This document shows, one piece after another, positions 1-32,792 of a stretch of 32,792 nt of DNA. Below the pieces are notes generated by a model. The model was not told where the DNA came from, ran no database searches, and saw nothing but the letters and a program-made list of their open reading frames with translations. Positions within the stretch are counted from its first letter, which is position 1. Every line of letters begins with the position of its first letter. Origin of the DNA: Cryomorphaceae bacterium (GTDB lineage: Bacteria; Bacteroidota; Bacteroidia; Flavobacteriales_D; SKUL01); NCBI GenBank assembly GCA_007695365.1, contig REDV01000147.1:1-32792 (forward strand). The letters run 5' to 3'. Both the position numbers and the translations under genes were made by a program.

Positions 1-96
1 ACAAGGGCCAACATATCTGGATCGCGCAAGCAATCCAGCTGAAAATTTTTTAATCTATATTTCAGATTTTTCAGGCCAGCACGCCCGGTTAGTCTA

Positions 97-117
97 AGCG
101 TAGCCGGACGCTACGCT
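97..117. repeat. Short hairpin repeat (AGCGTAGC family)
   Basis: AGCGTAGC at 97-104 and GCTACGCT at 110-117 form a perfect 8-bp stem around a 5-nt loop. A closely related copy with one mismatched pair lies at 7001-7021, so this looks like an interspersed genomic hairpin and not a gene-specific terminator. It has no T-run after it. The rest of 1-240 shows no supportable gene. Confidence 0.6.
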
Positions 118-242
118 GGGGTGTTTAACACACGGCTTTATCTATTGATCAATAGTCGCTTGTGAGAAATGAGTTTGGTAAAAGCAGGGCTGAATTTAAA
201 TTCGGGAATTTAAACCGGTTAGGAAAAAACCAACGGGAAAAT

Positions 243-250
243 TATATTTG
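243..250 (+). promoter_or_regulatory. Bacteroidota -7 box for the gene at 276
   Basis: TATATTTG matches the Bacteroidota -7 consensus TAnnTTTG and lies 25 nt before the ATG at 276. No clear TTG -33 element is seen about 20 nt upstream, so the assignment rests on the -7 box alone. Confidence 0.45.
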
Positions 251-275
251 CTTCATACCAAGAATCTGATAACCA

Positions 276-1082
276 ATGAAGCAAAAAACACTCCTATTCG
301 CTCTCTCATTCCTGTGGTGCATATCATCCTTTGCACAGGGAGAAGATTTGATTGTAACCACCAAACTCGACAGTATTTGGTGTGATATCAAAAAGGCCGG
401 CAAACTTGAAGTCACCTACCAACTTCAGGATTCTTTAAAAACCCTACCTGCCGAGAAAATCTACTTCACCCAGAAAAAATGGCAATTGCGGCCAAAATAT
501 TACAATGAAAATCTGGAAGTTAAACCATTTACAGCAAATGATTTAATCGTGAAAACAACATTGGATAGCATTGAATGTAATATCCAACGAATCGGCACCA
601 AACAGGAAGAAAAGAGCGAGATTTTTTATTTACTCAAAGGAAATCCTGAAAAGCTGTTGAGCATCAACAAGCGAGATGTGTTTTACGTGGCTTTTGACTT
701 GAAGAAAAGTACGACCAAGGGTGATTCTATGTTTGGGCAACCAACCAGACAACAATTCTTCAACACAGATTTTGACTACGCTCAGGCCTATCAATTAAAA
801 ACCGGTCGCATACCCTTAGGTAACGACCCCCATTGGAATTTCTTAGACTCCAAATGGGAAAAACCGGATGACTGGAGGTTTAAAGCAGGAAAGAAGTTAA
901 GAACAGCTGGATCACTAATGCTTGGCAGTTTCGTTTTGTCTGCAGCCGGTATAATGGTCCTCACTTCCACCATGAGAAATTCCGAGGTGCCAGGTTTTAC
1001 TCTCTTGGGCGCAGGAACCGTTTCTATGATTGGTGGATACATCTTTGTGATTGGAGCAGGTAATGCCATGCAGGGCAGATAA
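276..1082 (+). CDS. Exported protein of unknown function with duplicated beta motif and two C-terminal TM segments
   Basis: A 268-residue protein I cannot assign to a named family. Residues 1-20 are a Sec signal peptide ending at SFAQ. The motif DLIVxTxLDSIxCxI occurs twice, at residues 24-38 and 89-103, each followed by a short beta-strand-like stretch (EVTYQL, IFYLL). Similar D-x-I-x(n)-DxIxCxI motifs are common in uncharacterised secreted Bacteroidota proteins. Two hydrophobic segments at about 212-232 and 241-262 suggest a membrane-anchored C-terminus. It is convergent with the OmpA-family gene, 62 nt away, with no obvious terminator between them. A -7 box at 243-250 supports its own transcription. 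Confidence 0.8.
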   Translation: MKQKTLLFALSFLWCISSFAQGEDLIVTTKLDSIWCDIKKAGKLEVTYQLQDSLKTLPAEKIYFTQKKWQLRPKYYNENLEVKPFTANDLIVKTTLDSIECNIQRIGTKQEEKSEIFYLLKGNPEKLLSINKRDVFYVAFDLKKSTTKGDSMFGQPTRQQFFNTDFDYAQAYQLKTGRIPLGNDPHWNFLDSKWEKPDDWRFKAGKKLRTAGSLMLGSFVLSAAGIMVLTSTMRNSEVPGFTLLGAGTVSMIGGYIFVIGAGNAMQGR

Positions 1083-1144
1083 AGTCCAAAGATGTAGTCA
1101 CGAGGATATTTGATACCGGTTTGGCAGGATATTTTTCCTCACCC

Positions 1145-3226
1145 CTACTCAATAATCTTAAACTCAGTACGTCTGTTCTGCTGCTTACCCTCAGCCGTGT
1201 CGTTGGAGGCAATGGGCTGATCCTGTCCGTATCCGGCATACACCAGGCGGCTTTTATCCACACCCCTCGATATGAGGAAATCAACCACCGCCTTGGCCCT
1301 GTTTTCCGATAGTTTTTGGTTGTGCTGCGCACTGCCGTCACTATCGGTATGGCCGGAAATTTCCATGCGGATTTGCGGATTCTCAACCAAAATGGCCTCC
1401 AGGCGCTCCAACTCAGATTTAGACTCCGGACGCAACTCAAACTTATTGGTGTCAAAGAAAATATTCCTGAGCACAACAGCTTTTCCAATCTCAATTTTCT
1501 TGAGGCGAATGTCCTTTTTATAGGACTTAAACTGTGCGTCGGCAGGAATGTTGAAGTTCTCTGAGTGAAAGAGATAACCCTCAGCCTCCATTGCAATTCC
1601 GTAATTGACGCCCGAAGGAAGCGTCACCAGGTATTTACCGGTAGGACCTTCTGAGCTGAAGGCTGCAACCACCTCGCCGGTGCTGTTGTCGGTGAGTTCA
1701 ATGGTGGCTTTTAAAGGTTGACCGGAATCGTCGTCCAGTACCAGTCCGCGGAGCATAGCCAGCGAATTGGTTTTGATTTCAACCGCCGCCTCAACCACTG
1801 TTTCTGCAATGGGTTTCGACAAGCTGGCTATCAGATTGTCCTCTGCATTGAGCACCGGTTTTTTGGGCTCTCCCAGAAAGGTAACACGGTAATTGTCGCG
1901 GCCGCCAAAGCCCTCTTCTCTTACACTGGTGAAATAGGCAAAACGCGAATTGGCGGCGGGTACAAAAAACACATCGTGATCGGGTGTGTTGATGGGAAAC
2001 CCCATGTTTTTGGGCACCGTCCATGTGCCATCATCCCGAAGGGTGCTGTACATCACGTCCATTCCGCCCATTGAATTGTGACCTTCAGAAGAAAAATACA
2101 AGGTGCGGCCATCCGGGTGAATAAACACACCTTCTTCGTCGTAAGGGGTATTGATGCTCGGCCCGAGGTTTTCCGCTTCGCCCCAACGCTGCCGACGCTC
2201 GTCCCAGCGGGTAACATAAATATCGCGCCCACCCTGACCTCCGTCGCGGTCGCTCACAAAATACAGGGTTCGATTGTCGGGAGCAAGGCTCGCAGAACTC
2301 TCGTGGGCATCACTGTTAATGGGTTTTCCGAGTTTATCGGGCTTGGTCCAGTAACCGTCGTCCCGCAAGGTTGAAACGTAAATATCTCCTTTGGTGCGCC
2401 TGTTGAAACGAAACAGGAAAATAGTCTGCCCATCGGCCGACATACTCACCGAAGCATCGTGGGTATCGGTATTGAAATCATCACCCATGTTGCGGGCGGG
2501 AGTCCACTGTCCTTCAATAAACTGTGAGATATACACGTCCTCGAAATAGTCATTGATATCGGGATCAATTTTGCCGCCGGTGGTTCCCGGACGGCGCGAG
2601 GTAAACATCAATCGCGTTTCATCCGCATTGATTACCAGCGCATAATCGTGGAACTCGGAGTTGATATTGGGCCCCATATTGTCAATCCACACGCGCAAGG
2701 GGTTTTTCATCAATTCACGTCCGTTGCTGCATTCTTCAATGTGGCGAATTACTTTTTCTCGCTCTTCCTGCTGACCTCTGGAGACCAACTGATTTCGATG
2801 AAGTTTGTAGTGTTCTATTGCTTTATCCCAGTCCATATTCAGGTGATAAGCCCTCGCCAGGTAATAATGTACCTGATCGTGCACATTGGGGTTCAGCTCA
2901 AAGGCTTTTTTGAAATACCTGAGCGCACGAGGTTTGGTAAAGGAATGCAGGTAACACAAGCCCAGCTTGAAATTGACCTCAGAATTATTGGGATTAAAGT
3001 CATATGCTGCCTCAAAAAACGGGATGGCATCCCGAAGCTGGTGTTCATTGCCGGTTGCCAAAATCCTGTCTCCTTCCTGCAATGCTCTTCTAGCATCACG
3101 CAAGCCATCTCGCTGATCGGGGAAAGCAGACCGCTCAAAGGGCACATCCTGTTGCGCAGCCAACGGCAAAGCAGCCAGCAACACCCACAGCGCTGTGAGC
3201 AACCAACTATTCGCAAACCATTTCAT
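1145..3226 (-). CDS. TPR / PD40 propeller / CRD / OmpA-domain envelope protein (PorE-like architecture)
   Basis: A 693-residue protein when started at the ATG at 3226, which gives a good signal peptide (MKWFANSW...LPLAAQQ); a longer frame to 3316 would bury this signal. Domains in order: TPR-like helices about 45-170, five WD40-like PD40 blades about 190-450 (motifs such as DGRTLYFSS and GGRDIYV), a carboxypeptidase-regulatory-like beta domain about 490-580, and an OmpA C-terminal domain about 585-693. The last carries GHTDSDGS and LSENRAKAVVDFL, the peptidoglycan (diaminopimelate)-binding loop and helix. This order matches PorE, the T9SS protein proposed to anchor the PorKLMN machinery to peptidoglycan, but Bacteroidota carry many paralogues with the same order, so no symbol is given. 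The start overlaps the upstream TPR gene by 20 nt, indicating translational coupling. Confidence 0.88.
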   Translation of the reverse strand: MKWFANSWLLTALWVLLAALPLAAQQDVPFERSAFPDQRDGLRDARRALQEGDRILATGNEHQLRDAIPFFEAAYDFNPNNSEVNFKLGLCYLHSFTKPRALRYFKKAFELNPNVHDQVHYYLARAYHLNMDWDKAIEHYKLHRNQLVSRGQQEEREKVIRHIEECSNGRELMKNPLRVWIDNMGPNINSEFHDYALVINADETRLMFTSRRPGTTGGKIDPDINDYFEDVYISQFIEGQWTPARNMGDDFNTDTHDASVSMSADGQTIFLFRFNRRTKGDIYVSTLRDDGYWTKPDKLGKPINSDAHESSASLAPDNRTLYFVSDRDGGQGGRDIYVTRWDERRQRWGEAENLGPSINTPYDEEGVFIHPDGRTLYFSSEGHNSMGGMDVMYSTLRDDGTWTVPKNMGFPINTPDHDVFFVPAANSRFAYFTSVREEGFGGRDNYRVTFLGEPKKPVLNAEDNLIASLSKPIAETVVEAAVEIKTNSLAMLRGLVLDDDSGQPLKATIELTDNSTGEVVAAFSSEGPTGKYLVTLPSGVNYGIAMEAEGYLFHSENFNIPADAQFKSYKKDIRLKKIEIGKAVVLRNIFFDTNKFELRPESKSELERLEAILVENPQIRMEISGHTDSDGSAQHNQKLSENRAKAVVDFLISRGVDKSRLVYAGYGQDQPIASNDTAEGKQQNRRTEFKIIE

Positions 3227-4286
3227 AGTACTTCGTTGCGTTTTTAACTCCCAGTTCTGCAGCCCGCGACCAGTCGGCACAGGCGCCTTCAATATTTCGC
3301 AGCATTTCGCGAGCAATGCCGCGGTTGAAATAGGCGTAAGCGTATTCCTTGTTCAGTTCAATGGCGCGATTGAGTGCTTTTTCTGCTTCAATCCAGTTCT
3401 CCATGTCAATGAGTACAGAGGCCTTGTTGTTCAAAGCCAGCACATAATCAGATTGTTTGCTAAGCGCGAGTTCAAAGTCGGCCAGAGCCTCAGGCAATTT
3501 ACCCAATTCGTAGAAGGTATATCCACGGTTGTTAATGGCCACATGGTTGTCTGGGTCCACCCGAATGGCCTGCGTGTAATCCAGGATACTTTCATCTTTG
3601 AGTCCAAGTTTGCGTTTGGCCGAAGCGAGGTTATTGTGGGCCAGGGCAAATTGAGGGAGGCGTTTCAAACACTCTTCATAATCGGCAATGGCAGCTTTGA
3701 GGTTGTCCATTTTTAAATGACAGCTTGCCCGGTCGTTGTATGCATAACCAAAATCGGGGTCAACCCTGAGCGCCAGGGTAAAATCCAGTTGGGCATTGAG
3801 GTAATCCTCCTTCTGAAAATAGATTACTCCACGCTGGTAGTAGTAACTCGCCATATTCGGGTTGTAGTCAATGGCCTTGCTGTAATGATGGAAGGCACCT
3901 TCCTCGTCGCCGCGGGATTCGAGTATGCGCGCAAGGCCATAGTGGGCTGCATCGGCACTGTCGTTTAGGTTGATGGCAACGCGGAAATCCCTTTCGGCTG
4001 CATCCGGTTGGTTCATTTCCAACAGAACTGAACCCCTGTTTACATAAGCCCGCACAAAAGATGAATCGATTTCAATGGATTGAGTGAACATTTCGACCGC
4101 CTCTTTCAATTTTCGCTGACCAAAAAGAGCCACTCCCTCATTGAAACGCATGGCTGCTTCAGTGGTATTAACACCGGGTACATCAACTACGGCAGTGTCG
4201 GCCTGAAGCTCAACAAAAGTGGTGTCTTGCGCGTTGATTTCTAACGCAAGAAAGAGAAGAAAGGAAATGACCAACCGATACCTCAT
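3207..4286 (-). CDS. Exported TPR-repeat protein
   Basis: A 359-residue protein from the ATG at 4286, chosen because it starts a clean signal peptide (MRYRLVISFLLFLALEINAQ); the frame stays open to 4358, but that extension is not signal-like. After the signal come about eight tetratricopeptide repeats with typical spacing, for example AYVNRGSVLLEMNQPDAA, AYNDRASCHLKMDNLKAA and AYFNRGIAREMLRNIEGA. TPR arrays are protein-binding scaffolds. The gene is immediately upstream of, and overlaps by 20 nt, the TPR/PD40/OmpA gene, so the two products are probably made together and may act in one periplasmic or outer-membrane complex. The partner is an inference. No convincing promoter was found upstream of 4286. 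Confidence 0.87.
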   Translation of the reverse strand: MRYRLVISFLLFLALEINAQDTTFVELQADTAVVDVPGVNTTEAAMRFNEGVALFGQRKLKEAVEMFTQSIEIDSSFVRAYVNRGSVLLEMNQPDAAERDFRVAINLNDSADAAHYGLARILESRGDEEGAFHHYSKAIDYNPNMASYYYQRGVIYFQKEDYLNAQLDFTLALRVDPDFGYAYNDRASCHLKMDNLKAAIADYEECLKRLPQFALAHNNLASAKRKLGLKDESILDYTQAIRVDPDNHVAINNRGYTFYELGKLPEALADFELALSKQSDYVLALNNKASVLIDMENWIEAEKALNRAIELNKEYAYAYFNRGIAREMLRNIEGACADWSRAAELGVKNATKYYEMVCE

Positions 4287-4365
4287 GCTTTGCTCTTTGA
4301 ACACTAATACGAGAAGTGTGTTCTCAGGGATACAACGGACGGCCTTAAAGTAACGCATTAATTGC

Positions 4366-4373
4366 TACATTTG
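4366..4373 (+). promoter_or_regulatory. -7 box for the M42 peptidase gene
   Basis: TACATTTG matches TAnnTTTG and lies 31 nt before the ATG at 4405. No TTG is found at the expected -33 position. Confidence 0.4.
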
Positions 4374-4404
4374 GCGGACTTACCATATATACCCCTAGCA
4401 TTCA

Positions 4405-5496
4405 ATGGCCAAAGAAAGCATACTTACCAAAAAATCATTAGCGTTTCTAGAAGAGTATATTAACAACGCGTCACCCACCGGTTTCGAAACAGCGGGCCAA
4501 ACATACTGGCTAAACTATCTGACCCCTTATATAGATGAGTACATCAGCGACACCTATGGCTCTGTGGCGGGCATCATCAATCCCGGACACGAGTATAAGG
4601 TAGTAATTGAAGCGCACGCAGATGAAATCAGCTGGTTTGTGAATTACATCACCAAAGAGGGTTTGATTTACCTGTGCCGTAATGGTGGATCGGATCACCA
4701 GATTGCTCCCAGTAAGCGCGTAAATATCCACACGGACAAGGGAATGGTAAAAGGTGTTTTCGGCTGGCCTGCCATTCACACGCGCTTAGGAGGTGAAAAA
4801 GAAGAATCCCCGAGCATGAAAAACATCTTTGTGGACATTGGTGCTCGCTCAGCCGATGAAGTAGCTGAATTGGGTGTTCACGTGGGCTGCGTGGTGACCT
4901 TTGAGGATGAATTTATGGTGCTGAACAAAAAGCACTACGTGGGCAGGGCGCTGGATAACCGCATTGGCGGATTTATGATTGCCGAAGTGGCTCGCATGAT
5001 TCGCGAGAAAAAAGTGAAACTCCCCTACTCGCTCTACATCGTGAATGCAGTGCAGGAAGAAATAGGTTTGCGCGGTGCGGAAATGATGAGTCGAACCATT
5101 GAACCCAATGTGGCCATTATTACAGATGTGTGCCACGACACCCAAACTCCGATGATCAATAAAATTGTGCAGGGCGATATCCATTCGGGAAAGGGCCCTG
5201 TACTCACCTACGGACCTGCCGTGCAAAACAACTTGCTGAAACACCTCATCCAGACAGCGGAGAAAAACAAGATTCCATTTCAACGAGCGGCCGTAAGCCG
5301 CAGCACGGGAACCGATACCGACGCCTTTGCCTACTCCGCCAAAGGGGTGGCATCTGCACTGATCTCACTTCCGTTGCGGTACATGCACACCACCGTAGAA
5401 ATGGTACAACAAGAAGACGTAGAAAACACTATTAAACTGATTTTCAACAGCCTCAAAGCACTCAAGACCGGACAGGATTTCAAGTACATCAAGTAA
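4405..5496 (+). CDS. M42 family metallopeptidase (cytosolic aminopeptidase / endoglucanase-like)
   Basis: A 363-residue protein of normal length for M42 (MEROPS) di-zinc aminopeptidases, which form large tetrahedral cytosolic assemblies and trim peptides. No signal peptide is present. Visible catalytic and metal-binding motifs: HADE at His71, GRALDNR with the bridging Asp184, QEEIGLRGA with the catalytic Glu218/metal-ligand Glu219 pair, TDVCHD with Asp241, and MHTTVE with His328. All expected ligands are present, so the enzyme should be active. Family members are sometimes annotated as endoglucanases; peptidase is the better-supported activity. It is a single gene between the divergent TPR gene and the marR unit. 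Substrate preference cannot be read from sequence. Confidence 0.92.
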   Translation: MAKESILTKKSLAFLEEYINNASPTGFETAGQTYWLNYLTPYIDEYISDTYGSVAGIINPGHEYKVVIEAHADEISWFVNYITKEGLIYLCRNGGSDHQIAPSKRVNIHTDKGMVKGVFGWPAIHTRLGGEKEESPSMKNIFVDIGARSADEVAELGVHVGCVVTFEDEFMVLNKKHYVGRALDNRIGGFMIAEVARMIREKKVKLPYSLYIVNAVQEEIGLRGAEMMSRTIEPNVAIITDVCHDTQTPMINKIVQGDIHSGKGPVLTYGPAVQNNLLKHLIQTAEKNKIPFQRAAVSRSTGTDTDAFAYSAKGVASALISLPLRYMHTTVEMVQQEDVENTIKLIFNSLKALKTGQDFKYIK

Positions 5497-5539
5497 AAGC
5501 CATGCTCAGGAAGCCGGGAAAAAGAATTTTTAACATCTA

Positions 5540-5574
5540 TTTGTTGCTACATTAAATGTAGGTACATACATTTG
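5540..5574 (+). promoter_or_regulatory. Promoter with embedded operator for the marR gene
   Basis: A -33 region at 5540-5546 (TTTGTTG) and a -7 box TACATTTG at 5567-5574 are separated by 20 nt counting from the second TTG. Between them CTACATTAAATGTAG (5547-5561) is a perfect palindrome of 7-bp arms around A5554, and TACATT recurs at 5567-5572 inside the -7 box. The placement is what is expected for a repressor site occluding polymerase. The -7 box ends only 4 nt before the ATG at 5579, so the transcript would be leaderless or nearly so. Confidence 0.65.
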
Positions 5575-5578
5575 CAAC

Positions 5579-6052
5579 ATGAAAATTGAACAAGCCATCC
5601 AGCAGACTACTTTTCGGAGCGAGACCGAAAAAATGGTGGTAAACCTTATTTACACCGGTAACTGGATTTTAGGCATAAACGCTCAAGCTTTGAAACCGTT
5701 AGGCCTTACAACACAGCAATACAACGTACTGCGCATTTTAAAGGGCCAATATCCAGAACCTGCTCCTGTTTCGTTGATCAGTGAGCGTATGCTTGACAAG
5801 ATGTCCAATGCTTCTCGCCTCATTGAGAAACTTCGTCAGAAGAACCTGGTTGAGCGCAAAGTTTGCCAGCACGACCGCCGTCAGGTAGATGTTAAGTTAA
5901 CGGAATCGGGACTTTCGGTGCTGGAGGAGGCGAATAAAAACGTAGGCAAAGCAGCCAAAGCCTTTCAGCAACTCAGTCCACAGGAAGCGGCAACCATTAA
6001 CCTCCTTCTTGATAAGCTGCGCTCCAATGCTGGCCCGAACCTTGATGAATGA
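5579..6052 (+). CDS. MarR family winged-helix transcriptional regulator
   Basis: A 157-residue cytosolic regulator, a typical MarR length. The winged helix-turn-helix spans about residues 40-110: LTTQQYNVLRILKG is the first helix region, SLISERMLDKMSNASRLIEKL the recognition region, and DRRQVDVKLTESG the beta wing with the DRR motif conserved in MarR proteins. N- and C-terminal helices would form the dimer. MarR proteins usually bind palindromes as dimers and repress their own operon until a ligand or oxidant releases them; the palindrome at 5547-5561 in its own promoter fits this. The yceI-type gene starts 35 nt downstream on the same strand, so the two are probably one operon. Inducer unknown. 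Confidence 0.92.
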   Translation: MKIEQAIQQTTFRSETEKMVVNLIYTGNWILGINAQALKPLGLTTQQYNVLRILKGQYPEPAPVSLISERMLDKMSNASRLIEKLRQKNLVERKVCQHDRRQVDVKLTESGLSVLEEANKNVGKAAKAFQQLSPQEAATINLLLDKLRSNAGPNLDE

Positions 6053-6087
6053 ATTCAATCCAAAAACGATAACCTAAAACAACAAAC

Positions 6088-6705
6088 ATGAAAAAGATGA
6101 TGCTCAGCGCTTTCGCCCTTGCTCTATCGCTTGTAACCATAGCGGGTGGTGTGGAAGTAAATGAAACGGTAATGACCGTGTTGCCTGCAGAGTCCAACAT
6201 TAAATGGACAGGTAAAAAAGTAACCGGTTCACACTACGGCACCGTAAACGTGCGTCAGGGCAATATGGTACTTGGCAGCGATGGCATGCTGAAATCTGCC
6301 TATGTACAGGTTGACATGCGCTCCATATCGTGCGATGATCTTACCGATGCCGAAACCAATGCCAAGTTGGTTGGTCATCTGAAGTCTGATGACTTTTTTG
6401 GCGTAGAAACCCATCCTTACGCTGAAATCAAATTGAACGACTTTAAAAGCGGTCGCGATGCGAACACCTATACAGCCAGTGGAACGCTCACGATCAAAGG
6501 CAAAACCGAGCCTGTTTCTTTTGAGTTCCGCTACCGCGATGATGGGAACAACGCTCAAGCCATGGGTAAGCTGGTTTTTGACCGCTCCAAGTACGACGTT
6601 CGTTACGGGTCATCTTCGTTTTTCGACAACCTCGGTGACAAAGTGATCTACAACGATGTAGAGCTTGAATTTACCATGATGGCTGAAGCAAAGAAGAAGA
6701 AATAA
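6088..6705 (+). CDS. YceI family periplasmic lipid-binding protein
   Basis: A 205-residue exported protein with signal peptide MKKMMLSAFALALSLVTIAGG. The mature part is a single YceI domain, a lipocalin-like beta barrel that binds polyisoprenoid or other amphiphilic lipids. Family hallmarks are SNIKWTGKKVTGSHYGTV near the start, DLTDAETNAKLVGHLKSDDFF in the middle, and TGTLTIKG-like ASGTLTIKGKTEPVSFEF. It follows marR by 35 nt with an A-rich leader (AAAACAACAAAC) and ends before a strong terminator, so marR-yceI forms a two-gene unit. YceI proteins are often induced by stress (base or osmotic stress in E. coli); here the likely control is the upstream MarR repressor. The exact ligand cannot be inferred. 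Confidence 0.93.
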   Translation: MKKMMLSAFALALSLVTIAGGVEVNETVMTVLPAESNIKWTGKKVTGSHYGTVNVRQGNMVLGSDGMLKSAYVQVDMRSISCDDLTDAETNAKLVGHLKSDDFFGVETHPYAEIKLNDFKSGRDANTYTASGTLTIKGKTEPVSFEFRYRDDGNNAQAMGKLVFDRSKYDVRYGSSSFFDNLGDKVIYNDVELEFTMMAEAKKKK

Positions 6706-6728
6706 TTTCCGTTGTTTCAAAAACATCC

Positions 6729-6766
6729 AACCCGCTCACTGAAAGGTGAAGCGGGTTTTTTGTTTT
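6729..6766 (+). terminator. Rho-independent terminator of the marR-yceI unit
   Basis: AACCCGCTCAC (6729-6739) pairs with GTGA-A-GCGGGTT (6746-6757, one bulged A) around a TGAAAG loop, followed by a T-rich run (TTTTTTGTTTT). It begins 23 nt after the yceI stop. Confidence 0.85.
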
Positions 6767-6782
6767 GGAATACTTCTACCAT

Positions 6783-6913
6783 AGCAGCGACGGCAGGAGC
6801 TGCGTAGCGGAGAAGTCTCATTGAGAACGGTGATTTGAGGAAAAACAAGTCTCTGTTTCAAAGAGATTTCTCCACTCCGTGCATCGTTCCTCAGCACTCC
6901 GGTCGAAATGACA
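6783..6913. repeat. Interspersed palindromic repeat, copy 1
   Basis: The left arm (6783-6819) and right arm (6863-6913) closely match those of the copy at 7055-7206. The right arm ends in CGGTCGAAATGACA. The outermost left end (the GTCATTTCGACCG inverted counterpart) is degraded in this copy. No transposase or coding capacity is present; short open frames here are artefacts of the repeat. The spacer between arms differs from copy 2. Confidence 0.7.
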
Positions 6914-7000
6914 AGGGGGTGTGGTTGAAAAGGATTTGGCGTGGATTCTCGTGGCTCACAATCGGTAATAAAAAGCAGGCGGGGACGCCTTGAATATGTC

Positions 7001-7021
7001 AGCATAGCGAGACGCTACGCT
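7001..7021. repeat. Short hairpin repeat, second AGCGTAGC-family copy
   Basis: AGCATAGC (7001-7008) and GCTACGCT (7014-7021) flank a 5-nt loop, with one A-C mismatch in the stem. It matches the hairpin at 97-117 at nearly every stem position and sits between the two larger palindromic repeats. Confidence 0.55.
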
Positions 7022-7054
7022 GAACGGAGTTTTTATTTCTGGTTATTAGTGTTT

Positions 7055-7206
7055 TGTCATTTCGACCGAAGCAGCGACGCCAGGAGCTGCGTAGCGGAGA
7101 AATCTATTATGAGATAGAAGTGTGAATTGAATGAGATTTCTCCCCCGAAATTCTTCGGGGCAGGCTACTCCGTGCATCGTTCCTCAGCACTCCGGTCGAA
7201 ATGACA
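7055..7206. repeat. Interspersed palindromic repeat, copy 2
   Basis: Begins TGTCATTTCGACCG (7055-7068) and ends with its exact reverse complement CGGTCGAAATGACA (7193-7206), so the ends form a 14-bp inverted repeat. The inner left arm (to about 7105) and right arm (7133-7206) match copy 1. The right arm contains an extra hairpin, CCCCGAA (7143-7149) with TTCGGGG (7154-7160), that is absent from copy 1. Confidence 0.75.
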
Positions 7207-7247
7207 GCAATAGATAACTTAAAAGGCCAGACGTGGTGGTAACACAC

Positions 7248-7276
7248 AAAAAAACCCTCCACCAAGGGAGGGTTTT
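7248..7276 (-). terminator. Rho-independent terminator after tRNA-His
   Basis: Read on the minus strand, a perfect 10-bp stem AAAACCCTCC / GGAGGGTTTT with a 6-nt loop is followed by a run of T (the A-run at 7248-7254). It starts 3 nt after the tRNA discriminator base, so the tRNA is a short single-gene transcript. Confidence 0.88.
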
Positions 7277-7279
7277 AAG

Positions 7280-7354
7280 GGTGGAAGATGGGGTTCGAAC
7301 CCACGACCTCCGGAACCACAATCCGGCGCTCTAACCAACTGAGCTACAACCACC
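7280..7354 (-). tRNA. tRNA-His (GTG anticodon)
   Basis: A full cloverleaf on the minus strand: D-arm GCTC/GAGC, anticodon arm CCGGA/TCCGG with loop TTGTGGT (anticodon GTG, His), and T-arm with TTCGAAC loop. The 5' G at 7354 lies opposite the discriminator C at 7280, the G-1:C73 identity pair of bacterial tRNA-His. No CCA is encoded. The acceptor stem reads GTGGTTG against CTTCCAC, leaving U-U oppositions at positions 5:68 and 6:67, which is unusual. The rest of the fold is normal. A terminator follows directly at 7248-7276. Confidence 0.93.
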
Positions 7355-7414
7355 ATGTAAGAAAATTTCCGGTCGAACATGCGCTTACGCTCGAAGCCGC
7401 TCAATTCGGGAGCG

Positions 7415-7422
7415 CAAATATA
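7415..7422 (-). promoter_or_regulatory. -7 box for tRNA-His
   Basis: On the minus strand TATATTTG (TAnnTTTG) lies 60 nt before the tRNA 5' end. A TTG at 7447-7445 is 22 nt upstream, slightly long for the usual spacing, so the -33 element is tentative. Confidence 0.45.
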
Positions 7423-7474
7423 GACTTTTCCTCCGCAACAATCCCAAGAAACGCGCCAAAAAAGTAGCCTGTTA

Positions 7475-8653
7475 ATGCGTATTTTTCGCCGCATGCAGGC
7501 TCACGACGCCCACATTCTGATTATACCGAAATGGTACCCCCACCCCGCCGATCCGCAAAACGGGTCGTTTATCCGTTCTTATGCACGGGCACTGGCTCAG
7601 GAGCAGTTGGTGAGCGTGGTTTTTCCGGTGCCGGAAAATGAGCCCGGGGCCATCAGAACTGAAGGAAACGGAAACCTTCTCGAGGTTCAGGTGCCCTACG
7701 CTTCATCACAGTTGGGTTGGTTACCCCTGCGCAAGCTCATGAACTTTTTGCGCTACTACAAAGCCCTTATGCGCGGAGCCGGGCTGGTCAGGGAACAACG
7801 TGGAAAACCTCACCTCATTCACGCGCAGGTCACCATCCGCGCCGTGTGGTTCTCCCGCCTGCTGAGCCGCAAATGGAGCATCCCGTGGATGCTTACCGAA
7901 CACAGCTCTGAGTTCCTGGACGAAAAGCCCTACGCCAGGCAGCCACTGAAGCGTATGATCAACAAGAAGCTCATTTCCGAAGCCGGACAGGTAACGGCCG
8001 TCTCCCAGGCGCTGGCGGGTGGCTTGCACAAACTCTCGGGGCGTATGGACATCCATGTGATTCCCAACCTCATCGTTTTTCCGGAATTACAGCCCCAACC
8101 ATCAACGGATGAAGTGATTCAAGTGGCTATGGTGGGCGATTTAGTGGACGAGGTGAAGAACTTCAGTGGTGCGCTTCGGGCATTGGCTGCCATTCGGCCG
8201 GAATGCAAGCCTTTTCATTTTCATCTTGTGGGCGATGGTCCTGATTGTTCAAAACTCAAAGCGCTGGCAGCATCGCTGAAAATATCAGACCTTTGCACCT
8301 TTCACGGCAGAATGGAACACGCAGCAGTGCTCAAATTTCTGCCCACCATTGACTTTCTTGTTACCAACAGCTACAAAGAAACCTTCTCGATGGTAAGCGC
8401 CGAAGCCATAGCAGCAGGAAAACCGGTTGTTGTAACGCGCTGTGGGGGCCCTGAAGAGTGGTTTGCACCCTCCTACGGACTGATGGTAGAACCCGGTAAC
8501 GACAGCGAACTCCCATCCGCACTGCTCAAAATGATGAGCAACTATCAAAACTACCCGCCCGAAAAACTGGGCGAAAACATCCGCAAGCAATTCAGCGCCA
8601 ATGAAGTGCTCAGCGCCTACCGAAACTGTTACCAAAACCTTCTGAACCACTGA
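7475..8653 (+). CDS. GT4 family glycosyltransferase
   Basis: A 392-residue retaining glycosyltransferase of GT-B fold. The N-terminal acceptor domain (about 12-200) starts with HILIIPKWYPHPADPQNGSF, typical of GT4. The C-terminal nucleotide-sugar domain (about 215-385) has LVGDGPDCSKLKALA, FHGRM, and the EX7E motif at Glu302/Glu310 (ETFSMVSAE), followed by GKPVVVTRCGGPEEW. No TM segment is seen, so it is cytosolic or peripheral on the inner membrane. The ATG at 7475 is used here; the ATG at 7493 is equally possible. Its stop overlaps the next gene's start in TGATG (8651-8655), so the two are translationally coupled and probably act on the same glycan. Sugar and acceptor are unknown. Confidence 0.9.
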   Translation: MRIFRRMQAHDAHILIIPKWYPHPADPQNGSFIRSYARALAQEQLVSVVFPVPENEPGAIRTEGNGNLLEVQVPYASSQLGWLPLRKLMNFLRYYKALMRGAGLVREQRGKPHLIHAQVTIRAVWFSRLLSRKWSIPWMLTEHSSEFLDEKPYARQPLKRMINKKLISEAGQVTAVSQALAGGLHKLSGRMDIHVIPNLIVFPELQPQPSTDEVIQVAMVGDLVDEVKNFSGALRALAAIRPECKPFHFHLVGDGPDCSKLKALAASLKISDLCTFHGRMEHAAVLKFLPTIDFLVTNSYKETFSMVSAEAIAAGKPVVVTRCGGPEEWFAPSYGLMVEPGNDSELPSALLKMMSNYQNYPPEKLGENIRKQFSANEVLSAYRNCYQNLLNH

Positions 8654-10302
8654 TGGCCCCCAAAGAAATGCGCGTGGGTTTGTTGCTGAACGGGCTCTAC
8701 CTTCAGGCATGGCAGGTACGCGCCGTGGAAGAGCTTCAAACCGTGTCGGGGGTGCAAGTTGTGGTGGGCATTCTACCTGTGGAGAGCAACCCAAGTCCCG
8801 CCAGATCATTCTGGTCGAAACTGAATGCTACCGTGCTTTACCGTTGGTACCTCAAGCGCCTGCATATTAAACAGTTGTGCGAATCCACGCCCGAATGGCT
8901 GCAAAAACTACCGCTGATCAGGGTGCAGGCTGTGGAGCAAAAAGGAAGCACCTTTTTCTCAGAAAACGACCTCAACGCCATCCGCGCGCACAAGCCTGAT
9001 GTGCTGTTGCGCTTTGGTTTCAACATTCTGCGCGGTGAGGTGCTGCATGTTGCCCCGTTCGGCATTTGGTCTTTTCACCACGGCGACGAGCAGTTCTACC
9101 GGGGTGGACCTCCTGCTTTCTGGGAAATTCTGCACGGCAAAAAAGTGGTGGGTAGTATTTTACAACGGCTTACCGAAAAGCTCGACGGCGGCATCGTGCT
9201 CAAAAAGGGCCATTTTCCTGTGACCTTGCACTCGCTCAGCGAAACGCACAATCGGCTGCTGGAACACACCGCCCTCTGGCCGGCCCAGGTAGCGCGCGAC
9301 GTGCTCAACGGCGTGCTGAACCTGAACGATTGCAAATCAGCCCCGACCGAGGCTCCAGTGTATCGTTTTCCGCGAAACTTCACCATGGTGTTGTGGTTGT
9401 TGAAATCGGTGAAATACCGCTTGCTCTTTCACTGGAACGACCTGTTTAAAGCCGAGCAATGGAACGTGGCGGTGCTGAACCAGGCCGTCGCCGACATTCC
9501 CGAAAAAGGCCTTTATACTGAAGCCCAATGGCTGCCAGAGCAAAGTGCCAATGATTTTCGGGCCGATGCTTTTGGACTGCATCACGGTGAAGAAAAGCTG
9601 ATTCTCTGCGAGGCCTACAACTATGAAAGCGGTCGTGGAGAAATACTGGCCGTGAACGAGCAGGGCGAAGCACGCAAGGTGCTACCAGACAGCAATCACC
9701 ACCGCTCCTACCCTTTTGTGTTTCGTTTTAAAGGAGACACTTACTGCATGCCTGAGTGTTTTGAAAGCAATCGCCTCGACGTGTTTAAGTGGAATCCCGC
9801 CCAACGAGGCTTTTCATTTTTCAAAACATTGCTGCACGATATTCGGGTGATTGACGCCACGCTGTGCGAGATTTCGGGCAGGTGGTGGATTTTCTGTACG
9901 CGCCGTGAGCGCTCCAACTACGCACTGGAACTCTTTCACGCCGATCACCCCATGGGGCCGTTTGAGGCGCACACCAACAATCCTGTAAAATGGGATGTGC
10001 GAAGCTCGCGACCTGCGGGCAATGTGTTTGAAGCGAACGACCATTGGTATCGTCCGGCACAGGATTGCAGCGCAACCTATGGTGGTCGCATCGTACTTTT
10101 TGAAATTCTCGAAATCAGCGAAAAGGCCTATGCAGAGCGCGAAGTCCGTGTGCTTAATCCGATAAAACCCTACGGCGAGGGCATTCACACGCTGGCTGAT
10201 TACGACGGCACACGCACCATCATAGACGGCAAACGGTACCGGTTTTCACGGGCAAAGTTTTGGCGACGATTAAAGTCGAGGCTCGGAATGGCTTCCGGCT
10301 AA
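8653..10302 (+). CDS. Formyltransferase-like / GINT1-like propeller fusion protein
   Basis: A 549-residue protein with two parts. Residues about 5-225 resemble the formyltransferase N-terminal domain (Formyl_trans_N, as in methionyl-tRNA and sugar formyltransferases): [20 protein letters not shown] and [11 protein letters not shown]. Compared with the Asn-x-His...Asp active site of that family, the Asn position is Ser140, while His142 and Asp178 remain. Residues about 268-530 resemble the beta-propeller domain found at the N-terminus of plant glucosamine inositolphosphorylceramide transferase (GINT1): [43 protein letters not shown] and RPAGNVF. Coupled by TGATG to a GT4 enzyme, it probably modifies an amino sugar of a surface glycan; formyl transfer itself is not certain. 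Its stop overlaps that of the convergent menB by 3 nt. Confidence 0.82.
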
Positions 10303-11138
10303 AGTGACAACCAGGGGAACTTTGAAAAATCGGGTTTTCGTTTTTCGAGAAAAGCGTTGCGTCCTTCTTCGGCTTCTTCGGTCATGTATGCGAGGCGCGT
10401 GGCTTCGCCGGCAAACACCTGTTGGCCCACAATGCCGTCGTCGGTAAGGTTAAACGCGAACTTAATCATACGAATCGCCGTGGGGCTTTTGGCTAAAATT
10501 TCCTGCGCCCACTGCCATGCGGTTTCTTCCAGCTCGGCGTGGGGCACTACTGCGTTTACCATGCCCATTTCAAAGGCTTCCTGAGCCGAGTAATTTCTTC
10601 CGAGGAAGAATATCTCACGCGCCCGTTTCTGCCCTACCTGTTTGGCTAAGTAGGCCGAGCCGTATCCACCGTCGAAGCTGGCCACATCGGCATCCGTTTG
10701 TTTAAAAATAGCGTGTTCCTTACTGGCAATGGTCATGTCGCATACCACGTGCAGACTATGTCCGCCGCCCACAGCCCAACCGGGCACCACGCAGATCACC
10801 ACTTTGCTCATCATGCGAATAAGGCGTTGAATATCGAGCACATTGAGGCGTTGTACACCGTCCTCGCCTTCGTAGCCACGTGCTCCACGCACTTTTTGAT
10901 CGCCGCCTGAGCAAAACGCATACTTGCCATCTTTGGCCGGGCCTTCGCCGGTGAGAAGCACAACTCCGATCCTGACATCCTCGCGCGCATCGATCAGGGC
11001 TTGCTCAAGTTCAAAAAGGGTTTTGGGCCGAAAGGCATTGCGCACTTCGGGGCGGTTGAATGCGATACGGGCCACGCCCCCGCTCTTTTTGTAGGTGATG
11101 TCTTCGTATTCATTGACGGTGGTCCATTCAGGCTTCAT
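10299..11138 (-). CDS. menB: 1,4-dihydroxy-2-naphthoyl-CoA synthase
   Basis: A 279-residue crotonase-fold enzyme of menaquinone synthesis that cyclises o-succinylbenzoyl-CoA to 1,4-dihydroxy-2-naphthoyl-CoA in the cytosol. Hallmarks: [14 protein letters not shown] (72-85, oxyanion hole and flexible loop), [17 protein letters not shown] (119-135), [28 protein letters not shown] (154-181) and the C-terminal [23 protein letters not shown]. The [12 protein letters not shown] stretch has Asp149 where E. coli MenB has the bicarbonate-binding Gly, which marks a bicarbonate-independent type II MenB. No other men gene is in the window. A complete promoter lies at 11165-11194. The convergent upstream gene overlaps at the stop codons (10300-10302). 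Confidence 0.95.
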
Positions 11139-11164
11139 GGTAGGTCATTATTTAAGTGGCGCAG

Positions 11165-11194
11165 CAAATCTAACACTTAGCAGTGTTCCTCCAA
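11165..11194 (-). promoter_or_regulatory. menB promoter
   Basis: On the minus strand TTG (11194-11192) is followed after 19 nt by TAGATTTG (11172-11165), matching the Bacteroidota TTG/TAnnTTTG promoter. The -7 box ends 26 nt before the menB ATG. Confidence 0.65.
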
Positions 11195-11238
11195 TAGCTA
11201 AATGTTTTGGCAGACCCGTTCCCGAATCGAACCAGGCT

Positions 11239-11439
11239 TTAATCTCCAGGCTCCAACTCAAACAGCTCCTCCACCGAAGCCTCCAGCACGCTCGCCATTT
11301 TCAAGGCCAGCAAGGTGGATGGATTGAAATTTCCCTTTTCGATATTGTTGATAGCCTGACGACTCACCCCCACTTTTTCGGCCAGTGCGGCCTGGGTCAA
11401 ATTGTGCTTTGCCCGCGCAACTTTTAAATGATTCTTCAT
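11239..11439 (-). CDS. Small XRE-family HTH regulator
   Basis: A 66-residue protein that is essentially one Cro/C1-type helix-turn-helix: LKVARAKHNLTQAALAEKV, then VSRQAINNIEKGNFNPS as the recognition region, ending EELFELEPGD. The ATG at 11439 is used; the frame stays open further but runs through the neighbouring membrane gene and adds no HTH sequence. It starts 5 nt after the stop of the membrane protein gene, so they are one operon. Small stand-alone HTH proteins next to a small membrane protein are common in Bacteroidota and other phyla, and the HTH usually controls its own operon. Target sites are not proven; AAAGTA/TACTTT half-sites upstream are candidates. Confidence 0.85.
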   Translation of the reverse strand: MKNHLKVARAKHNLTQAALAEKVGVSRQAINNIEKGNFNPSTLLALKMASVLEASVEELFELEPGD

Positions 11440-11444
11440 GGTCC

Positions 11445-11876
11445 TCAGTTTTTCATTTTGCGCCAGTAATTCAATCGAAACAGCACTACGTAAAACAACA
11501 ATGGCATGAACAAATGGTATATCATCACCGACCAAAATGCATCGTCGAAAAATATCCAAACACTGATGAGTACAATGGCATAATACACTGCGAAGGACCA
11601 CAATAGACTCTGTAAACGAATGTTCGCAACAAACTCATCTTCGATTCGCTCACGCGAGTATGCGACCACCATCAGCCCAATGAGGATTAGCGACAAAGCT
11701 ATCTCGTCAATGAGGTTTTGTGTGTTCATAAAAGGCATTTCGGGATGGGTTTCAACCGCCAGCCATTGTGGCCTTACATCGAGGTACATGGCTGCCGAAC
11801 CTATCAAAAGTCCAAACGCCGTAAGCATCAATCCGAGCCATTTCAGTCGATGGGGAAGCAAAGGAACTGTTTTCAT
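11445..11876 (-). CDS. Four-helix integral membrane protein paired with HTH regulator
   Basis: A 143-residue protein, not assigned to a named family. The ATG at 11876 is preferred over 11954, because the longer form would overlap a terminator and part of the preceding gene. Hydrophobic segments lie at about residues 12-32 (LGLMLTAFGLLIGSAAMYL), 56-75 (IALSLILIGLMVVAY), 90-110 (LLWSFAVYYAIVLISVWIFF) and 115-135 (SVMIYHLFMPLLFYVVLF). No catalytic motif is seen. The C-terminus is basic (RLNYWRKMKN), suggesting it faces the cytosol. It is directly followed by the small XRE regulator, so the pair probably forms a self-regulated unit; the function is unknown. Confidence 0.78.
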   Translation of the reverse strand: MKTVPLLPHRLKWLGLMLTAFGLLIGSAAMYLDVRPQWLAVETHPEMPFMNTQNLIDEIALSLILIGLMVVAYSRERIEDEFVANIRLQSLLWSFAVYYAIVLISVWIFFDDAFWSVMIYHLFMPLLFYVVLFRLNYWRKMKN

Positions 11877-11900
11877 ATTCTGATTTTTTCTGAAAGTACT

Positions 11901-11935
11901 AAAAAGGAGAATAGCTCCGAGAAGCCATTCTCCTT
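11901..11935 (-). terminator. Rho-independent terminator of the small lipoprotein gene
   Basis: On the minus strand AAGGAGAAT (11935-11927) pairs perfectly with ATTCTCCTT (11912-11904). The inner GGCT/AGCT extends the stem to 13 bp (one G-T pair) with loop TCTCGG, and T residues follow. It lies 12 nt after the lipoprotein stop and separates that gene from the membrane/HTH operon. Confidence 0.82.
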
Positions 11936-11947
11936 GAAATTTACACA

Positions 11948-12319
11948 CTAACAATCATCATCAGCGTAGTAAGTCCCGCCATCCTCATAGATTTTGAGAC
12001 ATCTTCCCGGGTTATCCTCCAACCATTGTTGTACACAACGGGCAAATGATATTCCAGAACCTTCGCAAACAATTGCCCGAAAACTAGCAGGTGCTTCTTG
12101 AGCCACGATAATCGTTTGGATTTCACCGGCTTTTTCCTGAACCAGCAAATGATTATTCTCGTCAAGCATGGTCAGGTAGTAGAGAAGATCTTTTTCAAAT
12201 TCATCAGATGCCTTCTCTGTTTTTACTTCCTGTTTTTCTGGGGCATTCTTGGTACAAGAAATACCAAAGATTCCTCCCATTAAAACAAGAATTCCGAAAA
12301 TTAAAATTGGTTTTTTCAT
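11948..12319 (-). CDS. Small Cys-rich putative lipoprotein
   Basis: A 123-residue protein of no recognised family. The N-terminus is a signal peptide running to FGISC (Cys22); Gly at -3 is a weak lipobox, but it falls within the relaxed pattern of Bacteroidota lipoproteins. The mature part has a charged linker (residues 23-45), a helical segment, and a C-terminal block with Cys85, Cys95, Cys107 and the terminal Cys123, enough for two disulfides in the periplasm or outside the cell. The ending is YYADDDC. The gene is its own transcription unit, with a full promoter at 12366-12396 and a terminator at 11901-11935. A 7-bp inverted repeat over the -7 box suggests repression, possibly by the HTH protein encoded next door. 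Confidence 0.78.
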   Translation of the reverse strand: MKKPILIFGILVLMGGIFGISCTKNAPEKQEVKTEKASDEFEKDLLYYLTMLDENNHLLVQEKAGEIQTIIVAQEAPASFRAIVCEGSGISFARCVQQWLEDNPGRCLKIYEDGGTYYADDDC

Positions 12320-12365
12320 CGTTTATTGGATTTAAGTGAATAACTAAAAAAGTGGTTAACCGCCT

Positions 12366-12396
12366 CAAAAGTAATACATACTTTTCTTTTTGTCAA
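12366..12396 (-). promoter_or_regulatory. Promoter with inverted repeat for the small lipoprotein
   Basis: On the minus strand TTG (12396-12394), 20 nt, then TACTTTTG (12373-12366): a full Bacteroidota promoter. AAAAGTA (12367-12373) and TACTTTT (12379-12385) form a perfect inverted repeat with a 5-nt spacer that covers the -7 box, so it is a candidate operator. The start codon is 46 nt downstream, leaving room for a normal leader. Confidence 0.68.
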
Positions 12397-12469
12397 GTTT
12401 TCTTTACTTTTTAAGATCTTGAATAGAATTTGTGGGGTTGTTCTGCACTCAGTCGACCCATCCCCAGCC

Positions 12470-12772
12470 CTTCCCTCGCGAGGGAAGCGTGCGCGAATAG
12501 CTGTTTATTCGGCATCAACTTTTCATCTCACGGACGAAATTCTGCCCGCGTAAATGAAGTCTGCTTATTACCAAATTGATTAGCGAGAAATGCAACTCGC
12601 CGCTCCCGGCGGCTTACGCATTCCCCTCTCCGAGAGGGATTAGGGGTGTGTTGTGTAAACCCACCCCAGCACCGACGTTCAAAATGTCGGTATGTACAAA
12701 ATTCGGTTTATCGGCGCCACCTCGCTGGCGGGAACCGACATCCGCATGACGGTGGCGGGGATTTGAGCCGCC
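12470..12772. repeat. Gene-free region with several short palindromes
   Basis: The 12397-12812 interval has no supportable gene. It contains a perfect 18-bp palindrome CTTCCCTCGCGAGGGAAG (12470-12487), CCCTCTC-C-GAGAGGG (12624-12638), ACCGAC/GTCGGT (12671-12691) and GGCGG/CCGCC (12754-12772). The GC-rich character differs from the AT-rich promoter just beside it. None is followed by a clear T-run, so they are noted as interspersed palindromes and not called as terminators. Confidence 0.5.
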
Positions 12773-12812
12773 ATTTCATTTTTGAGTGCTTTATCTCATT
12801 CTGACCACCAGC

Positions 12813-13616
12813 TCACATCTCCAACCCGGCTCGCTCAAACACATACCCTTGGCGCTGCAACCACGAGCAGCGCACTTCTTTCTCATCGCCTCCACCGGAC
12901 AAAAATTGTGGTGGTGTGAGACCAGCATGAAGAGCGGCGCGGTGGTAGAAGGTTTTTTTGGGTGGGTGGGCGGGGGCACATGCGTTTAAAACCGCGCCGT
13001 GTACCTGGTTCTCTATCAAATGAACAATTACTCCTACAGCATCTTCACGGTGAATGAAGTTCACGGGGGCGTCGCCGGAAGGAACGTCCTTGCGACCTGC
13101 GAAAAAACGGCCGGGGTGTCTGTCTGGCCCGTAAAGACCTCCAAAGCGCACAACACAGGCCTTCCCTCCTGTTTTTTTCATCAACAAATCCTCACAACGA
13201 AGCAATGCGCGCCCTGAAGCAGTATCAGGACGTCGAACCGCATCATCGTCAACCGAGCCCTTTACCGATCCAAAAACCGAAGTGCTGCTCACAAAAATGA
13301 TTTGCTCCACCCCAAATTCGAGGGCCTTGTTCAACAAATGGGAAATTTCCTGAGGATGGCGCAATTCTACATCAGGGTCTCTCCTACCCGGCGGAATATT
13401 GATAACCAACACCTTTGCAGACAAACACTCCTCAAGCCTTTCGCCTTCTACCTCCGGATTAAGCACCAATCTGAAAGCTCGCATTCCTTCCTCCACCAAA
13501 CTATCAACACCTTTCTGCGAGGTGCGAGAGCCCGTCACGTTTTTTCCGCGAGAAGCGAGTTCCTCGTAAAGGGCTTTACCCAACCACCCGAGACCTACAA
13601 TACAAACATCAACCAT
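12813..13616 (-). CDS. NAD(P)-binding SDR-like protein (YeeZ-type), last gene of importer operon
   Basis: A 267-residue protein with an N-terminal Rossmann fold: VCIVGLGWLG (Gly8, Gly10, Gly13) binds NAD(P). FVSSTSVFG near the middle is the extended-SDR serine region, and FGGLYGPDRHPGRFFAGR and NFIHREDAV are typical of the epimerase/YeeZ-like group. The classical YxxxK catalytic pair is not visible after the serine strand (ASGRALLRCED is found instead), as in atypical SDRs, so catalysis is uncertain. Its ATG follows the importer ATPase stop by only 3 nt, so it is the fourth gene of the operon. A role in handling the imported ligand is an inference from position only. Confidence 0.83.
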   Translation of the reverse strand: MVDVCIVGLGWLGKALYEELASRGKNVTGSRTSQKGVDSLVEEGMRAFRLVLNPEVEGERLEECLSAKVLVINIPPGRRDPDVELRHPQEISHLLNKALEFGVEQIIFVSSTSVFGSVKGSVDDDAVRRPDTASGRALLRCEDLLMKKTGGKACVVRFGGLYGPDRHPGRFFAGRKDVPSGDAPVNFIHREDAVGVIVHLIENQVHGAVLNACAPAHPPKKTFYHRAALHAGLTPPQFLSGGGDEKEVRCSWLQRQGYVFERAGLEM

Positions 13617-13619
13617 GCG

Positions 13620-14330
13620 CTACGATTTGATTCCCATTAGTGATCGCACCTCCAAAACAGCATTTCCTCCCTGAGGCACATAGGTGTGAACAGCACCTTT
13701 GTCGTCAATCACCCAACACAGTGAAGCCGATTCACAGGCCCTTTCAATTTCGTGTGTGGAATAAACCACCATACGCTCATTGAGTTCGGCGAGGAGGGCA
13801 AAAACCTCATCTTTTCCGCGCACATCCAGAAACGAGGTGGGTTCGTCCATCAACACCACGGGAGTGTCCTGCGCCAGCGCCCGGGCTATCAGCACCCGTT
13901 GTCGCTGTCCGTCGCTCAATTGATCAAACCTCATGTCTCGAAGCGCATACACACCACAGCGCTGCATGGCACTTTCCACCACTTCCGCATCGCGCTCACT
14001 CAAACGACCGAGCAACCCCGTGTAAGGATAGCGCCCCATTTCAACCATTTCGCCGGCCGTCCAATTACCACCCCCAAAACGCTCGGTGGTCATAAAGGTC
14101 ATTCGGAGTGCGCGCTCTCTGTTGGATAGTGAGGTTATTTCTTCGCCATTCAATACCACGGATCCACTCAGTAAGGGCAGTATTCCGGCTAGGGAATGGA
14201 GCAGGGTACTTTTTCCGGTACCATTGAGCCCGAGCAGCGCAATGGATGCACCGTTTTCAACCACAGCACTCACATCTCCGAGGATCTTCTTGCCCGGATA
14301 GCCCACCGATATGTTTTTGATTTCCAGCAT
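13620..14330 (-). CDS. FecCD/BtuCD-type importer ATPase
   Basis: A 236-residue ABC ATPase. Walker A GLNGTGKS (34-41), signature LSDGQRQRV (138-146), Walker B PVVLMDEPT (157-165) and H-loop STHE (191-194) are intact. The usual Q-loop glutamine is not evident: RMTFMTTERF occupies that region, a pattern I associate with a Bacteroidota subgroup of siderophore/cobalamin/heme importer ATPases. MGRYPYTGLLGRLS just after it is also typical of that subgroup. Its ATG overlaps the permease stop by one base (TGATG), and the SDR gene follows after 3 nt. The protein acts on the cytosolic face of the inner membrane with the permease encoded upstream. Ligand not determined. Confidence 0.92.
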   Translation of the reverse strand: MLEIKNISVGYPGKKILGDVSAVVENGASIALLGLNGTGKSTLLHSLAGILPLLSGSVVLNGEEITSLSNRERALRMTFMTTERFGGGNWTAGEMVEMGRYPYTGLLGRLSERDAEVVESAMQRCGVYALRDMRFDQLSDGQRQRVLIARALAQDTPVVLMDEPTSFLDVRGKDEVFALLAELNERMVVYSTHEIERACESASLCWVIDDKGAVHTYVPQGGNAVLEVRSLMGIKS

Positions 14331-15346
14331 CAGAAATGACTCTCCAATCGTCGGTTTCTCAAAATGATAATCAGTACCACAGGGGCGCCCAGCAGCGCGG
14401 TTACTGCGTTGAGGGGCAGCATCCAGTCCAAACCAGGAAGTCGCGCCAGCAAATCACAGGCGAGTGCGGTTACGATACCCAGCAACAAGGTTCCTGGAAA
14501 CAGTAAGCGGTGGTCGCTGCTGCGCAATATCCAACGGGCGAGATGCGGAACCGCCATGCCCAAAAAAGCAATTGGGCCGCAAAAAGCCGTTACCACACCT
14601 GCAATCAATCCGGTGAGGATGATGATCTGTACCCTCACTCGCTGCACGTCCACACCCACGCTGCGGGCAAAGGTTTCGCCGGAAACCAATGCATTCATGG
14701 GTTTTAGCAACGACATGGCTAATGAAATGGACGGGAGCACCACCAGCGCAAGCAATCCAACTTGTTGCCACGACAGTCCGGCAAAACTCCCAAATCCCCA
14801 AAAAACAAACTGTTGCAAGGACTCTTTCGTGGCAAACAGCTCAAGAATCGACACCACCGAACCCACCGCATAGCCCAACATAAGTCCGAGAATGAGCAGC
14901 GTAACATTGCTGTTTACGCGCTTGAGCGCCAACAGCAGAATTCCCAAAATCAACAAGGCTCCTGCAAGGGCTCCCGCCACACTAGCCAGGTTCATCCCCC
15001 ATCCTGGAATCATGGCGCCTCCCAGAAACAACACCACAATGGCCACCCCAAGGCTCGCACCCGAAGAAATTCCCAGTACCGATGGCCCCGCGAGCGGATT
15101 TCTGAACAAAGACTGAAGCATCAAACCGCTTACAGACAAACCCGCACCGGCAAGAATGGCCGTAATGGAAGATGGCAATCGCGACTGCCAGATAATGAGG
15201 TGATGACTCATATCGGGAGCTCCGTGGCTCATAAAAATGCGGATAATCTCACCAAATGGAATGGAGACAGACCCCAGCGAAATGCTTAGCAACCAGAGAA
15301 AAACTGCTGCTCCGGCCATCCATACAAATGACGAATTACGGCTCAT
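14330..15346 (-). CDS. FecCD-family importer permease
   Basis: A 338-residue polytopic membrane protein of the FecCD/BtuC family, which imports iron-siderophores, heme or cobalamin. The start at 15346 (MSRNSSFVW) is preferred over 15400, which would extend further into the upstream gene without adding family sequence. Typical motifs: RLPSSITAILAGAGLSVSGLMLQSLFRNPLAGPSVLGISSGASLG in the N-terminal half, and GPIAFLGMAVPHLARWILRSSDHRLLFPG plus LPLNAVTALLGAPVVLIIILR near the end. Around nine or ten TM helices are visible. It overlaps the binding-protein gene by 11 nt and the ATPase gene by 1 nt, so the three are translationally coupled. Confidence 0.94.
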   Translation of the reverse strand: MSRNSSFVWMAGAAVFLWLLSISLGSVSIPFGEIIRIFMSHGAPDMSHHLIIWQSRLPSSITAILAGAGLSVSGLMLQSLFRNPLAGPSVLGISSGASLGVAIVVLFLGGAMIPGWGMNLASVAGALAGALLILGILLLALKRVNSNVTLLILGLMLGYAVGSVVSILELFATKESLQQFVFWGFGSFAGLSWQQVGLLALVVLPSISLAMSLLKPMNALVSGETFARSVGVDVQRVRVQIIILTGLIAGVVTAFCGPIAFLGMAVPHLARWILRSSDHRLLFPGTLLLGIVTALACDLLARLPGLDWMLPLNAVTALLGAPVVLIIILRNRRLESHF

Positions 15347-16430
15347 CGGATGAATCCACGGGTTGGAGGGTCTCAAAGTAATGTACCGGGTGAGGACCAA
15401 TACGCTCCGGATGAAAAATCATCCCCAGATCGCGGAGCATCAGGTGCGGCTCCAGCACCCCACGCTCAAAGTAATCACGCTCGGCGGTATTGCAGTAGAA
15501 AATGCGTCCATCTTCAAACCGCGATAAAAGTTGGAATCGCTCCTGCTCTTCCATCAATGCATCGCGGGTAACTGCGCCTTTGTGGTGCAGAACTTTTCCG
15601 AAGAAATCAGCACCTCCAATGCTGGCAAGTACTTTTTCAAAATCCAGTGATATGTTCTCTGAGCCTTGGTGCGAAGCGAAAGCATATTCTGCACCAGCAT
15701 CGGCCAGCAACTGCGCCATCAGGCTCTCACCCGAGGGCGCGGCCCACTGGCCTTTGTAATAACTTCCCGCAAACACGGTGGGGCGCTCTGCTTCCTCGGC
15801 CAGGGCATCCCGAAAGAGCAGGTATTCGGCTTCCATTTCGTCATAGTGCTCCAGGGCGAGTTCCCAGCTTCCGGTAAGCAAACCAAATACCTTGAGCCAC
15901 TCAGCCCTGCCCAAAGGGTGCTGCTCTGCATACTCGGAGATGGGAACCACAAGGATACCTGCCTCTCGATAGGCATCATACGATGTGTTCCCATAGGGAT
16001 ACACCAGTAAAGCATCGGGATTACTGGCAATCGTCACCTCAAAATTCAACTCATTTCCAACGGATATGCGCTTCACACTTCCGCTCTTCAGCATGGCCTT
16101 AAGGCTGTCATCGCGCACATAGGCATCTGCACCCATGCCTACGAGCCAATGCATGCGGTTTAAAGCGCGCAGGTAGGGAACATGGGTGGTAGAAATGCTG
16201 GCAAGTCGTTCAAGAGGCTTGCCGGAGCGCCAGGTAAAAAGCGTGTCCTGGCGGTTATCCGGATTGTAAAGAACGAGCAAGGTATCCGCGCCACAATCGT
16301 ACAGCGCAAAACCTCTGGCAAAGCTGTTGGGAATAAGCTCACCGCAGGAATCCATTCTCCCCGAAATACTGCACCCCCATACCGAACTGATTAACAGTGC
16401 TGAAAGAACCAGCCGCCAAAAAATCATCAT
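15336..16430 (-). CDS. Importer substrate-binding lipoprotein (BtuF/FepB-like)
   Basis: A 364-residue periplasmic binding protein of the class III (helical backbone) type. Starting at 16430, MMIFWRLVLSALLISSVWGC is a lipoprotein signal with WGC lipobox; the frame is open to 16466, but that adds residues before the signal. Family features include STTHVPYLRALNRMHWLVGMG, the NPDALLVYPYG loop, HPLGRAEWLKVFGLL, PTVFAGSYYKGQWAAPSGESLMAQLLADAGA and the long connecting helix. It is the first gene of the importer operon and probably sits in the inner membrane, delivering the ligand to the FecCD permease. No cobalamin riboswitch fits in the 83-nt gap upstream, so the ligand (siderophore, heme or cobamide) stays open. 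Confidence 0.87.
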   Translation of the reverse strand: MMIFWRLVLSALLISSVWGCSISGRMDSCGELIPNSFARGFALYDCGADTLLVLYNPDNRQDTLFTWRSGKPLERLASISTTHVPYLRALNRMHWLVGMGADAYVRDDSLKAMLKSGSVKRISVGNELNFEVTIASNPDALLVYPYGNTSYDAYREAGILVVPISEYAEQHPLGRAEWLKVFGLLTGSWELALEHYDEMEAEYLLFRDALAEEAERPTVFAGSYYKGQWAAPSGESLMAQLLADAGAEYAFASHQGSENISLDFEKVLASIGGADFFGKVLHHKGAVTRDALMEEQERFQLLSRFEDGRIFYCNTAERDYFERGVLEPHLMLRDLGMIFHPERIGPHPVHYFETLQPVDSSDEP

Positions 16431-16472
16431 GGTGCTAAGGTACACACGATGCCAAAAGTGAACCATGCGAGC

Positions 16473-16494
16473 CTAAGTTTGTTTTGTAACTTAG
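16473..16494. promoter_or_regulatory. Inverted repeat between divergent importer operon and pirin gene
   Basis: CTAAGTT (16473-16479) and AACTTAG (16488-16494) are perfect 7-bp arms around an 8-nt spacer, in the short gap between the divergent starts at 16430 and 16514. The position is right for an operator that controls one or both sides. TAACTTAG (16487-16494) only partly matches a -7 box. Confidence 0.45.
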
Positions 16495-16513
16495 CTACTT
16501 CAACACAGAAAAC

Positions 16514-17650
16514 ATGTCGCATAACAAACTTCCACGAAGAAGTTTTCTCACCCGGTTTTCGCTGGGTGCCGCTTCGTTAATCACGCTTCCGCGTTTGGTT
16601 TGGGGCAAAGAATCCATGCCAGAGGTGCAACCTCCTCCGCACCCCGTAAAATCTGTTCACCCCTTAGGCTTTCAATGGGAAACATCTGATCCTTTTTTGT
16701 TCTGCGCACATCACGAAGACTTTTTCCCAAAGGGAAACGACAACATGGGCCCGGTATCTTCGGTGAGCGACCGCCCGTTGGGTGATGATTTCATTATCAA
16801 AGACGGATTCAGAATGTACCACGGCAAGGTCGTTCCGGGTTTCCCGGGCCACCCGCACCGGGGGTTTGAAACCATTACCATTGTGCGTAAAGGAATGGTT
16901 GACCATGCCGACTCACTCGGTGCGGCAGGTAGGTATGGCGATGGCGATGTGCAATGGATGACTGCGGGTAGCGGGGTGCAACATTCCGAAATGTTTCCGC
17001 TATTGAAGAAAGATGAAGAAAATCCGTTGGAGTTGTTTCAGGTGTGGCTCAATTTACCGCGTAAAAACAAGATGACCGACCCGCATTTTGCCATGTTCTG
17101 GAGTGAGAACATTCCGCATTACAACCACTGCGACGGGAACCAACTGAATACGTTGGTAGAAGTGATTGCCGGCGAAGTAGCGGGCTATCGCGCGCCCGCT
17201 CCTCCACCCAACTCATGGGCCGCCGACCCCGAAAACCACGTTGCAGTGTGGAACATCAAAATGGATGCGGGTGCGCGTTGGGAAATGCCGGCCGCTGCGA
17301 GCGGTGTGAACCGAACGCTGTACTACTATTCGGGTGAAGGTTTGAACATTGCGGGCAAAACCATCCCCCGATACCATCGCGTGGTGGTAGAGGCTGATCA
17401 GAAACTCGTCCTTCAGAACGGAACACAGGAAGCGGGTATTTTGGTGCTTCAGGGAAAACCCATTGGCGAGCCGGTGATTCAGTACGGGCCGTTTGTCATG
17501 AACTCAAAAGCAGAGATTCAGCAGGCGTTTGACGATTACCACCGCACCCGCTTTGGGGGTTGGCCCTGGCCGCGCACCGACCAGGTTCACGACCGAAGCA
17601 AGGGGCGCTTTGCTCAACACGCAGATGGCCTCCTGGAAGTGAGGGGTTAG
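16514..17650 (+). CDS. Pirin family protein with Tat signal
   Basis: A 378-residue bicupin. The N-terminal cupin has the pirin metal site: HPHRGFET (His113, His115) and MTAGSGVQHSE (His157, Glu159), all four iron-binding residues present. Bacterial pirins can act as quercetin 2,3-dioxygenases or redox-sensing partners. Unlike ordinary cytosolic pirins of about 230-300 residues, this one starts with PRRSFLTRFSLGAASLITLP, a twin-arginine (Tat) signal, which implies export after folding with metal. It is divergent from the importer operon, with an inverted repeat in the gap. Its periplasmic substrate is unknown. The export prediction is strong; the catalytic role is not. Confidence 0.92.
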   Translation: MSHNKLPRRSFLTRFSLGAASLITLPRLVWGKESMPEVQPPPHPVKSVHPLGFQWETSDPFLFCAHHEDFFPKGNDNMGPVSSVSDRPLGDDFIIKDGFRMYHGKVVPGFPGHPHRGFETITIVRKGMVDHADSLGAAGRYGDGDVQWMTAGSGVQHSEMFPLLKKDEENPLELFQVWLNLPRKNKMTDPHFAMFWSENIPHYNHCDGNQLNTLVEVIAGEVAGYRAPAPPPNSWAADPENHVAVWNIKMDAGARWEMPAAASGVNRTLYYYSGEGLNIAGKTIPRYHRVVVEADQKLVLQNGTQEAGILVLQGKPIGEPVIQYGPFVMNSKAEIQQAFDDYHRTRFGGWPWPRTDQVHDRSKGRFAQHADGLLEVRG

Positions 17651-17706
17651 GGCATTTTGCGCTTCCGAACGCTCTCACTACCCCATGGAAAGCATTGAAA
17701 AAACGA

Positions 17707-17714
17707 TACTTTTG
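17707..17714 (+). promoter_or_regulatory. -7 box for the sulfotransferase gene
   Basis: TACTTTTG matches TAnnTTTG and ends 21 nt before the ATG at 17736. The nearest TTG (17695-17697) is too close to serve as a standard -33 element. Confidence 0.4.
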
Positions 17715-17735
17715 GGCGTTCAGCCAAAGTGAAGA

Positions 17736-18491
17736 ATGAGTTCCAACCGCGAGTACATCTTTTTCTGGGTTCCCAAATCAGCGGGCTCCAGTATCTACCA
17801 AGCGCTTAGCGAGCACGGTTGTCGTAAGATTATTCTCCACGCCGGGCTTGGGGTTACCGACAAAACAAGAGGCGTCGCCACCAGCCATATTGACATAAAC
17901 TATCTTCTCGATGTAAACATCATTGATAAGGCGTTCTATCAAAGGGCCTTCAAATTCGGGGTGGTAAGAAACCCCTGGGACAGGCTGGTTTCACTCTATT
18001 TCTACACGGAGTTCGACAAGAAGATGAACTTTGATTCATTTGCACGATTGGTTCACAGAAAACTTCAACTCAGAAAGCACCCCTTTTATCGGTCGGTGTT
18101 CAACGGAGGCTCAGGTGGTATATTCCGTCTGTTTTACAAGGCCGTGCTGCGTATAAACCCCGCTTTTACACGTATGATGCCTGTGCCCTTGCCGGGTCCG
18201 TACAACGTAAAGGAGCTGAGTCAATGTGGGCCTCAAAGCGATTGGCTCATTGATGACAGCGGTCAGTTACTCGTAGATTTTCTGGCTCGTTTTGAGAATC
18301 TCGCTGAATTAGAGGAGCGACTTGTGCATGAACTTGATATTGCCCTTAGTCTTCCCCATGTAAATGCTACCCGGCGCAGGCAATATCAGCATTATTACAC
18401 CCCTGAACTTGTAGCGCTTGTGGCTGAAGCTTACGCAGAAGACATTGCTCGGTTTGATTACGTTTTTGAGGAAAACGCGATTGAACAGTAA
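17736..18491 (+). CDS. Sulfotransferase family 2-like protein
   Basis: A 251-residue protein with both PAPS-binding motifs of sulfotransferases: the 5'-phosphosulfate loop WVPKSAGSS (11-19, Lys14 and the serines) and the 3'-phosphate motif VVRNPWDRLVSLY (76-88, Arg78 and Ser86). It begins directly at the fold without a signal or TM segment, so it is probably cytosolic, unlike Golgi homologues. The fold and motifs match the sulfotransferase 2 / heparan-type group, which transfers sulfate from PAPS to a carbohydrate or other hydroxyl. No PAPS synthesis gene is nearby. The neighbours (pirin upstream, T9SS cargo convergent downstream) give no clear acceptor. Confidence 0.88.
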   Translation: MSSNREYIFFWVPKSAGSSIYQALSEHGCRKIILHAGLGVTDKTRGVATSHIDINYLLDVNIIDKAFYQRAFKFGVVRNPWDRLVSLYFYTEFDKKMNFDSFARLVHRKLQLRKHPFYRSVFNGGSGGIFRLFYKAVLRINPAFTRMMPVPLPGPYNVKELSQCGPQSDWLIDDSGQLLVDFLARFENLAELEERLVHELDIALSLPHVNATRRRQYQHYYTPELVALVAEAYAEDIARFDYVFEENAIEQ

Positions 18492-18554
18492 ATCTCATGC
18501 ACGAATAAAAGTTTCGACCTCCCAATAGAGCATCAGCTGAATCCCATTTCAAAT

Positions 18555-20975
18555 CTACCTGAGTATTTGCACATTTCCTTTGCACAGATCCTTAAAGAGA
18601 GGGTTATTACAATCAATCTGAGGAGATTCAAACACATAAAAGTACACGCCGTCAGCGAGGTCATTTCCATTTTCATCGCGCCCCATAAATGGTGCTCCCT
18701 GCGATGTCATTTCGTACACCTTCTTGCCCCATCGGTTGAAAAAAGTTATACGGTATGTCAAGCAGTCGTCATCCTCGGGCATGAGCCCAAAACGGTCGTT
18801 GATACCATCCATGTTTGGAGTGATAACGTTTGGCAACTGATAGGCTCCCAACTCGAGACCGGCCTCTAATTCCACCTCAAGACTTACGCTGTAAGGGCAA
18901 TCCGCAGGGTTGATGGCCGTAAGTGTAATGAAATAGGAGCCTGACTCCGGCACATCAAGCTGGGCATTGAAAGAAGTTGCAAATACTGTGGGGTCTTCCT
19001 CGCCAACAGACCAGATGTAACTGTTCTCCTGTTCGGGATCGTCGGTGAGATTGGTGAAGTTGGCTACACCCAAACAGCCCGACTCCCAGGTAAACTCCGG
19101 AAACACGGGTGGAGCAATGCTGTACTCATGCACGGTGCTGTTGCTGCATCCGTTCTCATCCGTGTAATCGTAGGTTACGGTGAAATTTCCGGGAGGTGCA
19201 TTGCTGATATTAAGGTTGTTACCATCCACAAAAGGCCCGGTAAGGGTTCCTCCCGCCGGTAACGGATTAACCGCGATGGTACCCGTTCCAAAACAGTACG
19301 CTGACGCAAGGGGAATGGTGAGTTCCGGGAGGGGATTCACATTCAGAAAGACTTCAATGATACTGTCACAACCTTGGGTTGTAATGAAAGAAATCGAATA
19401 CACACCTGTTTGGTTTGCTGCGGTTCCACCGGGTAGCTGATAAACCTCTCCTTCACATATATCCGCTTCCAGCAGGATCAGGTAAGACGGATGCACGGTA
19501 AGATTTACCTGATAGAGGGTATCACAATCAGCCCCTCCTTCAATAAACACATCGTACAGGCCACCTTCGCTAACCTCTGAGCCATCGGGCAGCGTGTAGG
19601 ACTCACCCTCACAAATTTCCGGGCTCTGAGGTATAGTAATGGTAGGATCCACCTCAAGCGTGACCACATAAGTGCTGTCGCAACCATCAATCGTTTCAAA
19701 AACCACAGTATATACTCCCGCTTCCGAAACATCATTACCATCGGGCAATGTATAGGTATTGTTCTCACAGATGGTTGGGTTCAGCTCAAAAGAATAACTC
19801 GGAAAAACAGTTAGTTCTATCGTCACCAAACTGTCGCAGCCCCCTGCCGTTTGCAACATTACAGGATAAGTGCCAGCCTCTGAAACAACGGTGTTATCAG
19901 GAAGGGTAAAGCCATCTCCAGCACATATATTGGCACTGTCGTCGGTCTCATATGACGGCTGTGTGATGGTGACACACGCCCAAACTTCTTCGCCAGTGTC
20001 ATCAAACACTGATACGCAATATTCCTGTGCACATAATCCTTCAGCCGTTTGTGTGGTTTGGATCTGCGCATCATCCCACTGATACAAGTATGGCGGAACA
20101 CCTCCGGTTACAATGGCAGTTGCGGTACCGTTGCACGAACTGGTTCCGGGGTCTATACACTCGGCATTGCAGGTTCCGTAGGTTGCGGGGCCCGCCCCAG
20201 ACCATGTACCGCCATCCGGCAAGCGCCGAATACTTTGCCCTTGAAACGTAGCCGCACTTACACTCAGCACATACTCTTTCCGGTCTTCAGGGAAATCATT
20301 GTAACTCACCAGTGAGTTGGCTGACTGGCATGACGGAAATGGCGGCACGCATGGTTGCTGTTCTACGTTACTCGAATTAGCCCAGGAAACCGCATCCTGC
20401 GGTTCTCCAAAACTGTCGTAAAAAGCAAACCATCCACCCGCATTGGGAAACCAAAGTCGCGACCCGCCACCTACACACACCTGTCCGGTGATGTTGGCAT
20501 CGTTTTCAACAACCAGCTCAATGGTGTTTCCACCATTTTCAACCAGCAAGTTGGCTGGCACAGGGGCCGCATTCACTCCGCGAATTATCACAAAACCCGA
20601 CGGTGGAACCACGATTCCCTCAGGTATTACATATCCTCCGGGGTATGGAAAAGGGTCATTCGCATTATTGCCCAGATAGTAGCAGGAAATATCTACAGGC
20701 TCACAAAAATTCGGATTGTAGAGTTCAATCCATTCAGCCCTTTGATTAGTGCTCCCACCCCAGAGTGATCCATCACCCGAAAGGGGAGCAATCATCAGTT
20801 CATTGATTAAAATCCCAGGGCCGCTGTAGTCGCATTCAGAGCCAAGACAATTGGTGTTTTCGGTGGTTTCGAACTCTATGGTCATCTGCGCGTAGGAGCC
20901 AATAGCAGAGAAAAGGAAAAATGCCAGTACCACCAACGCAAGGCGGTCGGCACATTTAAACATTATCAGGTTCAT
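18555..20975 (-). CDS. Lamin-tail-domain secreted protein with T9SS type B sorting domain
   Basis: An 806-residue protein from the ATG at 20975; the frame runs on to 21278, but that extension is not signal-like, while MNLIMFKCADRLALVVLAFF...GSYAQ is. After the signal, residues about 52-205 resemble a lamin tail domain (GPGILINELMIAPLSGDG, EWIELYNP, VIPEGIVVPPSGFVII). Then come a Cys-rich linker, four tandem modules of about 50 residues (349-550), an immunoglobulin/PKD-like part, and at 710-806 a type B CTD: NVITPNMDGINDRF and ITFFNRWGKKVYEM, ending in NVQILR. This CTD sends the protein through the T9SS to the cell surface or medium. Probably an adhesin or surface-structure protein; the binding partner is unknown. 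Confidence 0.92.
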   Translation of the reverse strand: MNLIMFKCADRLALVVLAFFLFSAIGSYAQMTIEFETTENTNCLGSECDYSGPGILINELMIAPLSGDGSLWGGSTNQRAEWIELYNPNFCEPVDISCYYLGNNANDPFPYPGGYVIPEGIVVPPSGFVIIRGVNAAPVPANLLVENGGNTIELVVENDANITGQVCVGGGSRLWFPNAGGWFAFYDSFGEPQDAVSWANSSNVEQQPCVPPFPSCQSANSLVSYNDFPEDRKEYVLSVSAATFQGQSIRRLPDGGTWSGAGPATYGTCNAECIDPGTSSCNGTATAIVTGGVPPYLYQWDDAQIQTTQTAEGLCAQEYCVSVFDDTGEEVWACVTITQPSYETDDSANICAGDGFTLPDNTVVSEAGTYPVMLQTAGGCDSLVTIELTVFPSYSFELNPTICENNTYTLPDGNDVSEAGVYTVVFETIDGCDSTYVVTLEVDPTITIPQSPEICEGESYTLPDGSEVSEGGLYDVFIEGGADCDTLYQVNLTVHPSYLILLEADICEGEVYQLPGGTAANQTGVYSISFITTQGCDSIIEVFLNVNPLPELTIPLASAYCFGTGTIAVNPLPAGGTLTGPFVDGNNLNISNAPPGNFTVTYDYTDENGCSNSTVHEYSIAPPVFPEFTWESGCLGVANFTNLTDDPEQENSYIWSVGEEDPTVFATSFNAQLDVPESGSYFITLTAINPADCPYSVSLEVELEAGLELGAYQLPNVITPNMDGINDRFGLMPEDDDCLTYRITFFNRWGKKVYEMTSQGAPFMGRDENGNDLADGVYFYVFESPQIDCNNPLFKDLCKGNVQILR
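19326..19931 (-). repeat. Four tandem protein modules in the type B T9SS protein
   Basis: Residues 349-550 of the host protein contain four copies of a module built as ICEGxxYTLPDGxxVSexGxY, then about 12 residues, then GCDSxxxxxLxVxP. Starts are near residues 350, 402, 454 and 506. The copies differ clearly at protein level, so this is an old duplication and not a recent DNA repeat. Confidence 0.8.
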
Positions 20976-21106
20976 ACGTTTTGGTAAGATTGGTTCACTT
21001 CTCCTTGACGCCGGATATAACAACCGGTTGGTTGGCCCGGACGAAGCGGCAAAATACGAATATTCCGAAAAAAGCGACCTACAACGAAAAAAACAAGACA
21101 AAAAGA

Positions 21107-22531
21107 TCACAGGTAGAACAACGACCAGAGCATAGCAGCACCGATTGCAATCAACGGCGAAACCAGCACCAGGAAAATTCCACCGGGATAAAAATCTCGC
21201 TGTTGTAACAGTCCTGTTCCAAAGGAAATAGCATTGGACGGCGTTGAAACCGGAAGCATCAATGCACTGGAACAGCAAATGGCCACAATCACCGGAACGG
21301 CAATTCCAAAAGGAGCAGGCAAGGCCACGCTAAGCGGAATCAAAATAGAAGAAGCCGCGGTGTTGCTCATTACATTGGACAGCAACACACCTATTAAACT
21401 GAAGAAAAACGCCAGCAAAATGAGTGGCAGGGCCCAACTGAACACTTCATCCATAAGAATTTGGGAGAGACCTACATCCACCAGCGCAATACCCAGGGCC
21501 AATCCACCAGCCACCAGCATGAGCGTATCCCAGGGCAAAGAGCGTACATGTTCCGCATTGATAACCTGGGTAAGTGTGAGAAAAACGATGGGCACTGCAG
21601 AGGTTGCCGCCACTGGTATGCCGTGAATGGGCTCTGTTAACCACAGTGAAACAGTAACGATAAGTGTAACAATTACCGCTATTCTTTGCGAGCGCTGGGG
21701 TCGGTCCTCATCATCTTTACTCGTAATCGGGCTGAGGTCAAAAACCGCTTGCTTGATGGGCAACCTGCGAATGAGAAACTGCCAAAACAAAAACACAAGA
21801 ATCAGCGCCACCGGAAAACCAACCGCCATCCATTCTACAAATGTGATTTGGATGCCCACCTCGGAAAGGGCTCCCACCGCGATGGCGTTGGGCGTACTGC
21901 CGATGATCGTCCCTACGCCTCCTACCGACGCCGCCGCCGGAATACCTGTAAGCAATGCTTTTGAGAAAGGAGCTTCCTTACCGATGCTATGCACCAGCGG
22001 CACAATAGAAGAAATCATCATGGCGGTGGTGGCCGTGTTGGACATCACCATGCTGGCCAGCGCAGTAGTCATCATCAGGCCTAAAAGCAAACGCTCGGGT
22101 CTTTGACCAAACCGCTTCACAGTAAACCGAAACAGTGATCTGTCGAGCTGCACAATACTCATGGCCTTGGCGAGAAAAAACCCACCCAAAAGCAGCCATA
22201 CCACGTTGCTGGTCCATGTGCCTACATACAACTCGGGGGGTGCGCTTTCTTCAAAAAGGAAATCGGTACCAAAACCAAATAACAAAGCGCCGATCAGAAA
22301 AACACCTACCGCAAAGGGGGGAATGGCTTCAGTAATCCATAGTCCAATGGCCAACACCGAAAGAAAGAACACGTAATCTACTGCATCACCGTGCCCCAGC
22401 GACCTGAAAAAATAGGTAACAAGCAGGGCAATGGCCATATTGCCCGTAAAAGAGGAGGTATTGAAGACCCAGTCTAACTTCAGGGTCTTGAACAATCTCA
22501 GTGCCGCACGCCTGCTGTCGTTGTAAAACAT
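21107..22531 (-). CDS. DASS (SLC13-like) sodium/anion symporter
   Basis: A 474-residue polytopic membrane protein of the divalent anion:sodium symporter family, which takes up dicarboxylates, citrate or sulfate. Two inverted repeats each carry the SNT sodium/substrate motif (SNTATT at 164-169, SNTAAS at 389-394) and a matching TPNA-type turn (STPNAIAVG 212-220, STPSNAISFG 429-438). WITEAIPPFAVG (65-76) is a DASS signature. About eleven TM segments are visible. No TrkA-C (RCK) domain is inserted, which argues for the compact DASS type. Specificity cannot be inferred. A -7 box at 22551-22558 precedes it. Confidence 0.93.
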   Translation of the reverse strand: MFYNDSRRAALRLFKTLKLDWVFNTSSFTGNMAIALLVTYFFRSLGHGDAVDYVFFLSVLAIGLWITEAIPPFAVGVFLIGALLFGFGTDFLFEESAPPELYVGTWTSNVVWLLLGGFFLAKAMSIVQLDRSLFRFTVKRFGQRPERLLLGLMMTTALASMVMSNTATTAMMISSIVPLVHSIGKEAPFSKALLTGIPAAASVGGVGTIIGSTPNAIAVGALSEVGIQITFVEWMAVGFPVALILVFLFWQFLIRRLPIKQAVFDLSPITSKDDEDRPQRSQRIAVIVTLIVTVSLWLTEPIHGIPVAATSAVPIVFLTLTQVINAEHVRSLPWDTLMLVAGGLALGIALVDVGLSQILMDEVFSWALPLILLAFFFSLIGVLLSNVMSNTAASSILIPLSVALPAPFGIAVPVIVAICCSSALMLPVSTPSNAISFGTGLLQQRDFYPGGIFLVLVSPLIAIGAAMLWSLFYL

Positions 22532-22550
22532 CCTACCTCTCTAGCGCTGA

Positions 22551-22558
22551 CAAAGGTA
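22551..22558 (-). promoter_or_regulatory. -7 box for the DASS symporter gene
   Basis: On the minus strand TACCTTTG (TAnnTTTG) lies 19 nt before the ATG at 22531. No TTG appears at the usual -33 distance. Confidence 0.4.
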
Positions 22559-22589
22559 GTGAACTCATTGCGATTGACAGTAGATCTGG

Positions 22590-23120
22590 CTAAGAAAGGT
22601 GCTTTCTGTTGGCCGCGTAGAGTGCGATGAAAATGATTGCTATAATGGCATACATGATGGCCATTGCAATCCCAATAAAGTTGAAGCCGTAGAGCACCGG
22701 CGTTACCAAAACACCCAGCACGTTTACTACCACATACAGGTAAAAACCAACCATCCGCAGCTTAAACATGAGGAAGGCTGCTGCTCCCAAAAAAATATAA
22801 TAAACAATATCAACCGTACGGATCAAGGCCATGTTGGCAGAAAGAGTTGTTATAAAGTCCATCAGGCCGGTCATCACCCATTGCGGCATATCGCTCAAAT
22901 CCACACCGCTTTCATCAATGGCCTGATATACCTCGGCTTCCATGTTCACCGACTTTTCGCCGCCAAATAGGGTGTCTTTCAGGTTGGAGAAAAGGTTGTA
23001 CACCACGTTTAGCCCGGTGAGCGCCAACAACACCAACAAAAAGGTGGGCGGCATTTTTGATTCGGAAGTGCGGTATTCGTTGTCCAGATCAGGTGCTTGA
23101 GAGGGGTGTTCAGAGTTCAT
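22590..23120 (-). CDS. Four-helix membrane protein of unknown function
   Basis: A 176-residue protein I do not recognise. A charged N-terminus of about 22 residues precedes a TM segment (PTFLLVLLALTGLNVVYNLF). A hydrophilic loop (about 45-80) follows, with DESGVDLSDMPQWV, then three more hydrophobic segments (VDIVYYIFLGAAAFLMF, VGFYLYVVVNVLGVLVTPVLY, IGIAMAIMYAIIAIIFIALY) and a short basic tail ANRKHLS. It begins 39 nt after the stop of the M61 peptidase gene on the same strand, so the two may be cotranscribed. No catalytic residues stand out. Confidence 0.82.
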   Translation of the reverse strand: MNSEHPSQAPDLDNEYRTSESKMPPTFLLVLLALTGLNVVYNLFSNLKDTLFGGEKSVNMEAEVYQAIDESGVDLSDMPQWVMTGLMDFITTLSANMALIRTVDIVYYIFLGAAAFLMFKLRMVGFYLYVVVNVLGVLVTPVLYGFNFIGIAMAIMYAIIAIIFIALYAANRKHLS

Positions 23121-23159
23121 AGTTGTTGTTTTTTGGTGCGCTAAAAGTAAAAAATTGAC

Positions 23160-24884
23160 CTAGAACTTCTGGTGCGTCCAACGCTCGTAATTTTTCCGCT
23201 GAGACTTTCCCGCCTTTCGGTTCTTTGCTACCGTGTATTTCTTGTACCAGACTTTTCCGTCGGGCTTGATGGGGAGCTGTACCAGCGAGGCCCCGCGCTT
23301 CACACTCATGATACCCTCTCCCTCAAAATAGCGGGCCCAATCTTCAATGTTGAAATCCAGCCGGTAGTTATTAAAGTACAACAGCTCATCACCATACACC
23401 AACCCTGCACGCTCAGCAGGTGAACCGGGATGGATATCTGTTACGGTGTACTTCGCCTGACTCCACTCTGCCTTTAAGCCCCAGGCGTGCTCGCGGTACA
23501 ACCTCGCAGGGTCGGTTTTCAGTTCAAGGCCAACGTAGCGCAGACACTTCTTTAAATCCTTTTCGATTCCCGCAGTGCCATTGACATATTGCTCAAAAAA
23601 CTTTTTAAACGACCGCCCGGAAAATCTTTCGAGCAGCGAGCGGTATGCCTCTTCGGTGTATCCCATGTCCTGTTGGGCGTATTCCTCATACAAGGCGCGC
23701 ATCACGTCATCCAGGCTGTGCTTGTTTCCCGTGGCTTCGCGCAGCATCAAATCGCACATTACGGCCAGCAGCGCACCTTCATTGTAAATAGACACTTTTC
23801 GGTGGGGAACTCCTTTGGTGTACCCGTCGAGCCACATGTCGAACGAAGATTCTGCCACCGAGTGATGAAACCTCCCGAAATTATCAAAATGGCGCTGTGC
23901 GAATTGCGTGAGCTCCTGGCCGAATCGCTCCTGACTAAAACCACCCGAGCGCACCAGCATCAAATCACCCATAAAGGTGGTTACTCCTTCGGCTACATAC
24001 CCCGTGCGGAAGTAATTCTCGCGGGTGAAGTCGTAAGGAAGCATTTCAAACGGTCTGATTTGCTTGATATTCCATGTGTGATACAGTTCATGACTGCTCA
24101 CCGCCAGCAACTCGTAATAGCGCTCGTCGGTAAACAAAGCATAGGAAGGCCCCAACGAAATAACCGTGCTGTTGCTGTGCTCCACGCCGTGGTACACCTT
24201 GTCTGGCCGAGCCAAAATAAGGAAGTGATACTCAGGCACGGGAAAATCGCCAAAAGCCTCTATCTGTTTTTGGCTAAAAGCGGCAAAATCTGTTTTCAGC
24301 CGCTTCCAATCGGGCTTGCACTCACCGGCAAACCAAAGGTGAAAAAGGTACTTGCCGGTTTTGTAGGTGTCGTGCTGCAGCTTGTTCGAAGCGATGAACG
24401 GGCAGTCCATCAATTGCTGCACGTCCACAGCCTTCATGGTGTGCTTCCTGACCAGCTCAAGCCCGGTAGCCACCTCGTAATTTTTAGGAACTTTTAACTC
24501 AACCACAGAGGGACTGTGCATGGCATCAGGACGATACATGAGGCAGTTTACCGGATTGACGTAAAGCATATCGCCGTCCAGCCAGGTGCTTCCGGCGTTG
24601 AGTTCGGCGGCGTAATAGCGGTATTTCACTACAACACTCGTTGCTCCATCGGTTTGAACCATCCATGAGTCTTTGGTGGCTTTTTGAAACCGAAGGGCTT
24701 TGCCGCGAGAAGTCTGCGCTTCAAAATGCTGAATGTTTTTGGCAAAATTTCCCAGCTCATACCTTCCGGGGCGCCAGGCAGGCAATTGAAGCGGAAGTAC
24801 ATCCATTCCGCGAAGACCTTCAATACGAATGGCAATGTGCAGGTACTGCTGCGAAGCGTCGGGATAGCTTAGGGTATAGCGCAT
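23160..24884 (-). CDS. M61 family glycyl aminopeptidase-like metalloprotease with PDZ domain
   Basis: A 574-residue protein. The zinc site is SSHELYHTWN (His265, Glu266, His269) with the third ligand Glu299 in VAEGVTTFMGDL, as in the M61 family of glycyl aminopeptidases. The N-terminal half (about 1-190) is the beta-rich M61 domain. Residues about 465-545 form a PDZ domain (YTVTDIHPGSPAERAGLVYGDELLYFNNYRL). No signal peptide is seen at the start (MRYTLSYPDASQQYL), so it is predicted cytosolic. A frame shift or missing exported N-terminus is unlikely since the fold begins at once. Possible role in peptide trimming. Confidence 0.93.
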   Translation of the reverse strand: MRYTLSYPDASQQYLHIAIRIEGLRGMDVLPLQLPAWRPGRYELGNFAKNIQHFEAQTSRGKALRFQKATKDSWMVQTDGATSVVVKYRYYAAELNAGSTWLDGDMLYVNPVNCLMYRPDAMHSPSVVELKVPKNYEVATGLELVRKHTMKAVDVQQLMDCPFIASNKLQHDTYKTGKYLFHLWFAGECKPDWKRLKTDFAAFSQKQIEAFGDFPVPEYHFLILARPDKVYHGVEHSNSTVISLGPSYALFTDERYYELLAVSSHELYHTWNIKQIRPFEMLPYDFTRENYFRTGYVAEGVTTFMGDLMLVRSGGFSQERFGQELTQFAQRHFDNFGRFHHSVAESSFDMWLDGYTKGVPHRKVSIYNEGALLAVMCDLMLREATGNKHSLDDVMRALYEEYAQQDMGYTEEAYRSLLERFSGRSFKKFFEQYVNGTAGIEKDLKKCLRYVGLELKTDPARLYREHAWGLKAEWSQAKYTVTDIHPGSPAERAGLVYGDELLYFNNYRLDFNIEDWARYFEGEGIMSVKRGASLVQLPIKPDGKVWYKKYTVAKNRKAGKSQRKNYERWTHQKF

Positions 24885-24992
24885 ACTGTGTTTTGTTTGC
24901 GGCGAAATTAATCATTCAGCGGGGGTCTGAAAGGACAGCAAGAGCTGGCAGGGCAAACGCACTTAAAACTGTTTAGCCCAATTTATGCAATA

Positions 24993-25057
24993 GGAGGAGC
25001 GAGAAGCTCAGAACTACCTGCCTGCCGGTTTACCTGCCGGAGGCATGGCAGGCTGGC
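24993..25057. repeat. Interspersed CCTGCC repeat, copy 1 (left of lpd gene)
   Basis: About 65 bp running from GGAGGAGCGA to CATGGCAGGCTGGC, nearly identical to 26770-26834 with a few substitutions. CTGCC / GGCAG arms around GGAGGCAT form a hairpin. The rest of the 24885-25291 gap shows no supportable gene. Confidence 0.8.
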
Positions 25058-25291
25058 GCAACGAGCGCAAAGAAACTTGATTTCCATTCTAACGTGAAGT
25101 ACCCAAAAACGTTGACACCATCCTGAAACCTCTCGAGAGTAAAAGCCACCGGAAAGTGTCTCCATTGGCAGCTTCTGGATTGATGTTCTAAATGCCTTTG
25201 CCCTGCAAGTGCTGGGCGTCCATTTTTTCTATTGACGGGATTGGGTTAACTTCGCCGGCACAAAAATCAAGACAGCCTTAAAAAAAGCCAT

Positions 25292-26680
25292 ATGAACTAC
25301 GACGTGATTGTGCTGGGCAGCGGACCCGGCGGTTATGTAACAGCCATTCGGGCATCTCAGCTCGGTTTGAAAACTGCAGTAATTGAAAAAGAATCGCTGG
25401 GCGGAGTGTGCCTTAACTGGGGATGTATTCCGACCAAAGCGCTGCTCAAAAGTGCCAATGTATTTGAATACCTGAGCCACGCTTCAGATTATGGAATCAG
25501 CGTGAAAGATGCCAAACCCGATTTTGACGGTATGATTAAGCGAAGCCGCGATACCGCTGACGGAATGAGTAAAGGCGTTCAGTTTCTGATGAAGAAAAAC
25601 AAGATTGACGTGATTTCCGGAACCGGAAAAGTTAAACCTGGTAAAAAGGTTGCCGTAACCGATGCGGACGGTAAAGAAAGTGAATACAGTGCAAAGCACA
25701 TCATTATTGCTACCGGTGCCCGCTCACGTGAGCTACCCAACCTTCCACAGGACGGTGAAAAAATCATTGGCTACCGAAAGGCCATGTCGCTCAAAACCCA
25801 ACCCAAGAAAATGGTGGTGGTAGGCTCCGGCGCTATCGGTGTGGAGTTTGCATACTTCTACAACACCATCGGTACCGAAGTAACGGTTGTGGAGTACATG
25901 CCCCATATTGTGCCCGTTGAAGACGAGGAAGTATCCAGGCAACTGGAGCGCTCTTTCAAAAAGCAGGGCATGAAAATTATGACCAAGGCCGAGGTCACCA
26001 AGGTAGATACCTCCGGCAAAGGGTGCAAAGTAACGGTAAAAACAGCCAAAGGCGAGGAAGTGATTGAGTGCGACGTAGTACTCTCGGCCGTAGGAATCTC
26101 AGCCAATATTGAGAACATCGGCCTTGAAGAAGTGGGCATCATTACCGACAAAGGTAAAATCCAGGTGAATGAGTACTACGAAACCAATATACCCGGTTAC
26201 TATGCCATTGGCGACTGCGTACCCGGACCGGCGCTTGCCCATGTGGCATCTGCCGAGGGTATTACCTGCGTAGAAAAAATCGCCGGACACCATCCTGAAC
26301 CCATTGACTACAACAACATTCCGGGCTGCACCTACTGCTCGCCTGAAGTTGCCTCAGCCGGCTACACCGAAAAAGCTGCCAAAGAGGCCGGCTATGAGCT
26401 GAAAATAGGCAAGTTTCCTTTCTCCGCTTCGGGCAAAGCCAAGGCGGGCGGAAACAGCGAGGGTTTTGTGAAACTCATTTTTGACGCCAAATATGGTGAG
26501 CTTCTTGGCGCACACATGATTGGCGCCGGTGTAACCGAGATGATCGCCGAGATTGTTTCCATTCGAAAGCTGGAAACCACCGGACATGAAATCATCAAAA
26601 CCGTTCACCCCCACCCTACCATGAGCGAGGCCATTATGGAGGCCGCCGCTGCTGCGTACGACGAGGTGATACACCTTTAG
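25292..26680 (+). CDS. lpdA: Dihydrolipoyl dehydrogenase (E3)
   Basis: A 462-residue flavoprotein that reoxidises dihydrolipoamide in the pyruvate, 2-oxoglutarate and branched-chain dehydrogenase complexes and the glycine cleavage system, using FAD and NAD. FAD-binding GSGPGGYVTAIRA (9-21), redox-active disulfide GGVCLNWGCIP (Cys40, Cys45), NAD-binding VVGSGAIGVEFA, and the C-terminal catalytic HPHPTMSEA (His441 and Glu446) are all present. Length is normal. It is a stand-alone gene here with no E1/E2 partner in the window, and it is bracketed by two copies of an interspersed repeat (24993-25057 and 26770-26834). It ends 20 nt before a strong terminator. Confidence 0.97.
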   Translation: MNYDVIVLGSGPGGYVTAIRASQLGLKTAVIEKESLGGVCLNWGCIPTKALLKSANVFEYLSHASDYGISVKDAKPDFDGMIKRSRDTADGMSKGVQFLMKKNKIDVISGTGKVKPGKKVAVTDADGKESEYSAKHIIIATGARSRELPNLPQDGEKIIGYRKAMSLKTQPKKMVVVGSGAIGVEFAYFYNTIGTEVTVVEYMPHIVPVEDEEVSRQLERSFKKQGMKIMTKAEVTKVDTSGKGCKVTVKTAKGEEVIECDVVLSAVGISANIENIGLEEVGIITDKGKIQVNEYYETNIPGYYAIGDCVPGPALAHVASAEGITCVEKIAGHHPEPIDYNNIPGCTYCSPEVASAGYTEKAAKEAGYELKIGKFPFSASGKAKAGGNSEGFVKLIFDAKYGELLGAHMIGAGVTEMIAEIVSIRKLETTGHEIIKTVHPHPTMSEAIMEAAAAAYDEVIHL

Positions 26681-26700
26681 CACAAACACTCTGAAAGTGA

Positions 26701-26728
26701 AAAGCCTGCAGCGATGCGGGCTTTTTTT
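26701..26728 (+). terminator. Rho-independent terminator of lpdA
   Basis: AAAGCCTGCA (26701-26710) pairs with TGCGGGCTTT (26715-26724) around a GCGA tetraloop (one T-G pair in the 10-bp stem), followed by more T. It is 20 nt after the lpdA stop. Confidence 0.9.
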
Positions 26729-26769
26729 ATGCAGAAGATTGATTGTTATCTAACCCAAATGATGTAAAT

Positions 26770-26834
26770 GGAGGAGCGATGAGCTTCGAAATACCTGCCT
26801 GCCGATTTACCTGCCGGAGGCATGGCAGGCTGGC
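26770..26834. repeat. Interspersed CCTGCC repeat, copy 2 (right of lpd gene)
   Basis: Near-identical to 24993-25057 over about 65 bp. It continues into further CCTGCC and GGCAGG segments (to about 26850 and again near 26924) that can form additional hairpins. It is not followed by a gene; the next 500 nt up to 27373 hold no supportable open frame and become markedly AT-rich from about 26960. Confidence 0.8.
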
Positions 26835-26850
26835 CTGCCTGCCAGGAGGC

Positions 26851-27372
26851 AGGCTTGCATTAGTTGGCCCGAAAGCTTCAGGGCGATTTAGCTGCCCGCC
26901 ATCAATTGGTTACGGGAGGCAGGCGGGGAGAATCACTTTTTCAATGCGGCGAAGCAAACTGTAAAGGATTGATTCTCTTTATCGAATATACAAGATATAT
27001 ATTGGGATACCTCTTCAGAAGTCATTCAGCCTAATAAAAATTCCTTCAATCCTTCTGTGTGCAAAGAATCCGACAACACTACTACACATAGTCTCAAAAA
27101 CAACACTTTAAATGTGATGTACCTTTGATTCTTGAACATCAATACTTCTAGCCAAACTTAAGTCACATGGTTAATAAACACCTTAGACAGACTTTTCTAT
27201 CATAAGAAAGACTTATCCAACTACTCGTTAGAATTCCAATTATGTTGCTCATTGACAATGCATATTTACAACAAATAGTTAAAGATATTTTTATGTTGGA
27301 CTCAAATAATGTAAATAATTTGTTTTTCAAATTCTACATTTTCAAAATTATTTAACCAAATCTTTGTTAACT
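26851..27372. other. AT-rich gene-free region upstream of the large T9SS gene
   Basis: No supportable gene. AT content rises sharply from about 26960, in contrast to the GC-richer repeat just before it. A TAnnTTTG-like TACCTTTG at 27120-27127 is a possible -7 box, 245 nt before the ATG. Nearer the start codon only imperfect matches are seen, so the promoter is not settled. A long untranslated leader is possible. Confidence 0.4.
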
Positions 27373-30300
27373 ATGAAAACTTTATTACTTGTACCTTTTC
27401 TCACCTTTGTAGTAGTGTTAACCTCTTTTAGCCAAATTACAACACCGGTGCTGTCACCTGCATTATCCCCTCGAATTGAATGGACAAGCATAACTTGGTC
27501 TCCCACAAATCAAAGTGGACAACCTCAAACCCAATCACAATCCGGCGAGGATTGGTGGATGGATGTTATAGAATACTACGAAAATGGTGTTCACGTCGGT
27601 TATATTGCCTCCGGTTATACAACATTACCAGATTTTATCGAGTATGACGACTATGCACCATGTGCAAATTTTATAGCTGGTGGACCATACCCACAATTAT
27701 TGAATACGGACGATCACCTCCATGGTATCATAAGGCAATCCGTAGGGAGATTTGATCTTAGCGGTAATATGTTATGGTTTAAAAAGTATAACATTGGGTC
27801 ATTCCTTGGCTCTCTTCAGGACGACGATGGCAACATCATTCTTGCAGGATTCTCCAGATCACCAATTCCTTTTGAAGGAGAAAGTCATATGGAAAATATA
27901 CCGATGTATGTTAACCCTATTTCCGGTAACAATCCCAGTGGATTCTCAACTTTTGAGTTGAGCAGCCTTCCTTCTGGATTTTGCACAAATGAAGGCGATA
28001 GATTAAACAACTTCAATGTCATGAAAATCACACCTTCGGGAGAGGTCCTATACAACAATCTTTTTGGACCACATTCTACTTTGTCAGAGGTGTTCTTTGA
28101 TGCAGGAATGGCTTTTAGTTTGACCAATGCGCCTGATGGTGGCTTCTACGCTGTGGGTAGAAGTCATTTGGTTAGCGAAGTAAATAATACATACACCCCT
28201 TCAACAATGCATCCATACATTGTAAAAATTGACGATAATGGCCACAAAGAGTGGGACATTCATCACACCTCCATTCATAATGGATTTTACATGTGGATCG
28301 AAGGTCAAGGTAATAGTTACGTACTTGCTGGCCGCTATAACTTGGCCTCAGTCGGCTTGAGAGCGTTTATGCAATACACTGAAGTTTCATCTCAATCACC
28401 TGAACAAGATGCCTTTTCTAACGTAATTTGGGATAAGTATACCGAACCAAATTCCGGTTATGAATCAGATGGGTTCAACTTTGACGAGAATGTAGGGCCC
28501 GTAAACCACGGAAGCTTCAGCGCGACATTTCTTAACAACGGTGACATTGTCTGGCCTGTAGCGGCGAATTCCACGGGTGAATTTTGGGGAGGTACAAACG
28601 TTGCACAAGGCAAGATATATATTTTCGATAACCAGGGTGGAATAGTTTCTCCTAACAGTCAACCAATTGAGCTTGGTGAAATACGTGCCTATGATCTGTA
28701 TCTCAGTACCACTGCTACTACAGACGGAGGATTTGCTTTTGTTACAAGCAGACATTCGCCACAATATTTTCTGACCAATACTGCCCCCAGTTATTCAGAT
28801 TCAGATATTGGGCCTTGTCTGGACCAAATCGCCAATGGAATAGATGCAATTGATCCTTCGTATTGGTTGAGTGTAGATCCAGATTACTTTGAATATTGGA
28901 GTACATGCGCTTATGTCGGGAAATTTAACGCAGAATACGAGTTTGAATGGGATAAAATATGGGACTCAACAGACAATGCGCCCAGAGAATGCCCCCCTGG
29001 CAACCTAAAACAACAAGAATGCGTCTATCGCATTGTTCAAACCTCGGATGGGGGCTATATAATCTGTGGAAATACTTCTGATAATCTCGATGACAATTAC
29101 CTCGTAAAGATTGCAAGTGATTGCGGTATTAGAGACTTTATTGCAGGCATTGGACCCGACGGTAGTCTAATCGACAATGAAATTATCACGAACCACGAAA
29201 CCGGTGTATACGAAATCACTGAGAACACATCGTGGAATAGTAACAAAAAAGTACTGGGGAAAGTGCGGGTTAAGGATGGCCACACTCTAACAATTGAAGG
29301 TACTACCATAGCTTTTGCAGGAAACGCAAACATTGAGAGCAAAATTGAAATTGAGCAAAACGCAAGGTTGATAGTAAACAACGCAACCCTTACCAACAGC
29401 CAATATACACCGGAGGCATGTTCAGAACTGTGGGGAGGCATTGAGGTTTGGGGTACCACCTTGGAAAGACAAACACCGATTGGAGGTTACTATCACCAAG
29501 GCAGGTTCGAAGCCAGAAACAACTCAAAGATAGAAAATGCCCAAAACGCTGTATCGAATTGGAAAAAAAACGATTGGGATGCCAGAGGCGGCATTATCCA
29601 GGTTTCTGACACCAAATTTCTGAACAACACAAGGTCCGCGCAGTTCATGCGCTATCAAAACACCAACGCCATAGGTAATCCGGTGCATGATCTGAGCTTT
29701 TTTCGCAACACCGAATTTTTCTTAACCGACGACTACTTTCGGGGGCCGCAGGGAGCACACCCCCAGGTTACTTTGTGGGGTAATCATGGCGTATCCTTTA
29801 GGGGTTGCGAATTCAGAAATGACATGACCATTGCAGAAAACTCTCAGCAGCTTACATCTGGCATATACAGCCATTCAGCACACTATATTGTTGATGACTA
29901 CTGCCCGGTACCACAAGGTGCAGGGCAGCCCTGTTCTGTAACACCCATCCCCAGCTCATTTACCGGTTTTCATCACGGAATACTGGCACTTATTACAGAA
30001 TCCGGTGTTAAACACATCAATGTATCCAAAGCGGTGTTCAACGAAAACATGACCGGTATCGAACTCCGCGAAACCGACTTTAGCCGCATACGGCAAAACG
30101 AGTTTTATGTGGGTTCTAATCAATTTGAGCCAAATGAATTAGACGATGAAAGGAATTCGGGTGTATACACTTGGAGGACCTCAGCCTATTCCATCGAAGA
30201 AAACCACTTCGAAAAAGCGGGTTCCAATGGATGGCCTACACACGGTGCCGTTATTGAAGCGAGTGGTGCTGCCGAAAACGAATTGTATAAAAACGACATT

Positions 30301-31836
30301 GAAGGACTGATGTACGGTTCAGTAGCCATCGACAACAACCGCGGCGGTAAACTGGGCAATGAGGGGTTGCAGTTTTTATGCAATAACAATTCGGAAAACG
30401 GACGTGATTTTGACGTGGTTAATCTAAATAATGTATTAGGAAAGGGTATTCGCAGTAGCCAGGGTGACTATCCCGGAGTAGCTGCGGCCAATGTGTTCAG
30501 CCAGTCTTCGGCCTACTCACTCGATTTTATGCACTTTGCACAGGATCAGGACATGCCATTGGTGGGATATGCGTGGTACACTGGCGATGTGCTGCATGAA
30601 CCATCTGGTTCAGAAGTTACTTCGAATGTGGATCTCGGGTATAGTACAAGTAATGAGCGAACTTGCGCAAGCACTTTTGCCGGCAAGCACAAGGCCAATT
30701 TCAAATCGGCATTCGATTCGGCCAGCACCGAGTACTACAACCTGCTGTACAACTATCATCAACTGAGTGATGGCGGCGATACCGAAGGATTGCTCGATGA
30801 AATAGCGGGCAGCTGGTCGCAGGATGCCTGGGACTTGCGCAACACATTGCTGCAGGACTCACCGTTTTTAACTGTGGAAGTGTTGATTGCGGCTGCCGAC
30901 CGTGACATTATGCCCCACGCCATGTTGATGGAGGTATTGCTGGCTAACCCCGACGCACTACGCAGCAGCGAACTGATCGATCATCTGAAATACTACATGC
31001 CCAACCCGCTTCCGCAGTACATGATCGATATTTTGATTGATGCGCGCAATGAAATTACTGTAAAAACCAATCTGTTGAGTGCAATGGGTCAAAAAAGTCG
31101 CACCATGGCCCTCAACCACAAAATGGTGATCCAGGAAATGCTTGCCGATACTTTGGGCTTCAATCCCGATTCGCTGCTGTGGTTTATGGGACGGCTCGAG
31201 AATATCCCCAATCATTATGCTTTGGCCATGACCCACCTCGAAATGGGCGATCTTTCCGAAGGTAAAGCAGTACTTACCCATATGCCGGTAATATGGGACC
31301 GAATGAATACCGAGGAGGAAACCGAATGGGAGCAATTCAATGATTTGTATGACCTGCTGAGAACGGTTAAATCAGATGGCCGCAATGTGGCCCGGTTAAA
31401 AGATGTCGAAATAGATGCTTTGTTAACCATTGCACAAACGCCAAACAGTGGTCGGGCAGGTGGCCGGGCGTGGAATGCGTTGTGTTTTCACTACCAGATA
31501 TGTCCCGAAGGACAGTTCATTCCTGCTCCGAGAAGTTTTCAGGCGTATGAAGCCACAAACATTCAATCTCAAATGGAGGTCAACCCTGTAGTGGTGTACC
31601 CCAATCCGGCCGATAGCTACACCACGTTGCGTTACGAATTGTTCCGTTCACATCCGCAAACCTACATACGCATCTTCGATGTCAGCGGCCGTATAATCAG
31701 GTCTTTTGACCTCGGTGATAACTACGAAGGCCAGGTACTTTGGGATACCCGCGACGAACGCTCCGGAATGTATTTCTACCAGCTTTGGCAGAATGAAGAA
31801 AAAGTATCTGCGGGTAAAATAGTGGTACAGCATTAA
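27373..31836 (+). CDS. Large secreted protein with T9SS type A sorting domain, beta-helix and propeller-like parts
   Basis: A 1487-residue protein. The ATG at 27373 starts a clear signal peptide (MKTLLLVPFLTFVVVLTSFSQ); an upstream TTG at 27364 adds only three residues. Residues about 25-590 hold repeated strand-turn motifs such as DGGFYAVG, DGGFAFVTS and TSDGGYIICG, which look like beta-propeller blades. About 620-1030 has beta-helix-like repeats (GTTIAFAGNANIESKIEIEQNARLIVNNATL, SDTKFLNNTRSAQF, VSKAVFNENMTGIEL). About 1103-1375 is mainly helical. The last 85 residues are a type A sorting domain: YPNPADSYTTLRYEL, IRIFDVSGRIIRSF, GMYFYQLW and GKIVVQH. Probably an exported adhesin or surface protein. 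Base composition changes within the gene at about 29500-29700. Confidence 0.93.
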   Translation: MKTLLLVPFLTFVVVLTSFSQITTPVLSPALSPRIEWTSITWSPTNQSGQPQTQSQSGEDWWMDVIEYYENGVHVGYIASGYTTLPDFIEYDDYAPCANFIAGGPYPQLLNTDDHLHGIIRQSVGRFDLSGNMLWFKKYNIGSFLGSLQDDDGNIILAGFSRSPIPFEGESHMENIPMYVNPISGNNPSGFSTFELSSLPSGFCTNEGDRLNNFNVMKITPSGEVLYNNLFGPHSTLSEVFFDAGMAFSLTNAPDGGFYAVGRSHLVSEVNNTYTPSTMHPYIVKIDDNGHKEWDIHHTSIHNGFYMWIEGQGNSYVLAGRYNLASVGLRAFMQYTEVSSQSPEQDAFSNVIWDKYTEPNSGYESDGFNFDENVGPVNHGSFSATFLNNGDIVWPVAANSTGEFWGGTNVAQGKIYIFDNQGGIVSPNSQPIELGEIRAYDLYLSTTATTDGGFAFVTSRHSPQYFLTNTAPSYSDSDIGPCLDQIANGIDAIDPSYWLSVDPDYFEYWSTCAYVGKFNAEYEFEWDKIWDSTDNAPRECPPGNLKQQECVYRIVQTSDGGYIICGNTSDNLDDNYLVKIASDCGIRDFIAGIGPDGSLIDNEIITNHETGVYEITENTSWNSNKKVLGKVRVKDGHTLTIEGTTIAFAGNANIESKIEIEQNARLIVNNATLTNSQYTPEACSELWGGIEVWGTTLERQTPIGGYYHQGRFEARNNSKIENAQNAVSNWKKNDWDARGGIIQVSDTKFLNNTRSAQFMRYQNTNAIGNPVHDLSFFRNTEFFLTDDYFRGPQGAHPQVTLWGNHGVSFRGCEFRNDMTIAENSQQLTSGIYSHSAHYIVDDYCPVPQGAGQPCSVTPIPSSFTGFHHGILALITESGVKHINVSKAVFNENMTGIELRETDFSRIRQNEFYVGSNQFEPNELDDERNSGVYTWRTSAYSIEENHFEKAGSNGWPTHGAVIEASGAAENELYKNDIEGLMYGSVAIDNNRGGKLGNEGLQFLCNNNSENGRDFDVVNLNNVLGKGIRSSQGDYPGVAAANVFSQSSAYSLDFMHFAQDQDMPLVGYAWYTGDVLHEPSGSEVTSNVDLGYSTSNERTCASTFAGKHKANFKSAFDSASTEYYNLLYNYHQLSDGGDTEGLLDEIAGSWSQDAWDLRNTLLQDSPFLTVEVLIAAADRDIMPHAMLMEVLLANPDALRSSELIDHLKYYMPNPLPQYMIDILIDARNEITVKTNLLSAMGQKSRTMALNHKMVIQEMLADTLGFNPDSLLWFMGRLENIPNHYALAMTHLEMGDLSEGKAVLTHMPVIWDRMNTEEETEWEQFNDLYDLLRTVKSDGRNVARLKDVEIDALLTIAQTPNSGRAGGRAWNALCFHYQICPEGQFIPAPRSFQAYEATNIQSQMEVNPVVVYPNPADSYTTLRYELFRSHPQTYIRIFDVSGRIIRSFDLGDNYEGQVLWDTRDERSGMYFYQLWQNEEKVSAGKIVVQH

Positions 31837-31855
31837 AAAGCAGTAACTTTAAAGT

Positions 31856-32792
31856 ATGATCAGATTCATGCTTATATCTGTAATCCTGTGGGCGGGGTGC
31901 GTGAAGCTCTCCGCCCAGCAGGGTTATACCTATGTGGTAGATGAAGAATTTGTGCATTATGAAAATATCTTTATAAGGGTTGAAGGACTGGTTTTGACAG
32001 AATCCAACCAAATTGTGGTTAGTGCTCATTGGCATCCACTAAGCGGCCACAGAGGCATTGTTCGGCTATATCCAACTGGAGATTTTGATAACTCTTTTGG
32101 TACTCCTTCTTCATTAGGAGGGGGGGGGGCATTGTTCAGAGTGCCAGGAGGATACATGAGATTCAATAATACCCCCGGTAAACATGATGAACTAGGACAA
32201 CCATATCCAGGTTTTAATTTTTACTTTGCCAATAACTTTCCCACCAATCCTCCACCGGATGCCATGGCCTTGTTTCCATTGCCCGATGGCAGATTTTACG
32301 TCAGCGGGCGCATTTACCTCGATTCGCTAGGCAACAAAGCCCACCTGGTGCGCATGATGCCCAACGGCAGTGTGGATACTACTTTTACCCCCCGCGTGGT
32401 GAACGCGCCGCTTTCGGGTAAAACCTCACACATGATGTTTTACGATGATGAACGCATTATGGTGGGCGGTAACTTCAATACCTTTGAAGATCATGTTTCT
32501 CCACACATGGTGCGGGTTTTTCTGGATGGTTCGGTGGATACTACCTTTACTTCAGAGTTTGTAGAACGCTATTTCACTTCAGCCCGATACGTGGATGACC
32601 AGGGCAGGATTATGATTACAGACCCGGCAGGTGGATTTGCCAGTCATCCGGAAGATACGGTGCTGGTAATGCGTGTTTTGCCAGATGGCCGCGAAGATAC
32701 CACCTTCCATCACCTGGAAATAGAAGGTGGCACAACAGCGCAAAACAGCTATTGGTGGCCGGCAGTAATTGGCGTAGTACCCGAAGATGATG
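31856..32792 (+). CDS. Delta-60 repeat secreted protein (partial, runs off the window)
   Basis: Open from the ATG at 31856 to the last base (312 complete codons). Starts 19 nt after the preceding stop on the same strand, so the two may be cotranscribed. A signal peptide (MIRFMLISVILWAGCVKLSAQ) is followed by beta-propeller repeats of the Delta-60 type: MMPNGSVDTTFTP, RVFLDGSVDTTFTS and RVLPDGREDTTFHH, each preceded by a strand with a GG(N/R)F-like turn (VGGNFNTFEDH). A T9SS sorting domain would be expected beyond the window end but is not visible. A run of ten G at 32120-32129 lies in the frame within the AT-richer first third. Confidence 0.85.
   Translation, partial: MIRFMLISVILWAGCVKLSAQQGYTYVVDEEFVHYENIFIRVEGLVLTESNQIVVSAHWHPLSGHRGIVRLYPTGDFDNSFGTPSSLGGGGALFRVPGGYMRFNNTPGKHDELGQPYPGFNFYFANNFPTNPPPDAMALFPLPDGRFYVSGRIYLDSLGNKAHLVRMMPNGSVDTTFTPRVVNAPLSGKTSHMMFYDDERIMVGGNFNTFEDHVSPHMVRVFLDGSVDTTFTSEFVERYFTSARYVDDQGRIMITDPAGGFASHPEDTVLVMRVLPDGREDTTFHHLEIEGGTTAQNSYWWPAVIGVVPEDD
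32120..32129 (+). repeat. Ten-G homopolymer in the open frame
   Basis: Ten consecutive G encode part of a glycine run (residues about 88-92). The frame is open with ten G; a gain or loss of one or two would shift it. Long G tracts are the classic substrate of slipped-strand phase variation, although an assembly error in a homopolymer is also possible. Confidence 0.75.

Follow-up and report, generated by a model that had tools for sequence, protein, structure and literature searches.

The question raised by this locus is whether a run of ten G residues inside the coding sequence of a secreted protein serves as an on/off switch in an uncultured member of the Flavobacteriales. Such poly-G switches are familiar from pathogens, but descriptions from the Flavobacteriales are few. 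We consider the run (G10) to be a candidate slipped-strand contingency site, that is, a site of phase variation, with a rough probability of 0.6. G runs are likewise carried by two genes of the nearest sequenced relative, the counterpart of this gene and another gene for a secreted protein, and this favors the reading.

The propeller gene and its G tract

The window, meaning the whole stretch of DNA analyzed, is a complete contig (C147) of 32,792 bases within a 3.52-Mb genome of 154 contigs (G000). Its last gene is open from the ATG at 31856 for 312 codons, and the 3' part is missing because the contig stops at 32792. The product is a DUF5122 propeller (PF17164; E 2.4e-15, 56.9 bits against a curated cut-off of 27), which can be aligned with full-length homologues across the tract and on both sides of it (Table 1). 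When the window protein was searched against the genome contig collection, no relative was returned.

Table 1. Features of the window at and around the G tract
Feature	Position	Strand	Basis
Upstream secreted protein of 1490 aa with T9SS sorting tail	27364..31836	+	Por_Secre_tail, E 7e-9
Secreted DUF5122 (Delta-60) beta-propeller gene, 3' end off contig	31856..32792	+	open frame, PF17164, homologue alignment
Signal-peptide-like N-terminus, MIRFMLISVILWAGCVKLSAQ then QGY	31856..31918	+	sequence reading and simple hydrophobicity rule
G10 homopolymer, candidate slippage site	32120..32129	+	codons 89-91 (GGG GGG GGG) and first base of codon 92
TGA stop, used at 9 or 12 G	32157..32159	+	frame computation
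TAA stop, used at 8 or 11 G	32167..32169	+	frame computation
DUF5122 repeat	32282..32386	+	E 7.3e-4, under curated cut-off
DUF5122 repeat	32447..32548	+	29.9 bits, over cut-off

On direct reading of the single assembly the tract consists of exactly ten G between an A (32119) and a C (32130), and it starts 264 nt past the ATG, agreeing with an earlier note on this DNA that had placed ten G about 265 nt into the Delta-60 gene near its exported N-terminus. The codons involved are GGA-GGG-GGG-GGG-GCA, giving Gly88-Gly91 and Ala92. By computation the frame is kept with 7, 10 or 13 G, while products of 103, 100, 104 and 101 aa are predicted at 8, 9, 11 and 12 G, respectively. The same note was thus correct that the frame needs ten G and is broken by small changes. 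As in contingency loci, the repeat lies in frame and a change of plus or minus one base would remove the product.

Under the proposed mechanism, slipped-strand mispairing at replication would gain or lose one G. Ten G would be the ON length and would yield the secreted propeller, while at 9 or 11 G translation would stop 9-12 codons past the tract and leave only a short fragment. The intact propeller would be exported by Sec and then by the T9SS, which would probably place it at the surface or in the medium. By sequence reading and the simple hydrophobicity rule, the N-terminus is signal-peptide-like, as in T9SS substrates. The sorting tail is seen in the congener homologue described below (Por_Secre_tail, E 1.7e-11), the C-terminus of the window propeller itself being off the contig. 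The gene upstream ends 19 nt ahead of the propeller ATG, a gap that makes co-transcription of the two genes possible.

Elsewhere in the window an intergenic inverted-repeat element with arms near TTTGTCATTTCGACCGGAG was located at 6861-7206, adjoining a tRNA-His (7279-7353). A copy lies on a second contig of the same genome (L010:1520-1652, G000 C93); the element is a dispersed repeat.

Run length within the genome

The G10 is the longest G/C run of the 3.5-Mb genome, where runs of 6, 7, 8, 9 and 10 occur 333, 47, 13, 2 and 1 times. Non-coding G9 runs of this genome lie on C97 and C128. Long runs may also arise by accident: a glycine-rich loop with GGG codons, perhaps lengthened by slippage, could form a site that may mutate and has no adaptive role. 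We regard such a neutral origin as unlikely, though it retains appreciable weight. In its favor, the tail of the run-length distribution predicts 0.25-1.0 runs of at least ten in the genome, and the V-GGG and W-GGG motifs of propellers serve as seeds. Drawing the codons anew from genome usage, for an unchanged protein, produced a run of at least ten in 2.8% of trials for the window gene and in 0.8% for the congener propeller. By length alone the tract barely exceeds chance, and from the tail and the 2.8% of redraws it follows that length alone is not enough for a claim of switching. Nor is every long G run in this genome a switch, an idea that was rejected since G8 runs are also found in Sua5-like and cytochrome-oxidase-like genes (named from sequence only).

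The closest homologue in a congener

Comparison within the genus relied on a single genome of the same genus and family, the metagenome-assembled Flavobacteriales bacterium isolate CSSed162cmB_100 (G001). Its 2.5 Mb contain just two G10+ runs, and one of them, a G11, lies in frame in the window propeller's closest homologue (G001 C66). This homologue is complete at 522 aa and combines DUF5122 repeats with a T9SS sorting tail. It is the best match of the window protein among all homologues compared (80.9 bits), and the two propellers are reciprocal best matches within the genus. By length, the probability that one of the two runs would fall in the 1.57-kb propeller gene is about 0.0013.

The two tracts do not occupy the same place. 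A blade's conserved V-G-G-G motif holds the G11, and the G10 of the window belongs to a loop whose counterparts in the other homologues are not rich in glycine. Since their places differ, we read the two tracts as being of separate origin. A neutral account would thus need two separate events in homologous genes of two congeners, events that are absent from the corresponding loci in other genera.

Controls came from homologous loci. Among 30 loci obtained by searching with the congener propeller (some recovered through the sorting tail only), runs of at least 7 were present only in the two genus members. Further propeller homologues outside the genus have G runs of 8 or less, and a paralogue within the window genome (C149) has a maximum run of 4. 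The suggestion that DUF5122 composition alone yields long G runs was rejected on these values. When places of overlap between G10+ tracts and DUF5122 genes were inspected by eye in 399 genomes, none outside the genus was found among the places listed. In related genomes, where the earlier note had proposed a check, a long in-frame tract is kept in the congener homologue at a different position, and the runs of other genera do not exceed 8.

A T9SS subtilase with an orthologous tract

The second G10+ run of the congener precedes the signal peptide in the gene for a T9SS subtilase (G001 C51), and the window genome has an orthologue (G000 C59). The tract is at the same place in both, an equal 32 codons from the shared ATG, with 8 G in the window genome (L134:1999-2006) and 11 G in the congener (L082:3724-3734). 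A second secreted gene with an orthologous tract of variable length argues against a neutral origin. In both orthologues the frame opened by the ATG meets a stop shortly past the tract, and a different frame encodes the signal peptide; with 9 or 12 G the two frames would be joined. The subtilase therefore looks to be OFF in both assemblies, and the ON form was seen in neither of them. For the window genome this is less certain, as the 8-G form could be read from a TTG start upstream. In the congener a stop two codons ahead of the tract rules out a route of that kind.

A contig search with the subtilase gave as sole relative the congener contig SKUL01000362.1, identical to G001 C51. Among 30 loci from the subtilase search only the copy of the window genome reaches 8; the 11-G copy of the congener is outside those 30 loci, its contig having been taken separately. 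Judged by these homologous loci, neither the propeller nor the subtilase family itself brings long G runs.

Long G tracts across the order

The survey of the order covered 109 interior G10+ tracts, namely those of 60 relatives together with those of 60 regions in list order. Tracts are depleted in genes, with 39 there against 75 expected for random positions in the same loci. That the tracts of the order lie mostly outside genes is consistent with a neutral origin. Closeness to the signal peptides of long open reading frames, assessed for 49 G10+ tracts, showed no enrichment (8 against 8.4 expected). Reading frames are split exactly at a G10+ tract in 6 cases against 1.8 expected for random positions, and because the thresholds of this test were set after some cases were known, its P of 0.008 is only a guide. 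Four of the six split genes are the congener subtilase, a hexapeptide transferase (G180 C1), a secreted protein (G026 C19) and a gene that is methyltransferase-like as judged from its sequence (G015 C154). The gene types split at the tracts of the order are often phase-variable elsewhere.

Taken with the congener, these counts leave the proposal of the earlier note, a switch for a surface protein, partly upheld. The G11 of the congener, the 8 versus 11 G of the subtilases and the excess of splits speak for it. Speaking against it are a length that is within the tail of its own genome, tracts of the order that are mostly outside genes, and their lack of enrichment at signal peptides.

The other two split genes, a secreted protein with a T9SS-like tail (L098, G031 C100) and a lipoprotein (L101, G031 C202), are each present as two frames that part exactly at a G11. 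Several further tracts were noted in the same survey. Three T9SS RCC1 propellers contain an in-frame G12 at the same codon (L218:1970-1981, L219:1984-1995 and L220, from G170 C9, G291 C1 and G291 C2). These diverged proteins have 77-84% of residues in common, and at the other glycines that they share only about half of the codons agree, yet the three GGG codons are kept. This retention of the G12 counts in favor of a contingency role, but slippage may itself keep a run pure, so it is no proof of selection. In two large secreted proteins a poly-C tract separates a short leader, begun by an ATG, from the signal peptide, with 12 C in one (L131:2541-2552, G009 C45) and 10 in the other (L096:2419-2428, G017 C309). 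The two proteins look similar and come from bacteria of different families of the order, and in each the signal peptide is in another frame than the leader. The leader-to-signal-peptide layout is thus found with poly-G in the subtilase of the genus and with poly-C in two other bacterial families of the order.

G10-G26 runs were also encountered at or near contig ends (G025 C16, C29 and C33, G014 C63 and G017 C165). These are probably poly-G read artefacts, and contig edges are therefore best left out of surveys of tracts. The same concern applies to the window tract, where a sequencing or assembly artefact would mean that the real run is shorter or that its length is uncertain. Errors are frequent in homopolymers, the tract is 663 bases from the contig end, and several of the edge runs in other assemblies resemble artefacts. 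However, the G10 is interior and flanked by normal sequence, and only 10 G (or 7 or 13) leave the frame open so that homologues match on either side, making an artefact very improbable.

Transcriptional slippage or ribosomal frameshifting at the run, through which several products would come from one fixed DNA length, is equally hard to credit: homopolymers of eight or more have been named as sites of transcriptional realignment (PMC3711429) and such a process could bridge the subtilase tract, which in neither species is in frame with the ATG, but the realignment examples in that source stress A or T runs and the DNA length of the subtilase tract itself differs between species (8 versus 11 G).

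Comparison with known systems and meaning

In Campylobacter jejuni, Helicobacter pylori and Neisseria, surface-related genes of this class carry a coding G homopolymer toward the 5' end, and single-base changes switch the frame. The window G10 resembles them in being coding, near the 5' end and placed so that a single-base change switches the frame. It differs in its host, an uncultured member of the Flavobacteriales, in its gene, a DUF5122 propeller of probable T9SS type, and in being a candidate switch. The tract would work like a poly-G contingency locus, of which it is a candidate and still incomplete member. Three points are inferred: a tract length that varies in the population, a surface position for the protein and selection acting on the switching. 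The poly-G and poly-C contingency loci of the three pathogens have been reviewed (PMC11868660).

Within the Bacteroidota, the polysaccharide loci of Bacteroides fragilis have invertible promoters (PMC11868660). They share with the present proposal the on/off variation of surface structures, yet rely on DNA inversion by a recombinase and not on slippage at a homopolymer. A putative phase-variation mechanism is reported for the FSD adhesin genes of Ornithobacterium hominis (PMC13183296); these are likewise secreted or adhesin genes of a Flavobacteriales-type member of the Bacteroidota with putative phase variation, but they belong to another protein family and to a host-associated species. DUF5122/Delta-60 propellers with a T9SS tail (PF17164 with PF18962) have a signal peptide and DUF5122 repeats as in the window, and the congener homologue has both domains; the propeller loci outside the genus differ in being without long G runs.

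A literature search, which reached few subscription journals, found no description of poly-G switching among T9SS proteins of the Flavobacteriales. The possible novelty lies in a repertoire of poly-G tracts on T9SS-secreted proteins of uncultured members of this order. Repeat-driven phase variation has been catalogued mainly in host-associated bacteria, possibly through database bias (PMC11868660). Tentatively, and at somewhat less than even odds, uncultured Flavobacteriales may hold a small phase-variable repertoire of poly-G and poly-C tracts on T9SS-secreted propellers and other secreted proteins, with tracts recurring at V-GGG or W-GGG motifs or between a leader and a signal peptide. The analysis yields a short list of loci for which existing metagenome reads would allow tract lengths to be counted. 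If the reading of the G10 as a contingency site is true, switching of a T9SS propeller would represent bet-hedging at the surface beyond the well-studied pathogens.
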